A DNA stretch of 64,000 nucleotides from Candidatus Marinarcus aquaticus (GTDB lineage Bacteria > Campylobacterota > Campylobacteria > Campylobacterales > Arcobacteraceae), in contig NZ_PDKN01000004.1 in the NCBI RefSeq assembly GCF_004116335.1, positions 1 to 64,000 on the forward strand, read 5' to 3'. Positions 1 through 64,000 of the stretch are shown piece after piece. The notes under the pieces were generated by a model. That model ran no database searches. It saw only the letters and a list, made by a program, of their open reading frames with translations, and was not told the DNA's origin. A program made the translations under genes and the position numbers. The stretch's first letter is position 1. Each line of letters starts with the position of its first letter.

Positions 1-416
1 GACATGGTAAGACCATCAGTGCAGATATGATTGAAGGGTATAAAGGGTTGTTGGATAATATCAGTAAATCCACACACATGATTGAAGAGATTGCCAATGC
101 CAGTAAAGAGCAAGAAGCAGGGATTACTCAAATCAATGATGCCGTGACACAACTGGATCAACAAACTCAACAAAATGCATCAATCGCAAATCAGACACAA
201 GAGATTGCAATGCAAACAGACAGTATTGCCAAGGACATTGTCAATGATGCCAATAAAAAAGAGTTTTGGGGGAAAGCCGACGCAAAAGCACTGCAAGCAA
301 AAAAAGAGAATCTTTCACAAGAGATAAAAAAAGAAAACCTTAAACACACTTCAAAACCAAAAGAGAGTCAAAAAGTGCACAGCTCTCATGAAAATGCAAC
401 GTGGGAAGAGTTTTAA
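1..416 (+). CDS. Methyl-accepting chemotaxis protein, C-terminal end (cut by window start)
   Basis: The reading frame is open from the first bases of the window (codons in phase with position 3), so only the C-terminal part is seen. Residues such as GKTISADMIEGY and the repeated helical QEAGITQINDAVTQLDQQTQQNA pattern are typical of the cytoplasmic signalling and methylation helices of Campylobacterota chemoreceptors. The last residues, ATWEEF after a flexible lysine-rich linker, resemble the C-terminal tether pentapeptide (NWETF type) that recruits CheR or CheB; that role is inferred. The sensor domain is outside the window, so the ligand is unknown. Confidence 0.85.
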   Translation, partial: HGKTISADMIEGYKGLLDNISKSTHMIEEIANASKEQEAGITQINDAVTQLDQQTQQNASIANQTQEIAMQTDSIAKDIVNDANKKEFWGKADAKALQAKKENLSQEIKKENLKHTSKPKESQKVHSSHENATWEEF

Positions 417-418
417 TC

Positions 419-2107
419 TTATGATATTTGAATAGGCAGAGTAATACAAAACTCTGTTCCTATTTGTAATTGATGATTATATCGATACTGCACATTATGC
501 ACTTCAATTTGTCCATTGAGTTGTTGAGTAATGACTTGATGGACAATATATAATCCCATTCCTTTGCCTTGTGATTGGTGTTTGGTGGTAAAATAGGGTT
601 CAAATATTTTATCCATAATATCACTTGGTATGCCTTGCGCATTATCTTTAATGGTGATGGTAATGTTCTCTTTAGTGGCTTGAGCCAAAAAGAAAATATA
701 ACGCTCTTTTGAAGGATTGCTCATATGTGCTTCAATCGAGTTTTTAATCAATACCATCAAGACTTGAACCAAAGCATTTTTAGAACCTTTCATTTTAAGG
801 TTAATACTTTTTTTATCGGTGATAAAAGCAATGCCATTTTTATCTAAAAGCTCTTCTAATTTTTCTAATGCTTCTTGCTTTAACTCTAAAAGTTGAAATG
901 AAGTGATACTTGAATCTATTTTGAAGAAGTTTTTAAAATCATCAATAGTGTGTGAAAGTCCAATACACGTTGCAGTGATTTGGTCAAGATTATTATACAA
1001 CTCATTCGTTTTTAAAAGATCCATTTGCATCATCATTTTTGAACTGGACGACAAACTTGAAATGACATTCAAAGGTTGCCGCCATTGGTGTGCTAAGTTT
1101 TCTAAAAGTTTACCAATGGATTCAAGTTTGACTTGTTGAATCACATATTTGTTTTGATCATTGAATTTTTCCAAAATAAAATTGACTCGTGTTCGTAATA
1201 AATAAACAAAAAAGAGACTCGCTGATACAAGTATCAAAACAATCACTACAATGGTATTGTTAATAATCGCTTTGTTTCCAAAATCTTTTTGTTTGAGTGC
1301 AATATAAAGCTTATGTTGATTGCTTTGAAACAGCATCTCTTTATTAATAATCTCTTCGGTGTTAATTCGAGAATAGACATTCAACGTATTGGACCAATTG
1401 TTTTTGCTCTCATCGTTACTGTAAACCACATTGTTTTTTTCATCCACCAAATAGATGTTAAAAATATCAGAACTGACCGTACTATCAAGGATCTCTTTCA
1501 TTTGTAAATTAATAATAATCATGCCCACAATTTTGTTGTTTTTATAAACAGCATTGGCCAAACGAAGCGTGGGGACATACGGTACTTCTATTTGTTCGTT
1601 TTCGATATTTAAATCCAATTTTGAAAGATAGGTTTCATCCTCTTTTAAACGCTTTATCTCATCAACATAATATCGATGATCTTTTTGTTGCAATAGGTGT
1701 ATTGGAACTTTAGTGATACGGTTTTGAGCCGCATCTTTATTGATACGAATTTGTTCTTGCCCTTGCTCATTTAAATAACGAATTTGAAGTATGGTACTAT
1801 TAGCTTGTGCAAGCGTATAAAAAAGCTCTTCAACATCATTTTTATTGTTATGATTTTTTAAATAGCGTTTTAAAAATGTACTGTTTTGTATCGATTTTAA
1901 AAGTTTTTTGGCCTCTTGAATATATTCAACATAAGCATGTTGTTTATATTTTAAGACCAATTGGGATTTTTGTTCAATTTCAGACTCTTCTATTTGTTGT
2001 TGCAAGTAATACATTACTAATGTAGCAATGACTATCAGAAACAAACCAAATATAAAAAAAAGTTTGGTCAATTTAGAAAAAATAGTTTTATGATTGAATC
2101 TGTCCAT
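419..2107 (-). CDS. Membrane sensor histidine kinase, HWRQPLN type
   Basis: 562-residue orphan sensor kinase. An N-terminal membrane helix (about 13-33) and a second at about 283-304 enclose a periplasmic region of about 250 residues that is probably a Cache-type sensor. No clear HAMP domain is visible. The phospho-acceptor is His340 in AHQWRQPLN, a variant H-box common in this phylum. The ATPase domain has the N-box (KNSIEAH), DNAQGIP and GKGMGLYIV glycine motifs. No response regulator is adjacent; the neighbours are a convergent chemoreceptor gene, whose stop lies 2 bases away, and cowN. The ligand cannot be read from the sequence. Confidence 0.88.
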   Translation of the reverse strand: MDRFNHKTIFSKLTKLFFIFGLFLIVIATLVMYYLQQQIEESEIEQKSQLVLKYKQHAYVEYIQEAKKLLKSIQNSTFLKRYLKNHNNKNDVEELFYTLAQANSTILQIRYLNEQGQEQIRINKDAAQNRITKVPIHLLQQKDHRYYVDEIKRLKEDETYLSKLDLNIENEQIEVPYVPTLRLANAVYKNNKIVGMIIINLQMKEILDSTVSSDIFNIYLVDEKNNVVYSNDESKNNWSNTLNVYSRINTEEIINKEMLFQSNQHKLYIALKQKDFGNKAIINNTIVVIVLILVSASLFFVYLLRTRVNFILEKFNDQNKYVIQQVKLESIGKLLENLAHQWRQPLNVISSLSSSSKMMMQMDLLKTNELYNNLDQITATCIGLSHTIDDFKNFFKIDSSITSFQLLELKQEALEKLEELLDKNGIAFITDKKSINLKMKGSKNALVQVLMVLIKNSIEAHMSNPSKERYIFFLAQATKENITITIKDNAQGIPSDIMDKIFEPYFTTKHQSQGKGMGLYIVHQVITQQLNGQIEVHNVQYRYNHQLQIGTEFCITLPIQIS

Positions 2108-2195
2108 AACTGTGTCCCATAATTTCTCTTAAATCATAGTAACACATTAGTGATTAAATTATCACATTTATATGATTATCTGCTCCATTGATTTT

Positions 2196-2510
2196 TTAAC
2201 AACACTCTTGTTCACATTTATGAAGTGCCAATTGTGCAACTTCATCTTGGGCATCTTCAAACAAATCATCAATATAAAAAGAGTTTGAACAGACCAAATA
2301 AAGCAGTTTCTCTTCAGGATCATCTTTGGGATTTCTACTGTAATATGCTTGTGGAATCTTAGGCATAAACTTTTCCCAATAGATATTCATATTTTTAGGA
2401 TCTTTTAAAACTCGTATCATGTGGTCTATCACAACACATGCATTTTCAAAACAATCAATGTTTTTAAAACTGATATAACTCTCATCTACTCTGATTTCAT
2501 TTTGCGACAT
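2196..2510 (-). CDS. cowN: CowN-like protein, protects nitrogenase from carbon monoxide
   Basis: About 104 residues. The opening (YISFKNIDCFENACVVIDHM), an aromatic NIYWEKFMPKIP segment and the Cys-Cys C-terminus (CEQECC) match what I know of CowN, a small soluble protein that sustains N2 fixation when CO is present by shielding nitrogenase. I chose the ATG at 2510 because GGAAGAGA lies just upstream; an in-frame extension to 2594 would run through the promoter and adds an unrelated hydrophobic leader. A TATAAT-like -10 (complement of 2539-2544) would give a short leader. It is divergent from an AraC-type regulator. No nif genes are in the window, so the nitrogenase link rests on the family match. 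Confidence 0.8.
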   Translation of the reverse strand: MSQNEIRVDESYISFKNIDCFENACVVIDHMIRVLKDPKNMNIYWEKFMPKIPQAYYSRNPKDDPEEKLLYLVCSNSFYIDDLFEDAQDEVAQLALHKCEQECC

Positions 2511-2532
2511 ATCTTCTCTTCCTTTTTTCATC

Positions 2533-2551
2533 TTGTATATTATATATACAA
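2533..2551. promoter_or_regulatory. Perfect inverted repeat over the cowN promoter, candidate operator
   Basis: TTGTATAT-TAT-ATATACAA is a perfect 8-bp inverted repeat with a 3-bp spacer. It covers the minus-strand -10 hexamer of cowN (2539-2544) in the cowN/AraC intergenic region. Symmetry and position suggest a repressor or activator site, but AT-rich DNA makes short palindromes by chance and the binding protein is unknown. Confidence 0.4.
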
Positions 2552-2570
2552 TAAACAAAAAATTATATGT

Positions 2571-2576
2571 TATAAT
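2571..2576 (+). promoter_or_regulatory. -10 hexamer of the AraC-type regulator
   Basis: TATAAT is placed so that transcription would start near 2583. That leaves a leader of about 30 bases before the TTG at 2615 but almost none before the TTG at 2588, which supports 2615 as the start codon. No clear -35 element is seen, as is usual in this phylum. Confidence 0.5.
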
Positions 2577-2614
2577 ACGTAAATAAATTGACATTTTACG
2601 AAAATGGAGTCTTG

Positions 2615-3631
2615 TTGCAACGAATTTCCACCATTACATTTGAATATGTTTTAAAAGCTTTATGCGCCAACACCAAACTCTCTATGGATGATATGCTTGC
2701 TTTTGTCGACTTAAATGAAGAGGATTTAAAAAATAATCCCAAAGGCATAGAAAGCCATAAACTTTCAGATATCTTCAGATACTGTATAGAAAATACTCAA
2801 AATAAAACATTGGCTTTGGATATTGGACAGTCAATTTCTTACCACTCCTTAGGTCTTTTAGGTTATTTACTTTTAAATACACAAACACTTAAAGAGATGA
2901 TTGAAAAATTTGCACACTACCAACAACTCGTAGGTGGGTATTTAAAATTCCATTTCAGTGAAAATGAACACTCTTATAAATTCACCATTTATATCAATGA
3001 AAACCCCTATATTCCTGTTCCAAGTTATCATGCAGAGGTACACTTATCTGCAATTGTAAGTATCTTGACTCAAATTCTAGGACAACAAGTTGTTCCTTCT
3101 CAAACTTTTTTTTCACAAGAAAAAATTCAAGACTTAACCGCCTATCATCGACTTTTTGGAGAGAATATCTTTTTTAGCAAAGATGAAAACTCCATACTCT
3201 TTAATAAGAATGAACTCAATATCCCTGTAAAAAACTCAAACCCCTCAATGTTGGGATATTTTGAGAATCAAGCCAATGCGATTTTACAAGATTTGAATCA
3301 AACCTCTTATTATGGAAAAGTGAAAACCATTATTGTAAAAAATATTGGAGAACATGACATCAACATTGAGTTTGTCGCTTCACAAATGCAACTTAGTGTT
3401 CGCACCTTGCAAAATTACTTAAAAAGTGAAAAGAAAAACTTCAGAGATGCGTTTACAGCTGTAAGAATGCAACTGGCAGATCACTACTTACAAACAACCA
3501 AAATGGATTATGCGAGCATTGCATATTTACTGGGCTACTCAGAAGCGAGCTCTTTTTTCAGAGCCTATAAAAAATGGACGAAGAAAACACCTTCGAGTCA
3601 CAAAAAGGGCATAAAAAAAGGCAAGGAGTAA
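2615..3631 (+). CDS. AraC-family transcriptional regulator
   Basis: About 338 residues. The N-terminal two thirds resemble the arabinose-binding-type ligand domain of the OruR/ArgR-like AraC subgroup (the HSLGLLGYLLLNTQTLKEMI region is typical). The C-terminal 100 residues form two helix-turn-helix motifs: VASQMQLSVRTLQNYL, then YASIAYLLGYSEASSFFRAYKKW, the AraC signature. I place the start at TTG 2615 because GGAG sits 6-9 bases upstream; TTG 2588 in the same frame is possible. The gene is divergent from cowN, so it may control it, but nothing in the sequence shows this. It ends in a strong terminator that overlaps its stop codon. Confidence 0.85.
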   Translation: MQRISTITFEYVLKALCANTKLSMDDMLAFVDLNEEDLKNNPKGIESHKLSDIFRYCIENTQNKTLALDIGQSISYHSLGLLGYLLLNTQTLKEMIEKFAHYQQLVGGYLKFHFSENEHSYKFTIYINENPYIPVPSYHAEVHLSAIVSILTQILGQQVVPSQTFFSQEKIQDLTAYHRLFGENIFFSKDENSILFNKNELNIPVKNSNPSMLGYFENQANAILQDLNQTSYYGKVKTIIVKNIGEHDINIEFVASQMQLSVRTLQNYLKSEKKNFRDAFTAVRMQLADHYLQTTKMDYASIAYLLGYSEASSFFRAYKKWTKKTPSSHKKGIKKGKE

Positions 3632-3644
3632 ATCCTTGCCTTTT
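3616..3644 (+). terminator. Rho-independent terminator of the AraC-type gene
   Basis: AAAAGGCAAGGA and TCCTTGCCTTTT form a 12-bp stem around a 5-base loop. The stem begins inside the last codons of the regulator and ends in a short T run. Confidence 0.8.
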
Positions 3645-3670
3645 AATTGAGTGAAGTGAGTTTATAGAAC

Positions 3671-3741
3671 ATCGACTTCGGGTGCGCAAACCTTTTCTCC
3701 CTTCAGTGGTGCTATCGCACATCACTTTCGGGTGCGCAAAC
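3671..3741. repeat. Two imperfect direct repeats 50 bp apart, downstream of groEL
   Basis: A 21-bp segment at 3671-3691 recurs at 3721-3741 with 18 of 21 identical bases. The shared core is TTCGGGTGCGCAAAC. The copies lie exactly 50 bp apart in the space between the convergent AraC-type regulator and groEL genes. Function unknown; they may be remnants of a dispersed repeat. Confidence 0.5.
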
Positions 3742-3742
3742 T

Positions 3743-3768
3743 AAAAACGTCAATCAATTCACGTTTTT
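3743..3768 (-). terminator. Likely terminator of groESL
   Basis: AAAAACGT and ACGTTTTT form an 8-bp stem around a 10-base loop just beyond the groEL stop codon. Read on the minus strand, the stem ends in five T residues. Confidence 0.5.
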
Positions 3769-3777
3769 AACGTTTGC

Positions 3778-5672
<1,895 letters not shown>

Positions 5673-5707
5673 TATTGCTTCTCCTATAAGATTAAATCGT
5701 GTTTGAG

Positions 5708-5734
5708 TTAGCACTCTTATTTTTTGAGTGCTAA
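5708..5734. promoter_or_regulatory. CIRCE element, HrcA operator of groESL
   Basis: TTAGCACTC-N9-GAGTGCTAA, a perfect match to the CIRCE consensus. It lies just downstream of the groES -10 hexamer. HrcA bound here represses the operon until heat shock. The hrcA gene itself is not in the window. Confidence 0.95.
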
Positions 5735-5735
5735 A

Positions 5736-5764
5736 ATTGTATAAAATTTTTTATTAATTGTCAA
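5736..5764 (-). promoter_or_regulatory. Sigma70-type promoter of groESL
   Basis: On the minus strand, TTGACA (complement of 5759-5764) and TACAAT (complement of 5736-5741) are separated by 17 bp, close to the housekeeping consensus. CIRCE starts 1 base downstream of the -10. Confidence 0.88.
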
Positions 5765-5804
5765 GTAGTCTGAGTTATAATGACTAAAGTATTACATAAA
5801 CTTT

Positions 5805-6665
5805 TTATTGATGTCTGTACAGATATTTTTGCAACAGTTGGTGTAAGCTTGTGTTTAATTCGGTGTCAAATTGATTCAGTGTCTCTTTACACTTGTTGGC
5901 CAATTCATTGGCACTTTTGATGGCTCCATTTAAACCTAAAAGGTTCACAAAAGAGTTCTTTGCTCCATCATTATTGGTTGTTTTCCCCGCTTCCTCTTCA
6001 CTTTGAGTCTCATCAATAATATCATCTTGAATTTGAAACAGTAAGCCAATATCGATACCAAAGGCATAGAGTTTTTCTTGTACTTCATCCGATAATCCAG
6101 CAATAATAGCCCCCATCTTAAGAGAAGCTGCAATAAGTTTTGCTGTTTTATGAATATGTAAAAACTCCAGTTGTGAAAGTTCCACTTTTTGATTTTCAAA
6201 ATAACAATCAATGGCTTGTCCAATGATCATTCCATCAATTCCTCCATCACTTGAGAGGATTTTAATCAATTCAATTTTCACATCATTTGAAAAGGCTGCA
6301 TTGGCAAGCAGATTAAACGCATGCGTATTAAGTGCATCCCCAACTAATATGGCTGTGACTTCATCATAGGTTGTATGAAGTGTCGGATACCCTCTTCGTA
6401 AACTGGCATCATCCATCGCAGGCAGATCATCATGTATTAAAGAGTATGTGTGTAACAGCTCTAAACCAAGCGCCACACTCATGGCATTTTTTATAAGCAG
6501 TGATTGTTTGGCTTGTACCACACTCAACAAGAGCATTGGACGAAATCGTTTTCCACCTGCACGGAGCATCTCTTGTAAGGCTTTTTCAAAGTTAGGGTGG
6601 AAACTTTTTGATTGGGGTAAATGCGTATTTAAATACGTTTCAAATTCTTCAAGTAGTTGTTTCAT
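5805..6665 (-). CDS. ispA: Polyprenyl diphosphate synthase, farnesyl/geranylgeranyl type
   Basis: 286 residues, the usual size of short-chain trans-prenyltransferases. It condenses isopentenyl diphosphate with allylic diphosphates to make the precursor for quinone side chains and undecaprenyl carriers. The first aspartate-rich motif DDLPAMDD is at about 79-86 and the second, QIQDDIIDE, near 205-213; GGKRFRP at 37-43 is the family signature. Product chain length cannot be fixed by eye. It is last in the [2Fe-2S]-panD-ybaB-ispA run, 6 bases after ybaB. Confidence 0.93.
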   Translation of the reverse strand: MKQLLEEFETYLNTHLPQSKSFHPNFEKALQEMLRAGGKRFRPMLLLSVVQAKQSLLIKNAMSVALGLELLHTYSLIHDDLPAMDDASLRRGYPTLHTTYDEVTAILVGDALNTHAFNLLANAAFSNDVKIELIKILSSDGGIDGMIIGQAIDCYFENQKVELSQLEFLHIHKTAKLIAASLKMGAIIAGLSDEVQEKLYAFGIDIGLLFQIQDDIIDETQSEEEAGKTTNNDGAKNSFVNLLGLNGAIKSANELANKCKETLNQFDTELNTSLHQLLQKYLYRHQ

Positions 6666-6671
6666 GAAACT

Positions 6672-6992
6672 CTATTTTTGACCAAATGGGTTCATACCAC
6701 CCATCATGTTCATGGCCATCATTTTTTTGTTTTCATCGGATTGTTTAATCACATCATTCATGGCACTGATTAGAAGAATTTGTAAGGAATCTTTATCTTC
6801 AAGCAAAGAGTCATCAATTTGTAAATCCACCACTTCAGAGTTTCCATTGATTGAGATTTCAACCATTCCTCCACCCGCTTTTGAGGTGAAGATTTTTCCT
6901 TCATTTTGCTCTTTTGCTTGTTCGGCCATGTCTTGAACTTGTTTCATGACATCGTTTAAATTGAGTTTGCTTAAATCTACGCCATCAAACAT
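6672..6992 (-). CDS. Nucleoid-associated protein, YbaB/EbfC family
   Basis: 106 residues. YbaB/EbfC proteins are small DNA-binding dimers. The helix of N-terminal repeats ([17 protein letters not shown]), the central [18 protein letters not shown] strand pair and the Met-rich end ([13 protein letters not shown]) are characteristic. The ATG at 6992 follows GGAAG and lies inside the last codons of panD; a start 7 codons earlier would lack a comparable ribosome site. Confidence 0.9.
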
Positions 6993-7368
6993 GGTCACTT
7001 CCAACAAGTTCATTGGTCACGCATGTGATATTGTTTTCATCATCAACCAATACAACTGTAGGTTTATAGTGTTCTAATTCTACTTCAGAGTATGCGGCAT
7101 AAGCAATCACAATAATTTTATCACCGATCTCTACTTTTCTTGCAGCTGCGCCATTTAAGCACATATCTTTACTGCCAGCTTTACCTTTAATTACGTACGT
7201 TGCAAATCGTTCCCCGTTATTGACGTTAACAATTTCTACTTTTTGTCCCACTCTTAAATGCGAAGCCTGCATAAGCTCTTCATCAATGGTAATAGACCCC
7301 ACATAGTTAAGATTTGCATCGGTTACGGTTGCTCTATGGATTTTACTATAAAGCATATCAAATGTCAT
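6985..7368 (-). CDS. panD: Aspartate 1-decarboxylase precursor
   Basis: 127 residues. It makes beta-alanine from aspartate for pantothenate and coenzyme A synthesis. The proenzyme self-cleaves between Gly24 and Ser25 (YVGS) to give the pyruvoyl cofactor, and both residues are at the expected positions. Conserved NGAAARK and IIVIAYA segments follow. Its 3' end overlaps ybaB by 8 bases. Confidence 0.97.
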
Positions 7369-7396
7369 TTACTGCTACCTTCTAGTTATTTAATTG

Positions 7397-7744
7397 TCAT
7401 GGTTCTCCCCAGAATTGCTCTGGAATTAAAAACTCTTGTACTGGGTTTCCGCCCAGTATATGTTCGTCCACAATTCTATCAATTTTTTCCTTAGATAATT
7501 GTACGTACATATGATGTCCAGGTTCCACTAACATAACAGGTCCCATTTGACATCGCCCCAAACAGGATGTTCGAATCGGTTGGACAGGTCCCATAAGTCC
7601 TTTTTCCATCATTTTTTGCGCCAAATGATTAAACAAATCTTTTGTCATTTCATTCACACAGCTCGGTTTTGGCATTCCTGGAGGTGATGATTGTTCACAT
7701 TTAAACATATAAAATGTTGGTTGTGGCATTGCTGGCATTTCCAT
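7397..7744 (-). CDS. Thioredoxin-like [2Fe-2S] ferredoxin
   Basis: 115 residues. Four cysteines, Cys16, Cys29, Cys61 and Cys65 (CLGRC), give the spacing of the thioredoxin-fold [2Fe-2S] ferredoxins related to NuoE and to the Aquifex/Azotobacter small Fe-S proteins. It is probably a cytosolic electron carrier; the partner is unknown. It has a good ribosome site (AGGA) and a TATAAT -10 and opens the operon with panD, ybaB and ispA. Members of this family are sometimes linked to nitrogen fixation, which would agree with cowN upstream, but this is weak evidence. Confidence 0.82.
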   Translation of the reverse strand: MEMPAMPQPTFYMFKCEQSSPPGMPKPSCVNEMTKDLFNHLAQKMMEKGLMGPVQPIRTSCLGRCQMGPVMLVEPGHHMYVQLSKEKIDRIVDEHILGGNPVQEFLIPEQFWGEP

Positions 7745-7779
7745 ATTTGAGTTCCTTTATATAAGATAATTTTTGTCCG

Positions 7780-7785
7780 ATTATA
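7780..7785 (-). promoter_or_regulatory. -10 hexamer of the [2Fe-2S]-panD-ybaB-ispA operon
   Basis: Complement reads TATAAT about 35 bases ahead of the first ATG. The divergent cyclophilin promoter (TATACT, 7849-7854) is about 65 bases away. Confidence 0.5.
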
Positions 7786-7848
7786 GTACAAATCAGGTTA
7801 ATGCAATATAAAAAAAATGTTTTAATCACATATTAAAAATATAAATAT

Positions 7849-7854
7849 TATACT
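7849..7854 (+). promoter_or_regulatory. -10 hexamer of the cyclophilin gene
   Basis: TATACT in an AT-rich stretch, about 42 bases ahead of the ATG at 7896; AAGGA provides the ribosome site. Confidence 0.4.
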
Positions 7855-7895
7855 AACACGATTTTACACAAGATTACAAGAAACAAGGACTTTTA

Positions 7896-8438
7896 ATGAG
7901 AGTTGTATTACTAATTGTTACATTCTGTGCAGCGCTGTTTGCTTCCAATCCAGTTGCTGTGATGAAAACAAATCAAGGGGAGATTGAGATTGAACTTCGA
8001 CCCGATTTAGCACCAAAAGCTGTAGAAAACTTTATCACGCATTCAAAAAATGGATACTACAATGGCTTGATTTTTCACCGAGTGATTAAAAACTTTATGA
8101 TTCAAGGGGGAGACCCAACAGGAACAGGACGAGGTGGAGAGTCTATTTGGAACAAACCATTCAAAGATGAATTTGCTCCCAATGCTGTTTTTGATAAAGC
8201 AGGTATTTTAGCCATGGCAAATGCTGGTCCAAATACCAATGGAAGCCAATTTTTTATCACAACCGTACCAACATATTGGCTTAATGGTCGACATACAATT
8301 TTTGGTTATGTAAAAAAAGGGATGGATGTGGTACAAAAAATTGAGTACACCCCCACCAATGGTCAGTCTGCAGGAAACAAACCACTTAGTGAGCAAAAAG
8401 TCATCTCAATTACTATCAAAGAGAGCTCAAACAGTTAA
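7896..8438 (+). CDS. Periplasmic cyclophilin-type peptidyl-prolyl isomerase
   Basis: 180 residues. A short signal peptide (MRVVLLIVTFCAALFAS) precedes a complete cyclophilin domain with FHRVIKNFMIQGGDPTGTG, the catalytic arginine stretch, and NTNGSQFFITT. It catalyses cis-trans isomerisation of proline bonds in exported proteins. The gene stands alone with its own promoter and a terminator shared with the convergent response-regulator gene. Confidence 0.94.
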   Translation: MRVVLLIVTFCAALFASNPVAVMKTNQGEIEIELRPDLAPKAVENFITHSKNGYYNGLIFHRVIKNFMIQGGDPTGTGRGGESIWNKPFKDEFAPNAVFDKAGILAMANAGPNTNGSQFFITTVPTYWLNGRHTIFGYVKKGMDVVQKIEYTPTNGQSAGNKPLSEQKVISITIKESSNS

Positions 8439-8439
8439 T

Positions 8440-8465
8440 AAATAAGAGTAGTTTTACTCTTATTT
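8440..8465. terminator. Bidirectional terminator between convergent genes
   Basis: AAATAAGAGTA and TACTCTTATTT form an 11-bp stem with a 4-base loop. It follows the cyclophilin stop and overlaps the last codons of the minus-strand response regulator. Confidence 0.7.
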
Positions 8466-9827
8466 AAACAATCGACTCATCAAACCCTTATCACCTGTTT
8501 GAATCAATTCACGCTCTAATTGCTCAATTCTTCGATGCCCCTCTTTGGCTTTGCCTTTCCAGTACTCTATCTTTTCATTGAGAGTTCGTAAATCTTCAGT
8601 CTCTTCAATTTGTATCAGATACTCTTTATTGAGTTTTTCCAGCTCTTTAATACGTGTTTCAAGACTCACACGCACTTGATTGACCTCTTTGGTCATATCG
8701 CTTTTGAGTTGTTCATTCTCTTCATGCAACTTCTTAAGCTCAATTTTCATGTCTTGGTTGCTTTTGTTCATCTTCAAAGTTTGTGCCGATTCATCTTCAT
8801 CAGGGATTTTACTCACTGCCAAAGTCAACTCTTTTTTGAGTTTTTTGTTTTCAACCGTGAGTTTGTCAATGTTAAATAAAATACGCTCTTTATCTTTGTG
8901 TGAAGTTTGAATCATCTTTTGCAAATCATGGATACGTTTATTTAACTCATTGATGATTGCATTGAGTTCACCCGTACTCTCTTTTCCTTTTAAGTAAATC
9001 TCACTTTTATCTTTGATCAATGCTTTTTGCATCTCTCTTTTTTGATTCACCTCTGCAGTGATATCTCTTTGAATTGAGATGCTTCCAGTTACTTCTCCAG
9101 CATCAGTGAGTATGGCAATAGTGTATGCATCCACCACATAGACATCATCAAATTTGGTTTTGTTTTTAATTTTCCCTTGCCATGCTTCATTTTTAAGTAC
9201 AGCTTCAAACATTTCATCAATCAACGATTGTGCTGTGTCTTTATGTTTTAAAAAAGCAAAGTGTTCACCAAGGAGTTCCTCTTTTTCATACCCTGTAATC
9301 TCACAAAAGTGTGTATTGACGTACGTAATGATACCTTTGGTATCGGTTTTGATTACAATATTGTTTTGATCAATGACATCTTTATACTTTTCAAGCTCTT
9401 TGTTTTGTTGTTCAATCAAAAACTCTTGATACAAAATATTGGCCAAGTCATTCATGACGGTTAAAAGATTACGAATGTCAATGGGTTTAATGATGTAGTC
9501 ATAAACTTTGAGTTTAATCGCGTCAGCCAGATATTCGTTGTCAGAATAGGCTGTTGCGAAGATAACAGGTACTTTCATATCGCTTTGGCGTACTTTTGCG
9601 ACCATTTGAATACCAGTGAGTTTGGGCATATTGATATCACTTAAAATAACATCAATATCCTCTTGATTTTTCATATAGCAGTCATAACCATCTTGTCCAT
9701 CAACTGCCGTGTAGACTTTGCCAAAAAAATTTTCAAGCAAAGAAGAGAGTTCTGTTCTGATTTTATCATCATCTTCAACGTATAAGACTTTCAGACGTTT
9801 TAGAAGTTTTTTATCCACAGATGCCAT
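8460..9827 (-). CDS. Response regulator with PAS domain and long coiled coil
   Basis: 455 residues in three parts: a receiver domain (about 8-130; phospho-acceptor Asp64 in SDINMP, Lys in IIKPID), a PAS domain (about 150-265; TKGIITYVNTHFCEITGYEKEELLG) and a long heptad-rich coiled coil (about 265-440). No kinase, GGDEF or DNA-binding output is present. The coiled coil suggests a scaffold that reports through protein contacts, in line with its place after cheW and a CheY-like gene. Spacing of 3 bases to the upstream regulator implies one operon. Confidence 0.85.
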   Translation of the reverse strand: MASVDKKLLKRLKVLYVEDDDKIRTELSSLLENFFGKVYTAVDGQDGYDCYMKNQEDIDVILSDINMPKLTGIQMVAKVRQSDMKVPVIFATAYSDNEYLADAIKLKVYDYIIKPIDIRNLLTVMNDLANILYQEFLIEQQNKELEKYKDVIDQNNIVIKTDTKGIITYVNTHFCEITGYEKEELLGEHFAFLKHKDTAQSLIDEMFEAVLKNEAWQGKIKNKTKFDDVYVVDAYTIAILTDAGEVTGSISIQRDITAEVNQKREMQKALIKDKSEIYLKGKESTGELNAIINELNKRIHDLQKMIQTSHKDKERILFNIDKLTVENKKLKKELTLAVSKIPDEDESAQTLKMNKSNQDMKIELKKLHEENEQLKSDMTKEVNQVRVSLETRIKELEKLNKEYLIQIEETEDLRTLNEKIEYWKGKAKEGHRRIEQLERELIQTGDKGLMSRLFK

Positions 9828-9830
9828 GAA

Positions 9831-10220
9831 CTATTTTATACCCATTCCTACAATTAAATCAATAAACTTAATAAAGTCAAATGGTTTTAAGAGATAATTT
9901 TTTACACCCAACTCTTCTGCTTTTTTAATAAACTCTGTTTCAGTATGTGCAGACATCACAATGATAGGCAAGTTCAACCCTTTTTGATTGATAAGGTCAA
10001 TCATCTCTAAACCATTCATAATGGGCATATTGATATCCGTAATAACGGCATCAATATCTGGTTGCTCATCTAAAAGGTTCAAGGCTTCTTTTCCATTACG
10101 TGCGGTTACAAAATTGGCATTGAGTTTTTTCAAAGTATCTTCAATGATATTGATCAGATCCTCTTCATCTTCAACAAACAGAAGTTTCAGCTCTCTGAGC
10201 TTTTCAATTTTTTCTTGCAT
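9831..10220 (-). CDS. Single-domain response regulator (CheY-like)
   Basis: About 129 residues, a lone receiver domain. The acidic pair (VEDEED), phospho-acceptor Asp62 in TDINMP, the Thr/Ser position in VMSAHTE and the KPFD lysine are all present. I chose the ATG at 10220 because AGGA lies 7 bases upstream; a TTG two codons earlier is possible. It is 8 bases after cheW. It may take phosphate from a chemotaxis kinase that is not in the window. Confidence 0.85.
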   Translation of the reverse strand: MQEKIEKLRELKLLFVEDEEDLINIIEDTLKKLNANFVTARNGKEALNLLDEQPDIDAVITDINMPIMNGLEMIDLINQKGLNLPIIVMSAHTETEFIKKAEELGVKNYLLKPFDFIKFIDLIVGMGIK

Positions 10221-10228
10221 AGGCAATC

Positions 10229-10711
10229 CTAATCTTGAAGTTCATCTTTGTGAACAACGCTTTCGATGTCCATGATTACAAGCATTTTACTGTCTTCTAA
10301 TCGAACAAATCCTTTTAAATATTTTGATGGAATTGCAGAACCTAAGTCCGATACAGGTGCAAGGTCATTGATGTTGAGTCGTTGAACGTCATCCACTTTA
10401 TCAACAACAATACCAATCATTCGTTTATCTTCTGTAATAACAGCAATAACTGCTGTGTTATCGTTGTAAACAATTTCACCTGTTTTAAACTTAATTCGAA
10501 TATCCAATACAGGCACAACTTCACCACGTAAATTGATTAAACCTTTAACCCATTTTCGAGTGTTTGGAAGAGTTGTAATAATCTTTGGGTATGTTAAAAT
10601 CTCTCGAATTTTAGGAAGTTCAATTGCATATTTCATTCTTCCTAATTCAAAAGTCATGTACTCTGCTGTGTTGGCATAATCTATTTTTTTATCTTCTGCT
10701 TGTTGTTCCAT
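10229..10711 (-). CDS. cheW: Chemotaxis coupling protein CheW
   Basis: 160 residues, a single CheW domain. It links chemoreceptors to the CheA kinase. Typical segments are MTFELGRMKYAIELPKIREIL, KGLINLRGEVVPVLDIR and GIVVDKVDDVQ. It is first in an operon with two response regulators, which suggests a dedicated coupling module. cheA is not nearby. It may be one of several CheW proteins in the genome. Confidence 0.93.
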   Translation of the reverse strand: MEQQAEDKKIDYANTAEYMTFELGRMKYAIELPKIREILTYPKIITTLPNTRKWVKGLINLRGEVVPVLDIRIKFKTGEIVYNDNTAVIAVITEDKRMIGIVVDKVDDVQRLNINDLAPVSDLGSAIPSKYLKGFVRLEDSKMLVIMDIESVVHKDELQD

Positions 10712-10773
10712 AAACGCTCCTTCATTCCTATTAATGCTTCTGGCTTTAGATAAAGTCTTTTCAATCTTTCTTA

Positions 10774-10779
10774 ATTATA
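10774..10779 (-). promoter_or_regulatory. -10 hexamer of cheW
   Basis: Complement reads TATAAT, giving a leader of about 55 bases before the cheW ATG. Confidence 0.5.
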
Positions 10780-10820
10780 CGAAATATACTCTTAAAACTT
10801 AACACGTTTTATTTAAAAAA

Positions 10821-12011
10821 CTATTTGATTGAGTTTATATCCAACACTTTGCTTCGTACAATCTTGTGTGTGCTTTGTAAATCAATCACATCATCTATCT
10901 TTACATCTTCCAAAGCAATAATTTTATTCTCTTTGGTCACTTGTACATACCCTTTTTTAATTCGTTTATCCGGATGATTGAGCTCAAAGGAATTTTTTAA
11001 AAACTCCACATCATTGAATCTGTTTTGAAGTTGTTGAGAAAATGCTTGGTTAAACTTCTCTTTGACACTTTTAATATTCTCTTCAATGAACTTAAACTTA
11101 TTGGCAAAGGAGTTTTGCTTGAATGATTGTATCAAGTGATTAAGAGCTTGAATTTTATTATTGAGTACATAGGTAAAACTTCGATTGTAATCATTGTGCA
11201 ACTCATCGAGATATTGAAGCATCTCATTCATATCTGGCAATGCAATCTCGATGGCATTGGATGGTGTGGCAGCACGTACGTCTGCTACAAAATCAGAAAT
11301 CACAAAATCAACCTCATGCCCCACTGCAGAAATCACTGGGGTTGAAGCTTCATAAATGGCTTGAGCCACACATTCTTCATTGAATGCCCACAAATCTTCA
11401 ATGCTTCCTCCACCACGCCCTACAATAAGAATATCTGCTTTTAAGCTGTCTGCTTTTTTTATGGCTTTTACTATATCCTCTTTGGCTCCTTGCCCTTGAA
11501 CCAAAGCAGGTATTAAAATAAATTTTGTCAATGGCCAACGATGCAATGCCACCTTTTTCATATCTTGTATGGCGGCACCTGTACTTGAAGTTACAATGGC
11601 AATGGTTTTAGGATATTTGGGCAAACTTTTTTTAATCTCAGGATTAAAATACCCTTGTGCTTGCAGTCTCTTTTTAAGTTGTTCATACGCTAAAGCCAAC
11701 TCTCCAATGCCAGAAGGTTCAATTTTTTGGCACAACAGTTGATAGTTTCCTCGTGGGGCATACACAGTAATTGAACCCGAGATATTTATCTTTTGCCCTA
11801 CTTCAAGTCTGAATTTAAGATATTGCGCATTGCCTTTAAACATCACACAAGAGATGGTTGATTTGTCATCTTTGATTGAGAAATAAATGTGTCCGGAGTT
11901 GTGATAGGTTAAATTAGAGATTTCCCCTTCAACATAGACATAAGAAAAGGTGGTTTCTAAAAGAGATTTGATTTGTCCGTTAAGTTCTGAGACAGTGATT
12001 GGGCCATTCAT
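10821..12011 (-). CDS. xseA: Exodeoxyribonuclease VII large subunit
   Basis: 396 residues, a little shorter than the E. coli enzyme. It degrades single-stranded DNA together with XseB. The N-terminal OB fold (ITVSELNGQIKSLLE to about 100) is followed by the catalytic domain with AIVTSSTGAAIQD, GRGGGSIEDLWAFNEE and SAVGHEVDFVISDFVAD. The helical C-terminal part is compact. The small subunit xseB is not adjacent. It lies downstream of ubiE across 156 bases that contain a nested inverted repeat. Confidence 0.95.
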   Translation of the reverse strand: MNGPITVSELNGQIKSLLETTFSYVYVEGEISNLTYHNSGHIYFSIKDDKSTISCVMFKGNAQYLKFRLEVGQKINISGSITVYAPRGNYQLLCQKIEPSGIGELALAYEQLKKRLQAQGYFNPEIKKSLPKYPKTIAIVTSSTGAAIQDMKKVALHRWPLTKFILIPALVQGQGAKEDIVKAIKKADSLKADILIVGRGGGSIEDLWAFNEECVAQAIYEASTPVISAVGHEVDFVISDFVADVRAATPSNAIEIALPDMNEMLQYLDELHNDYNRSFTYVLNNKIQALNHLIQSFKQNSFANKFKFIEENIKSVKEKFNQAFSQQLQNRFNDVEFLKNSFELNHPDKRIKKGYVQVTKENKIIALEDVKIDDVIDLQSTHKIVRSKVLDINSIK

Positions 12012-12074
12012 TTTTCTTCCATTGTTTTATTTAAAGTTTTAAGCTTTTAAGATATTTTTTTAAAGACTCAAGAC

Positions 12075-12136
12075 GAAATAAAAATTTTATGATGGATGAT
12101 ACATGGAAGTATCTGAGTGAATAAAATTTCTATTTC
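12075..12136. repeat. Nested inverted repeat, copy A of a structured intergenic element
   Basis: Outer arms GAAATAAAAATTTTAT (12075-12090) and ATAAAATTTCTATTTC (12121-12136) are complementary at 15 of 16 positions. They enclose an inner hairpin GATAC-ATGGAA-GTATC (12098-12113), with internal loops GATGGAT and TGAGTGA. The layout and loop bases match the element at 57053-57111, while the stem sequences differ. It lies 31 bases after the ubiE stop and before xseA. A weaker pair outside it (12055-12065 with 12147-12157, 9 of 11) may extend the structure. Confidence 0.7.
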
Positions 12137-12167
12137 AACAAAGAAGCTTCAAAAAAGAACTGAAAGA

Positions 12168-12878
12168 TTAAATCTTTCGTGCAATAAACAGTGTTGATAT
12201 ATTCATAGAAAACCCTTTTACAAAAATAGGTTCTAATCCAGCATTTTGTAACTCTTTAGAAAGGTTTTCTGTTGTTAAAAACTCATCAATAGAGTTAGGT
12301 AAATACGTATAGGCCTCTTTATTTTTAGAGATAATTCCACCTAAGGTTGGTAACACTTTATTCATATAGAAATCTTTAATATAATCAAGCGGTGTCTCTT
12401 TTGGATTTTTAGTAAACTCTAAAATTACAAGCAGTCCATCTTTTTTAAGCACACGTGCAAATTCATCAAATGCTTTTTGTCGTTCAACCACGTTTCGAAT
12501 ACCATAAGAAATCGAGATAATATCAGCCATACCATCTTCAAAAGGCATCGATGCAGCCCCTGATTCAATAAACTCCACTTCTGGCAGTTTTTGTTTAGCC
12601 ACTTCCATCATTCCAACACTTGGGTCAACGCCTACAATGTTATTAAGCTCAACATTGGCTTGTGCTGCTGTTTTTTGCCAATAATCGATCATATCCCCTG
12701 TACCACACGCCACATCAATGACTTTATCAATCACTTTTTTATCATAAAATGAGTAAGCCAAATTGCACGCTTTATTTCTCCAAGATTTATCAATCCCCAT
12801 ACTTAAGACACGATTGGCAATATCGTATTTACCTGCAATTTGATCAAACATTGATACAATTTTTTCTTGTTTATCCAT
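12168..12878 (-). CDS. ubiE: Demethylmenaquinone / ubiquinone methyltransferase UbiE (MenG)
   Basis: 236 residues. It transfers a methyl group from S-adenosylmethionine to demethylmenaquinone in the last step of menaquinone synthesis. The SAM-binding motif VIDVACGTGDMI, the family signature YDIANRVLSMGIDKSWR near the N-terminus and SISYGIRNV are clear. In this phylum menaquinone is the usual quinone, so the MenG role is more likely. It is 21 bases after the small membrane protein gene, so it may be the last gene of the long upstream operon. Confidence 0.93.
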   Translation of the reverse strand: MDKQEKIVSMFDQIAGKYDIANRVLSMGIDKSWRNKACNLAYSFYDKKVIDKVIDVACGTGDMIDYWQKTAAQANVELNNIVGVDPSVGMMEVAKQKLPEVEFIESGAASMPFEDGMADIISISYGIRNVVERQKAFDEFARVLKKDGLLVILEFTKNPKETPLDYIKDFYMNKVLPTLGGIISKNKEAYTYLPNSIDEFLTTENLSKELQNAGLEPIFVKGFSMNISTLFIARKI

Positions 12879-12899
12879 TCTTCTTCATTTCCTAAAATA

Positions 12900-13148
12900 T
12901 TATAATATATAGATGCCGACAAAAATTCCAGCGATGAAACCGACTTGTACAGCAATTAAAAGTTTTAAAAGACCCATTTTAAAATTGGCTCGTGGTATTA
13001 AATCCATAATGATACGTTGTTGGCGTAAAGCTTCATTAAAACTCTTCGATGATGCATCAATATCATCGACTGTTTTTTTTAAACTCAACTCGGTGAGTTC
13101 AATTTTTTCAACAAGCTCTTTGGCCTGTTTGAAGCTCATGTCACTCAT
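12900..13148 (-). CDS. Small coiled-coil membrane protein, unknown function
   Basis: 82 residues. An N-terminal helical stretch with heptad character (about 5-50) is followed by one membrane helix (about 59-81: LLKLLIAVQVGFIAGIFVGIYIL) at the C-terminus. I do not recognise the family. Its ATG overlaps the stop codon of the ParA-like gene (ATGA), so the two are probably co-translated and may form a membrane-ATPase pair; this is inference from arrangement. Confidence 0.7.
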   Translation of the reverse strand: MSDMSFKQAKELVEKIELTELSLKKTVDDIDASSKSFNEALRQQRIIMDLIPRANFKMGLLKLLIAVQVGFIAGIFVGIYIL

Positions 13149-13936
13149 TTTTTAATTTCAATCCACTTCTCTAGTTGTGAAAAAATCTTATACAACACAT
13201 CAATCGTATAATCTTTTGATTCAATTTGCATTCGTCTGAAAAAGAGGTATTTTCTTGCACTGGCTAAATCGCCTAACTCTTTGGCTTGCATCGCTTTTTC
13301 TGCAAAGTCTGTGTTGTTAAATGCCATCTCCCAAACGGTACTTCCTAAGTACCGACTGATGGTAATGACTTTATCATTTTTTACAGGGAAGAATTTGGGA
13401 TTCTCTACAAAATCACAAATCACTGAATCACTGTTAAGATATTTGTGTCCAAAGAAGTTAATAAACTGTTCTTCAATGTAGTCTGCTTCCATACTGATCG
13501 CTCGATTAAGTGCAAAGAACATGTTTTTTTCGGGGTGTTGTTCAATCTTTCTGATTTTTTTCATGGTAGCAATGGCATTTTTACCATCAAGCTCCCCATC
13601 CCCTAATGGAATAATCCACTTCACGTTTCCATAAGTACCAATCTTTTTAATCTCATCAAGAACAAGTGTAGAGGTTTTATTTCCACCTACATCAACAATT
13701 ATTTCATGGTTATCGTCCATTAAAATCAGTTCATCCAGTTCTGTTAATTTATTGGTACCTAACATACGTTTATTGACAATATCCGTTCGTGTAAATGATT
13801 TGGAATCATTATTTTCATCATCAATTTCTATATAGGTTACTTTCTTCCCATGCATTTTGTATAAAAAAGGTGCAATGATTTGCATGGCAACTGTTGATTT
13901 ACCGACACCACCTTTGGTTTGTGGAATGATTATCAT
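13145..13936 (-). CDS. ParA/MinD-like P-loop ATPase
   Basis: 263 residues. The deviant Walker A motif KGGVGKST (8-15) and the Walker B-like IIVDVGG place it in the ParA/MinD/SIMIBI group, closest in appearance to plasmid partition or mobilisation ATPases (StbB/VirC1-like). The IEIDDENND segment replaces the usual DLDPQ of chromosomal ParA. No parB or centromere-like repeat is nearby. The gene is coupled to a small membrane protein, with MagIII 3 bases upstream. The cargo is unknown; a role in positioning a receptor or DNA-repair complex is speculation. Confidence 0.82.
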   Translation of the reverse strand: MIIIPQTKGGVGKSTVAMQIIAPFLYKMHGKKVTYIEIDDENNDSKSFTRTDIVNKRMLGTNKLTELDELILMDDNHEIIVDVGGNKTSTLVLDEIKKIGTYGNVKWIIPLGDGELDGKNAIATMKKIRKIEQHPEKNMFFALNRAISMEADYIEEQFINFFGHKYLNSDSVICDFVENPKFFPVKNDKVITISRYLGSTVWEMAFNNTDFAEKAMQAKELGDLASARKYLFFRRMQIESKDYTIDVLYKIFSQLEKWIEIKK

Positions 13937-13939
13937 AGT

Positions 13940-14572
13940 TTAAACCCTTGGATTTATTTTCATAAACTCTACAATTTTACCGTGAAATCTGCAATACAGT
14001 TCATTCAAAGTAATGTTATAGCCATAAAGTTGAACTATTTTATCGAAATTTTCATTAATTCCATATTCACACCACGCTTTGAGTTCCTCATAGCTTTCAA
14101 AGGTGTAGCCAAAAGTTTCAACCAGTCGTTGTGTATATTTATCAACCACCATCTCTTCACGACAACAGCAATAACACAGTATTGCATCTGCTGTTTCTAA
14201 ACCAATACCTTTTTGAGAGAGCAACCATTCACGACTCACTTCCTCTTGAAATTGCTCAAAGGTTTCAAAGGTTTCAAGAATATTATTACACAGCTGTTTA
14301 AGTCGTTTGGATTTTTGATTTTTAAAGCCACTTGGAGTAATGGCATACGTTAATACACCAATATCACTTTGAGCCATTGCTTCTAAGTGTAAAAGGTTGA
14401 GTTGCATTAAATTGGCAATGGACTTTTCTACATTCGTCCATTTAGTGTTTTGGGTAAGAATGGCGCCTATGAGTGTTTCAAAACCACCATGACTCGGCCA
14501 CCAATATTTTGGTGCATCTTTTAACAACTCTTTTTGCTTTAAAAAAATCAGCAGTTCAAAACTGTTATTCAA
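13940..14572 (-). CDS. magIII: 3-methyladenine DNA glycosylase MagIII, endonuclease III family
   Basis: 210 residues. It excises 3-methyladenine from alkylated DNA. Trp24-Trp25-Pro26 reproduce the base-binding pocket known from Helicobacter pylori MagIII. The helix-hairpin-helix motif (LLSQKGIGLETADAIL, about 117-132) and the catalytic aspartate in VVDKY (Asp144) are present. There is no C-terminal four-Cys Fe-S cluster, which separates it from Nth. The start is a TTG preceded by AAAGG and overlaps the metallophosphoesterase stop by 8 bases. Confidence 0.9.
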   Translation of the reverse strand: MNNSFELLIFLKQKELLKDAPKYWWPSHGGFETLIGAILTQNTKWTNVEKSIANLMQLNLLHLEAMAQSDIGVLTYAITPSGFKNQKSKRLKQLCNNILETFETFEQFQEEVSREWLLSQKGIGLETADAILCYCCCREEMVVDKYTQRLVETFGYTFESYEELKAWCEYGINENFDKIVQLYGYNITLNELYCRFHGKIVEFMKINPRV

Positions 14573-15377
14573 ATAAAGCCTTTATGATCAGCTCTTCGCT
14601 TATGTCGCAATACGCTTTGAGTTTAAAAGCATCATGACATTGACCATTTTCAATATCCATGACCACAAATTGTAAAATCGCTTTACAAGTACTTGGTACT
14701 TTAAAATGACCATTTAACCCTGTAGTGGCTCTATAAATGGGCATTTGTTTATCCATACCAATGACATTGTCTCTGCAACCAGTTAACCCCACATCTGTTA
14801 CATACGCTGTCCCATTTAAAATTTGTAAATCATCCGTACCTACATGCGTGTGTGTACCTAAAATAGCACTGATTTTTCCTTCAAACATCATGTGCATGAC
14901 ACGTTTTTCACTGGTTGCTTCTGCATGAAAGTCAATAAAAATATTTTTAATGCCCTCTTCATGCAAAGAGTCAATGAGCTTGGTTGCCCAATTAAAAGGG
15001 TTCTCTACATGAGGCATGGAGTACATCCCCATAAGATTAACGATGGCCAACTTCTCACCTTTGATTTCAACAATTTCCACCCCTTTTCCAGGAATACCTT
15101 CTGGGTAGTTATCTGGGCGAAGTACCGGTTTTGTTTTAAACAAAGCTTCTACTTCAGTACGTTTATCAAAGGAGTGATTGCCTCCGGTAAAAAGATCAAT
15201 GCCTGATTTTATCAACTCATCACAGTTTTTGATTGTTAAACCAAAGCCATGACTTGCATTTTCACCATTGGCAATCACATAATCAATCTCATATTTATTT
15301 ATAAAAGTTTTTAATTTGTCTTTGATGATTTTTCGACCCGGTCGACCGACAATATCTCCAATAAAAGCTATTCGCAT
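14565..15377 (-). CDS. YmdB-like metallophosphoesterase (TIGR00282 family)
   Basis: 270 residues. Metal ligands and signature segments are visible: GDIVGRPG near the N-terminus, NGENASHG, GGNHSFDKR, DFHAEATSEK and GTHTHVGTDD. Relatives such as Bacillus YmdB hydrolyse cyclic nucleotides, so a second-messenger phosphodiesterase is the best guess; the substrate is not shown by sequence. It overlaps the kinase gene upstream by 10 bases and magIII downstream by 8. Confidence 0.9.
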   Translation of the reverse strand: MRIAFIGDIVGRPGRKIIKDKLKTFINKYEIDYVIANGENASHGFGLTIKNCDELIKSGIDLFTGGNHSFDKRTEVEALFKTKPVLRPDNYPEGIPGKGVEIVEIKGEKLAIVNLMGMYSMPHVENPFNWATKLIDSLHEEGIKNIFIDFHAEATSEKRVMHMMFEGKISAILGTHTHVGTDDLQILNGTAYVTDVGLTGCRDNVIGMDKQMPIYRATTGLNGHFKVPSTCKAILQFVVMDIENGQCHDAFKLKAYCDISEELIIKALFE

Positions 15378-17896
15378 TTTTGTAATCTCACTTCAAACAC
15401 GGCACCACTATTTTTATTATACGCCGTGATTTCTCCATTTTGTTGTTCTATGATTTTTTTAGATATATTTAATCCCACACCCATACCACTGTGCTCTTTT
15501 GACGAAACAAAAGGGTCAAAGAGTTTTTCTATCATCTCCTCTTTTATACCACCTGCATTGTCTTCAAAACGTACCACCACATCATCTTTTTGTTCTTCAA
15601 TATAGATTTTAAGTGCCCGTTGTTCATAATCTTCTACATTGGTCAATTCATCCAATGCATTATTGACAATGACTATCCACACTTGTTCTACACGCTGTTT
15701 TTGCACTTTACACATAAACTCAAACTCATTTTTATTGATGCTGTCAATCTCAAAAAGTTTGTCATTGAGATAGATACGTGATATCTGTTTTGAACGATTG
15801 TATGTCATGGTTAAAGCGGTAATTATAGTCGAATATATATTTACATTCTCTTTACTCTCATTGGAGCTTTGAGAGATTTCTCTCATGGATTCCACAATAT
15901 TAGCAATACGATTTAACCCATCTTTAATGCGCTCACTGTCTTCAAGCATACGTGTTTTTATCTCACTGTCTGGTAAATCTTCAATATCATACCCCATCAT
16001 CTCAAAGTTTCCTTTTATGTATGTTAAAGGGGTATTGATCTCATGCGTAATTCCTGCAGCGAGTGTTCCAATTGAGGTGAGTTTAATATTACGAATTTGC
16101 TCTTCTTGATGTATCTTATCTTTTTGGCGACTCTTTTCAACCTCTTCTTGGATTTTAAGTTCAAGAGTTTGATTGAGTTCTTGAAGTTTTCGTTTATCTT
16201 GTAAAGAGTTGACCACCAAAACAAAATGCTTTTTATCGGGCAACAGATTCAACGACATTTGAAGATGAATCTCTGAACCATCTTTATGTAAAAAAACCTT
16301 TTCAATATTGGCAATGGCACCTATTTCCTGAGCTTCTACAAAAAGTTTTCTAAAAAAGTTAATGGAGATTGGTACTACAATATCAAAACAACTCATGTTC
16401 AGAAGTTCACTGCTGGTGTACCCCAACAGCTTAGAGAACATAAAGTTCACTTTTTTAAAGTTCCCCAATAAATCAATCAAACCAATACCACTGTGTGCAT
16501 TTTCAAAAATAGCATTGTATTGTTGTACTTGGTAGTTGATATCACTGTAAAGATTTTCAATCACTTTTTTATCAGTGATGTTGTTTCGTATTACCGTATA
16601 ACCGATGATTTCACCTTCAGAGTCGAAAATAGGATCCATATACGACTCAGTCCAGAAGTATCCCCCATCTTTTTTAAGTGCTTTAAGCTCTAAAGTATTG
16701 GATTGTCCTTTTTTAAGGGGTTTCCAGATGGCGTCATACTCTTCATTACTCATATCTGAATGGACCAAAACTTTATGGTGATGTCCAATGAGTTCCCCTT
16801 TTGAAAAACCTGAAACATCACAAAAAGCATTGCTGACATCTGTAATTACTCCCTCTTTATCCATTCGTATGGACATTACATATTTATCAATAATATTTTG
16901 ACTCTCATTTAAAGCCTCATGACTCTTTTTAATGCTCATGTCCAAATCTTTATTGACCTCTTCGGTTTTTCGATTAAGCTTTGCAAGTGGTTCTGCAAAA
17001 AGCAGTGAAAGGATAATGGCAACAACAATACCCAATACAAAAATAGTGATAAAATACTCTTCAAACTCTCTAAAATAGTTGATAATCTCTGATTTGTTAA
17101 ATGTTGAGAGTAATACCACATAATCTTTATAAGTGATGTAAACACGTTTAGAGACAAAATGTTCTGAGACAAAATAATCACTGTCTAAAATATTCTTTGT
17201 TTCTCTAGGGAAGAGTTTAAAGATGGTTTTTGTCGGTGAAAAGTATTTGGACCAATTATATTTTGGATTACTGTGCAGTATAAAATTGCCATCTTGGTCT
17301 AAAATATAAGAGTTGGTGTTTGCTATTTGTTGCACTTTTTCAAAAAGTTCATTGATATCTAAAATCAGTACAACAAACCCTTTGTCTGTTTTAATGACAA
17401 AACGAAGCACAAACGTAATGGGTCGCACCACCTCACTGTTCTGTTTTAAAATATCCACAGATGAGTGCCATAATTCCCCTACTTGAAGCGCTCGTATCTC
17501 TTTACAGCACCCTTGTATGATCATATTTTGTAACTGAGAATCAGGTACTTTTAGAATCTTTTTATCCATTCGATTGTATCGAAGCAACTCAACCCCTTGG
17601 GAATTTAAAAACTTCATTTGTACAATATTTTCATTGCTTTGCATACTGTAATTAAAAAGTTCTGGATAATTTTTGGGGTTTGTATGAGAGAGAGTGATGA
17701 CCAACTCATTGATATCTAAAATGGTTTCTACTAATATATCGTGTTTGTATTCCAGCTCTTTATTGATACGCTCCACTTCTCGTTTTTGAATGTCCATTTC
17801 AAAGAAGTTTTTAAACACAAAACCAAAAAAACCAATCAATATCAAAGAGAAAATGATAAAAGCAGTGAATATTTTAATATAAAATGAAACTCTCAT
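15368..17896 (-). CDS. Membrane sensor histidine kinase with two PAS domains
   Basis: 842 residues. Membrane helices at about 8-28 and 285-305 flank a periplasmic Cache-like sensor of about 250 residues. Two PAS domains follow at about 345-455 (ITDVSNAFCDVSGFSKGELIG) and 465-575. The phospho-acceptor is His618 in THEINTPLTYIKGN; the ATPase domain has NNALDEL, DNAGGI and GMGVGLNISKKI. It starts directly after the stop of the previous kinase gene and shares with it the single response regulator at 20073. Ligand unknown. Confidence 0.9.
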   Translation of the reverse strand: MRVSFYIKIFTAFIIFSLILIGFFGFVFKNFFEMDIQKREVERINKELEYKHDILVETILDINELVITLSHTNPKNYPELFNYSMQSNENIVQMKFLNSQGVELLRYNRMDKKILKVPDSQLQNMIIQGCCKEIRALQVGELWHSSVDILKQNSEVVRPITFVLRFVIKTDKGFVVLILDINELFEKVQQIANTNSYILDQDGNFILHSNPKYNWSKYFSPTKTIFKLFPRETKNILDSDYFVSEHFVSKRVYITYKDYVVLLSTFNKSEIINYFREFEEYFITIFVLGIVVAIILSLLFAEPLAKLNRKTEEVNKDLDMSIKKSHEALNESQNIIDKYVMSIRMDKEGVITDVSNAFCDVSGFSKGELIGHHHKVLVHSDMSNEEYDAIWKPLKKGQSNTLELKALKKDGGYFWTESYMDPIFDSEGEIIGYTVIRNNITDKKVIENLYSDINYQVQQYNAIFENAHSGIGLIDLLGNFKKVNFMFSKLLGYTSSELLNMSCFDIVVPISINFFRKLFVEAQEIGAIANIEKVFLHKDGSEIHLQMSLNLLPDKKHFVLVVNSLQDKRKLQELNQTLELKIQEEVEKSRQKDKIHQEEQIRNIKLTSIGTLAAGITHEINTPLTYIKGNFEMMGYDIEDLPDSEIKTRMLEDSERIKDGLNRIANIVESMREISQSSNESKENVNIYSTIITALTMTYNRSKQISRIYLNDKLFEIDSINKNEFEFMCKVQKQRVEQVWIVIVNNALDELTNVEDYEQRALKIYIEEQKDDVVVRFEDNAGGIKEEMIEKLFDPFVSSKEHSGMGVGLNISKKIIEQQNGEITAYNKNSGAVFEVRLQKCE

Positions 17897-20068
17897 TTAG
17901 TCTCTTTTCTCTTTTCTTCGGTCCCGTTTGACCAACTTAATATAAAAAATGGTTTTATCCTCTTTGTTTTCAAACAACAATTGTGCCCCAATTTTTTGTA
18001 TGAGCAGTTTGACAATAAAAAGATTAATGCCTGCATCTTTATTGACTTTCTCTTCATAACTGTCAGAGAAAACTTCATCAATGATACGTTTAGAGGTCCC
18101 TTTTGCATTATCTTCACACATGATAATGACCTCTTTCCCCTCTTCAATAATATTAAGTTTGATGGCACCTTTTTCTATATTGTTGACAATGAGTTGATGC
18201 ACACTGTTTCTCAATAAATTGGTGATAATTTGTCGTAAATCATTAAATACTCCAAAACAGAAAATCTCTTTAGAGGCATTCAATTCAATGAAGATGTTGT
18301 GCAATTGACACTCTTTTTTAACCAATGCAATTGATTCATTGACTGCTGAGTAAACATTAAATTTATCACTGTCATTCTCTTCACTGAAAAAAGTTTTAAA
18401 CTCATTGAGTGTGATGGAGAGTGTTTTGAGTTGATACTCAATCTCTTCTTGAATCATTTTAAGTTGAGTCAAATCCAACGATTCATTTTCAATACGGGCT
18501 TTTAAATTGGCCAATTCAATCGTGATATTGGACATAGGTGTTTTCCATTGATGTGAAACTGAATCCAAAATTTTCCCCATAAGAATAATACGTGTCTTTT
18601 GCATCAAAGTTTCATCACGCATTTTAATCTCATTGAGTTTATTGGACAAATCCTCTTTTAAAAGATTATTGATTTTTTTAAGCTGTTTAGCATCGGTGAT
18701 ATTGACACGAATTGAGGTATACCCAATGATTTCATTATTAATATCATATTTGGGCAAAATGATACCCCGTACCCAATAAGAGTTTCCATTTTTATCTCGG
18801 TTTTTAACTTCACCTTCCCAACGCTTCTTGGTTCGCAATTCATACCACATATTTTCAAAAAACTTTTTAGACATATCAGGATGTCTTAGTACATTGATGT
18901 TTCGACCTATAAGCTCATTTTTACTGTACCCTGCAATATTACAGAAAGCTTCAGTAATATAGGTAATAAACCCGCTTTTATCGGTCTCTATCATGATTAC
19001 ATATTTATCAATGGCATTGACCAAATCATCATATTTTTTTCGTAATGCTTGTGTTCGAATACGGTCAAGATGTGAAATAAAAATGACCAAAATCACTAAA
19101 AATGCAACACTCAACGAAATCCATAATATCCAATAACTCATCTGCTCTATGACATCCAACTCGGACTCTTCATTCATAGAGTAACCCATTAAATAGAGAT
19201 TGTGTTCATTGGTTAAGGCGTGTTGTAAAGGGATAAATACCATCGCTTGAACGCGTTTTTCAAACTCAAAAGGCACAGCAAACTCTTGTTGTGTATTCAT
19301 GTTTTTTACAATCTTTTCTTGCTGTTGAGATGCAATGAGTTGCATCATCTCCTCTTTATATCGAAAAATTTTGTGTGTTGAATTTTCAATGGCATATTTA
19401 TTGTTGATTAAAAAATCACTGAACTCATTGCTTGCTGAATGTGCTTGCATTTTTTTATCGTATAAAAAGAAGATGTCGTATTCAGTTTTTTTCTCCACCA
19501 TATTGGCAAGATAGTCCAAGCTCAACTCAAACTCAATGGCACCAATATGTTTTAAATCGTTATCAAAAAGAGGTTTTGTGACCACCAGTGATGCTTTGTT
19601 ATTGGCTATTTCAATACTGGACATCTCTTTAAGTGTTGAGTTTGCAAAAATCAGACTCTTTTTTTGTACGGTATGTTCAATGGGATTGGCTTTGTCATCC
19701 ATGGTTAAAAAAAGAACATTATTGGGAAAATAAAAACTGATATTTTTCACCCCATAACTTTTATAATAAAAAAATTTTTGTTTGAGGTATTCGTAGAGTT
19801 GTTGCTGTTCTTGTTTTAAATGATGTGTGGCTTGTTTGAAACTTTCAACCACTTTATCATCATAAAGTAAATCATTGAAAAAAATCAGCTCGCTGAGTTT
19901 TTGATGCTCTTCAATGACACTTTTATACGCCATTTTGACGTGTTGTATCTCTTTTTGCAGTTGTAAAGTAGTTTGTTGTTGTTTGTAAGAGTGGTTTGCT
20001 ACAAAAAGGACCACACTTACAATACAAAAAAGCACCCCATATTTGAGTGCCAAACTCTTTTTATTCAT
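17897..20068 (-). CDS. Membrane sensor histidine kinase with PAS domain
   Basis: 723 residues. Membrane helices at about 8-26 and 313-334 flank a large periplasmic sensor region. The PAS domain (about 345-460) includes ITYITEAFCNIAGYSKNELIG. His506 in SHQWKTPMSNI is the phospho-acceptor, a variant of the HQWRQPL box. The ATPase domain is short and weakly conserved: NLLRNSVHQ and DNAKGTS are seen, but the last glycine motif is degraded (DAGINLFIVKLL), so its kinase activity may be low. It begins 4 bases after the receiver gene. Confidence 0.85.
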   Translation of the reverse strand: MNKKSLALKYGVLFCIVSVVLFVANHSYKQQQTTLQLQKEIQHVKMAYKSVIEEHQKLSELIFFNDLLYDDKVVESFKQATHHLKQEQQQLYEYLKQKFFYYKSYGVKNISFYFPNNVLFLTMDDKANPIEHTVQKKSLIFANSTLKEMSSIEIANNKASLVVTKPLFDNDLKHIGAIEFELSLDYLANMVEKKTEYDIFFLYDKKMQAHSASNEFSDFLINNKYAIENSTHKIFRYKEEMMQLIASQQQEKIVKNMNTQQEFAVPFEFEKRVQAMVFIPLQHALTNEHNLYLMGYSMNEESELDVIEQMSYWILWISLSVAFLVILVIFISHLDRIRTQALRKKYDDLVNAIDKYVIMIETDKSGFITYITEAFCNIAGYSKNELIGRNINVLRHPDMSKKFFENMWYELRTKKRWEGEVKNRDKNGNSYWVRGIILPKYDINNEIIGYTSIRVNITDAKQLKKINNLLKEDLSNKLNEIKMRDETLMQKTRIILMGKILDSVSHQWKTPMSNITIELANLKARIENESLDLTQLKMIQEEIEYQLKTLSITLNEFKTFFSEENDSDKFNVYSAVNESIALVKKECQLHNIFIELNASKEIFCFGVFNDLRQIITNLLRNSVHQLIVNNIEKGAIKLNIIEEGKEVIIMCEDNAKGTSKRIIDEVFSDSYEEKVNKDAGINLFIVKLLIQKIGAQLLFENKEDKTIFYIKLVKRDRRKEKRD

Positions 20069-20072
20069 TCAA

Positions 20073-20444
20073 CTACGACTTTAAAACTTCAGTAATTTTA
20101 CTCTCTAAAGCTTGCAGTGAATCAAACGGTTTCATCACATAATTGGTTGCACCCTCTTTATGTGATTTCAACACCCTATCCAACGTTGAATACGCGGTCA
20201 TCATAACAATTTTTTGTGCTGGATTTTTAACCATGATTTTTTCTAATGCTTCTAAACCATTCATTTGAGGCATCATGATGTCTAATAAAACCAAATCAAA
20301 ACTGTCTCGATTAACCGCATCTACTCCTATAACAGGGTTAGAAAAGGTTGAAACCGTGTACTTGCCTGATTTACTCAAAAACCGATTCAACATCGTTAAA
20401 ATTTCTGTTTCATCATCAATAATTGCAATTTTATATGTGCTCAT
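20073..20444 (-). CDS. Single-domain response regulator
   Basis: 123 residues, receiver domain only. The acidic pair Asp10-Asp11, phospho-acceptor Asp55 in LLDIMMPQMNG, TAYS and the KPFD lysine are intact. It has no output domain, so it probably signals by protein contact, like CheY. It lies between a CZB chemoreceptor (9 bases upstream) and two sensor kinases, and is the only regulator in this cluster. Confidence 0.88.
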   Translation of the reverse strand: MSTYKIAIIDDETEILTMLNRFLSKSGKYTVSTFSNPVIGVDAVNRDSFDLVLLDIMMPQMNGLEALEKIMVKNPAQKIVMMTAYSTLDRVLKSHKEGATNYVMKPFDSLQALESKITEVLKS

Positions 20445-20453
20445 TTTGCTCTC

Positions 20454-21857
20454 CTACTTTTTATCAAAAAGATCTTTAGCCGCTTTTTTCATCACCGATT
20501 CATTTTTCTCTTCTAAAATTTTATCCAAATAATAGAAGACCTCTTCACTCGCATTTTCAACTAATGCAATCTTATCTTCAATCAGTTGTTTCGAGCATGC
20601 TACGGCTAACCCAGAACACTCTTCTGCTAAAATATTGGCTTCATGGTGGACGGTGTGATGGTGTTTTTCTAAGTGTTTATATGAAGGCACAAAACTGAAC
20701 TCTTCTCGTCCAAGTCCTGTGTCGTACCATTTCCCTAATCGACAATTGTGGTGATCAACCGCTTTAAAGCTGTGTTCTCCACCAAAAATTAATTGATACA
20801 AGTTATTTTTATAAATCACGTGATCCAGTTTTGCGAGGTTAATGAAAATTTTATTTGAAATGCTCTCAACTTCATACACCGATCGATTTGAGTTACGTTG
20901 GAATTTGTTCATTAAATCATTTAACACTGCTACTCGGTTTTTTGTTTCGTTCACTACACCAGCAACCACATCGGAACTCTCTTTGATGCGTTGTGTCTCT
21001 AAGTGAATTGAATCCACCACATCTTTAATCTGTTTCGCAGCATCCGCACTTCGTGTTGCAAGGTTTCGAACCTCTTGAGCAACCACCGCAAAACCTTTTC
21101 CTGCTTCACCTGCGGTTGCCGCTTCAACAGCCGCATTGAGAGATAAAATATTGGTTTGGAAAGCGATATTTTGAATGAGGGTGATGACTTCTGAAATATC
21201 TTTTCCTTTAACAACTAAAGAGTTCACCACTTCATTTTCAATCTCAATTTGTTGATGCAAATTACCCGTGTCTTTAACAATCTCTTGTGTTAAAGATAAA
21301 CCTTCTGTAGAACCTGAAGCCGTCTCTTTAGACTCTTTCATCATCTCTTGCAGTTCATCCAACAAAGAAAGATAGGTTGTTTGAGTATTGGTCAATGAAA
21401 GTGTCATATTTTTATTGTGTCGCTCTAAAAGCCCTCCCTCTTTGTTATCATGTACAGAGGTTTTTTTAAGTGCCACAATTTTATATCCAGCATGTTCAAC
21501 AATCATCACTTTCGCTTCGCAATCATCCATGATAAGAAAATCGTTTCTCTCTAACACAGCTTCTAACACCACAGAGAAATCACTGATATTATTTTTTGCC
21601 AATGTATTTGCAAAATAGACTTTATTCTTAGGATCAAAAACAACCAGACCCTCTTCTTGAGAAACAGCGGCTATGATTTTAAAGAGCGCAAGTTCATTTT
21701 TTACTTCTGTACAATCTTCCTCTTTGGGTGCTTTTGAAAGTTCAGTTTGTAAAGAGTTAATGATATTATTTTTTGTTTCAATCTCTTTTTTCAGTTGCTC
21801 AATCTGTGCTTCTAAATGAAGAATTTCAGACTGCATTTTTTGATTTCTAAAAAACAT
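20454..21857 (-). CDS. Soluble chemoreceptor with C-terminal zinc-binding CZB domain (TlpD-like)
   Basis: 467 residues and no membrane segment. An N-terminal coiled coil (about 8-45) leads into a small sensor-like region, then the methyl-accepting signalling hairpin whose tip reads [23 protein letters not shown], then a CZB domain (about 365-450) with [14 protein letters not shown] and the His-rich HHHTVHHEA that bind zinc through three His and one Cys. In Helicobacter, TlpD of this build senses oxidants such as HOCl through the zinc site; the same role is inferred here. It opens the tightly packed gene run 21857-12900. Confidence 0.9.
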
Positions 21858-21934
21858 TGATCTGCCTTAGTTAACGTTATATTGTGCTGGATTGTACAAA
21901 AAGTTTCATAAATAACACATAAAATGATTTTAAG

Positions 21935-23068
21935 CTAGATCGATTTCGAGCAACTTACAGCACTAGAGAAAGCAAATTGAAAATTATATCCACCCAACTC
22001 TCCGGTGACATCCAAACACTCCCCTAAGAAATAAAGATTTTTTTGTAATTTACTTTGCAGTGTCAACTCATCTATTTCCAAAGTACAGACTCCTCCTTTG
22101 GTCACTTCAGCTTTGGTATAACCGAAGTTTCCTGCAGGAGAGAAGGTATAATTTTTTAATAACATTAACTTATTTTTCTCTTCATTGTTTAAAGCACTGA
22201 TGGGTTGATCTTTGAGTTCAACTGATTTTAAAAATTCTGATACAAAACGTTTTGGTAAAGGAAGTGCTGAACTGATATGTTTGTTACTTTTCATAAACTT
22301 TTCTAATGCTTTTTGAGGTAAAAAATCAATACTCAATTGTCCCTTTTCCCAAAAAAGGGAGGCATTTAAAATCACAGGTCCCGAACACCCTTTATGGGCA
22401 AATAAAAACGAACCTTCAAACTCTTTATTGCCCACTTTTACCAGTGCAGGCAAAGAGAGACCACTTAATTGTTTGAACCAAAACTGCTCTTTTTGTACGG
22501 TAAATCCTACAAGTGCAGGAGAGAGTCTTTGCACCGTGTGTCCAAACTGTTTGGCCACATCAAAAGCAATGGAACTTGCACCTAAAGAAGGGTAAGACAA
22601 ACCACCGCTTGCCATGACCAAATGCTCACACTCAATTTTACCTTTACTTGTATGCAAGGTATACTCTTGATTGTATGTCACCTCTTTGAGTTCACAATTG
22701 AGTTTCAAATCCACATGTGAAATCAGTTTTGAAAACATATCCGTCACCTCTTGGGCACTGTTACAAAAGTACGTTCCTTTGACAATCTTTTCAACAATTT
22801 TAGGTTTGACATGATGTTGATTAAAAAAAGCCAGTAAATCGTGTTGATCGAAGTTTTTAAGTATGTTATGCACAAACGTTTGATGGCCTAAATAGTGTTT
22901 TTCACTCATGTACTTATTGGTGACATTACACTTAGCTCCACCGCTCACACGGATTTTGGCTCCAATTTTTGCATTGCTTTCAAGTAAACAAATCTTTCTG
23001 TTTTTAAGAAGTGAAGCGAGCATCAATCCACTTGCTCCCGCTCCCACTATGACTATATCATATTTCAA
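21935..23068 (-). CDS. HI0933/YhiN-family FAD-binding flavoprotein
   Basis: 377 residues. The N-terminal dinucleotide fold IVGAGASGLMLASLL binds FAD; VSGGAKCNVTN and the C-terminal GELGGYNFQFAFSSA are the family hallmarks. Relatives are called NAD(P)/FAD-dependent oxidoreductases; the substrate is unknown. The start is a TTG overlapping the ArsS-like kinase stop, and no other start would keep the FAD-binding strand. It is the last gene of the Spy-ArsR-ArsS run. Confidence 0.88.
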   Translation of the reverse strand: MKYDIVIVGAGASGLMLASLLKNRKICLLESNAKIGAKIRVSGGAKCNVTNKYMSEKHYLGHQTFVHNILKNFDQHDLLAFFNQHHVKPKIVEKIVKGTYFCNSAQEVTDMFSKLISHVDLKLNCELKEVTYNQEYTLHTSKGKIECEHLVMASGGLSYPSLGASSIAFDVAKQFGHTVQRLSPALVGFTVQKEQFWFKQLSGLSLPALVKVGNKEFEGSFLFAHKGCSGPVILNASLFWEKGQLSIDFLPQKALEKFMKSNKHISSALPLPKRFVSEFLKSVELKDQPISALNNEEKNKLMLLKNYTFSPAGNFGYTKAEVTKGGVCTLEIDELTLQSKLQKNLYFLGECLDVTGELGGYNFQFAFSSAVSCSKSI

Positions 23069-24315
23069 ACGTGCTCTTTTTGTACTATTTTAAATTGGTT
23101 TATACCATTTTCATGATTATATTTCAAGCTGTAATCACTGGCATTTAAAATCGAGTGCACGATATAAAGCCCCAATCCAAAGCTCTGTTTGTTTTTTTGT
23201 TCATTGGCAAAAAACGGTTCAAAATAGTTTGTCAAATCATATTTTAAAGGTTCACCTTCATTCTCAAATACAATCTCTTGACCTTGCGTTTTAATACAAA
23301 CTTGTTTGTTCGGGGAATACTTAATGGCATTATCAATAAGGTTTTTTACTGCTAAAGTCATAAGTTTAAAGTTCACATGCAGTTTAAGATTCTCAAACTC
23401 ACATTTGATTTCATCCTCTTCAAGCATTAAAATATCCACCGCATTATCGACAATATCATTTAAATAGTAGTAACTTTTTTCAAAATGTTTCGAAGAAGAA
23501 ATCAACTCTTCAATTGAGCTGAACTCATTGATCAGACTCTCTAAACGATTAAAAACGTTTTTCATCTTTTCATCGTTTTGTTCATCGTGTGGCAGTTGCG
23601 TTAAAAACTTCCCTTTAGTAATAGGAGTTTTGAGTTCATGCATGATGTTTCGTATAAAAACATTTCGAGACTCTTTGATCTCTTTGAGACGTTGTGCTGC
23701 TTTTTTAAACTCTCTCGCTAATGCTGAAACTTCATCGTTTTTATTCGTATCACACCCTTGGATATCAAAGTTTTCTTCAGCTAAGTTCATCACTTTCTCT
23801 TTTAACTGTTTGAGTGGATAGATTTTACGATACGTGGTTAAATACGCAAAACACATTCCAATAAGAAGCAGAGTAAACACCGCCATAATATAAACCCTAC
23901 CATTTCGTATCTCTGCTTGAGTATCTTTTAGAATAATTTCAAAACGATTGTTTTCTTGTTTTAAATAGATATAGTACTCCCCTTTTAATTGTAAAACTCG
24001 AAAGAGTATATCTCGATAAAAACGTTCAAACTCTACTTTTGTTTTTGGGTTGTATTTTAAAGCAGAAATCTCTTTTTTATCTTCACTGTAAGTAAAGCCA
24101 ATCTCATCCATGGCATTAATAAAAGGTTGTGTTGCTTTATGGTTTTCAAAGTATTCTCTTAAAACCATTCGTGCAACAGGTGAGTATTTCTTTTTTATAT
24201 GGTGGTCTCTCTCTTCTATAGCATGCCCCATAAGAATTAAAAAGCTGATTGCCAGCAAAATAAGTGTAATGACAAACGTAATGGTCAGAGTAAAGAGAAT
24301 AGAATCACGTCTCAT
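23065..24315 (-). CDS. ArsS-family sensor histidine kinase
   Basis: 416 residues. Membrane helices at about 9-30 and 137-158 flank a small periplasmic sensor. A HAMP-like linker is followed by His226 in MHELKTPITKG and an ATPase domain (LIDNAIKYS, SFGLGLYIVHSI). It resembles ArsS (HP0165) of Helicobacter pylori, which responds to acid, and the RacS kinase of Campylobacter. ATGA overlaps join it to the regulator before it, and its stop overlaps the flavoprotein start after it. With a Spy-like gene in front, envelope or metal stress is also a possible input. Confidence 0.9.
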   Translation of the reverse strand: MRRDSILFTLTITFVITLILLAISFLILMGHAIEERDHHIKKKYSPVARMVLREYFENHKATQPFINAMDEIGFTYSEDKKEISALKYNPKTKVEFERFYRDILFRVLQLKGEYYIYLKQENNRFEIILKDTQAEIRNGRVYIMAVFTLLLIGMCFAYLTTYRKIYPLKQLKEKVMNLAEENFDIQGCDTNKNDEVSALAREFKKAAQRLKEIKESRNVFIRNIMHELKTPITKGKFLTQLPHDEQNDEKMKNVFNRLESLINEFSSIEELISSSKHFEKSYYYLNDIVDNAVDILMLEEDEIKCEFENLKLHVNFKLMTLAVKNLIDNAIKYSPNKQVCIKTQGQEIVFENEGEPLKYDLTNYFEPFFANEQKNKQSFGLGLYIVHSILNASDYSLKYNHENGINQFKIVQKEHV

Positions 24316-24992
24316 TGTACAAACTTATACCCCATACCTCGTATGGTTTGTAAGAACTCAGGCTGTTTAGGATTTGCTTCTATTTTTTGTCGAATTCGGT
24401 TGATGATCACCGCCAAACTTCCTACATTGTCATAATCACTGTTGAGTAAATCTGAGTTCTCAAAAATTTCATCTCGTGAGACGACAAAACCTTCTCGCTT
24501 TAACAACAGTAATACCACTTCATACTCAGCAGCCGTTAATTTGACATATTCGCCATTTTTTCGAATCTCTTTTTTGTCTTCATCAAATTCAAATGTTTTT
24601 TTATTCAATTCAGGTGTGGTTTGACTGTTTTTATTAAAACGTCTTAAAATCGTTTTTACACGTACTTCAAGTTCACGTGGGTCGTATGGTTTAGGCAAGT
24701 AATCATCCGCACCCAATTCTAACGCAATGACTTTATCCGTGATATCACTTCTGGCACTTGAGATAATAATAGGCACATCATGTTTTTTTACGATCTCTTT
24801 ACACAGATCCAAACCATCCATTCCAGGAAGACTTAAATCCAAGATAATCAAATCGTACGAGTGCAAATTCAAACTTGAAAGAGCCAAAAAAGGCTCTTCA
24901 AAGTTCGTTACTTCCATATTAAACTGTTTTAAATATTGGGTCAAGACACACGCCAGTTCGGTATCATCTTCGACCATTGCTATTTTTATCAA
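24312..24992 (-). CDS. OmpR-family response regulator (ArsR/RacR-like)
   Basis: 226 residues. Receiver domain with VEDD, phospho-acceptor Asp52 in ILDLSLPGMDG and the KPYD lysine, then a winged-helix DNA-binding domain (about 130-226; ELGADDYLPK then LTAAEYEVVLLLLKREGFVVSRDEI). The start is TTG 24992 after AAGGA; the ATG five codons later would remove most of the first beta strand. It overlaps the Spy-like gene by 29 bases and the kinase by 4. It probably controls its own operon. Confidence 0.92.
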   Translation of the reverse strand: MIKIAMVEDDTELACVLTQYLKQFNMEVTNFEEPFLALSSLNLHSYDLIILDLSLPGMDGLDLCKEIVKKHDVPIIISSARSDITDKVIALELGADDYLPKPYDPRELEVRVKTILRRFNKNSQTTPELNKKTFEFDEDKKEIRKNGEYVKLTAAEYEVVLLLLKREGFVVSRDEIFENSDLLNSDYDNVGSLAVIINRIRQKIEANPKQPEFLQTIRGMGYKFVQ

Positions 24993-25440
24993 AACGGCAT
25001 CCTTGTTTTAGTTTTTCCTCTTTTAAATCCATTAAGACTCTCAGTTGAGACTTTTGCTTATCCGTTAACACATCATAGACTTTGGAAATCATTTTTGCTC
25101 GTAATTTTATCATATTTTCTTTTTTTGTCATAGCTTGTTGGATGTATTTCTCTTCGTCAAACTTGTCTGCACTGAATGATTCATACGGTGAAGGCATTTG
25201 AGATTTAAACGTTGTCATGATCTTTTGAACTCTCTCTTCTTGCTCTTGTGTTAAATTGAGTTTAAAAAGAAGTGGCATGATGCCCATATGACTTCCTTTC
25301 ATTCCATGAACGCCTTTATAATACGACATTTTTGCTTTTTTCCCATCACATCTTGAATCATTTTGATTCATCATTTGTGCATTTAATAAACTGGCACCTA
25401 AAAGTGTTGCCATTAAACCTGTTATCATTTTTGTTTTCAT
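24964..25440 (-). CDS. Spy/CpxP-like periplasmic protein
   Basis: 158 residues. A signal peptide (MKTKMITGLMATLLGASLLNA) and two LTxxQ-type motifs, LNLTQEQEERV and LTDKQKSQL, mark the Spy/CpxP fold, a cradle-shaped periplasmic chaperone that is often induced by metal or envelope stress. The N-terminal half is Met/His-rich (QMMNQND, KGVHGMKGSHMG), which would suit metal binding. It is first in an operon with the ArsR/ArsS-like pair and may act as their periplasmic partner, as CpxP does for CpxA; this is inferred. Confidence 0.82.
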   Translation of the reverse strand: MKTKMITGLMATLLGASLLNAQMMNQNDSRCDGKKAKMSYYKGVHGMKGSHMGIMPLLFKLNLTQEQEERVQKIMTTFKSQMPSPYESFSADKFDEEKYIQQAMTKKENMIKLRAKMISKVYDVLTDKQKSQLRVLMDLKEEKLKQGCRFDKNSNGRR

Positions 25441-25469
25441 AAAAAACTCCTTAGTGTTTTGTTAATCAA

Positions 25470-25475
25470 ATTATA
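25470..25475 (-). promoter_or_regulatory. -10 hexamer of the Spy-ArsRS operon
   Basis: Complement reads TATAAT, about 30 bases ahead of the ATG at 25440, which has AAGGAG as its ribosome site. Confidence 0.5.
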
Positions 25476-25555
25476 AAATGAGTAAATAAACCAAGCTTAA
25501 ATCCCAGATTAACCGTTTATAAACCATTGTAAGTTTTAAACAATCGCTTTTGAGT

Positions 25556-25561
25556 TATAAT
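25556..25561 (+). promoter_or_regulatory. -10 hexamer of the sulfide-dehydrogenase-type flavoprotein gene
   Basis: TATAAT, 32 bases before the ATG at 25594. It is divergent from the Spy-ArsRS promoter about 80 bases away, so one regulator could serve both. Confidence 0.5.
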
Positions 25562-25593
25562 TATTATTAGTTCAAATAATATAAGGAGTGGTC

Positions 25594-26880
25594 ATGCAAC
25601 GACGAGATTTCTTGCGCTATTCACTTTTTTCTGCTGCCCTGCTCTTTCCACTCTCTAACTTTGCACGTTTTCAAAAAAGTATGCAACCAAAAATTGTGAT
25701 TTGTGGCGGTGGGTATGCAGGATTGAGTGTTGCACACTACTTAAAAGAGCTCAACAATTATTTAGATATTACCATCATAGAGAAAAACAGACGTTTTGTC
25801 TCTTGTCCTTTTTCAAATGCCTATTTAGGTGAAGTTCAAGATATTACTCTATCCTCTTTAACATTTTCATATAAAGATGCCATAAAGAAAAACAAATGTC
25901 GATTTATCAATGAAGAGATTTATGAAATCAATCGAGACAAAAAAGAGGTTTACACCAAATATCAAAATATCTCTTATGATATTCTCATTATGGCTGTAGG
26001 CATTGATTATAACTATGAGGCACTTTTTAACAATGAAAAAACCATCAAAGAGGTTATGAGTAAAGCACCTGCTGGATTAAAACCTCCTTTTGAACATGAA
26101 CAACTCAAAGGTATGATTGAAACCTTTACAAAGGGCAATTTTATTATCACCGTACCCAATGGTTCATACAAATGCCCACCAGCACCCTATGAAAGAGCGT
26201 GCATGATTGCGCACTATTTTCAAACGCATGGTATTGAGGGAAAAGTCATCATTCTTGACCCAAGAGAACAACCTGCAGCCAAACCAAAACAGTTTTTAGA
26301 AGTCTTTAATACGCTTTATAAAAACACCATTGAGTATCATGGACTTACCAACCTTAAAGACATTAACTTTAAAATTAAAGAGGTTTATGTAGAGAGTTTT
26401 GATAAAAAAAACTTTGATTATGTGGATAAAACAGTGCCGTTTGAGCAAGCGAATATCATTCCACCCAACAAAGCCAATGAGCTTATTAAACAGGCAAAAC
26501 TGGAACTCAATGACCACGGTTTTGCCAAACTCAAACCTCCTACTTTTCAATCCAGTATCGATGATGATGTCTATATTTTAGGAGATGCTCAAGGGGAATA
26601 CCCTTTTCCAAAATCAGCACAAATGGCCAACTCCTGTGCACTGAATGTGGCCAATGAGATTGTATCGCGTCTGTATAATTTGCCCTACTCGCTTAAAGAG
26701 AACATGCCAGGTAATATTTGTTATTCATTGGTTTCTGATACCAAAGCGGTCTCCATCATGCACACCTATACGTATGATAAAAAACCAACGGTGAGCAGTT
26801 TTGTTTCTGCTATTGATGAAGGCACCGCATTGTCTGCTAAAAATTGGTATGAAGGGTTAACAGCTGAGCTTTTTAAGTAG
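25594..26880 (+). CDS. Flavocytochrome c sulfide dehydrogenase-type flavoprotein, Tat-exported
   Basis: 428 residues. The start MQRRDFLRYSLFSAALLF is a twin-arginine signal. The mature part has the FAD-binding fold (KIVICGGGYAGLSVAHYL), a SYKCPPAPYERACM segment and a C-terminal FCSD-flavin-binding domain, as in FccB/SoxF, which oxidise sulfide in the periplasm. The ATG at 25594 is preferred over a GTG two codons upstream, which would overlap the ribosome site AAGGAG. No cytochrome subunit (fccA) is adjacent, so the electron acceptor is unknown; other NAD(P)/FAD oxidoreductase roles remain possible. Confidence 0.87.
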   Translation: MQRRDFLRYSLFSAALLFPLSNFARFQKSMQPKIVICGGGYAGLSVAHYLKELNNYLDITIIEKNRRFVSCPFSNAYLGEVQDITLSSLTFSYKDAIKKNKCRFINEEIYEINRDKKEVYTKYQNISYDILIMAVGIDYNYEALFNNEKTIKEVMSKAPAGLKPPFEHEQLKGMIETFTKGNFIITVPNGSYKCPPAPYERACMIAHYFQTHGIEGKVIILDPREQPAAKPKQFLEVFNTLYKNTIEYHGLTNLKDINFKIKEVYVESFDKKNFDYVDKTVPFEQANIIPPNKANELIKQAKLELNDHGFAKLKPPTFQSSIDDDVYILGDAQGEYPFPKSAQMANSCALNVANEIVSRLYNLPYSLKENMPGNICYSLVSDTKAVSIMHTYTYDKKPTVSSFVSAIDEGTALSAKNWYEGLTAELFK

Positions 26881-26897
26881 CCTTTAAAAGGCTACTT
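26875..26897. terminator. Bidirectional terminator between convergent genes
   Basis: AAGTAGCC and GGCTACTT form an 8-bp stem around a 7-base loop, spanning the flavoprotein stop codon and the last codon of mfd. Confidence 0.55.
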
Positions 26898-29861
26898 TCG
26901 CAAAAATTGTAGGGTAGTTGCGATGATGTCATCATCATCTTTTGAAGGAGACTTAATGGTCTGCTTTGTGTCATCTTCTTTGGTAAAGGTGATATTCATC
27001 TCATAACTGGAGATGGTTTTAATCTCTTTTTGAAGCGCATAAATTTTAATTAAAATCAGCTCAATAAACTGTTTGGTTGGAATATCTGGTTTTCCAAATC
27101 GGTCTTCCATCTCCTCTTCAATGGTATAGACTTCCTCTTTATTTACCGCTTTTGAAAGACGTCTGTACAACTCTAAACGTACTCTGTCTTGGGTAATATA
27201 ATCACTGCTGATATAGGCACTGATGGCAAGTTTAATATCCACCGTTTTGTGTGTTGTTTTATTCTCACCACTCAGACTTGCCAAGGCATCTTCAAGCATT
27301 TTAAGATAGAGACCATAACCAATTTGTTTGATGTGTCCACTTTGAGCTTCTCCAATGATATTTCCACCCCCTCGGATTTCCAAATCTTGATGGGCTAACG
27401 CCGTACCACTTCCTAAATATGAGTTTGACTCCAGTGCGACTAAGCGTTTGATGGCATCTTGCGTGATACGTTTTTTATCTTCAACCACAAAGTAACAAAA
27501 ACCCTCTTTGTTTCCACGCCCTACTCGACCTCGAAGTTGATGCAAATCAGCAATTCCAAATCGGTCTGCCCCATCAATGACAATGGTATTGGCTTGTGGC
27601 AAGTGAAGTCCTGATTCCACAATAGAAGTGGCTAAAAGAATATCAAACTGACCTTCACTGAACGCGTCAATGATTTTTTCAGCATCGGCTGGTTTGATTT
27701 GAGAGTGAATGATCTCGATTTTAATATTGGGTAAAATGGATTCTAAGTCCGCTTTTTTTGCCTCAATGGAAGCGATGTTATTATGCACATAAAAAAGCTG
27801 TCCACCTCGTCGTTTCTCTCTTAAAATAATCTCTTTAATGAGCTGTTCACTGTACTCTTTGACATAGGTTCTTACTCCCAGTCGCTCGCTTGGTGGCGTT
27901 AAAAGTGAACTCATCCCTTTAAGCTTACTTAATGCCAAGTTCAATGTTCTAGGAATGGGAGTCGCACTCATGGAGAAGATATGCACATCCTCTCTTAAAG
28001 CTTTAAGTTTCTCTTTTTGTTTCACTCCAAACTTATGCTCTTCATCAATGATGACAAGTGCTAAGTTGTTGGTTTTAACTCCAAGCAGTGAATGTGTTCC
28101 CACTACTAAGTCATAGACTCCTTGCTCTAAACCTTTTTTTATCTCATTTTTCTCTTTTGTGGAGCTTTTTCCATCAAGTTTTGCCATTTTAAGTCCCAAA
28201 GGGGCAAACCGTTTTTGCATACTGTGAAAGTGTTGCGTAGCAAGCAGCGTTGTTGGACAAATAAACAAAGATTGATACCCATTGACAAAACACGCCAAAA
28301 TAGCATTCATCGCCACTTCAGTTTTACCAAATCCCACATCACCGCTTAACAATCTGTCCATCACACGACCCGAACTTAAATCATCAAATATCTCTTTGAC
28401 TGAACGATTTTGGTCTTTGGTGTACTCAAAACCTGCACTTAAAGCAAACTGTTTAAGCGTTTCACTGTTGGTATCCATTTGAATTCCATTGACCAACTCT
28501 CTGGCAGCTGCCAGTTGTATGATATCATTGGCAATGGCAAACAGACGCTCTTTGACTTTGGATTTTAGTTTAGCAAAGCTTCCTTTCCCCAGTTTATCAA
28601 GCATTGCATAACTTGAACCATCTGCAACATATCGGTCAATGACATCAATGTTTTCAACAGGCAACAACAGTTTGTCTTCATTGGCATACATCACAATCAC
28701 AAAATCACGTTTTGCACCCATAACAACCACAGGTTCAATGCCTTTAAATTGTCCTATTCCATACTCTTCATGCACCACATAATCACCCACTTGAAGCTCA
28801 TCAAGTACGAGTTTGACACGTTTTTTACGCCGCTTTTTATGCTCTTTATTCAGCGATAAAATCACCTCATCATCACTGACAAGGTTAATGATATAATCTT
28901 CTAAAACATACTTAATGTTTTTATTGGCCAAATCGAAATCATGCGCTTTGATTTTGGCTTCAGAAGCAGAGATAATGGTGAGTTTTTTGCCTTCATGAAA
29001 GGTGATAAACTCTTGAATATTTGCAGGACTGACCACTTCATAATTTCTGCTTTTGGGTACTTTTGGAAGCGTCAAAAACTTCTCTTTATGAACTCTTTTG
29101 GCATCAAAAATATAGGCTTCTTCCAGTTCATCTAACGCTTCATACGTTATATAAGTATTCAATCGTTGCGGAAGATACTCTCCTAAGTCATCCAAATACC
29201 AAAATCCCAAAGAGTGAATGTCTTGAATAAAGGCATCCGTTTGCACCTTTTGAATTTCGTCATTGATTTTTTCAAAATGCTCTTCATTGAGTGCTAAAAA
29301 GGCAGGGTTTATTGTAAACGACTCAATCTCTTCTTTATTGGATTTTTGATCTTCAATATCAAACTGTCGAATACTCTCTACTTCATCATCAAATAAAGAG
29401 ATTCTGTATCCAAAACTGTTTCCTAAAGGGCAAATATCAATGATATCTCCACGAACAGAAACCTCCCCTTCACTCGTAACAATATCCACAAAATAGTATC
29501 CCCAGTTAAAGAGTTTGGATTTAAACGTTTCTATATCTAACGTTTGTGCAAACTCTATGGTAAAGCTGTCAAAACACTGCTCTTTTGGAAGGGCAAAACT
29601 GATGGTTCGTAAAGGAGCAATAAGCACTTTGTTTTGTTTTTTATAATTGTAGTATTCTCCTAAAACTTTGGTGATGTGCTGTAACTCTTCACTAAAAGAG
29701 AGCAAATCATCCCCAAAATTGGCTCTAAAATCAGCTAAAACGAATGGTTGCAAACCACTGAATGCCACGATATCTCGTCCAACGATGGCTTGTTTGTCAT
29801 CATTAACAACCAAAAGTTGACACTCATTTTTACTCTTAAAAAATTCAAAAAGGTGTTGCAT
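26892..29861 (-). CDS. mfd: Transcription-repair coupling factor Mfd
   Basis: 989 residues, shorter than E. coli Mfd (about 1148), as is usual in this phylum. It removes stalled RNA polymerase and recruits UvrA. The polymerase-binding CarD-like module (LQVGDYVVHEEYGIGQFKGIE, about 355-420) precedes the translocase with GDVGFGKTEVAMNA, DEEHKFG, SMSATPIPRTLNL and QLRGRVGRG, followed by the TRCF C-terminal domain. Its ATG overlaps the stop of the 95-residue gene upstream (TAATG). Confidence 0.98.
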   Translation of the reverse strand: MQHLFEFFKSKNECQLLVVNDDKQAIVGRDIVAFSGLQPFVLADFRANFGDDLLSFSEELQHITKVLGEYYNYKKQNKVLIAPLRTISFALPKEQCFDSFTIEFAQTLDIETFKSKLFNWGYYFVDIVTSEGEVSVRGDIIDICPLGNSFGYRISLFDDEVESIRQFDIEDQKSNKEEIESFTINPAFLALNEEHFEKINDEIQKVQTDAFIQDIHSLGFWYLDDLGEYLPQRLNTYITYEALDELEEAYIFDAKRVHKEKFLTLPKVPKSRNYEVVSPANIQEFITFHEGKKLTIISASEAKIKAHDFDLANKNIKYVLEDYIINLVSDDEVILSLNKEHKKRRKKRVKLVLDELQVGDYVVHEEYGIGQFKGIEPVVVMGAKRDFVIVMYANEDKLLLPVENIDVIDRYVADGSSYAMLDKLGKGSFAKLKSKVKERLFAIANDIIQLAAARELVNGIQMDTNSETLKQFALSAGFEYTKDQNRSVKEIFDDLSSGRVMDRLLSGDVGFGKTEVAMNAILACFVNGYQSLFICPTTLLATQHFHSMQKRFAPLGLKMAKLDGKSSTKEKNEIKKGLEQGVYDLVVGTHSLLGVKTNNLALVIIDEEHKFGVKQKEKLKALREDVHIFSMSATPIPRTLNLALSKLKGMSSLLTPPSERLGVRTYVKEYSEQLIKEIILREKRRGGQLFYVHNNIASIEAKKADLESILPNIKIEIIHSQIKPADAEKIIDAFSEGQFDILLATSIVESGLHLPQANTIVIDGADRFGIADLHQLRGRVGRGNKEGFCYFVVEDKKRITQDAIKRLVALESNSYLGSGTALAHQDLEIRGGGNIIGEAQSGHIKQIGYGLYLKMLEDALASLSGENKTTHKTVDIKLAISAYISSDYITQDRVRLELYRRLSKAVNKEEVYTIEEEMEDRFGKPDIPTKQFIELILIKIYALQKEIKTISSYEMNITFTKEDDTKQTIKSPSKDDDDIIATTLQFLRK

Positions 29862-30148
29862 TATTTTGCTTCTTCAAAATCATTGGTAGAGTGGTCAAAC
29901 TTATAGGCTTGCCAAGGCAGTTCATCGAGTTGAAAAATCAATTTACACTCTTTAAAACCACTCTTTTTTAATCCCACTTTCACCACTTCTAAAATATAGG
30001 CTTTGGTTGAAAATGTCGTGGTATTTGAAGTTGCAGTATACACTAACTCTTCCCCTTCTACTAAAACAAAACCCTCTTTTTTAAGATGTTTATTAAACCG
30101 TTCTTTATCTTCCAAGCCTTCAACATCTACAACCAATATGAGTTCCAC
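29861..30148 (-). CDS. Small conserved protein, unknown function
   Basis: 95 residues, acidic and soluble. It starts at GTG 30148 after a good AAGGAG site (MELILVVDVEGLEDK). A strand-helix-strand pattern is suggested, but no motif is recognised. It lies between a DUF445 gene (9 bases upstream) and mfd (1-base overlap), so it is probably co-expressed with both. Confidence 0.65.
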   Translation of the reverse strand: MELILVVDVEGLEDKERFNKHLKKEGFVLVEGEELVYTATSNTTTFSTKAYILEVVKVGLKKSGFKECKLIFQLDELPWQAYKFDHSTNDFEEAK

Positions 30149-30157
30149 AATTTCTCC

Positions 30158-30865
30158 TTATTTAATTATTGCGGCAATAAGCCCAATAGCACCACCAAAA
30201 ACGGCACCCCAAACCACAAGCCAACCCAAATGCTCTTTAATCATGGTTTGTACAATCTCTTTGACCATCTTAGGTGTGAGTTCTTCTAATCGTCTGTTGA
30301 CTACTGCACCTATTTTTTCGTGGATATCATCAGTAACATGACTGTTTTCTAAGCTCTCATGCAATGCTTTTTGAAAGGAGTCATTTTTTGAAATACTCAC
30401 CAATGAAGCTTGCAACTTTTTAATAAAAGGCTCTTTGAGTGGTTCCAGTGCTGCTTCACCACCAAACATGCCCAACATTCCACCAAAAGATGATTCAACC
30501 ACAGCTGTTTTGAGTGAGTCAAACGCAGGTGTAAAATCTGTTTTTTCTAAAATGGGCGTTAAGTTAAAATGCGACTCCTTTGAAGTCACCTCTTGTTCAA
30601 AAAATGTTTGTAAATTTTCTTGCGTAAAAAACTGCGTCATCATCAAATGATGAATCCCCTCTTTAAACTGAGTAAATTGGTTTTCAACCACACCACTTCC
30701 ATATAAAAAAGGCACCTTTTCAAACAACATATGCACTGCAATGGCATTGGTCAAAGCCCCACTTAACGCAAAAAGCCCTACCATTAATAAAATGTCGTTG
30801 TTTAAAAAAAAGCCTACAATGGCTATAACAAAAGCCATCAAATTTGAAATCAAAGATTTATTCAT
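30158..30865 (-). CDS. DUF445-family membrane protein
   Basis: 235 residues. Two N-terminal membrane helices (about 8-45, with FALSGALTNAIAVHMLFEKVPFLYGSGV, the DUF445 signature) and one at the C-terminus (about 212-233: GWLVVWGAVFGGAIGLIAAII) enclose a helical soluble region. The family function is not known. It opens a run with the 95-residue protein and mfd. Confidence 0.85.
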   Translation of the reverse strand: MNKSLISNLMAFVIAIVGFFLNNDILLMVGLFALSGALTNAIAVHMLFEKVPFLYGSGVVENQFTQFKEGIHHLMMTQFFTQENLQTFFEQEVTSKESHFNLTPILEKTDFTPAFDSLKTAVVESSFGGMLGMFGGEAALEPLKEPFIKKLQASLVSISKNDSFQKALHESLENSHVTDDIHEKIGAVVNRRLEELTPKMVKEIVQTMIKEHLGWLVVWGAVFGGAIGLIAAIIK

Positions 30866-30997
30866 CGATGTTTTCCTTTTATTTATTTTAAAAACGGGAT
30901 TTTAGCATAAAAATACTTACTGCCTAATAGCCTGTATGACGTAACTTGCTTGTAATCAATTTGTTCTACAATTTTGCAAATTCAAGGATAAAAACAG

Positions 30998-32734
30998 ATG
31001 ATAGATGTAGAAAAAGAGATAATGAAGAAGTTTCCAAACTTGGAAAAAGACAGTTCCATACTGAAAAAATCACTGCTTAAAATAGCCAAACGTATCGTAC
31101 ACGAAGATACCATCAATCAATTTATACAAGATAATGCTCATCTCAAAGGGTTTGAGTTTATTGATGCGGTGTTGGAGTATTTTGATTTTGATTATACCGT
31201 TTCAAGTAATGACATGGAAAATATTCCAAGCACAGGCAAAGTGGTCATTATTGCCAATCACCCTTTAGGTGGTTTGGATGCACTTTGTCTGCTTAAACTC
31301 ATTGGACAAATAAGACGTGATGTAAAAATCATTGCCAACGATTTTTTAGCAGGCTTTGATGCGCTGAAATCACTTTTTATTCCCATTGATAATTTTAAAG
31401 TCAAACAGTCTAAAAAAGACATTAAAACCATTTATGAGGCACTTGAAAATGAACATGCCATCATTATTTTTCCTGCAGGAGAAGTGAGTCGAGTGAGTGC
31501 GAAAGGGATAAAAGATCCCGTATGGTCAAAAGGATTTTTAAATTTTGCGATCAACGCCAATGCACCTATTTTACCTATTTTTGTAGATGGCAAAAACTCA
31601 CGTACGTTCTATACGATTTCTGTGTTAAACAAAACTTTTTCTACCCTTCTTTTAAGCAATGAGATGTTCAATAAAAAGTCTAAAAACATCAATATCAAAG
31701 TAGGAGAACTCATTCCAAACGAGTTCATTGCACCCAAGGGTATCGATAAAAAGTACCTGATTAATCTCTATAAAAAACATCTTTACAGCTTGAAAAAAGG
31801 GAAAAAATCTTACTTTATTACACAAAAGGCCATCTCTCATCCCCAAGACCCAAGAGCGATTAAAGAGGAGCTTAAAACGGCACAACTCATTGGACAAACC
31901 AGCGACGGTAAAAAAATCTATTTGTATGATTACAGCGATGATTCCATTGTATTAAAGGAGCTTGGACGACTTCGAGAAATAAGCTTTCGCAAAGTGGGTG
32001 AAGGAGTGAATAAAAAACGCGACACCGACAAATATGACATTTACTATCGACATATTATTTTATGGGACGAAGAGGCATTAGAAATTGTGGGAGCTTACCG
32101 TATTGGAGAGAGCAATTTTATCAAAGAACATTTGGGTATGGAGGGTTTTTATTCACACTCTTTGTTTAAATTCTCCAATGAATTGTATAAAAAATTGGAC
32201 AACTCCATTGAATTGGGACGAAGTTTTGTACAACCAAAATATTGGGGCACAAGAGCATTGGATTATTTGTGGTATGGTATTGGTGCGTATTTAAAACAAA
32301 ATCCACATATAAAATATATGTTTGGACCCGTGAGTTTAAGCAGTACATACCCTAAAACGGCCAAAGATTTGATTATTTTTTATTATGATTACTACTTTAA
32401 AAGCAAACAAAAATTCGCCGAACCCAAACAACCCTACCAATACCACAACTCAATTGTAGATATACAAGAGTTGTACTCTTTAGACAGTGCAAAAAAAGAT
32501 TTTAAGAATCTCAAATTTGCACTTTCAAACATGCAAGTAACGGTACCAACGCTTTATAAACAGTATGCTGATTTGTGTGAAGCAGATGGGGTTCAATTTT
32601 TAGGGTTTAATGTGGATAAGAGTTTTTCGGATTGTATCGATGGTTTTATTTTAGTCGATGTTACTAAAATCAAAACTTCACAAAAAGAGCGCTATATTGA
32701 AAATAAGAAAAAAAGAAAAAATCAAGAGGGTTAA
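30998..32734 (+). CDS. olsF: OlsF-like bifunctional acyltransferase for ornithine (aminolipid) synthesis
   Basis: 578 residues in two domains. Residues about 70-280 are a PlsC-type O-acyltransferase: ANHPLGGLD with His88 and Asp94, a spacing of H-x5-D rather than the common H-x4-D, and FPAGEVSR near 155. Residues about 310-510 are a GNAT-like N-acyltransferase (VGAYRIGES, ELGRSFVQPKYWG), as in OlsB and acyl-homoserine-like hemolysins. This domain order matches OlsF, which N-acylates ornithine and then O-acylates it to make ornithine lipids at the inner membrane. Single gene with AAGGA as its ribosome site; a shared hairpin follows its stop. Confidence 0.85.
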   Translation: MIDVEKEIMKKFPNLEKDSSILKKSLLKIAKRIVHEDTINQFIQDNAHLKGFEFIDAVLEYFDFDYTVSSNDMENIPSTGKVVIIANHPLGGLDALCLLKLIGQIRRDVKIIANDFLAGFDALKSLFIPIDNFKVKQSKKDIKTIYEALENEHAIIIFPAGEVSRVSAKGIKDPVWSKGFLNFAINANAPILPIFVDGKNSRTFYTISVLNKTFSTLLLSNEMFNKKSKNINIKVGELIPNEFIAPKGIDKKYLINLYKKHLYSLKKGKKSYFITQKAISHPQDPRAIKEELKTAQLIGQTSDGKKIYLYDYSDDSIVLKELGRLREISFRKVGEGVNKKRDTDKYDIYYRHIILWDEEALEIVGAYRIGESNFIKEHLGMEGFYSHSLFKFSNELYKKLDNSIELGRSFVQPKYWGTRALDYLWYGIGAYLKQNPHIKYMFGPVSLSSTYPKTAKDLIIFYYDYYFKSKQKFAEPKQPYQYHNSIVDIQELYSLDSAKKDFKNLKFALSNMQVTVPTLYKQYADLCEADGVQFLGFNVDKSFSDCIDGFILVDVTKIKTSQKERYIENKKKRKNQEG

Positions 32735-32741
32735 CAACATT

Positions 32742-32772
32742 GAGTTTAAAACGTTTAAGCGTTTTGAAACTC
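32742..32772. terminator. Hairpin terminator between convergent olsF and kinase genes
   Basis: GAGTTTAAAACG and CGTTTTGAAACTC pair with one bulge around TTTAAG. The hairpin overlaps the last codons of the minus-strand kinase and lies just after the olsF stop. The T run is weak on either side. Confidence 0.5.
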
Positions 32773-34590
32773 TCCTGTAATCGTAAATTTCGCACCCTTA
32801 TCATACTCATACACAATCTTTCCAAAGAGTTGATGGCGAACAATCGTACTCATCAATTTAAGTCCCAAGGTGTTATTTTGTATCTCTTCAAAACTCTTTT
32901 GCAACCCTTTTCCATTATCATGTATGGTCATAATTAACTGCTCATTTTCTTCACAAATAGAGATAAGCAGTGTAGGAGAAGGATTCTCTTTAAATGCATA
33001 TTTAAAAGCATTGGTTACAAGTTCATTCAGAACCAAACCAAATGGCATCGCTTTTTCAATGTTCATTTGAAGTGCATTCATGACAATATCAACTTTCACC
33101 TCTTTATTCATATCATAGGTACGTGCAATGGCTTGAACCAAATCTATCACATACTCTTTAAAGGGGATGTCGTTGATATTGGATGACTCATAGAGTTTTC
33201 GATGCAGTAACTCCATGGTAAAGATTCTCTCTTGAATCTCTATTAAGACTTTTTTGGTTTTAGAATCTTGCACCTCTTCTTCTTGAAGTTCGAGTAATCC
33301 TATGGTTAACGCCAAATTGTTCTTCACACGGTGATGAATCTCTTTGAGTAATATCTCTTTCTCTTTTAAAGATTTACTGATCTCTTTGGTTTTCTCTTCC
33401 ACTTTTTTATCCAAGGTTTGTATGCTGTTTTCAAAGCGATCCAACATCGAATCAAACGCTTGACCTAAAATACCAATGTCATCTTCTCCTTTAACATGAC
33501 TTCTTATATTCTTACTTCCTTGATTGACAAGCAGTGCTGTTTTGGTAATGGTATCGACTTTTGTAAACGCTTTTTTAAATAAAAACAGAATAATCAAAAA
33601 ACTCAACCCAATGGCAATGAGTGTCTCGGTTAATAAAAAAGAGAGCCCTGCATTGTTGCGTTGTTGTATCTCTTTTTTATCAATCGTGTGTGCTAAAAAG
33701 AAGTACTGCCCTTTTGCATTGTTTGAAAGGTTGATGATCCACGTTAAAACTCTGCGCCCTTCAATCTCATGCTCAATGGGTTCATTCTGTTTTGCATTTA
33801 AGATATTTTGCAAGGATAGATTTCCCGTTGGGATATTGCGTACATTGGATAACAAACTGACCGTGTATCGCTCTTTTCTTCGTTGTTCATTTTGCATATA
33901 TAGAGGCTCATCCATTTGACTTTTCATACGATTATTGACCCAAAAGAGTGCTGTTTGTGTACTTGGAAGCGTTGAGTCTTCTAAAAGTTTGGTGTGGATA
34001 TGAGCTTTAAGACTCTTTTCAAAAGGGCCATGCCCTTTGTTTAACTCTTGTCGTGTACATGCCATACTGAGTGTGATATTTTGTGCAGGAAAAAATGTAT
34101 TATAAAAATAGTACTTCTTGTTTTTATATGTTTTGTTCAGTTGGCTTGATTCTACTTCTAGCCATTGATTTAAAACATCTTTTTGATTGTAGTGAAATCT
34201 TTGTGTTTGAGACTCCAAACTCGTTGTCTGATTGCACAGACTCAACACTTTATTTTGGGAAAAACGCTCTAAAACTTCTTCAAGGCTTTTGTTCTGTGAT
34301 TTGCTCTTTAATGTAAGCAGTTCAAGAGCAATCTTTTGTCGGTTTAAATCCATCTCTAACTGCGCTTGCATTTTAATTGATTTTCCCGTCATGGCAAACT
34401 GGTTTGTAATAATACCCAAGGTTCGACTCACATAATCAACCACCTCTTTTTCATTTTTGGCTTGAATTTTAGGCAGTGTCAAAATGGCCCGAATAATTGA
34501 GAACATCACAATGATAATAAAAAAAGCAAAAATAACCTTGGTTGTAAAGGAGTAGTTTTTCAGACGAAAGAGATTAATGATTTTTTCCAA
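32755..34590 (-). CDS. Membrane sensor histidine kinase, HisKA_2 type
   Basis: 611 residues. Membrane helices at about 17-37 and 318-340 flank a periplasmic sensor of about 280 residues. A HAMP-like region (about 345-390) and short coiled coil lead to KEIHHRVKNNLALTIGLLELQ with the phospho-acceptor at His419/420, the HisKA_2 box that differs from all other kinases in this window. The ATPase domain has LVTNAFKYAF and DNGKGL. It starts at a TTG within the response-regulator gene (17-base overlap), so translation is coupled. Confidence 0.9.
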   Translation of the reverse strand: MEKIINLFRLKNYSFTTKVIFAFFIIIVMFSIIRAILTLPKIQAKNEKEVVDYVSRTLGIITNQFAMTGKSIKMQAQLEMDLNRQKIALELLTLKSKSQNKSLEEVLERFSQNKVLSLCNQTTSLESQTQRFHYNQKDVLNQWLEVESSQLNKTYKNKKYYFYNTFFPAQNITLSMACTRQELNKGHGPFEKSLKAHIHTKLLEDSTLPSTQTALFWVNNRMKSQMDEPLYMQNEQRRKERYTVSLLSNVRNIPTGNLSLQNILNAKQNEPIEHEIEGRRVLTWIINLSNNAKGQYFFLAHTIDKKEIQQRNNAGLSFLLTETLIAIGLSFLIILFLFKKAFTKVDTITKTALLVNQGSKNIRSHVKGEDDIGILGQAFDSMLDRFENSIQTLDKKVEEKTKEISKSLKEKEILLKEIHHRVKNNLALTIGLLELQEEEVQDSKTKKVLIEIQERIFTMELLHRKLYESSNINDIPFKEYVIDLVQAIARTYDMNKEVKVDIVMNALQMNIEKAMPFGLVLNELVTNAFKYAFKENPSPTLLISICEENEQLIMTIHDNGKGLQKSFEEIQNNTLGLKLMSTIVRHQLFGKIVYEYDKGAKFTITGEFQNA

Positions 34591-35308
34591 ACAGTTTTAT
34601 CCTATATCCCTCTTCATACAAATTCTCAAAAGGATTACACCCCAATTTATTTTTCAAACGATAAATCAAAGAGCGCAGTTTTGATAAATCGTACACATCC
34701 TCTCGCCATATATAGTTAAAAATAGCATCAAAACTCAAAATTTCGCCTGGGTTATTTGAAAGAATTTCAAAAAGTTTTTTCTCGTTTTTTGTCAGTTTTA
34801 TGATTTCATTGTCGTTGTAAAGTTCAGAATTACAACGGTCAAACTTTAAATTTTCAGTTATTTTTATAAACTTCTCTTTTTTACAAGCAAAGAGTTGTTT
34901 GTTTTTAAAAAAGAATTGATGTTTATGCATAACCGTGCTGATGGCGACTTTAAGCTCTTCTTTTCTACAAGGCTTTATTAAATACGCATACGGTTCAGAC
35001 TCCATTGCTTTACTTAGAATATTGTCGTTATAGTATGAAGTTAAAAAAATAATGGGTATATTATAGTTCTTCCATAAATAGTTTGCCACATCAATGCCTG
35101 TTTTTGTTGAGTTTAAATTAATATCAATGATAGCGACATCAGGAAAGTTATTTTGTACATGCATGATGGCTTTGTCATGAGAGTTGGCAATGCCACTCAC
35201 ATTTAATCCCAACTTTTTGAGTTTTAATTCCATGGCCATGGCAAGAATGGGTTCATCCTCTACTACCAACACATCAAAGTCTCGATTTGCTATTAGATTC
35301 GTTGACAA
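34574..35308 (-). CDS. Response regulator with winged-helix DNA-binding domain
   Basis: 244 residues. Receiver domain with VEDEP, phospho-acceptor Asp62 in IIDINLN and the conserved lysine in LIKPCRKEE, then a C-terminal winged helix (about 160-240: LTKNEKKLFEILSNNPGEIL and LRSLIYRLKNKLG). Start TTG 35308 follows AAGGA. It is paired with the HisKA_2 kinase and divergent from the TonB receptor operon, which it may regulate. A Fur-box-like site lies 20 bases upstream of the start. Confidence 0.88.
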   Translation of the reverse strand: MSTNLIANRDFDVLVVEDEPILAMAMELKLKKLGLNVSGIANSHDKAIMHVQNNFPDVAIIDINLNSTKTGIDVANYLWKNYNIPIIFLTSYYNDNILSKAMESEPYAYLIKPCRKEELKVAISTVMHKHQFFFKNKQLFACKKEKFIKITENLKFDRCNSELYNDNEIIKLTKNEKKLFEILSNNPGEILSFDAIFNYIWREDVYDLSKLRSLIYRLKNKLGCNPFENLYEEGYRIKLFGKNH

Positions 35309-35327
35309 AAAGTCTTCCTTTTTATTT

Positions 35328-35346
35328 AATTTTGATAATCATATTC
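35328..35346. promoter_or_regulatory. Candidate Fur box upstream of the response-regulator gene
   Basis: 14 of 19 bases agree with the Fur consensus (core GATAATCATATTC). It is 20-38 bases ahead of the TTG start at 35308 on the minus strand. A weaker match than the site at 35536. Confidence 0.4.
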
Positions 35347-35424
35347 AGTATTATATATAATTTTATTTAAATTTTCCCTAAATATTAAATATCATTTTTC
35401 TATCATTATATTTATATAGAATCT

Positions 35425-35525
35425 CTTTTGAATAGTTTTAAACTCCTAATATTCACAACTTAGAGCTATTCTTTAATATATTAAATAAGATGCAGCTGTG
35501 CCGTAACAGTTGCATCTTATTTTTT
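35425..35525 (+). ncRNA. Candidate small RNA upstream of the TonB receptor gene
   Basis: Approximate bounds. The 3' end is the terminator at 35485-35526. The 5' end is guessed from -10-like TATATT and TATAGAAT between 35404 and 35416. No protein-coding frame fits. If real it would be about 100 nt, near Fur-like sites, so an iron-responsive regulator is a reasonable idea. The evidence is the orphan terminator only. Confidence 0.35.
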
Positions 35526-35526
35526 C
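35485..35526 (+). terminator. Strong orphan rho-independent terminator
   Basis: Arms 35485-35499 and 35506-35520 form a 15-bp stem with one G-U pair and a 6-base loop, followed by TTTTTCTC. No plus-strand gene precedes it; the receptor gene begins 90 bases further on. Confidence 0.85.
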
Positions 35527-35535
35527 TCTCTTTTT

Positions 35536-35554
35536 AATAATGATTATCATAATA
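35536..35554. promoter_or_regulatory. Candidate Fur box of the TonB receptor operon
   Basis: AATAATGATTATCATAATA matches 15 of 19 positions of the Fur consensus GATAATGATAATCATTATC. It lies about 65 bases ahead of the receptor ATG, where a promoter would be. It fits repression by iron-loaded Fur. Confidence 0.65.
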
Positions 35555-35616
35555 TCATTTTTTAATCATTTTTTATCAATACAATACCATCATCAAAAAT
35601 TAAATGGAGAGAGTTT

Positions 35617-37620
35617 ATGAATTTAAAAAAAAGTCTATTATCATTGGCTGTTATTGCATCATTACATTCAGTATATGCAGATGAAACTGCTAAGATGGGA
35701 GAAGTCATCGTTGTCAGTGCTGCTGGTTTTGAACAAAATATTACCGATGCTCCTGCAACCATTACGGTTATTTCAGGTGAAGAACTGCAAAAGAAGTCAT
35801 ACACAGACGTTGCGGATGCGTTAAAAAATGTACCGGGTGTCTTTGTTGATGGAGGTGGTGCCAATCAATCAATCATCATGAGAGGAATGGCAAGTGACTA
35901 TACACTGTTCTTAATTGATGGACGACCAATGCAAAATGCAGACGCATTTACTCCAAACGGGAATCTACGAGGAGTTCAAATGAACTTCTTACCTTCAGTT
36001 GAAAACATTGAACGAATTGAGATTGTAAGAGGACCTGCTTCATCTTTATATGGTTCAGATGCAATGGGTGGGGTGATTAATATCATTACAAAGAAAAACA
36101 TCAATAAAACTTCTGCTGGAATCACCTATGAATATATTGCAGCTGATTCGTCTAATGATATCAATAATGATGGTATGAATACCACCATGTACATCAACAC
36201 TCCATTGATTGATAACCTTTTATCATTGTCATTAAATGGCTCATACAACTACACTGAAGAGAGTGATTATCAAGCCAATAACACCGAAAGTGCAGGAAGT
36301 GACCCTGAGTATAAAAAGAAAAACTTAGGAGTTAAATTTACATTAACACCCGATGAATACAACACCCTTACACTTGGGTATATGTACAATAAACAAGAGC
36401 GTTACTACAATGTAGGTGGAAGTTTATCTGAATTGGACTCACGAGGAAATCCACAAGATGACAGAAGTTACATCTCATATAAAGAGAACTACTACTTAAC
36501 GCATGATTATCGAGTAAAAAATTACAGCATCAGTTCATATGTGAACTATGATGAAGCACGAAACCCTTCACGAACCAATGCCACAACGGGAAATGGTATT
36601 GAAGCAGATACCTTAACGTTCAATACACAAGGTACATACTTCTTTGAGAATAACGTTGCTACACTTGGTTTTAACTATAAAAAAGAGAATTTAGAAGATG
36701 GTGCAACGAGTGCTTTAAATGATGACATCGTAAAAATGGATGCTTATCAATATGCACTTTTTCTAGAAGATGAATGGGCCATCACAGACAGCCTTTCATT
36801 AACTGTGGGTGGTCGATTGGATAAAAATGAGTATTTTGGTACACATTTCAGTCCTAAAGCCTATGCTGTTTATCATATCAATGATGCATTCACGATTAAA
36901 GGTGGGGTAACAACAGGATATAAAACCCCAACACTACGAAACACTGCACCAAACTATGCTGCTGTTTCAAGAGGTGGGGTCAGTATTGGTAACCCTGATT
37001 TAGAACCAGAAGAGAGTGTCAACTATGAAGCAGCCATTGCTTACAACAATGATGACTTAGGTTTCAACTCAACACTGACGGTGTATCAAACTGATTTTAA
37101 AAACAAAATCACACGGTCAGATTATGTGTGTGCTAAAAATGCCCCTTGTACTTATAATGGTGTAACGTATGACCCACATCAATATGGGTATAAAGTTCGA
37201 ATCAATGTTGATGAAGCAGAGATTAGAGGGGTAGAATTAACGACTGATTACTATATCACTTCAGCCTTAAAATACCGACACAGTTATACCTACACAGACT
37301 CTGAGCAAAAAACAGGTGACAGTGCTGGTGAACCCTTAAACGATATCTCTAAACACATGTTCAATGTTGGTTTAGATTGGGAAGTGACCAACAAACTCGA
37401 TATGTGGACACAAGTGAATTATCGAAGTCATACTGCTAAGGAAGAGGATGGTGACCCATCATACACACTGGCTGACTTAGGTTTGGTTTATGACTTAGCA
37501 GAAAACTTAACAATCAGTGCTGGGGTATATAACCTTATGAACAAAGAGATCAACCGTGATGAATACAGCATGGTATTAGATGGAAGACGTTACAGCGTTG
37601 CTATGCAAATGAAATTCTAA
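35617..37620 (+). CDS. TonB-dependent outer-membrane receptor, FepA/CirA-like
   Basis: 667 residues. Signal peptide (about 1-22), a TonB-box-like GEVIVVSA, the plug domain (about 35-155, with IVRGPASSLYGSDAMGGVINIIT) and a 22-strand barrel ending in aromatic Phe (MQMKF). It imports an iron-siderophore or similar chelate with energy from TonB. The substrate cannot be told, though the plug is closest to catecholate receptors. It heads an operon-like run with PepSY, DUF3649, DUF3325 and DUF4198 proteins, all typical of iron uptake. Confidence 0.95.
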   Translation: MNLKKSLLSLAVIASLHSVYADETAKMGEVIVVSAAGFEQNITDAPATITVISGEELQKKSYTDVADALKNVPGVFVDGGGANQSIIMRGMASDYTLFLIDGRPMQNADAFTPNGNLRGVQMNFLPSVENIERIEIVRGPASSLYGSDAMGGVINIITKKNINKTSAGITYEYIAADSSNDINNDGMNTTMYINTPLIDNLLSLSLNGSYNYTEESDYQANNTESAGSDPEYKKKNLGVKFTLTPDEYNTLTLGYMYNKQERYYNVGGSLSELDSRGNPQDDRSYISYKENYYLTHDYRVKNYSISSYVNYDEARNPSRTNATTGNGIEADTLTFNTQGTYFFENNVATLGFNYKKENLEDGATSALNDDIVKMDAYQYALFLEDEWAITDSLSLTVGGRLDKNEYFGTHFSPKAYAVYHINDAFTIKGGVTTGYKTPTLRNTAPNYAAVSRGGVSIGNPDLEPEESVNYEAAIAYNNDDLGFNSTLTVYQTDFKNKITRSDYVCAKNAPCTYNGVTYDPHQYGYKVRINVDEAEIRGVELTTDYYITSALKYRHSYTYTDSEQKTGDSAGEPLNDISKHMFNVGLDWEVTNKLDMWTQVNYRSHTAKEEDGDPSYTLADLGLVYDLAENLTISAGVYNLMNKEINRDEYSMVLDGRRYSVAMQMKF

Positions 37621-37693
37621 TTTTCTTAAACAGACAGAACTCTCTGTCTGTTGACACAAATTACTTATAACAAATTTTTTTATTGGAAGAACT

Positions 37694-37951
37694 ATGTATA
37701 TACAAAAAATTTTATCTGCAAGCGTGGGAGGCTATTTGCTCTCTTCTCTTGTTACGGTAACACTGGTCCACCTTTTACCTTTTACAAATAAAGCAGAAAG
37801 TGTTGTCTTTGCATCCATGCTCTCGTTTGTTCTTTGGTTGCTTTTTGTTCTTTATACTTTCAGCCGTGTCAATGCCAACTCTTTATTGATTCGTATGATT
37901 GTGGCCTGTGCTTTGCTGTTTTCTTTAAACACTTACTTAGAATCGGTATAA
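37694..37951 (+). CDS. DUF3649-like small membrane protein of iron-uptake loci
   Basis: 85 residues with three predicted membrane helices (about 5-30, 36-57, 64-82). Proteins of this size and position, between a TonB receptor and a PepSY membrane protein, belong to the DUF3649 group; the assignment rests mainly on context. It ends 9 bases before the PepSY gene. Confidence 0.7.
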   Translation: MYIQKILSASVGGYLLSSLVTVTLVHLLPFTNKAESVVFASMLSFVLWLLFVLYTFSRVNANSLLIRMIVACALLFSLNTYLESV

Positions 37952-37960
37952 GGAGACCGT

Positions 37961-39556
37961 ATGGAACAAAGTTTTAGACAATCAATGCGTTGGTTACACA
38001 CGTGGAGTGGTCTGCTTGTTGGATGGCTTCTGTTTGCTGTTTTTGTGACAGGTACCAGTGCTTACTATAAGGATGAAACCACACTGTGGATGAAACCCGA
38101 ACTACACTTTTCAAAAGAGTCTACCAAGAGTTTTGAAATCGCTCATCAAAAAGTCATAGAACTGGCACAACATCAAACAAATTTCTTCGTTACTTTGCCC
38201 AATGAGCGTTCCAACACCATCTCTGCTATGTGGAGAGAACAAGGTGAACAAGGAAGCAGAGGTCGGCGTGTTTATAAAAACTATGATGCCTCCACAGGAG
38301 AAGAACTGATCTCCAGAGAGACTGCAGGTGGACACTTCTTATATCGATTCCATTTTGAACTTTACAACATGCCAAGACATCTTGCACGTTGGATTGTGGG
38401 AATTGCTACCATGTTTATGTTTGTGGCCATTATCACAGGGGTAATTATACATAAACGTATTTTTAAAGATATGTTTTTATTTCGACCTAAAAAAGGGGTT
38501 CGAAGCTGGATGGACGTCCATATTTTGCCTGCCGTGGCAGCACTTCCTTTTCATATTATGATTACTTATTCTGGTCTTCTTTTGTTTATGCGTTTGATGA
38601 TGCCTTGGGGAATGGATGCAGCGTATAAAAATGATTTCAGAGCTTATCGAGCAGATATCACTCAACTGCAAACTCAAAACCTCAATCAAAGTGAGTCCGT
38701 AAAAAAACAAAGACCGGCTAAAAGAAAAGCACTCAAAGAGCAAAAACCTCAACAATTGACTCCTGAAACACTCAATACCATTTTACAAGAAGCACAGAGT
38801 TATTGGCCAAATAATATCGGAGGTTACTCCGTTTCTAAAACCAAAAGAGGCATTGAAGTACAAGTACGTCCAAAAGAGCAGTCAACTATTTTTAGCTTAA
38901 AATTTGAACGAGAGTATCTGGTATTTGATGGTCAAAGTGGTGAACTTTTAAAGAAAAATATCCCACCGACAACGCCAAGCAGTATCCTAAATACTCTCTA
39001 TGTATTTGAGTCTTTACACCAAGCACGATTTGCAGACTCTGTATTACGGTTTCTCTTTTTCATTGCAGGTATAAGTGGATGTGTTTTAATAGGAAGTGGC
39101 CTCATTATTTGGGTTGTTAAACGAAAAAAGAAGTATGAACAAAAAAACAGCTTAGGGTTTACATTGGTTGAAAAACTCAACTTAGGAACCATTGTGGGTC
39201 TGTTTATAGGGATAGGTGCCTATTTTATTGCCAATCGACTCATCTCAGTTATGGCTGAAAGTCGTTCAAGTTTAGAGATAAAAGCCTTTTTTATTACTTG
39301 GTTACTCAGTTATATCCATGCGTTTGTAAGAGAGACACGTCATGCGTGGATTGAACAACTCTATGCAACTGCCTTGATCTATATCAGCCTGCCTTTAATT
39401 AATGTTGTCATCTTAACACCAAGTTGGAAAGAGTTTGTAAGCAGGGACAGCATTGTGCACTATTTTGATATTTATTTTATTTTCAGTGCCATTGTTTTTA
39501 TTCTGAGTGCTTATATTCTCTCTAAAAAATTCAATCTCAAAAAGGAGACCGTATGA
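37961..39556 (+). CDS. PepSY-associated membrane protein, probable siderophore-iron reductase
   Basis: 531 residues. N-terminal SMRWLHTWSGLLVGWLLF carries a conserved His in the first membrane helix; further helices lie at about 143-165, 190-215, 345-375 and near the C-terminus, with periplasmic PepSY-type loops between them. Such proteins (PiuB-like) are thought to reduce or process ferric siderophores at the inner membrane. A basic stretch at about 245-265 is unusual. Ribosome site AAGGAG; its stop overlaps the DUF3325 gene start. Confidence 0.9.
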   Translation: MEQSFRQSMRWLHTWSGLLVGWLLFAVFVTGTSAYYKDETTLWMKPELHFSKESTKSFEIAHQKVIELAQHQTNFFVTLPNERSNTISAMWREQGEQGSRGRRVYKNYDASTGEELISRETAGGHFLYRFHFELYNMPRHLARWIVGIATMFMFVAIITGVIIHKRIFKDMFLFRPKKGVRSWMDVHILPAVAALPFHIMITYSGLLLFMRLMMPWGMDAAYKNDFRAYRADITQLQTQNLNQSESVKKQRPAKRKALKEQKPQQLTPETLNTILQEAQSYWPNNIGGYSVSKTKRGIEVQVRPKEQSTIFSLKFEREYLVFDGQSGELLKKNIPPTTPSSILNTLYVFESLHQARFADSVLRFLFFIAGISGCVLIGSGLIIWVVKRKKKYEQKNSLGFTLVEKLNLGTIVGLFIGIGAYFIANRLISVMAESRSSLEIKAFFITWLLSYIHAFVRETRHAWIEQLYATALIYISLPLINVVILTPSWKEFVSRDSIVHYFDIYFIFSAIVFILSAYILSKKFNLKKETV

Positions 39557-39873
39557 CAGCCATTGCAACTTCTGTTTTGTATGTTGGGTTTTTACTGCTA
39601 TCAATGAGTTTAGAAAAACACTACAAGCAGATTTTAAACAAAGAGTTCACTCAAAAGTTTAAATATATTATTACTGCATTGGGGTATTTTTTTCTTCTTA
39701 TCTCTTTTGTGCTCTATATTCAACAGTTTGGCTTTGGTTTAGGAGCCACCTATTGGGTTGGAGCACTTACGCCCATTGTTGTCTTTATAGCATTGCTATT
39801 GACTTACAGACCAAAACTCATACTCAAAATCTCTGCACTTGTATTGCTTTTGAGTATCGTATCAATTTTATAA
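39553..39873 (+). CDS. DUF3325-like small membrane protein
   Basis: 106 residues, about three membrane helices (3-20, 36-56, 63-83) and a further hydrophobic stretch to the end. Located right after a PepSY protein, with ATGA overlap, as DUF3325 proteins usually are. Function unknown, probably part of the same iron-processing complex. Confidence 0.75.
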   Translation: MTAIATSVLYVGFLLLSMSLEKHYKQILNKEFTQKFKYIITALGYFFLLISFVLYIQQFGFGLGATYWVGALTPIVVFIALLLTYRPKLILKISALVLLLSIVSIL

Positions 39874-39885
39874 CAAAGGAAAATC

Positions 39886-40695
39886 ATGAACATATCTAAA
39901 ATAATTGTTGCTGGAACACTTACAGCAAGTAGTCTTTTTGCCCACTCACTTTGGGTAAATTCATTTAATTCAACAACACCAAAAGGTGGTCATACGACCG
40001 TTTCTATTGGATGGGGTCATCATCTTAGTATTGACGACTCGGTTCCAACAAAAATGAAGCTGAACTCATTTAACTTAATTGACCCTTCCAATCAAGCAAT
40101 TGCTTTAGAAATGCCTTTAGAAAAAGTGGAGGAAATCTATAAAGATGCTCAACTGGCTATTTCAAAAAGTAATATGGCAATGCAAAAAATAAGTTTTCAA
40201 GAAAAGGCACTCAAAGGGACTTACAGTGTTGCTTTGGCAACTAAAACGGGGTATTTTACAAAATATATTGATATCAAAGGAAAAGAGCGTTTTAAACGTC
40301 TATCAAAAGATAAAATTACCGATGCAAAAAAGATTTTACAATCCAATCAAATCAATACTTTTGCAAAAAGCTATTTTGTGTTTAATCAATGGAGTGCACC
40401 AAAACCAGTTGGACACCCAATCGAACTAATACCAACCAATGACTTTACAACTATTAATCAAAGTGAAGGTGTTACGTTTGATGTTTTATTAGAAGGTAAG
40501 CCTTTAAGCAGTGGTTATGTTACTGCCAAAAGTGCATTAAATCCAAGAGCCAATGCTTTGTTTGCTCCAGTTAAAAAAGGAAAAGCTTCATTTGTTGTAC
40601 CACACAAAGGTGTATGGATTTTCAATGTGACGCATAAAACTGAAAGTGATATAACTCATATTCAAAAAACTTCGGCTACTTTAAATATTCAATAA
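39886..40695 (+). CDS. DUF4198-like periplasmic protein
   Basis: 269 residues with a signal peptide (about 1-19) and a beta-rich mature part beginning HSLWVNSFNSTTPKGGHTTVSIGWGHHL. The DUF4198 family is found with nickel, cobalt and iron uptake genes and is thought to bind metal or chelate in the periplasm. It ends the receptor operon; a hairpin (AGTAGAAAGA / TCTTTCTACT at 40701-40724) follows the stop. Confidence 0.8.
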   Translation: MNISKIIVAGTLTASSLFAHSLWVNSFNSTTPKGGHTTVSIGWGHHLSIDDSVPTKMKLNSFNLIDPSNQAIALEMPLEKVEEIYKDAQLAISKSNMAMQKISFQEKALKGTYSVALATKTGYFTKYIDIKGKERFKRLSKDKITDAKKILQSNQINTFAKSYFVFNQWSAPKPVGHPIELIPTNDFTTINQSEGVTFDVLLEGKPLSSGYVTAKSALNPRANALFAPVKKGKASFVVPHKGVWIFNVTHKTESDITHIQKTSATLNIQ

Positions 40696-40700
40696 ATCAC

Positions 40701-40724
40701 AGTAGAAAGAGAAATCTTTCTACT
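40701..40724. terminator. Hairpin between convergent DUF4198 and MacB-type genes
   Basis: A 10-bp perfect stem with a GAAA loop. No T run follows on either strand, so it may block convergent transcription or stabilise ends rather than act as a classic terminator. Confidence 0.45.
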
Positions 40725-40726
40725 GA

Positions 40727-41938
40727 CTACTCATATCGTAACGCATCAATCGGATTTAATCTGGCTGCTTTTTTTGCAGGGAAATACCCAAATACCACTC
40801 CAATAATCGTCGAGAAGATAAATGAAATAACGATGATGGGCATGTTTAAAATAAAAGGCAGATCCATCATATTTACAACCCCTACTCCAATAAGTAAGCC
40901 TAACACAATCCCTATCATACCACCTAAGGTTGATAATACTACGGCTTCCACCAAGAACTGCAACAACACTTCATTCTCCATGGCACCGATGGCCAAACGC
41001 GTACCAATCTCTCTGGTTCGTTCTGTTACAGAAACCAACATGATATTCATAATGCCAATTCCACCAACAAGCAAAGAAATAGCTGCAATCGAGCCCAATA
41101 AATAAGTTAACATTTTCGTTGTGGATGTCATGGTTGAAAGTAAATCGGCCATATCTCGAATATGAAAATTATCATCCTCTCCTGGTTTTATAGCTCGTCT
41201 TTCTTGCATTAAAAGCGTGATGTCTGCTTTGGCTTGGTTGATATGCTCACTTTCATCAATGGAAATCAGTATGGAACTGATATCTTTATCTCCTTGGATT
41301 TTACGTTGAAACATCTTTAATGGCACGATAATGATTTCATCTTGGTCTCGTCCAAAAGCAGCGGCTCCTTTGGATTCTAAAACTCCCACAACCGTACACC
41401 CAAAACTGTTGAGTCGGATCTTGTTTCCAATGGGATTTGCATCTTCAAAGAGCTGTTTGACAATGGTCGTTCCCAAAATACACGAGGTTTGTCCAAAACT
41501 GAGTTCCGCTTCTTCAAATACACGCCCACTTTGTATGCCCCAATCTTTGATGATGAAATAATCATTGCTCGTCCCAACGACACTGGTGGCATAACTTTTA
41601 TTGAGATAAATGGCATTCATGGTGCTACTGTTTTCAGCAGCAACTGCTTTAACATGAGGTATCTCACTTTTTATGACATTAATATCCTCTTCTTTAAAGG
41701 CTCGTGCACTGTTATCACCTCTTGGTTTTCCTCTTCGTTCTTGTCCCACACGTAAAGTCAACATATTTGTACCCAGTTTTGAAATACCCTCTTGTACATT
41801 CGCGGTTGTTCCATCACCGATCATCACCATAGAAATTACTGAAGCCACACCTATGACAATACCCAAAATTGTTAATATGGAACGCAATATATTTCTCTTT
41901 ATCTCTTTGATTGCAATTAAAAATGCGTTGGTTAACAT
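40727..41938 (-). CDS. MacB-type ABC permease
   Basis: 403 residues. An N-terminal membrane helix (about 20-42, with ILRSILTILGIVIGVASVISMVMIGDG), a periplasmic MacB_PCD domain (about 45-265) and three C-terminal helices (FtsX fold, about 280-395). It is the membrane half of a MacB exporter, with the ATPase encoded separately by the next gene, instead of the usual single fused chain. The two genes overlap by one base (TAATG). Drives export through a TolC-type duct. Confidence 0.92.
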   Translation of the reverse strand: MLTNAFLIAIKEIKRNILRSILTILGIVIGVASVISMVMIGDGTTANVQEGISKLGTNMLTLRVGQERRGKPRGDNSARAFKEEDINVIKSEIPHVKAVAAENSSTMNAIYLNKSYATSVVGTSNDYFIIKDWGIQSGRVFEEAELSFGQTSCILGTTIVKQLFEDANPIGNKIRLNSFGCTVVGVLESKGAAAFGRDQDEIIIVPLKMFQRKIQGDKDISSILISIDESEHINQAKADITLLMQERRAIKPGEDDNFHIRDMADLLSTMTSTTKMLTYLLGSIAAISLLVGGIGIMNIMLVSVTERTREIGTRLAIGAMENEVLLQFLVEAVVLSTLGGMIGIVLGLLIGVGVVNMMDLPFILNMPIIVISFIFSTIIGVVFGYFPAKKAARLNPIDALRYE

Positions 41939-42642
41939 TATTTATTCCCTTTTTTCAGACTTTTTTCAATATGCCCATCTCTGAAGTAAACAATTCTGTC
42001 CGCATACGCAGCCATCTCCTCTTCGTGTGTCACCATAATAATGGTAATCCCTGAGTCTTTATTTAAGACCTTTAATAAATTCATAATCTCCACACTTTTA
42101 ATACTGTCCAAGTTTCCGGTGGGTTCATCTGCTAATAGAATCAATGGATTACTCACAATTGCTCGTGCAATCGCCACACGCTGTTGTTGCCCTCCTGAAA
42201 GCTCAGCAGGCGTATGCTTTACAACACTTTCTAAACCTACTTTTTTTAAGGCTTCATACGCCATCTCTTTCCTTTGCTCTACAGGAATGCGTCTATAAAT
42301 AAGAGGCAATTCCACATTCTCTAAAGCACTGGTACGTCCTAAAAGATTAAAACCTTGAAAGACAAACCCAATGTAGTTTCTGCGTATAAGTGCCATTTGA
42401 TTTCGGTTGAGTTTTTCAACATGCAAACCATCAAAAAGGTATTCTCCACTTGAAGGAGAATCCAAACACCCTATCATGTTCATAGAAGTGGATTTTCCGC
42501 TTCCACTTGCACCCATGATGGCGACAAACTCACCTTGTTTGATAGAAAGACTCACCCTGTTTAAAGCAAATGTTTTGGCTTCATCTTTCCCATAGGTTTT
42601 AACAATATCTTTAAATTCTATGATGATTTTGGCTTCACTCAT
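41938..42642 (-). CDS. MacB/LolD-type ABC transporter ATPase
   Basis: 234 residues. Walker A GASGSGKST, signature LSGGQQQRVAIARA, Walker B ILLADEPTG and the H-loop VTHEE are complete. It powers the separate FtsX-fold permease downstream. Its start overlaps the adaptor stop codon (ATGA). Confidence 0.94.
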   Translation of the reverse strand: MSEAKIIIEFKDIVKTYGKDEAKTFALNRVSLSIKQGEFVAIMGASGSGKSTSMNMIGCLDSPSSGEYLFDGLHVEKLNRNQMALIRRNYIGFVFQGFNLLGRTSALENVELPLIYRRIPVEQRKEMAYEALKKVGLESVVKHTPAELSGGQQQRVAIARAIVSNPLILLADEPTGNLDSIKSVEIMNLLKVLNKDSGITIIMVTHEEEMAAYADRIVYFRDGHIEKSLKKGNK

Positions 42643-43892
42643 GAAGCGCTCTTTTGTGAGGTGATGACCTCATCACCTGCTTGAATCTCTTTGCTTTGAA
42701 TACTGGTCATTTTTCCATCGGTTTCTAATACTTTTACACGAATTCTTTTGGGCTCAGCATTTTGCAATACATAAAGAAATTTGAAACTCTCTTTGCCAAG
42801 ATCTTTGGGTTTTCTTGCAGGTCGATCCCGTTTTGGTGGACCTACAAAAGAGACTGACTTGCTCTCTTGCATATTGGTGGGTTTAAATCTCAATGCACTA
42901 TTAGGTACTAACAGTGTGTTTTTCAGCTCTTTGGTGATAATTTTTGCAGATGCAGTCATCCCTGGTCGAAGAAGTAACTTCTCATTTTCAACCAATGCAA
43001 CTGTCTCATAAGTAATCACCCCACTCTCTTCAATAGGATTAAACCGTACTTGTTTTATTTTTCCTTTGAAATTCTCTTTGGGGTAAGCATCCACGGTAAA
43101 GGTTACATTTAATCCCTCTTTAATATCTGCTACATCGGCTTCATCAATGCTGACGATTAAATCCATCTTTGAAAGATCTTTTGCTAAAGTAAAAAGTATT
43201 GGTGTAGACATGGAGGCAGCAACGGTTTGCCCTACTTCAACCGCACGATTGAGCACCAACCCATTGATTGAAGATTTGACAACGGCTTTTTCTAAATTCT
43301 CTTCATCGGTTTTAAGGTTATACTCTGCTTGCATCACACGTGCTTTTGCAGCCTCATAAGAAGCAATGGCACTCTCATATGAAAACTGTGCATCATCTAC
43401 ATCATTTTGAGAAGGATATTTTCCTTTAGATTGAGCAAACATCTTTTGGGTTCGATTCAAAAAGAGCTTTTTGTTTTTCACATTCACTTCGCTCTCTTTT
43501 AAATTGGCTTTTACTATTGAAAGAGAAGCTTTAGAACTGTCCACTTGTGCTTTGAGTTTCGTGGTATCAAGTTTTGCAAGTATTTGTCCTACAGTGACTT
43601 GGTCATTAAAATCAACATAAATCTCTTTAATCGTACCTGAAACCTCAATACCAATATCCACGCTGTTTGTAGGATTGAGATTCCCTGTGGCCATAACGGT
43701 CACTTGCATATCACCTTGAGTTACTTTTTGTGTTTCATAACTGATTTCATCATTGCTGTTCATATTTTTTAACACAAACCATAAAGCCAAAATCAAGCCC
43801 AGAACAAGTACGACCAAAATTTTTGCCGTAACTTTTTTCTTTTTTCCCTCTTGTTGGTACATATTCAACTGCTCTTGTAAATTAGAATCCAT
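42639..43892 (-). CDS. MacA-type periplasmic adaptor protein
   Basis: 417 residues. One membrane helix (about 23-42) anchors a HlyD/RND adaptor: lipoyl half motif GEVSGTIKEIYVDFND-like around 85-100, coiled-coil hairpin about 110-210 and beta-barrel region after 220. It links the MacB permease to the outer-membrane duct. The C-terminal stretch PPKRDRPARKPKD is rich in Pro and basic residues, which is uncommon. It starts 3 bases after the TolC-type gene. Confidence 0.9.
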   Translation of the reverse strand: MDSNLQEQLNMYQQEGKKKKVTAKILVVLVLGLILALWFVLKNMNSNDEISYETQKVTQGDMQVTVMATGNLNPTNSVDIGIEVSGTIKEIYVDFNDQVTVGQILAKLDTTKLKAQVDSSKASLSIVKANLKESEVNVKNKKLFLNRTQKMFAQSKGKYPSQNDVDDAQFSYESAIASYEAAKARVMQAEYNLKTDEENLEKAVVKSSINGLVLNRAVEVGQTVAASMSTPILFTLAKDLSKMDLIVSIDEADVADIKEGLNVTFTVDAYPKENFKGKIKQVRFNPIEESGVITYETVALVENEKLLLRPGMTASAKIITKELKNTLLVPNSALRFKPTNMQESKSVSFVGPPKRDRPARKPKDLGKESFKFLYVLQNAEPKRIRVKVLETDGKMTSIQSKEIQAGDEVITSQKSAS

Positions 43893-43895
43893 TGC

Positions 43896-45089
43896 TTAAT
43901 CTGCCTTTACTTTAAAATATAGTTTTGCATACTCTTGTTGCATATTGATGCGATTGATTTCAATCCCATACTCATTAATCACTTGGGTATTTTTTAATAT
44001 CTCTAAATCAAAATCAGAAGACATTCCTACCGCATTAGATGCTTGATTAACCTCTATTAAATCCCCATATAAGGCAATGTTCTCTTTAAGTATTTGGTTA
44101 TACTCTCTGTAAGTATTAATTTTATTTAATGCCGCTTCAAACTCTTGTAAAAGTTCATTTTTTAAATCCATTCGAGTCACTTTTTGTTTGAGTATTTCTA
44201 AACGTGCTTTTTCAAGTGTAGGCTTTTTATTGATGTCATACAGAGGCATTGAAAGAGTCAATCCAAGAGAACCATCCGTACTGTCCTCTTTACGTTCATT
44301 GACCATCTCTTCATTATGCGTATAGGATGCTGAAGCTGAAAAACTCAATTTGGGTAAATAGTCTGTCTTTTGTTGGTTATAGGCTGTTTGAGCCAGTTGT
44401 ATCAATGCATCTTCATAGAACAGGTCAATATGATTATTCAAATATGCTTTTTCATCAATAGCACTGAAATTCAACAATTGAATCTCTTCAAATTGCAATG
44501 TCGTATATTTTGACAACTCTATTTTTTGTTGTTTTAAAGAGTTTTGTAAATTGACATTTTGCTGTCGTTGGTTGTTTTTTGCCATGATGGCATCATTGAG
44601 TTCTGTAATATCACTGTTTCCATTCTCATACTGAATACGCTTTAATGTTAACTCTATTTCTGCATTTTCAAGCTCCACTCTGTTTTGTTTAAGCTCAATG
44701 TTCAATTTATTGATTTCTAACAATGTATTGTACAGTGAAAGCAAAATCTGCTTATTCTCATTCTCCCATGCCAGCAGATCTGATTTAAATTTGTCATTGG
44801 CATAATCAATGGTAAAGCCAATACCGCCTGATTCAAATACAGATTGTGAAAACCCAATAGAAACTGTTTTTCGCAGACTGTTGCTCTCTTCACTGAATGA
44901 GTGATTTCGGGTGATACTGCCACTCATCTTTACAGGAGATATCCAACTGTTTTTAGAAGCTTCATGCTCTTGTTCTAACATCTTTTTTTCTACTTCACGA
45001 AGTTCTTGTTTCTCTTTATTTAATAGACTTAAATCATCTGCACACAACAATGTGGTCAACAGACCCAATACGATAACTGTTCTTTTCAA
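43896..45089 (-). CDS. TolC-family outer-membrane efflux protein
   Basis: 397 residues from the TTG at 45089, after AAGGAG; a GTG two codons earlier would overlap the ribosome site. Signal peptide (MKRTVIVLGLLTTLLCA) followed by long coiled-coil helices of the OEP type with two repeat halves. It completes a tripartite exporter with the three downstream genes. A Fur-box-like site lies about 95 bases upstream of its start. Confidence 0.87.
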   Translation of the reverse strand: MKRTVIVLGLLTTLLCADDLSLLNKEKQELREVEKKMLEQEHEASKNSWISPVKMSGSITRNHSFSEESNSLRKTVSIGFSQSVFESGGIGFTIDYANDKFKSDLLAWENENKQILLSLYNTLLEINKLNIELKQNRVELENAEIELTLKRIQYENGNSDITELNDAIMAKNNQRQQNVNLQNSLKQQKIELSKYTTLQFEEIQLLNFSAIDEKAYLNNHIDLFYEDALIQLAQTAYNQQKTDYLPKLSFSASASYTHNEEMVNERKEDSTDGSLGLTLSMPLYDINKKPTLEKARLEILKQKVTRMDLKNELLQEFEAALNKINTYREYNQILKENIALYGDLIEVNQASNAVGMSSDFDLEILKNTQVINEYGIEINRINMQQEYAKLYFKVKAD

Positions 45090-45180
45090 TCGCACTCCTT
45101 TTTCAATACGTTCATTATAAATAATTCTTTTAAACCATTCTTGAACACGATATTAACCACTTATTAACAAGATTAATATT

Positions 45181-45199
45181 TATAATTATTATCATTAAT
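45181..45199. promoter_or_regulatory. Candidate Fur box upstream of the TolC-MacAB operon
   Basis: TATAATTATTATCATTAAT agrees with the Fur consensus at 14 of 19 positions, in the 145-base region ahead of the exporter operon. AT-rich DNA weakens the significance of the match. Confidence 0.4.
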
Positions 45200-45205
45200 A
45201 AGACA

Positions 45206-45236
45206 AAAAAAAAGAGAGCTCAGCGCTCTCTTTTTA
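45206..45236. terminator. Terminator after the KefB-type gene
   Basis: AGAGAGC and GCTCTCT pair around TCAGC with flanking A and T runs that extend the stem, so it can end transcription in either direction. It overlaps the last codon of the antiporter gene. Confidence 0.75.
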
Positions 45237-46838
45237 AAAAGTATTGGTCTCTTTAACCAATGCTTTGGCTATTTCAGAATTTTGTACGATGATGTGTTTA
45301 AGGTGAAGACCATCGAGTTCCTCTTTTTCTGAACATTTAGCCACTTTTACAATGGTTTTAATATTTTTGGTCAAATCATCAATCACTTCACAAATAAGGT
45401 GCAATTTTTCAGGGTTATCAATGGCCACAATAATTGCAGAAGCACGTTTGATTTTCACCGATTCCAAAATATGCTTTTGTACGGCATTTCCAAATAAAAT
45501 TGGCTCGTTGGCATCTTTACCCTCTTCAAAATACTTCATATTGTGCTCAATGATAAAATACTCTTTGCCCTCTTTTTTTAACTCTTTTACAACCTCTTGC
45601 CCTAAATTACCATACCCAAGTACAATGACATGATTCTTCGTGTCTTCATCGACTTGCAAGGCATTGCAGATCATCATGCTGTCTTCAGGGATAATGCTTG
45701 CAGCCATTCGTGAAAGATTCTTTAACACCACAGGGGTTAAAATCATCGAAATCACAATCGTTACAATCAAAATTTGAGAGTGCGTGGGGTTAATTAAATG
45801 GTTGTTTCTGGCAAGTTCTAAAACAGCCAGTGAAAACTCTCCAATTTGCACCAAAGAAACCGCCGTTTTAAAAGCAACTCGTTTGGTGTCATCTATTCGC
45901 ACGATGGTATAAATAATGATGTATTTTACAATGATTAAAATAGGCAATAAAATCAAGATTTTAAAGAAGTGTTCCCCAATCACTGCAAAGTTAATCTGCA
46001 TTCCCACGGTGATAAAGAAAATCCCCAATAAGATATTTCTAAAAGGGGTTAAATCGGCTTCCACTTGATGTTTAAATTTGGTTTCTGCAATCATCATCCC
46101 TGCAACAAAAGCTCCCAGTGAGTGAGAAAAACCAAAATAGTGTGCTAAATATGAAGCCCCAATGGCCACAAACAAAACAGACGCCACAAAAAGTTCATCT
46201 GATTTTGACTTTGCCACATGTTCAAAGAAGGGCTCTAGCAGATATTTTCCACATAAAAAAAGAACCGTAATCAAAGCAAATGCTGCAACGGTAGTATGCA
46301 ATACAATGCTGATAATGTTGTCATGCCCCGATGAAGAGAAAATCGAAATCATTAAAAGAATTGGGATAACCGCAATGTCTTGCATGATTAAAATCCCCAA
46401 TACTCGTCGTCCATACGGTTTATTGATCTCTCTGGTTTCATTAAATGTTTTTAAAACAATAGCCGTTGAGGAGAGAGATAACGCCGCTCCAATGACCATG
46501 GAGGTTCTAAAATCAAGCCCTAATACATAATAACAAATGATATAAACAAAGGCTGTGGTGACGATGATTTGTAAAGAGCCCGTAACAAACACCTCTTTTT
46601 TCATGCGCATCAAAGAGTGAAAGGAGAACTCCAATCCAATGGTGAACATTAAAAAGACCACTCCAAACTCTGCAATCTCTTTTAAGTCATGGTTATTAAC
46701 TGCATCATGCAGACCAAAGAGATAAGCAATAATGGTTCCAGTAATAATGTATCCAATAATTGTGGGTAAATGAAAACGTTTTAATAGTAAATTAACAACA
46801 ATAGCAATGAATGTTGTTGTTACAATGATGCCCAACAT
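45234..46838 (-). CDS. KefB/CPA2-type cation:proton antiporter with TrkA-N domain
   Basis: 534 residues. About 12 membrane helices fill residues 1-385 (GLEFSFHSLMRMKKEVF and the LSSTAIVLKTF stretch are typical of CPA2), and a cytosolic NAD-binding TrkA-N domain (VIVLGYGNLGQEVVKEL) follows to the end. It exchanges K+ or Na+ for protons, probably gated by nucleotide. I place the start at ATG 46838, sharing bases with the helicase stop codon (TGATG). It is last in the long operon from the leuS region. Confidence 0.9.
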   Translation of the reverse strand: MLGIIVTTTFIAIVVNLLLKRFHLPTIIGYIITGTIIAYLFGLHDAVNNHDLKEIAEFGVVFLMFTIGLEFSFHSLMRMKKEVFVTGSLQIIVTTAFVYIICYYVLGLDFRTSMVIGAALSLSSTAIVLKTFNETREINKPYGRRVLGILIMQDIAVIPILLMISIFSSSGHDNIISIVLHTTVAAFALITVLFLCGKYLLEPFFEHVAKSKSDELFVASVLFVAIGASYLAHYFGFSHSLGAFVAGMMIAETKFKHQVEADLTPFRNILLGIFFITVGMQINFAVIGEHFFKILILLPILIIVKYIIIYTIVRIDDTKRVAFKTAVSLVQIGEFSLAVLELARNNHLINPTHSQILIVTIVISMILTPVVLKNLSRMAASIIPEDSMMICNALQVDEDTKNHVIVLGYGNLGQEVVKELKKEGKEYFIIEHNMKYFEEGKDANEPILFGNAVQKHILESVKIKRASAIIVAIDNPEKLHLICEVIDDLTKNIKTIVKVAKCSEKEELDGLHLKHIIVQNSEIAKALVKETNTF

Positions 46839-48961
46839 CAAAATCCTTTCGTAAATTTATAATGCATCTGTTTGTATCCCTCTTTTCGTTTACTGAATGC
46901 AGAATTGAGCATTGCATTTTGAGAATCTAAAAAATCAATGGCCAAACACTCTTGACCGTCTCGCCCGATTCTACCCAAATATTGTATAAGTCTACCATAA
47001 TATGAGATGGGCGTTGCAAAAATAATCGTGTTTAAATGAGGGAAGTCTATACCTTCTCCAAAAAAAGAAGTGGTGGCTAAAATGAGTTGATTCGATTTTA
47101 CTGCATCCATGTTCTCTTGTTGCTCTTTTTTACTTAAATTCCCGTGCACGCTTAAGTAAGTCACTTGGTGTTCATCTAAGAGTTTTTCCAACTCACTGAT
47201 GTGTTCAAGTCGGTCTGTTAAGACCAAAATGGAGCGCTCTTGATGCGCTTTAATTACTTGCACAATTTGAAGATTTCTCTCTTTATTCAGGCACAACTCT
47301 GTGATGATATTGGAGTAGTTGTCTAAGTTTGATTGAAAGGCAGTTCGCACCACTTCCACACGATTTAAAAAACTTTTTTTGGGTTTAAACTCATACGCCA
47401 CATCGCCCAGTTGTTGAAACAAAATAGGTTCCAAACCATCTTTTCTTTTGGGTGTAGCACTCAACCCTAAGATGTATTTTCCTTTAAAAGTTTTAATGAT
47501 TTGCTCGAAAGTAACTGCTGGGATATGGTGGCACTCATCGACAATCACAAACGAGTAGTTTTCTATGATTTCAGGTGCATTTTTCAAACTCTGCATGGTT
47601 GCCACGTCCAACACGCCATTGAGTCTGTTTTTTCCTTTTCCCAAATATCCTATCTCTTTTTTTGGCATGCCAAAGTACTCTTTAAAACGATCCATCCATT
47701 GATTTAATAGCATATTTTTATTCACCACAATCAAAGTCTTGCTTGCACGTTTTTCAATCATGGCTGCACCTATGAGTGTTTTTCCAAACCCTGGAGGTGC
47801 CACACAAATAGAGCAATCATAATTTAAAATGGCTGCTATGGCCTCCTCTTGCTCCTCTCTTAACGTGTACAAAATAGGAGGAAAATGGTGGGCTTCAAAG
47901 AAACGTCGGTCATCCACTTCATAACTCACACCGTGTTGGTTAAAATACTCAATGAGTGTTTGAAACAATCCTCGTGGAAGTTTTAAAAAATTCTTCTCCT
48001 CTTCAAAAGATTTAATCACACGAGGGGTGTTATACAAAGGTCGTCGAAGCCGAAGTAGCACTTGAACTTGTGGGTTATCAAACATCGCAAAGGATTTAAG
48101 CTTATTTAAAAAACTTTTAGAGAGATGTTTGGTATTGATATAGATAAAGTCATTTAAAAAAAGTTTCAAACCAAACGTGGGAAACTCCACATCCAAGTCT
48201 TCAAGTGCTTTTGGTTTTAACGCCTCTTCACTGGTTAAATGCTCAATTTCAATTCGTGAAAGTCGTTTGAGTTGTTGCAAGTATTGCCATTGATGTTCTA
48301 AGACTTTCATGGTCTTTACATCCAAGAAGATGGTTTTATGATGCTGTCGATGTTTTAAATGAAGTGGTAGAGGCAAAGCATCGCCCAAATTAGACGCATT
48401 GATAAATTCTTGTGAGGGGTAAATCTTAGCGCCCACATGCGCTTGTCGTAAAATCTTCTCAGCTAAAGCTCTGGCTCGTTTTGCTTCAATAGACGTACTG
48501 AAAAAAATCCACGCATGAATATCGGCATTGGCATTGCACTCAAAAGCTGCTTGAATATGCAAATGCTGTAATACTTTTTGCACTTTTGAGACATCTTGTT
48601 GTAAAAGTTGCAACACTACATAGGTGCAATTGTTTTCTGAAGTAATGGGATAGGTTGCTAACTCCTCTAACCCTCGTAAATGTTTCTCTATCATCTCGTT
48701 GGTTAAGGGCAGATAGTCTTCTCCTTTAAAGGTTTGTGTGACAGGAAAGTAATTCTGTTTGCTGCCATCTTGACTGATCCATTTACGAGCAAAAATAGTG
48801 GGATTTGATATAAACAGAGCTTTAAAAAGTTCTATTTTCTCTTCTTTGGAAAGCTCTTTTTTAGTATGAAAATTGAGTTGTTGCTCTAATGCTGCAATTT
48901 CATTTTCTATGGCCTCTTTTTGTGCATGAAGCTCGCTAAGACGCCGTTTTAACTCATTCAT
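46838..48961 (-). CDS. Primase-like (TOTE-AEP-like) / superfamily 2 helicase fusion
   Basis: 707 residues. N-terminal coiled coil (about 1-32), then a region (about 45-235) that resembles the archaeo-eukaryotic primase domain of TOTE-type conflict proteins: DIHAWIFFST, then ALPLPLHLKHRQHHKTIFLD. The usual acidic DxD strand seems to be replaced (YVVLQLLQQD), so primase activity may be lost. Residues about 375-700 are a helicase: GFGKT, DECHH, LSATPKRKDG, QYLGRIGRDG. The DNA or RNA target is not known. It sits between bactofilin (6 bases) and the antiporter, in a housekeeping operon. Confidence 0.78.
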   Translation of the reverse strand: MNELKRRLSELHAQKEAIENEIAALEQQLNFHTKKELSKEEKIELFKALFISNPTIFARKWISQDGSKQNYFPVTQTFKGEDYLPLTNEMIEKHLRGLEELATYPITSENNCTYVVLQLLQQDVSKVQKVLQHLHIQAAFECNANADIHAWIFFSTSIEAKRARALAEKILRQAHVGAKIYPSQEFINASNLGDALPLPLHLKHRQHHKTIFLDVKTMKVLEHQWQYLQQLKRLSRIEIEHLTSEEALKPKALEDLDVEFPTFGLKLFLNDFIYINTKHLSKSFLNKLKSFAMFDNPQVQVLLRLRRPLYNTPRVIKSFEEEKNFLKLPRGLFQTLIEYFNQHGVSYEVDDRRFFEAHHFPPILYTLREEQEEAIAAILNYDCSICVAPPGFGKTLIGAAMIEKRASKTLIVVNKNMLLNQWMDRFKEYFGMPKKEIGYLGKGKNRLNGVLDVATMQSLKNAPEIIENYSFVIVDECHHIPAVTFEQIIKTFKGKYILGLSATPKRKDGLEPILFQQLGDVAYEFKPKKSFLNRVEVVRTAFQSNLDNYSNIITELCLNKERNLQIVQVIKAHQERSILVLTDRLEHISELEKLLDEHQVTYLSVHGNLSKKEQQENMDAVKSNQLILATTSFFGEGIDFPHLNTIIFATPISYYGRLIQYLGRIGRDGQECLAIDFLDSQNAMLNSAFSKRKEGYKQMHYKFTKGF

Positions 48962-48967
48962 AAAGGA

Positions 48968-49387
48968 TTATTGGTTGTTTGGGATTCTGCTTTTTATACT
49001 CTCTTGTAAATGAGCATACCGACTGCTGAGTGTGTAATTCTTCACTTTTCCTTGACCTTCAAAAAGACCTTTTGGTTCAATGGTCAAATGACGATATTTT
49101 AAATCTCCTCTTACTTTTCCATTGGCTAAGATTTCAATTTCATCGCAATCAATTTTACCATCGACATAACCATTCACAGAGAGATTTTCTGCTTCAATTT
49201 TACCGTAGAATTCTCCGGTTTTTCCAATAATCACATATTTGGCCATGGTAATCACCCCCTCAAATTTACCATCAATGTGAATGGTACCTTTAGTGGTCAA
49301 GCCCCCAATTAAATGGGTACCTTGTGGGATTACTGTTGCTCCAATTTGTTCTTGTGACCGTTTATCATTGCCACTAAAGATTCCCAT
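48968..49387 (-). CDS. ccmA: Bactofilin, CcmA-like cytoskeletal protein
   Basis: 139 residues. A right-handed beta-helix core (about 20-110) of repeated short strands (GKFEGVITMAKYVIIGKTGEFYGKIEAE) is flanked by flexible ends. In Helicobacter, CcmA with the Csd peptidases sets helical cell shape. It begins inside the M23 peptidase gene (58-base overlap) with a strong AGGAG site, so the two are coupled. Confidence 0.92.
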   Translation of the reverse strand: MGIFSGNDKRSQEQIGATVIPQGTHLIGGLTTKGTIHIDGKFEGVITMAKYVIIGKTGEFYGKIEAENLSVNGYVDGKIDCDEIEILANGKVRGDLKYRHLTIEPKGLFEGQGKVKNYTLSSRYAHLQESIKSRIPNNQ

Positions 49388-50235
49388 TCTACTCTCCTTT
49401 GTTGTTGAAAGATGTTTTCATAGTTTTTAATGTTCCACTTAATAAAATGCCAAGGGTTTAAAATCTTCGTTGCATACTTAATTTCATAGTGCAAGTGTGG
49501 CCCTGTACTTCGTCCACTGTTTCCACTTAAACCAATGATTTGCCCCTTCCGTATTACATCTCCCACTTTTACTTTGGTTCGATTTAAGTGTGCATACACT
49601 GTCTCAAAACCGTAATTGTGTAAAACCATGACCACTTTTCCAAAACCACCTCGGTCTCGATTTTGTACATATTTTACGACTCCATCGGCTGTTGCATGTA
49701 CGGGTGTTCTCATTTTAGCACGTAAATCGATCCCACGGTGGAATTTTTTGGTTTTAGTCACAGGGTGAATTCGGTACCCGTAACTGGCTGTAACATGAAA
49801 ATCTGTTAAAGGGCTTCCACTTGGAATGATTTGCAACATAAAGGTCTTTTGCTTCATGTCCATTCGTGCTAAAGTGGCTCTTTGAATGAGTGTGGCTGTG
49901 TCATCCCCTTTGATACCAATGAGTTCTTCAATATCATCCAGTTTCGAACCCAACTCATCGATGTCTTTGATTTTATCTTTAATCTGCATTGAGTACATCG
50001 AGTTTTGAGCTTTAAGTTTATTCTCTCGCTCTTCTAAGATTTTGATTTTTTGTTCTTTTTCTTGTTTAATTTCGTCAATATCATCTTTGAGTGTTGAAAT
50101 AAACCAAAAAGAACCTCCCAAAATCAAAAGAATTAAAGGAATGAGGATTTTGACACTCTTTTTTATAAACTGATGGACATTATAGGATTTGGTTCCATTA
50201 ATATCCGATACGGTAATAATCAATCTGTTTTTCAT
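49330..50235 (-). CDS. M23-family peptidoglycan endopeptidase, Csd1-like
   Basis: 301 residues. An N-terminal membrane anchor (about 27-48), a coiled coil (about 50-95) and a LytM domain with the zinc ligands in HRGIDL and GPHLHYEI, plus YAHL. It cuts peptide cross-links of peptidoglycan in the periplasm. Next to bactofilin, as csd1-ccmA in Helicobacter, so a cell-shape role is likely. The last 58 bases also encode the start of ccmA. Confidence 0.9.
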   Translation of the reverse strand: MKNRLIITVSDINGTKSYNVHQFIKKSVKILIPLILLILGGSFWFISTLKDDIDEIKQEKEQKIKILEERENKLKAQNSMYSMQIKDKIKDIDELGSKLDDIEELIGIKGDDTATLIQRATLARMDMKQKTFMLQIIPSGSPLTDFHVTASYGYRIHPVTKTKKFHRGIDLRAKMRTPVHATADGVVKYVQNRDRGGFGKVVMVLHNYGFETVYAHLNRTKVKVGDVIRKGQIIGLSGNSGRSTGPHLHYEIKYATKILNPWHFIKWNIKNYENIFQQQRRVEWESLVAMINGHKNKLEQQ

Positions 50236-50238
50236 AGG

Positions 50239-51354
50239 TTACATCATCTTCAAAAATTTTTCTACAACAGTAAAAGAGCCAAACACCAAATAATTTTTCC
50301 CTTTTTCAACGCCTTTGAAATCACTGGCTTTAAGCCCAAGTTCACTGCACACTCTTTGGAGTGCCTCTTTTTTTAAGACCCGTTTATCTTCTACTTCAAT
50401 GATTTCAATGCTTTCTATAATTGGTTTTAAAAGCATCAATACGCCTTTATAGTCTTTATCTTCAAAACTGTTATAGACCAAAGTTACTTTCTCACCTTTG
50501 TCTTCAAACTCTTTAGCAATAGCTTTGGCTGCAAGAGGGTTATGCCCTACATCAATGGTGATATCTGAAGCAATTTTTTGACATCGTCCAAAGAGTTGTA
50601 TGTTTTGGAATTTCTCTAAATCTACTGGGATATTCATGTACTCTAAGGCTGAAATAACAAGGTTCAAATTCTCATGTAAATATGAAGGTAAGCCTTTGAT
50701 TGAACTCGTGTCATACTCTTTGGCTTTTTCGTAGTTATAACAAGAAGCAATATCATAGACCTCTTCATGAGCTTGTTTATTGACAATCATTTTATTGTCA
50801 CAGGCACGCATTTTAGTGCTTGCAATTTCAGCAATGGTGTTGCCTAAAAAACTTTGGTGGTCTAAATCAATCGCGGTAATCAAACTTAAATCATTAATCA
50901 CCACATTGGTGGCATCAAACTCTCCTCCTAAACCTGCTTCTAAGACAAGATAGTCCAAGTGAGAGCTTAACAACAATGCCATTAATGTGGTGTACTCAAA
51001 GTAAGTCAGTTTTTCAATTAAATCATCCGGCAGAATATCTTGCAGTTTTTTGTGTGCTTGTTCGAGTGTTTCATCATTGGCATCCTCTCCATTGATCCAG
51101 ATGCGTTCATTAAATTTAATGATATGTGGTGAAGAGTAGTGCATGGTGGTGTATCGACTTTGGTGTAAATACGAGGCTAAAAATCGTCCCGTACTGCCTT
51201 TTCCATTTGTGCCCACAATATGAATGACATAGGGAAGTTTTACATATAGACGTAAAAACTCCCATGCCATTTTAATGGTATTAAAATCAATCTTATCATA
51301 ATAGAGCGTTTTGTGCTCTAAAAATCCTTCTAATGAGTGTTTACTGTTTTGCAT
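50239..51354 (-). CDS. folC: Folylpolyglutamate / dihydrofolate synthase
   Basis: About 371 residues. The ATP-binding loop VGTNGKGSTG and the Mur-ligase fold identify FolC, which adds glutamate to folates and, in many bacteria, also makes dihydrofolate from dihydropteroate. I place the start at ATG 51354; a TTG at 51384 in the same frame overlaps lptE further. It ends 3 bases before the M23 gene. Confidence 0.9.
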   Translation of the reverse strand: MQNSKHSLEGFLEHKTLYYDKIDFNTIKMAWEFLRLYVKLPYVIHIVGTNGKGSTGRFLASYLHQSRYTTMHYSSPHIIKFNERIWINGEDANDETLEQAHKKLQDILPDDLIEKLTYFEYTTLMALLLSSHLDYLVLEAGLGGEFDATNVVINDLSLITAIDLDHQSFLGNTIAEIASTKMRACDNKMIVNKQAHEEVYDIASCYNYEKAKEYDTSSIKGLPSYLHENLNLVISALEYMNIPVDLEKFQNIQLFGRCQKIASDITIDVGHNPLAAKAIAKEFEDKGEKVTLVYNSFEDKDYKGVLMLLKPIIESIEIIEVEDKRVLKKEALQRVCSELGLKASDFKGVEKGKNYLVFGSFTVVEKFLKMM

Positions 51355-51874
51355 CGCTTGATGGTTCTTTTCTAAAAGAGTCAATCGCCACTTTAGAGAT
51401 AACCTCTTCTAAAGCTTTACTTGATGCGTTTCGAATTGCTTCAAACCGTTTTGCTTCTGAAATTTCATTGTCCCCATCGACACTGAAGTCATAACGTCCT
51501 GTAACGTTAAAGCTTCCTTTTCCTTCAGGACCGTCATACTTTACATTAATCGTAACATTGGCTCGATAGAGTTTCTCATACCCAATCTCATCGTATTGCA
51601 ACGTTGACATTGATACAGAAGCCAGTCGTAAAAAGACAAGTGTGTCTGCTAACTCTCTGTCATGAACCAATGTAGCACCAAATCGGCTTACTAAAATCTC
51701 ACTCATCGAGTCTTTGATAATAACAGAGTTTTTAGGGTCCTCCAAGCTTACATACATATCCACAAAGACTTTCCCTTTGATTCGCTCTTTTGCGTAATGC
51801 GATGAAGGTTTATACCCACACCCTACTAAAAACAGCACTGCTAAAACAGCCAATAACCCTCTGTTAAATCTCAT
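51341..51874 (-). CDS. lptE: LPS-assembly lipoprotein LptE
   Basis: 177 residues. Lipobox LVGC with the acylated Cys at 19, then a mixed alpha/beta domain (VFVDMYVSLEDPKNSVIIKD) typical of LptE, the plug of the LptD channel in the outer membrane. The position between leuS and folC is the usual one in this phylum and supports the call. Overlaps folC by 14 bases. Confidence 0.82.
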   Translation of the reverse strand: MRFNRGLLAVLAVLFLVGCGYKPSSHYAKERIKGKVFVDMYVSLEDPKNSVIIKDSMSEILVSRFGATLVHDRELADTLVFLRLASVSMSTLQYDEIGYEKLYRANVTINVKYDGPEGKGSFNVTGRYDFSVDGDNEISEAKRFEAIRNASSKALEEVISKVAIDSFRKEPSSDAKQ

Positions 51875-51876
51875 AC

Positions 51877-54345
51877 TTACCCTTTTATAACTAAGTTCAC
51901 CAATTTATTTGGTACTAAAATCTCTTTGATTAACTCTTTACCTTCAAGGTGTTTCACCGCTGTCTCTTTTGCTAAAGCTAAAATCTCCTCTTTACTCGCA
52001 TCAGGACTGACGACGATTTCACACCGTTTTTTTCCATTAATAGTAACAGCCAATTCAATGCTGTCAAGCGTAAAGACCTCTTCTTTGATTGGCAGTGGCT
52101 TATCAAAATTGAGTCGCTCAAACAACTTCTCTGAAAGCTCCCAACAAAGATGAGGGATGATTGGCTCTAAAATATTGGTTAAGATATAATACCCTTCAGC
52201 CCAAAGGAGTGGGTTCTTTTGTGCTTGAAGTGCATTCATCGCTTCCATAGATGAGGCGATCAACGTATTAAATGCAAACGTTTTATTGAACACTTCATTT
52301 GATTTTTTCAGTGCTTCATAAACTTTTTTCCGCGCCTCTTTTTCCTCTTTATCTAAAGCATCATGATTGATGCTCTCTATTTGTTCGATATTTTCAAAAT
52401 CAACCAAAGAAGAACGCTCTGCAAATCTTTTAATAAATCTAAACGCACCCTCAACCGCACTGTCATTCCACTCTAACTCTTTGGTCGGAGGAGCAGCAAA
52501 CATCATAAACAATCGCGCGGTATCTGCACCATATTGCTCAATGATTTTATCAGGGTCAACCACATTTCCTTTTGATTTGGACATTTTAGCCCCGTCTTTT
52601 AACACCATCCCTTGGGTTAAAAGCTTTTTAAAAGGCTCTTTAGAGTTGGTGTACCCTAATGCATTGAGTGCTTTGGTGAAGAATCGTGCATACAACAGGT
52701 GTAAAATGGCGTGTTCAATTCCACCGATGTATTGATCCACATCCATCCAATAATTCGAGTCACTCTTGCTCACACCCTCTTTGTTCCACACTTTTGGATT
52801 GGTTGCGTATCGTAAGAAATACCAGCTTGATTGTACAAACGTATCCAACGTATCGGTCTCTCTGATGGCGTCTTTCCCACATTTTGGACACTTACAGTGT
52901 TTCCATGTTGGGTGAGAATCCAAAGGATTTCCGCTTCCTGTGATTTCTACATCTTCAGGTAGTACAATGGGAAGGTTTTCAATCTTTTCAGGCACCAATC
53001 CACAATCATCGCAATGAACAAATGGAATAGGTGCTCCCCAATATCGTTGTCGTGAAACACCCCAATCTCTTAATTTATAATTGATTTGTTTCTTACCAAA
53101 TGAGTTTTTCTCAAAGTGATAGATAATCGCTTTTTTCGCTTCATTGCTTTTTAATCCAGTGAAGGTTTCACTCTCAATTAACACACCGGGTTCAGTAAAA
53201 GCCTCTTTATACAACGGCACTTCTGAACCATCTGATTTTGCAATAACCTGTTTAATCGGTAAATCATACTCACGTGCAAACTCATAGTCTCGTTGGTCAT
53301 GCGCAGGCACACACATCACTGCACCTCCTCCGTATGAACCTAACACAAAGTTCGCCACCCATACAGGGATTTTCTCATCGGTTAAAGGATGAAGCACATC
53401 AATCTCTAAACTCACTCCCTCTTTAGGCATCGTTGCTCTGTCTCTTTCAGAGTGTTTGAGCATGTTTTTGATTTTCTCTGTTTTGTACTCATCTAATAAA
53501 TTGTTCTCTAACATGTACTCCACAATAGGATGTTCAGGCGCAATGGCTGAATACGTTACCCCATAAATGGTATCGGGTCGAGTGGTGAAAACTTTATATA
53601 AATTAAAGTTTTTATCCAATTTATATCGTGAATCCAGTGTTAAATTAAACGTAAACTCTAACCCTTCACTTCGTCCAATCCAGTTCTCTTGCATGGTCAA
53701 AACTTGGCTTGGCCAATCGTTTTCTAAGCTTTTTAAATCATCCAAAAGCTCTTGGGCATATTGTGTGATTGCCACGTAGTATCCGGGCATCTCTTTTTGC
53801 TCAATTTCATTACCGCATCGCCAACAACATCCATCTTCTACTTGTTCGTTGGCTAAAACCGTATGACAATCTTCACACCAGTTTACTGTTGTTGAGTGTC
53901 GGTAGAGTAACCCTTGTTCAAACATTTTAATGATGAACTCTTGTTCCCATTTGGTATACAATTCATCGCTTGTAGCAAACTCTCGTGTTTTTGAAAAAGA
54001 CAACCCTAACGAGTTGAGCTCTTTTCTCATATAATCGATGTTTTCATACGTCCATTTTTTAGGGTGCAGTTTGTGTTTAATAGCGGCATTCTCTGCTGGC
54101 ATTCCAAAACTGTCCCACCCAATTGGGTGCAATACATTGTAATCTGCTTTTCGATAATAACGTGCAAACGCATCACCCAAACAGTAGTTTCGAACATGTC
54201 CCATATGAATTCGTCCACTTGGATACGGGAACATACTTAAAATATATTTTTTCTCTTTATTTTGTTCGTCACTTGGTTCAAAACTGTTGTTTGCATCCCA
54301 ATATGACTGCCATTTATATTCAATATCTTTTGGGCTATAATCCAT
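51877..54345 (-). CDS. leuS: Leucyl-tRNA synthetase
   Basis: 822 residues. Class I signatures [11 protein letters not shown] (HIGH type) and [12 protein letters not shown] are present, along with a CP1 editing domain and zinc-ribbon-like cysteine pairs (CEDC, CCWRC, CKCPKC). Start is the ATG at 54345, one base after the stop of the small membrane protein gene; a TTG 13 codons earlier would overlap that gene. It ends 2 bases before lptE. Confidence 0.98.
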
Positions 54346-54346
54346 C

Positions 54347-54691
54347 TTAATACGTGTCCTTCTCTTGGCTCTTTGCGCTTTCAATCAATGCTAATGCTAC
54401 TGAAAAAATATTTGCAACAATCGCACCGATTGCTAAGGCAATCGCCATTCTAATATTGTCTGTAAAAGTTAAAACCATGAATGCTGGAATCAAGTGTAAG
54501 TCTGCTACTAAAGAACTTGCTAAGAGTTCTGCTGCGAGAAGATTTTTTACACCTATTTTTAAAATTGTAGAAATCACATTAACACCTGCTGCTAGAAACA
54601 GTGCAATGGCATTTGGCTCATAGAGGAAACCTGCCGTAGTTGTCAATGACATAAGTGAAAAGAAAATATAGGTTACTTTACCCCAATCCAT
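54347..54691 (-). CDS. Small four-helix membrane protein (DUF6394-like)
   Basis: 114 residues with about four membrane segments (5-24, 26-46, 58-75, 80-105) and a short charged tail. Found next to leuS in related genomes as far as I recall; the DUF name is uncertain and the function unknown. It leads the long run of minus-strand genes to 45.2 kb. Confidence 0.7.
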
Positions 54692-54762
54692 GTTTGTCCT
54701 TTTATTTGTTGAATGTTGTAATAAAGGCTCTATTTTATCTAAAGATTGGTAAGAAAATGCTT

Positions 54763-55239
54763 TTAGTCTTGGTTTTTATTTCGTAAAGCAACCACCAATT
54801 GGTAAATCAAATAGGTGATGATGAGTTTAAAAAAGAGTTCCACCATCAAAGCAATACTAAAACCTGCTTGCAAATAGTGTATAGGAAAGAGATTATGTAT
54901 CATCATATTAAAGGTTAAGTCATCAGTAATAACAAAATACAGACCCGTAACTCCAAAGAGGAAAAGCCATAAAAGAGTGGTCAAATTCCAGAATATAAAG
55001 TTATAAACACAACCCCAAATAAAGATTGTGAAATACAACCCTGCAAAGAGTTCTTTTGCTACCGTGTCGTCTGTTTTATCAATATACACTGAACCCGTGC
55101 CGATAAATAGGTACTCAAATATGGTGGCAAAGATTTCAAAGATGATAATCCAAAAAATAACCAGTTGCCAGTTTTGAGCGTGGTTTGAAGTGATTTTATC
55201 AAAACCGTGTCGTAATTTTTTCAGTTTACTCATGGTCAT
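54763..55239 (-). CDS. Membrane protein related to the C-terminal half of the next gene
   Basis: 158 residues. SNHAQNWQLVIFWII and the end FFKLIITYLIYQLVVALRNKNQ are close to SSQHSQNWLLALFWIL and LIFKVIIAYLIYQLIISIRQNT of the 477-residue protein upstream, so it matches that protein's membrane domain without the N-terminal domains. Four membrane helices are likely. It could be a stand-alone paralogue or the remnant of a tandem duplication. No known family name is assigned. Ribosome site is poor (ACGGAT). Confidence 0.7.
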   Translation of the reverse strand: MTMSKLKKLRHGFDKITSNHAQNWQLVIFWIIIFEIFATIFEYLFIGTGSVYIDKTDDTVAKELFAGLYFTIFIWGCVYNFIFWNLTTLLWLFLFGVTGLYFVITDDLTFNMMIHNLFPIHYLQAGFSIALMVELFFKLIITYLIYQLVVALRNKNQD

Positions 55240-55303
55240 ATCCGTTTCGTTATATAATAAAAATTATAGCAAATAATAATTTAAATAATCACATTTTTAA
55301 AAA

Positions 55304-56737
55304 TTATTTTCGACGAGTGTTTTGTCGAATGGAGATGATGAGTTGGTAAATCAAGTAGGCGATGATGACTTTAAAAATAAGTTCTAAACCATTTATATGA
55401 CTATCACTATACATAAAAGAAAATGGATTTATTGCTTTTGCTGGTAATTCCAACAACAAATCCTTGGTACTTAATATGTAAAATCCTATTATTAAAAATA
55501 CAAACGATAATGTATACTTCTTTAACTTTTGATTTTCTAATATATTATCAATCAACAATGGTATAGATATACTAATAAAACAATAACCAAATATATTTGC
55601 TATCAAAGGTTTCATAAACTCTATTTTTACATCTAAAAAATAGTTCTGAATAAATCCACATCCCATGCTTAAAATAAGTATCCAAAACAGTGCTAAAAGC
55701 CAATTTTGTGAATGTTGACTAGAATAATCATGTAATTTAAATATTAATTTTTCTTTAAAATTATCTTTCCAAGTTATTTCTTTATCATACTGTCTCATCT
55801 CTAGTGCATAAAACTTATTCGCATCGATTATATTATTTTCTTGTTCAAAAGAATCCTTTATAATTCGCGCTGTCTCTCTATTTTGAACAGGAAAATCTAT
55901 ATTAGAAAATCTTGTTTTATTAAATAACCTTATATCAGTAAACGTAACTGGATTCTGTATTTTTATATTTTTTAATGTCAATAAATTATAAAAACTACTA
56001 TTATGAAAATCTAATGCATCAAATTGTGAATTATTACCTAATATCCATACATTATTTTTAAAAGAGGTATTGCTAATTGCAAGCAGATTTAATTTTTCTA
56101 GCCTTAATAAAAAATCATCTTCAAAATTACAATTATCGATTATAAGGCTAGATTCACCTCTTGGTGATAAAATTACAGTTTTTTTAGAAAAATTTATACC
56201 TTTTAAAAATAAATTTCTAGCAAAAAAACATTTATCTATTGTTAATGGTTCTGTAATATGATTGGGTAATTTAAGTTCATCATAGAATTTACATAACATA
56301 AAGTTCAATTTCTTTTTAAATGCATATTTTTTAAAATCTGCAACTTCTAAAAAAGTACACTGATAAAACATAATATTTAATTCATTAAATACTGTATTTA
56401 AATCATTTACATGATATTCAAAAGAATAAAAATTAGTTGCTAAATCCATACGATTATCTTCATAATGGTTATACAAATATTCTTTTTGAAATTTAGGAAA
56501 TATGACAAAACTATAGATTTGTCTTTCTGATAAGACATATGAATCTTCTAGACTTATATCTTTTATAGTTGATAAATCATCTTGAATAAACTGCCAGAAA
56601 TCATTAACTTTCTTATTATTCCAGATTTTAACATTATCATGTATATCATACCAATCATCTTTTTCACAATGTAAAATACATTTATCTTTATTTTCAAAAA
56701 CCTCTAATGTACAATCATGCAAACTACAACTACTCAT
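55304..56737 (-). CDS. Cys-rich / pentapeptide-like / four-helix membrane protein
   Basis: 477 residues. Cys4, Cys9, Cys20 and Cys24 (C-x4-C-x10-C-x3-C, with His7 and His23) suggest a zinc knot at the N-terminus. Residues about 190-290 show irregular five-residue repeats (IDNCNF, ISNTSF, FHNSSF) that would form a beta-helix. The last 150 residues hold four membrane helices and the ending LIYQLIISIRQNTRRK. The gene is visibly richer in A+T than its neighbours, so acquisition from outside is likely. Function not known; an ion-channel-like or effector role is only a guess. Confidence 0.75.
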   Translation of the reverse strand: MSSCSLHDCTLEVFENKDKCILHCEKDDWYDIHDNVKIWNNKKVNDFWQFIQDDLSTIKDISLEDSYVLSERQIYSFVIFPKFQKEYLYNHYEDNRMDLATNFYSFEYHVNDLNTVFNELNIMFYQCTFLEVADFKKYAFKKKLNFMLCKFYDELKLPNHITEPLTIDKCFFARNLFLKGINFSKKTVILSPRGESSLIIDNCNFEDDFLLRLEKLNLLAISNTSFKNNVWILGNNSQFDALDFHNSSFYNLLTLKNIKIQNPVTFTDIRLFNKTRFSNIDFPVQNRETARIIKDSFEQENNIIDANKFYALEMRQYDKEITWKDNFKEKLIFKLHDYSSQHSQNWLLALFWILILSMGCGFIQNYFLDVKIEFMKPLIANIFGYCFISISIPLLIDNILENQKLKKYTLSFVFLIIGFYILSTKDLLLELPAKAINPFSFMYSDSHINGLELIFKVIIAYLIYQLIISIRQNTRRK

Positions 56738-57155
56738 TTATACTCTTTTAAATTTATTGTCTCAATATTATCATAATATATATTATTATCTTAAAAAGCT
56801 AAAGCTTTTCGCTTACACTTTCTTTCTCCGTAAAGAAACTTAGCAAAGAACCTCCTCAACAGCTTCAGAGTTTACTTCGTAAATTCCTTCAAATCAAAAA
56901 ATATTTTCCTCTTCTCAGCTCTTGCAGGAGTTGAGTTTTAATATTCCCATGTACGTTGTTATATTGAAGTTTTTAAGTAGTTTTTTTAGATTTTAATTAA
57001 TTTTTTTACAAATATTTGTTTATAAGGATTAGATTTTATGGAAGTTCAAGGCGAAGAGAGATTTTAAAGCGGAGCGTACATGAAGTACGTGAGCATTTAA
57101 AATCTCTCTTCAACGCAGAAATTGTGTGAAAGATGATGCTTAGAAACAAATATTT
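56738..57155. other. Non-coding stretch downstream of secF
   Basis: About 418 bases with no convincing gene. It contains the promoter region of the 477-residue protein gene, a palindromic AAAAGCTAAAGCTTTT segment near 56795-56810, an AT-rich stretch and the nested inverted repeats at 57008-57157. Confidence 0.7.
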
Positions 57156-57157
57156 CT
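57008..57157. repeat. Outer inverted repeat enclosing copy B of the structured element
   Basis: ACAAATATTTGTTTATAAG (57008-57026) and the arm at 57139-57157 are complementary at 17 of 19 positions. They surround the nested hairpin at 57053-57111 and end in the secF stop codon. The whole block of 150 bases could fold as a single long structure or be a small non-autonomous mobile element. Confidence 0.6.
57053..57111. repeat. Nested inverted repeat, copy B of a structured intergenic element
   Basis: Arms GAAGAGAGATTTTAAA (57053-57068) and TTTAAAATCTCTCTTC (57096-57111) are a perfect 16-bp pair. An inner hairpin CGTAC-ATGAA-GTACG (57075-57089) is set between internal loops GCGGAG and TGAGCA. 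Layout, loop bases and flanks (TCAAGGC before, AACGCAGAA after) parallel copy A at 12075-12136. It lies 44 bases after the secF stop. Confidence 0.75.
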
Positions 57158-58127
57158 AGACGGTGCCTTTCTCATACATAGCCCGCATTTTCTCTTTCTC
57201 TTTTTGTTTTTTGAGCTTCTCAGCCTCACGTGCTCTATAATTATTCACAGAGAACTTCAACTGTGCCAAAAATGACGAAGCAACAAAGATAGATGAATAG
57301 GTCCCCACAATGATACCTACAACCATCGTAAAGGCAAATCCATGAATAATCTCACCTCCAAATACAAACAACGTTACCACCACGAAGAATGTGGTTAATG
57401 ATGTCAACGTAGTTCTTGAAAGTGTTCGTGAAACCGACTCATTAATGACCAACAGAAGTTTCGACTCTTTAGAGGTATTAATCCCTTCTCGAATACGATC
57501 AAATACAATAATTGTATCGTTCAGCGAGTATCCCATGATTGTTAAAATCGCGGCTAAAATATCCAAGTTCACATCCACTTGAAAAAGTGCCAATGCCCCA
57601 ATGGCAATGGTCACGTCATGAATGAGTGCCAAAATAGAAGCCACCGCAAAACGCCACTCAAATCGGAAACTCACATACGCCAAAATCACAAGCAATGACA
57701 GAGACATCGCCATAATCCCTTTTTCTCGTAGTTCATCCCCTACTTTTGGTCCCACCATGTCCACACGTCGAACTTCAAATGCTCCCGTAGGATCCAAAAG
57801 TGTATGTACGGTATCGCCAATATCATTTCCCAGTTCCGTTGACGACCCAGAGATTCGAATAACAATCTCTTGTGGAGTTCCAAACTCCGTGATACTTGCA
57901 TTGGCAAACTTTGGATGAGCTTGCAGTATCTGACGAATATCATCAATGGGTGCATTTTGCTCATATTTTACTTGTACGAGTGTTCCTCCCGCAAAGTCAA
58001 TACCAAAATTCAAACCTTTTGTAAAAATAATCCCTAATGAACCTAAAAACAAAAGTGCAGAAAGCGCTAAAAATGGAAGTCGTTTTCCCATAAAGTCAAA
58101 GATTTTATCTGATTTAAAAATTTCCAT
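57156..58127 (-). CDS. secF: Protein translocase subunit SecF
   Basis: 323 residues from the ATG that overlaps the secD stop codon (TAATG). Six membrane helices with the SecF signature GIDFAGGT near 45 and the VGYSLNDTIIVFDRIREG type stretch near 215. It works with SecD to pull exported chains through SecYEG using the proton gradient. The basic C-terminal tail (REAEKLKKQKEKEKMRAM) is long. Confidence 0.96.
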   Translation of the reverse strand: MEIFKSDKIFDFMGKRLPFLALSALLFLGSLGIIFTKGLNFGIDFAGGTLVQVKYEQNAPIDDIRQILQAHPKFANASITEFGTPQEIVIRISGSSTELGNDIGDTVHTLLDPTGAFEVRRVDMVGPKVGDELREKGIMAMSLSLLVILAYVSFRFEWRFAVASILALIHDVTIAIGALALFQVDVNLDILAAILTIMGYSLNDTIIVFDRIREGINTSKESKLLLVINESVSRTLSRTTLTSLTTFFVVVTLFVFGGEIIHGFAFTMVVGIIVGTYSSIFVASSFLAQLKFSVNNYRAREAEKLKKQKEKEKMRAMYEKGTV

Positions 58128-59695
58128 TATTTCACTCCAAACCAAAACAGTGTGTTTTTAGATTTTTGAATTTTATTTAAAAGCATCTCATAAATACCGT
58201 GTGTCCCTAAAATTGCAGTGAGCATTGAGGCCAAAATACCAATAGAAATCGTTACAGCAAATCCTTTAATAGGACCCGTACCGTATGCATACAAAATCAC
58301 TGCTACTAAAAGCGTGGTAATGTTTGCATCTAAAATTGCACTCATGGCATTGGCGTATCCATCTTCAATGGCTTTACCAATTGAGGTGCCTGATTTAAGC
58401 AACTCTCGTATACGCTCTGTGATAATAACGTTTGCATCCACAGCCATACCCACAGTCAAAACAATCCCTGCCATACCCGGCAGCGTTAAGGTTGCGCCAA
58501 ACATCGCCATAACAGCAACGATAATAAAGATGTTGGTAATCAATGCAATGTTTGCCACGATTCCTGCCATTCGGTAATAAACAATCATAAAAACAACCAC
58601 ACAAATAAAACCTAAAATAAGTGCAAGCAGTGATGCTTGAATCGAATCCGCACCCAAACTTGGTCCCACACTTCGTTTCTCTAAAAGTTTCACGCTTGCT
58701 GGTAATGCCCCACTTCGTAAAGCAATCGCCACGTTTCCTGCTTCAGTAATGGTAAATCCACCTGAGATTTGACCACTTCCTCCACCAATTCGTTCTCGAA
58801 TATTCGGTGCTGAGTAGACTTTTCCATCCAACACCACCGCCAGTCGTTTACCGATACTTTTTGCAGTGAATTCACCAAAAATTCTTGCCCCACTTGAATT
58901 AAGTGTAAAGTTAATGATGGGTTGATTGGATTGGTCAAACGCCACTTTAGCATCGATGATTTGACTTCCATTTAAAATCGGAATCTCTTTGACCAAATAT
59001 TTAAGCGCTGGGTCATCTTGTTGTTCTAAGATGATATCACCATATTGTGCCGCTTGTTCTGGACTTAAAGAATAAACTTGATCCGCCATATCTTCATCGA
59101 CGGCCATGAGCTCTAAGTTGGCAGGTTTTGAGATAAGCTCTCGTGCGGCTCTCTCCTCTTCAATGGTTTTAATTCCTGGTAACTCCACCACAATGTCGGC
59201 TTCACCCTGTCGTATTACAGTTGGTTCTGCTAAACCAAATTGATCCAAACGATTTCGAATGGTCTCTACAGCTTGTGTCACTGAGAGGTCTTTTACAATA
59301 GCTTGTTCTTCCGCAGTTAAAGTAATCACATAGTCCAACGGTGTTGGTTTTTGGATACTTAATCCTTTGATAGTCGAAAGCATTTCATCTACTTTTGGCA
59401 GTTCATCTTCATCTAAAACCATGAAACGAATGGTATCATTTTTCATGCTTAAATCATCAATTAAAATCTCTTCATCTTCAGCGAAGTATTTAATTGACGT
59501 TGCGTATGTTTTAATTTTTGAAGAGACTGCTTCATCGGTATTCACCCCTAAAAGCATGTGCAATCCACCTTGTAAATCAAGCCCTAAGTTAATCTTTTTT
59601 CCACTCTCCATTTGTAAAAATGAAGGCATAGCAAAAACAACACCAAAGACGATACTGAGTGCAAATATTATTAGTCTGTAATTAAAGATTTTCAA
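58127..59695 (-). CDS. secD: Protein translocase subunit SecD
   Basis: 522 residues. One N-terminal helix, a large periplasmic P1 region (LGLDLQGGLHMLLG near 35) and five C-terminal helices with MAVDANVIITERIREL. It pairs with SecF. The start is a TTG after AGGGA (MKIFNYRLIIF). A hairpin lies between it and yajC. Confidence 0.96.
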   Translation of the reverse strand: MKIFNYRLIIFALSIVFGVVFAMPSFLQMESGKKINLGLDLQGGLHMLLGVNTDEAVSSKIKTYATSIKYFAEDEEILIDDLSMKNDTIRFMVLDEDELPKVDEMLSTIKGLSIQKPTPLDYVITLTAEEQAIVKDLSVTQAVETIRNRLDQFGLAEPTVIRQGEADIVVELPGIKTIEEERAARELISKPANLELMAVDEDMADQVYSLSPEQAAQYGDIILEQQDDPALKYLVKEIPILNGSQIIDAKVAFDQSNQPIINFTLNSSGARIFGEFTAKSIGKRLAVVLDGKVYSAPNIRERIGGGSGQISGGFTITEAGNVAIALRSGALPASVKLLEKRSVGPSLGADSIQASLLALILGFICVVVFMIVYYRMAGIVANIALITNIFIIVAVMAMFGATLTLPGMAGIVLTVGMAVDANVIITERIRELLKSGTSIGKAIEDGYANAMSAILDANITTLLVAVILYAYGTGPIKGFAVTISIGILASMLTAILGTHGIYEMLLNKIQKSKNTLFWFGVK

Positions 59696-59732
59696 GTCTT
59701 TCCCTTAAGTGAGTTGGTATGTATAAATCGGC

Positions 59733-59760
59733 TAAAACATGTAAAGATTTACATGTTTTA
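59733..59760. terminator. Hairpin between yajC and secD
   Basis: TAAAACATGTAAA and TTTACATGTTTTA pair over 12-13 bases with a 2-4 base loop. It has no T run on the minus strand, so partial attenuation or mRNA processing between yajC and secDF is more likely than full termination. Confidence 0.45.
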
Positions 59761-59774
59761 TCGTGCAGTGTTTT

Positions 59775-60044
59775 TTATGCTTCTACTTTAGAAACAAACT
59801 CTCGAACAAGTTTCATTTCACTGTTGTCATGGTTTTTAACAATTAAGTACTCTTCTTCTACTTTAGTAATTTCAACCATTAAGCCACCGTGTGTTACAAT
59901 CTTATCACCTTTTTTTAAGTTAGCAACCATCTCTTTATGCTGTTTAGCTTGTTTTTGTTGCGGTCGAATGATTAGAAAATAAAAAATTGCAAATAATGCA
60001 ACCAGAGGTAATAATGAGCTTATTAAATCTCCACCTTGTCCCAT
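59775..60044 (-). CDS. yajC: Preprotein translocase accessory subunit YajC
   Basis: 89 residues starting MGQGGDLISSLLPLVALF. One membrane helix (about 8-26), the RPQQKQAKQHKEM basic stretch and a beta domain (GDKIVTHGGLMVEI) are typical. It associates with SecDF. A longer start at 60101 lacks family support and would overlap lnt on the other strand. Confidence 0.95.
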   Translation of the reverse strand: MGQGGDLISSLLPLVALFAIFYFLIIRPQQKQAKQHKEMVANLKKGDKIVTHGGLMVEITKVEEEYLIVKNHDNSEMKLVREFVSKVEA

Positions 60045-60069
60045 CAAATTTCCTTTATGAGTATTTTTT

Positions 60070-61290
60070 ATGTTTTTAATAAAACGCATAAATTCTAACA
60101 AAACAAATATAATAAAAGGCTTGTATACCAGCTTTTTTTTCAGTGCTTTTATCTATTTAAGCCTCTTTGAGATTGAATTCAAACTTTTGCATACACTTTT
60201 AGCTCTTTTGGCGATTTATCACTTTTTGCGTGTGCCTCGTCAAGCACTCTTTATGGCTGGTTTTTTTGTGGGCATTTTATGGTTTTATTGGGTGGGTTTC
60301 AGTTTTACCTATTATGAACTTGCTTACTTAATCCCTCTAGTGATTTTAGGCTTTGCTTTGTTTTATGGTTTTCTCTTTTTTGCGTGCACTATTATAGACA
60401 ATATCATCTTTCGTTCACTGGCACTGATTGGATTGAGTTTCTTAGAACCTTTTGGATTTAACTGGTTCAACCCTGAACTGCTCTTTGTGCACAGCTATTT
60501 TGATATCGATAAACTCTCATTTATGCTCATCGTTTTAAGTATGGCGATGGTGACACAGTTTCGACTCATTGCACTTATTCCTTTAGTATTTGCCGTGCAG
60601 TTTGGTACGCCAACAATGATTACAAGTAAACTTGATATTGCCATGCCTCAACTGGAAATTGCACAAGAGCAGAAGTGGAAAAGAAGCAATTTAAATAAAA
60701 TCATTGAACTTAATTTGACTCTCATTGATAATGCCATTTGGGAAGACAAAGAGTTGATTATCTTACCTGAAACCACCTTGCCATTGCTTCTGAATCAAAA
60801 CGATGTTTTACTGGATAAACTTAAAGAGAAATCGTTTTACATTGAGATTGTTTTGGGTTCTTTGTTTAAAGAAGGAGAGCTTTACCATAACTCAACCTAT
60901 CACTTTTCACAAGGGAAAATGAGTGTAGCCAACAAAGTGGTACTTGTGCCTTTTGGAGAAGCCGTACCGCTTCCTGAAGTGCTTCGCAACTTTATCAATG
61001 ACACCTTTTACAATGGGGCTAAAGACTACACTAGAGCTACTGCACCTACAGATTTTAATATCAAAGGGGAGTCGTTTAGAAATGCCATTTGTTATGAGAC
61101 CACCACACATGAGATTTTTGAGAATCTCAATGGAGTCAAACAGATGATTTCTATTTCAAACAATGCCTGGTTTACACCCTCTATTGAGCCAGTGTTACAA
61201 AAACTGTTGATGAAGTATTATGCTCGATTATATGGCGTGACGATTTACGCAGTAGCCAATGGCAGCGAGAATGCCATCATCACTCCGTAA
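60070..61290 (+). CDS. lnt: Apolipoprotein N-acyltransferase
   Basis: 406 residues, shorter than the E. coli enzyme (about 510). About six to seven membrane helices occupy residues 15-190, then a nitrilase-like domain with the catalytic triad Glu234 (ILPETT), Lys289 (ANKVV) and Cys341 (NAICYE). It adds the third acyl chain to lipoproteins at the inner membrane. Divergent from yajC; no clear ribosome site at the ATG, so the start is less sure. Its stop is immediately followed by the convergent CusA-like gene. Confidence 0.9.
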   Translation: MFLIKRINSNKTNIIKGLYTSFFFSAFIYLSLFEIEFKLLHTLLALLAIYHFLRVPRQALFMAGFFVGILWFYWVGFSFTYYELAYLIPLVILGFALFYGFLFFACTIIDNIIFRSLALIGLSFLEPFGFNWFNPELLFVHSYFDIDKLSFMLIVLSMAMVTQFRLIALIPLVFAVQFGTPTMITSKLDIAMPQLEIAQEQKWKRSNLNKIIELNLTLIDNAIWEDKELIILPETTLPLLLNQNDVLLDKLKEKSFYIEIVLGSLFKEGELYHNSTYHFSQGKMSVANKVVLVPFGEAVPLPEVLRNFINDTFYNGAKDYTRATAPTDFNIKGESFRNAICYETTTHEIFENLNGVKQMISISNNAWFTPSIEPVLQKLLMKYYARLYGVTIYAVANGSENAIITP

Positions 61291-64000
61291 TTAATGAGAT
61301 AAATCAACGCGTCCCATCTCACCTTTTTTACGAATGGCTAAGATATAGAAAATTGAAGGAATAATAATCAGCGTTAAAAAGGCTGAACTTATCATTCCTC
61401 CAATCATCGGTGCAGCAATTCGTTGCATCACTTCACTTCCCACTCCATCAATATACATGATAGGAATAAGCCCCCCTAAAATAGCAAAGAGTGTCATGAG
61501 TTTTGGACGAAGTCGTAACACTGCTCCTTTATAAATGGCATGGAAAATGTGCGTTTTATTGATTTCCTCTAAACACTTCTCTTTGAGTTCCAACATCGCT
61601 TCATGCAAATAAACCAACATCACAATCGAGGTTTCTGCTGCTACTCCAAGCAACGCTAAGAATCCCACAATCACAGCAATTGAGATATTAAAGTTCAAAT
61701 ACTCCAAATAAAATATCCCACCCGTGAGTGCAAACGGTAAGGTGAAGAATATGATTGCTGTATAAATCATGTTTCTTAGTGCAAAGAAAATAAGCAAAAA
61801 GATAATCACAAACGTCAAAGGAATGATATACACTAAACGTTTCATGGCACTCTCTAAATACTCACTTTGTCCTGCCCACTCCATATAAAAGCCTGAGGGC
61901 AACTCGATGCTTTTTAAGAGTTCTTTGGCCTCATCTTTATACGCTTTGGCTGAAATCTCTTGATTTGGGGTGATGTAAATAAAGTTTACATTCAATGCCT
62001 TCTCAGACTTAATCACCGATGGTCCCTCTTCATAAACAAGCTTTGCAAAAGTACTTAAAGGTTGAAACCCTAACTTGGTTTTGATTTGCAAGTTATTGAG
62101 TGTAGTGATATCTTCACGTTGACTCATTTCATATCGCAAACTGATTGGATATCGCTCTAAGCCATCAAACATCGTAGAGACTTGTGTTCCTGCCACACCT
62201 AAAGAGATGGTGCTTAACACATCATTTTTGGTAATTCCATACCGTGCCAAGGCTTCTTGCTCTAAAGCAATATCCAAATAATATCCTGAGTTGATTTTAT
62301 CACTTGAGACACTCAACGTTTTGTCAAACTTTTTGAGTGTTTGCTCAATTTGCAGTGCTACTTCTTCCAGTTTCTCATGGTCGTTTCCATAAAGCTTAAT
62401 TCCCAATGGGGTTCGAATCCCTGTGAGTAACATATCAATTCGTCCTCGAATAGGATAGGTCCATGAGTTAATCAAACCCGCCACTTGAAGTTTTTGGTCC
62501 ATCTCTTTCATGAGTTGCTTATAGGTCATGCCCTCACGCCATTGCTCTTCTGGTTTAAACTGAATAATAGTTTCAATCATGGCCAATGGGGCTGGGTCAG
62601 TTGCTGTGTCTGCTCGCCCTGCTTTACCAAACACCGTCTGTACTTCTGGAAATGATTTTAAAACTTCATTGGTTTTTTGCGTGAGTTCTTTGGCCAAATC
62701 CACACCGATACCATACGGAGTAACAGGCATATACATAAAGGTTTGCTCGTTCATCATGGGCATGAATTCCCAGTTCATGTTTTTATACACCGGATAAGCT
62801 GCCATCACCGTCACCGCAAAAACAGCTACCACCGCGTATCGAAATCTCAAGGCAAGCTTGAGTAGAGGCGAATACAACTTCACAAAAAACTTATTCAAAT
62901 AGTTTCTATCTTCAGGCACAATACGCCCTTTGATAAAATAAATCATCAAAATTGGTACGAGTGTAATTGAGATAACTGCCCCAGCAATCATGGCAAACGA
63001 CTTCGTAAATGCCAATGGGGAAAAGAGACGTCCCTCTTGACCCGTCAATGCAAAAATAGGTAAAAAAGAGACCACGACTAACACCAGTGCAAAGAAGATA
63101 GGACGCCCTACTTGTTTGGCTGATTGCACGACTATATCCATGCGCTCTTGGGAAGTGAGGTTTTCTTTGTTTTGCAAGTGTTTATGGGCATTTTCAACCA
63201 TGACAATGGTGGCATCCACCATCGCACCAATGGCAATGGCAATCCCTCCTAAACTCATGATGTTTGAACCCAAGTTAAAAAACTTCATCAGTAAAAAGGC
63301 AAACAACACGGTCAATGGCAACGTAATGATGATAATCAACGCACTTCTAAAGTGAAACAGAAACAACCCACTTACAATCATCACAATGATGCTCTCTTCT
63401 ATGAGTGTATGTTTGAGTGTATCAATGGCTTTATCAATCAGAGAACTTCTGTCATAGGTTTCTACTACTTCCACATCAGGCACTTGAAGAGTTTTCAGTT
63501 TCTCTTTTACAGCTTTGATGACTTTATAGGGATTTTCACCATATCGTACAACGATGATTCCCCCAACGGTTTCACCCTCTCCATTTAAATCCGCCATCCC
63601 TCGACGGTTGCTTGAAGTGACATTAACTTGTGCAATGTCTTTTATTTTTAAAGGATTGCTGCCAATGGTTTTGACGGTGATATTCTCAATATCCACCACA
63701 CTTTGTAAATATCCACGGGCAGTGATGATATGCTCAAAGCCATTTTCTAAAAGGAGTCGACCCCCTTTGTCATCGTTGTTTTTTGTTAAGGCTTGTTGCA
63801 CCTCATTGATGCTGACATTGTACTGCACGAGCCTGTCTTGGTTGAGTGTGATTTCATAATTTTTAATGAAGCCACCAATGGATGCAACTTCAGAAACCCC
63901 ATCCACACCTAATAGTGCAAACTTATAGTAATAATCTTGAAGCGTTCGAAGCTCGGCTAGTGTTTTAGTATCTGATTTAAGAGCATACTCATACGCCCAA
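61291..64000 (-). CDS. cusA: CusA/SilA-type heavy-metal RND efflux pump (cut by window end)
   Basis: The frame is open to the window edge; about 900 C-terminal residues are seen. GVSEVASIGGF, the central IAIAIGAMVDATIVMVENAHKHL, FMPMMNEQTFMYMP and the C-terminal MQRIAAPMIGGMISS match CusA, the inner-membrane pump that exports Cu(I)/Ag(I) from the periplasm; related CzcA pumps handle Zn, Co and Cd. The met-rich FMPMMNEQTFMYMP favours copper/silver. The start and partner adaptor genes are outside the window. Confidence 0.93.
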   Translation of the reverse strand, partial: WAYEYALKSDTKTLAELRTLQDYYYKFALLGVDGVSEVASIGGFIKNYEITLNQDRLVQYNVSINEVQQALTKNNDDKGGRLLLENGFEHIITARGYLQSVVDIENITVKTIGSNPLKIKDIAQVNVTSSNRRGMADLNGEGETVGGIIVVRYGENPYKVIKAVKEKLKTLQVPDVEVVETYDRSSLIDKAIDTLKHTLIEESIIVMIVSGLFLFHFRSALIIIITLPLTVLFAFLLMKFFNLGSNIMSLGGIAIAIGAMVDATIVMVENAHKHLQNKENLTSQERMDIVVQSAKQVGRPIFFALVLVVVSFLPIFALTGQEGRLFSPLAFTKSFAMIAGAVISITLVPILMIYFIKGRIVPEDRNYLNKFFVKLYSPLLKLALRFRYAVVAVFAVTVMAAYPVYKNMNWEFMPMMNEQTFMYMPVTPYGIGVDLAKELTQKTNEVLKSFPEVQTVFGKAGRADTATDPAPLAMIETIIQFKPEEQWREGMTYKQLMKEMDQKLQVAGLINSWTYPIRGRIDMLLTGIRTPLGIKLYGNDHEKLEEVALQIEQTLKKFDKTLSVSSDKINSGYYLDIALEQEALARYGITKNDVLSTISLGVAGTQVSTMFDGLERYPISLRYEMSQREDITTLNNLQIKTKLGFQPLSTFAKLVYEEGPSVIKSEKALNVNFIYITPNQEISAKAYKDEAKELLKSIELPSGFYMEWAGQSEYLESAMKRLVYIIPLTFVIIFLLIFFALRNMIYTAIIFFTLPFALTGGIFYLEYLNFNISIAVIVGFLALLGVAAETSIVMLVYLHEAMLELKEKCLEEINKTHIFHAIYKGAVLRLRPKLMTLFAILGGLIPIMYIDGVGSEVMQRIAAPMIGGMISSAFLTLIIIPSIFYILAIRKKGEMGRVDLSH

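Follow-up and report, generated by a model that had tools for sequence, protein, structure and literature searches.

Intergenic hairpins past stop codons in Candidatus Marinarcus aquaticus almost certainly belong to the ERIC (IRU/RU-1) superfamily

Two gaps between genes in the window, the 64,000-nucleotide stretch of Candidatus Marinarcus aquaticus DNA analysed here, hold nested hairpins of one plan. What are these elements, which of their strands folds, and what holds them at the ends of genes? A sequence-only reading had described the first, copy A in the ubiE-xseA gap (12075-12136), as two outer arms, an inner hairpin and two loops, and we find this layout as described; the outer arms (GAAATAAAAATTTTAT and ATAAAATTTCTATTTC) are 94% complementary across a spacer of 30 nt. 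The sister copy that it placed at 57 kb (copy B, with an inner CGTAC-ATGAA-GTACG hairpin) also exists, and its gene names ubiE, xseA and secF agree with the profile matches given below.

10821..12011, - strand: xseA (TIGR00237), the tandem gene downstream of copy A
12046..12166, + strand: copy A, whole element (model R2 match over 120 positions, 74.7 bits, E 5.6e-12, with copy A in the R2 training set)
12068..12074, + strand: box 1 of copy A in an internal loop, TCAAGAC (consensus TCAAGGC; ERIC counterpart AAGGC)
12075..12090, + strand: stem P1 of copy A, 5' arm
12091..12097, + strand: internal loop of copy A, 5' side, GATGGAT (tandem G.A possible with the facing TGA)
12098..12113, + strand: apical hairpin P2 of copy A, GATAC-ATGGAA-GTATC
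12114..12120, + strand: internal loop of copy A, 3' side, TGAGTGA (TGA near-invariant across the family)
12121..12136, + strand: stem P1 of copy A, 3' arm
12134..12141, + strand: box 3 of copy A, TTCAACAA (consensus TTCAACGC; ERIC counterpart CAACGC)
12168..12878, - strand: ubiE (NF001244, above cut-off), ending at copy A
57010..57155, + strand: copy B, full hairpin, with a basal 12-bp inverted repeat (AAATATTTGTTT/AAACAAATATTT)
57046..57114, + strand: core of copy B (model R1 match, 83.8 bits, E 3.6e-13, with this core in the R1 training set)
57156..58145, - strand: secF (TIGR00966), ending at copy B

The 3' limit of copy A falls just short of the ubiE stop codon, and the last base of copy B (57155) directly touches that of secF (57156-57158). 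Both copies fold far better than dinucleotide shuffles (n=200), with z-scores of -3.8 (+) and -7.3 (-) for copy A and -6.7/-7.7 for copy B; for each strand of either copy, 0 of 200 shuffles folded equally well. The 176-nt region of copy B reaches -58.9 kcal/mol on the + strand versus -42.1 on the - strand. Beyond copy B lies a predicted protein of 477 aa (window 55304-56737, - strand) that matched nothing in Pfam, NCBIfam or PADLOC.

Because the arms differ between copies, a BLAST search of copy A against its own genome returned only itself, and scanning the window with a permissive regular expression gave noise alone. The flanks provided a way in. A flank pattern (TCAAGNCGAAN{35,65}TTCAAC) matched three times in the genome, each time at a real copy, and its backwards control not at all. 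The third copy lies in the uvrD-truB gap, on the contig that also carries A and B, and all of its stem letters are different. Applied to 80 relatives, the pattern yielded 36 further members, all from the window's bacterial family, which aligned cleanly with the three copies of this genome into the 39-sequence alignment on which covariance model R1 is based. In this genome R1 detects, at E < 0.01, about 30 copies, 27 of them outside its training set, and finds copies in 45 of 61 genomes of the same bacterial family (0 to 40 per genome), with a patchy distribution between genera. In one relative, two copies of equal score stand 466 bases apart in one orientation (G043:C1:1924458 and 1924994), possibly a recent tandem duplication.

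Pairing is held while letters change. In the 39 sequences, 95% of stem cells are paired, 17 of 21 pairs show change on both sides (183 such changes), and the covariation score is 0.620, compared with 0.163 for shuffled sequences and at most 0.143 with partners slid; none of 500 shuffles did as well. For 86 copies of ~120 nt, RNAalifold yields a fold with 41 pairs, of which 39 show compensatory changes, and a cross-group set of 62 sequences scores 0.746 versus 0.191 shuffled. The sequence-only reading had proposed a dispersed family under selection as folded nucleic acid, to be sought with a covariance model, and had named as contrary outcomes the lack of further copies and pairing at the level of shuffles; the copy number and the covariation both bear its proposal out. 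No Rfam 15 family matched the element at gathering or E-value thresholds, strong as its covariance models are.

The 62-nt core recognized at first holds, and the whole is larger: conservation continues into the flanks with a uniform register of pairing, and a basal helix together with one more conserved internal loop brings the nested hairpin to 120-146 nt. From the base upwards, a variable basal helix is followed by tandem G.A and TTTTG/CAAAA, and then by an internal loop in which a near-invariant TCAAGGC faces AACGCAGA. Above this loop stand stem P1 (~15 bp, free in sequence), a loop with tandem G.A (GGA facing TGA) closed by a G.U pair, and the apical stem NNTAC/GTANN. Several relatives have GA-NN-GA facing TGA-N'N'-GA in the internal loop, where the middle two positions can pair.

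Which strand folds can be read from the mismatches. Over 86 copies read on the + strand, and leaving out the conserved G.U pair, we counted 300 G.U and 55 A.C where column composition predicts 385 and 207, so that the stems strongly avoid A.C but tolerate G.U. The flanks have a (G+T)/(A+C) ratio of 0.98, and base composition thus offers no explanation for the imbalance; in tandem loci alone the ratio of G.U to A.C is 198:32. It follows from this pattern that the + strand is the folded one, which places the fold antisense to the gene ending there. The earlier proposal that the element acts in the 3' ends of minus-strand genes therefore stands as to position, whereas the idea that it simply forms the minus-strand mRNA's 3' end does not fit a wobble pattern that favours the + strand. 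A family of trans-acting small RNAs, transcribed from the + strand, would account for the G.U excess on that strand, and the tandem G.A and conserved internal loops resemble protein- or ligand-binding RNA. We consider this improbable, since a search upstream of 57 copies revealed no conserved motif that could serve as a promoter for the folded strand, and space is short at some tandem loci, with just 41-61 nt between the core and the start of the next gene. Any role as a transcript of that strand at tandem loci is thus hypothetical.

The position of the element follows a strong rule. The gene on its 3' side runs towards it in 94 of 102 copies (63 tandem, 31 convergent; nearly all from the window's bacterial family), and the stop codon usually lies 26-51 nt from the core, which supports the fixed position past stop codons of minus-strand genes that had been anticipated. 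Recurrent neighbours confirmed by NCBIfam in this genome are carA (carbamoyl-phosphate synthase small subunit), guaB, purH, gyrB and nrdB, along with nfo, uvrB, rho, fabI and htpG; three other neighbours we take, by eye from their sequences, to be metH, lepA and uvrD. In single-contig genomes the strand of the element mostly tracks the chromosome half. An account of orientation by replication strand was rejected on the copy at lepA in one genome (G014), which is an exception to the chromosome-half rule and keeps the usual relation to its gene; gene orientation thus looks primary. Several copies flank apparent accessory genes, with a conserved gene on the opposite side, and in one relative (G009, L188) a gene at 1501-2634 that is TIR-domain-like at its start stands between two copies.

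At orthologous loci the copies have changed in a paired manner, with compensatory changes at 24 of the 41 pairs for carA, 21 for fabI, 19 for htpG, 17 for uvrB and 14 for guaB. Such frequent compensation at the same gene across genomes makes these copies look old and maintained by selection; re-insertion at one site is less likely, because the flanks are conserved. Compensatory change of this kind, a location directly past the stops of housekeeping genes (carA, guaB, purH, gyrB, nrdB and others) and a long hairpin that is stable on either strand would also suit a structure that acts in cis on the upstream gene, as a terminator or as a stabiliser of its mRNA 3' end, with no link to a mobile element. 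We regard such an origin as unlikely: the element is multi-copy and patchy across genera, its wobble pattern favours a strand that transcription of the upstream gene does not produce, its boxes are those of ERIC, and a relative carries near-identical copies with target duplications, as set out below.

The sequence-only reading knew of no named family with this plan, and here our result differs. Copies A and B almost certainly belong to the ERIC superfamily, also called IRU or RU-1 (Sharples and Lloyd 1990 and Hulton 1991, as cited in PMC2229807). The element shares the apical core GGAGCTTAC..GTAAGTGA and the central core GGAGCTTAC..GTAAGTGAC with ERIC, whose boxes CAAGGCG (5') and CAACGC (3') occur in it in matching order and spacing. 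The E. coli RU-1 consensus (PMC2759123) contains exactly CAAGGCG-14..23-GGAGCNTAC-1..7-GTANGTGA-14..23-CAACGC, and this exact three-box pattern occurs in 24 of 111 members versus 0 of 200,000 shuffles. Model R2, with no ERIC in its training set, matches the E. coli ERICs at ybhJ-ybhI and pgk-fbaA over the full length of the model (25-30 bits, E 2e-4 to 3e-3), with no other match in 15 kb. Of 5426 E. coli genomes, 5375 carry a 44-base ERIC core. Under our models the E. coli elements score 23-30 bits (R3 slightly below R2) and their stem P1 pairs poorly, so the case for membership is built from the length, the apical hairpin and the three boxes rather than from covariation in P1.

Like ERIC, the element shows the core GGAGCTTAC-N-GTAAGTGA with tandem G.A, and is a single imperfect palindrome folding into one long hairpin (120-146 nt versus ~127 bp) that is MITE-like, intergenic, dispersed in many copies and placed near gene 3' ends. 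Unlike in E. coli, where P1 is irregular, P1 is regular and covarying here, and the window's family of elements follows a strong orientation rule. Published descriptions place ERIC, as a MITE with 30 to 711 copies per genome, in Enterobacteriaceae and Vibrionaceae (PMC10969869); the Campylobacterota (in the order of Sulfurimonas) and Desulfobacterota among the hosts found here lie outside that range. This mismatch concerns the described range and not the structure of the element, and we therefore call it a member of the superfamily.

The wider host range emerged from a contig pattern scan, which gave mostly chance matches and three usable leads, in Sulfurimonas, Methylophaga and Desulfobacterales, with many copies among them. 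Of 200 genomes from the window's order, to which Sulfurimonas also belongs, 49 carry the element; for the order of the Desulfobacterales lead the figure is 101 of 146 sampled genomes, and for the class of the Methylophaga lead it is 116 of 274. It follows an apparent metH both in Methylophaga (L091/L205) and in the window's bacterial family (L020, L180, L221), which could reflect a shared site preference or transfer.

Mobility is seen directly in a Desulfobacterota relative from the Desulfobacterales draw (G318). Its element is a 142-bp unit with inverted-repeat ends (GAGCCASTTTCAAAACGT); matches to these ends number 527 versus 1 in the control, corresponding to about 260 copies. All seven copies read with both flanks are bordered by an exact 4-bp direct repeat (TAAT, CATA, TACT, TAAG, AATC, ACTC and CGAT), and these duplications show that the element has transposed in this genome. 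They contrast with the TA reported at the termini of ERIC (PMC2229807), a difference that concerns the copies of this genome. Its contigs often break at the element (L254-L265).

A hairpin that is intergenic, multi-copy and strand-specific could also be a REP-type element mobilized by a RAYT (Y1 transposase). That route would not be expected to leave target duplications, and the 4-bp repeats in the relative disagree with it. The window's own genome, its sister G001 and a third genome (G017) are rich in copies with no Y1_Tnp match, and we hold the REP reading to be very improbable. Across genomes, the occurrence of the element showed no correlation with that of Y1 transposases.

Integron attC sites stand 3' of a gene, fold on the strand antisense to it and have variable arms. 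The element agrees with attC in position and strand relation, and its variable arms likewise carry conserved points. An integron integrase gene adjoins the guaB copy in G001, of the window's genus (L266:843-1883 and 2072-3100), with an apparent partial second left half of the element between the two, and an integrase fragment lies ~0.8 kb from the guaB copy of G030. A recombination site in the manner of attC is nevertheless highly improbable: on inspection of the sequence the order of R boxes does not fit and the consensus boxes differ, the copies are single and dispersed rather than in arrays, and the window's genome, with its ~30 copies, has no integron integrase match at 1e-20. Element and integron integrase were likewise uncorrelated across genomes.

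Taken as a whole, the observations are very probably best explained by MITE-like hairpins of the ERIC superfamily that are moved in trans and kept past stop codons. The element would be a non-autonomous unit of ~120-146 bp, folding over its full length into one long hairpin, and a transposase acting in trans and recognizing the inverted-repeat ends would move it. Insertions would survive immediately behind a stop codon, in the orientation that puts the folded strand antisense to the gene. Small size, inverted repeats, non-autonomy and folded transcripts are also features of other bacterial MITEs such as NEMIS/Correia and RUP; these have other hosts and are not known to share the core boxes of the element. 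For some of them, an effect on mRNA processing has been proposed (PMC2229807). In Yersinia, ERIC copies 3' of genes are co-transcribed and influence the stability of the upstream transcript via RNase E in an orientation-dependent way (PMC2229807; see also PMC10969869). By analogy, the hairpin would most likely serve as an orientation-dependent 3'-end structure that sets RNA decay or transcript ends, a mechanism at the locus that we offer tentatively. While the orientation bias and the maintenance of the copies are observed, the RNA effect is inferred from this precedent, and any role at an individual locus is putative. A more speculative reading, rather unlikely in our view, sees the ERIC type as an ancient family shared across phyla, with copies that became fixed functional parts of housekeeping loci; there the antisense strand would have to fold, and compensatory change would have kept it folding at the same loci across genera, through an undescribed role as antisense RNA or single-stranded DNA.

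Within the open-access literature, the wide presence in Campylobacterota and Desulfobacterota is new here, with an earlier report possible; so are the ~260-copy 142-bp version, the orientation rule and the compensatory change at orthologous loci. The main text of an intergenic survey that covered Arcobacter sp. L (Stav et al. 2019, PMC6429828) does not mention the element. In those open-access sources ERIC is described from gamma-proteobacteria. ERIC-PCR is widely used in typing. It has also been applied to Arcobacter and Campylobacter, beyond the described host range of ERIC. A covariance model that joins the E. coli ERIC to elements of Campylobacterota and Desulfobacterota gives the superfamily a deep alignment in which the folded strand can be seen. 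The transposase could be sought in G318, with its ~260 copies and clean 4-bp duplications, and the orthologous copies with their compensatory changes make a cellular role testable.
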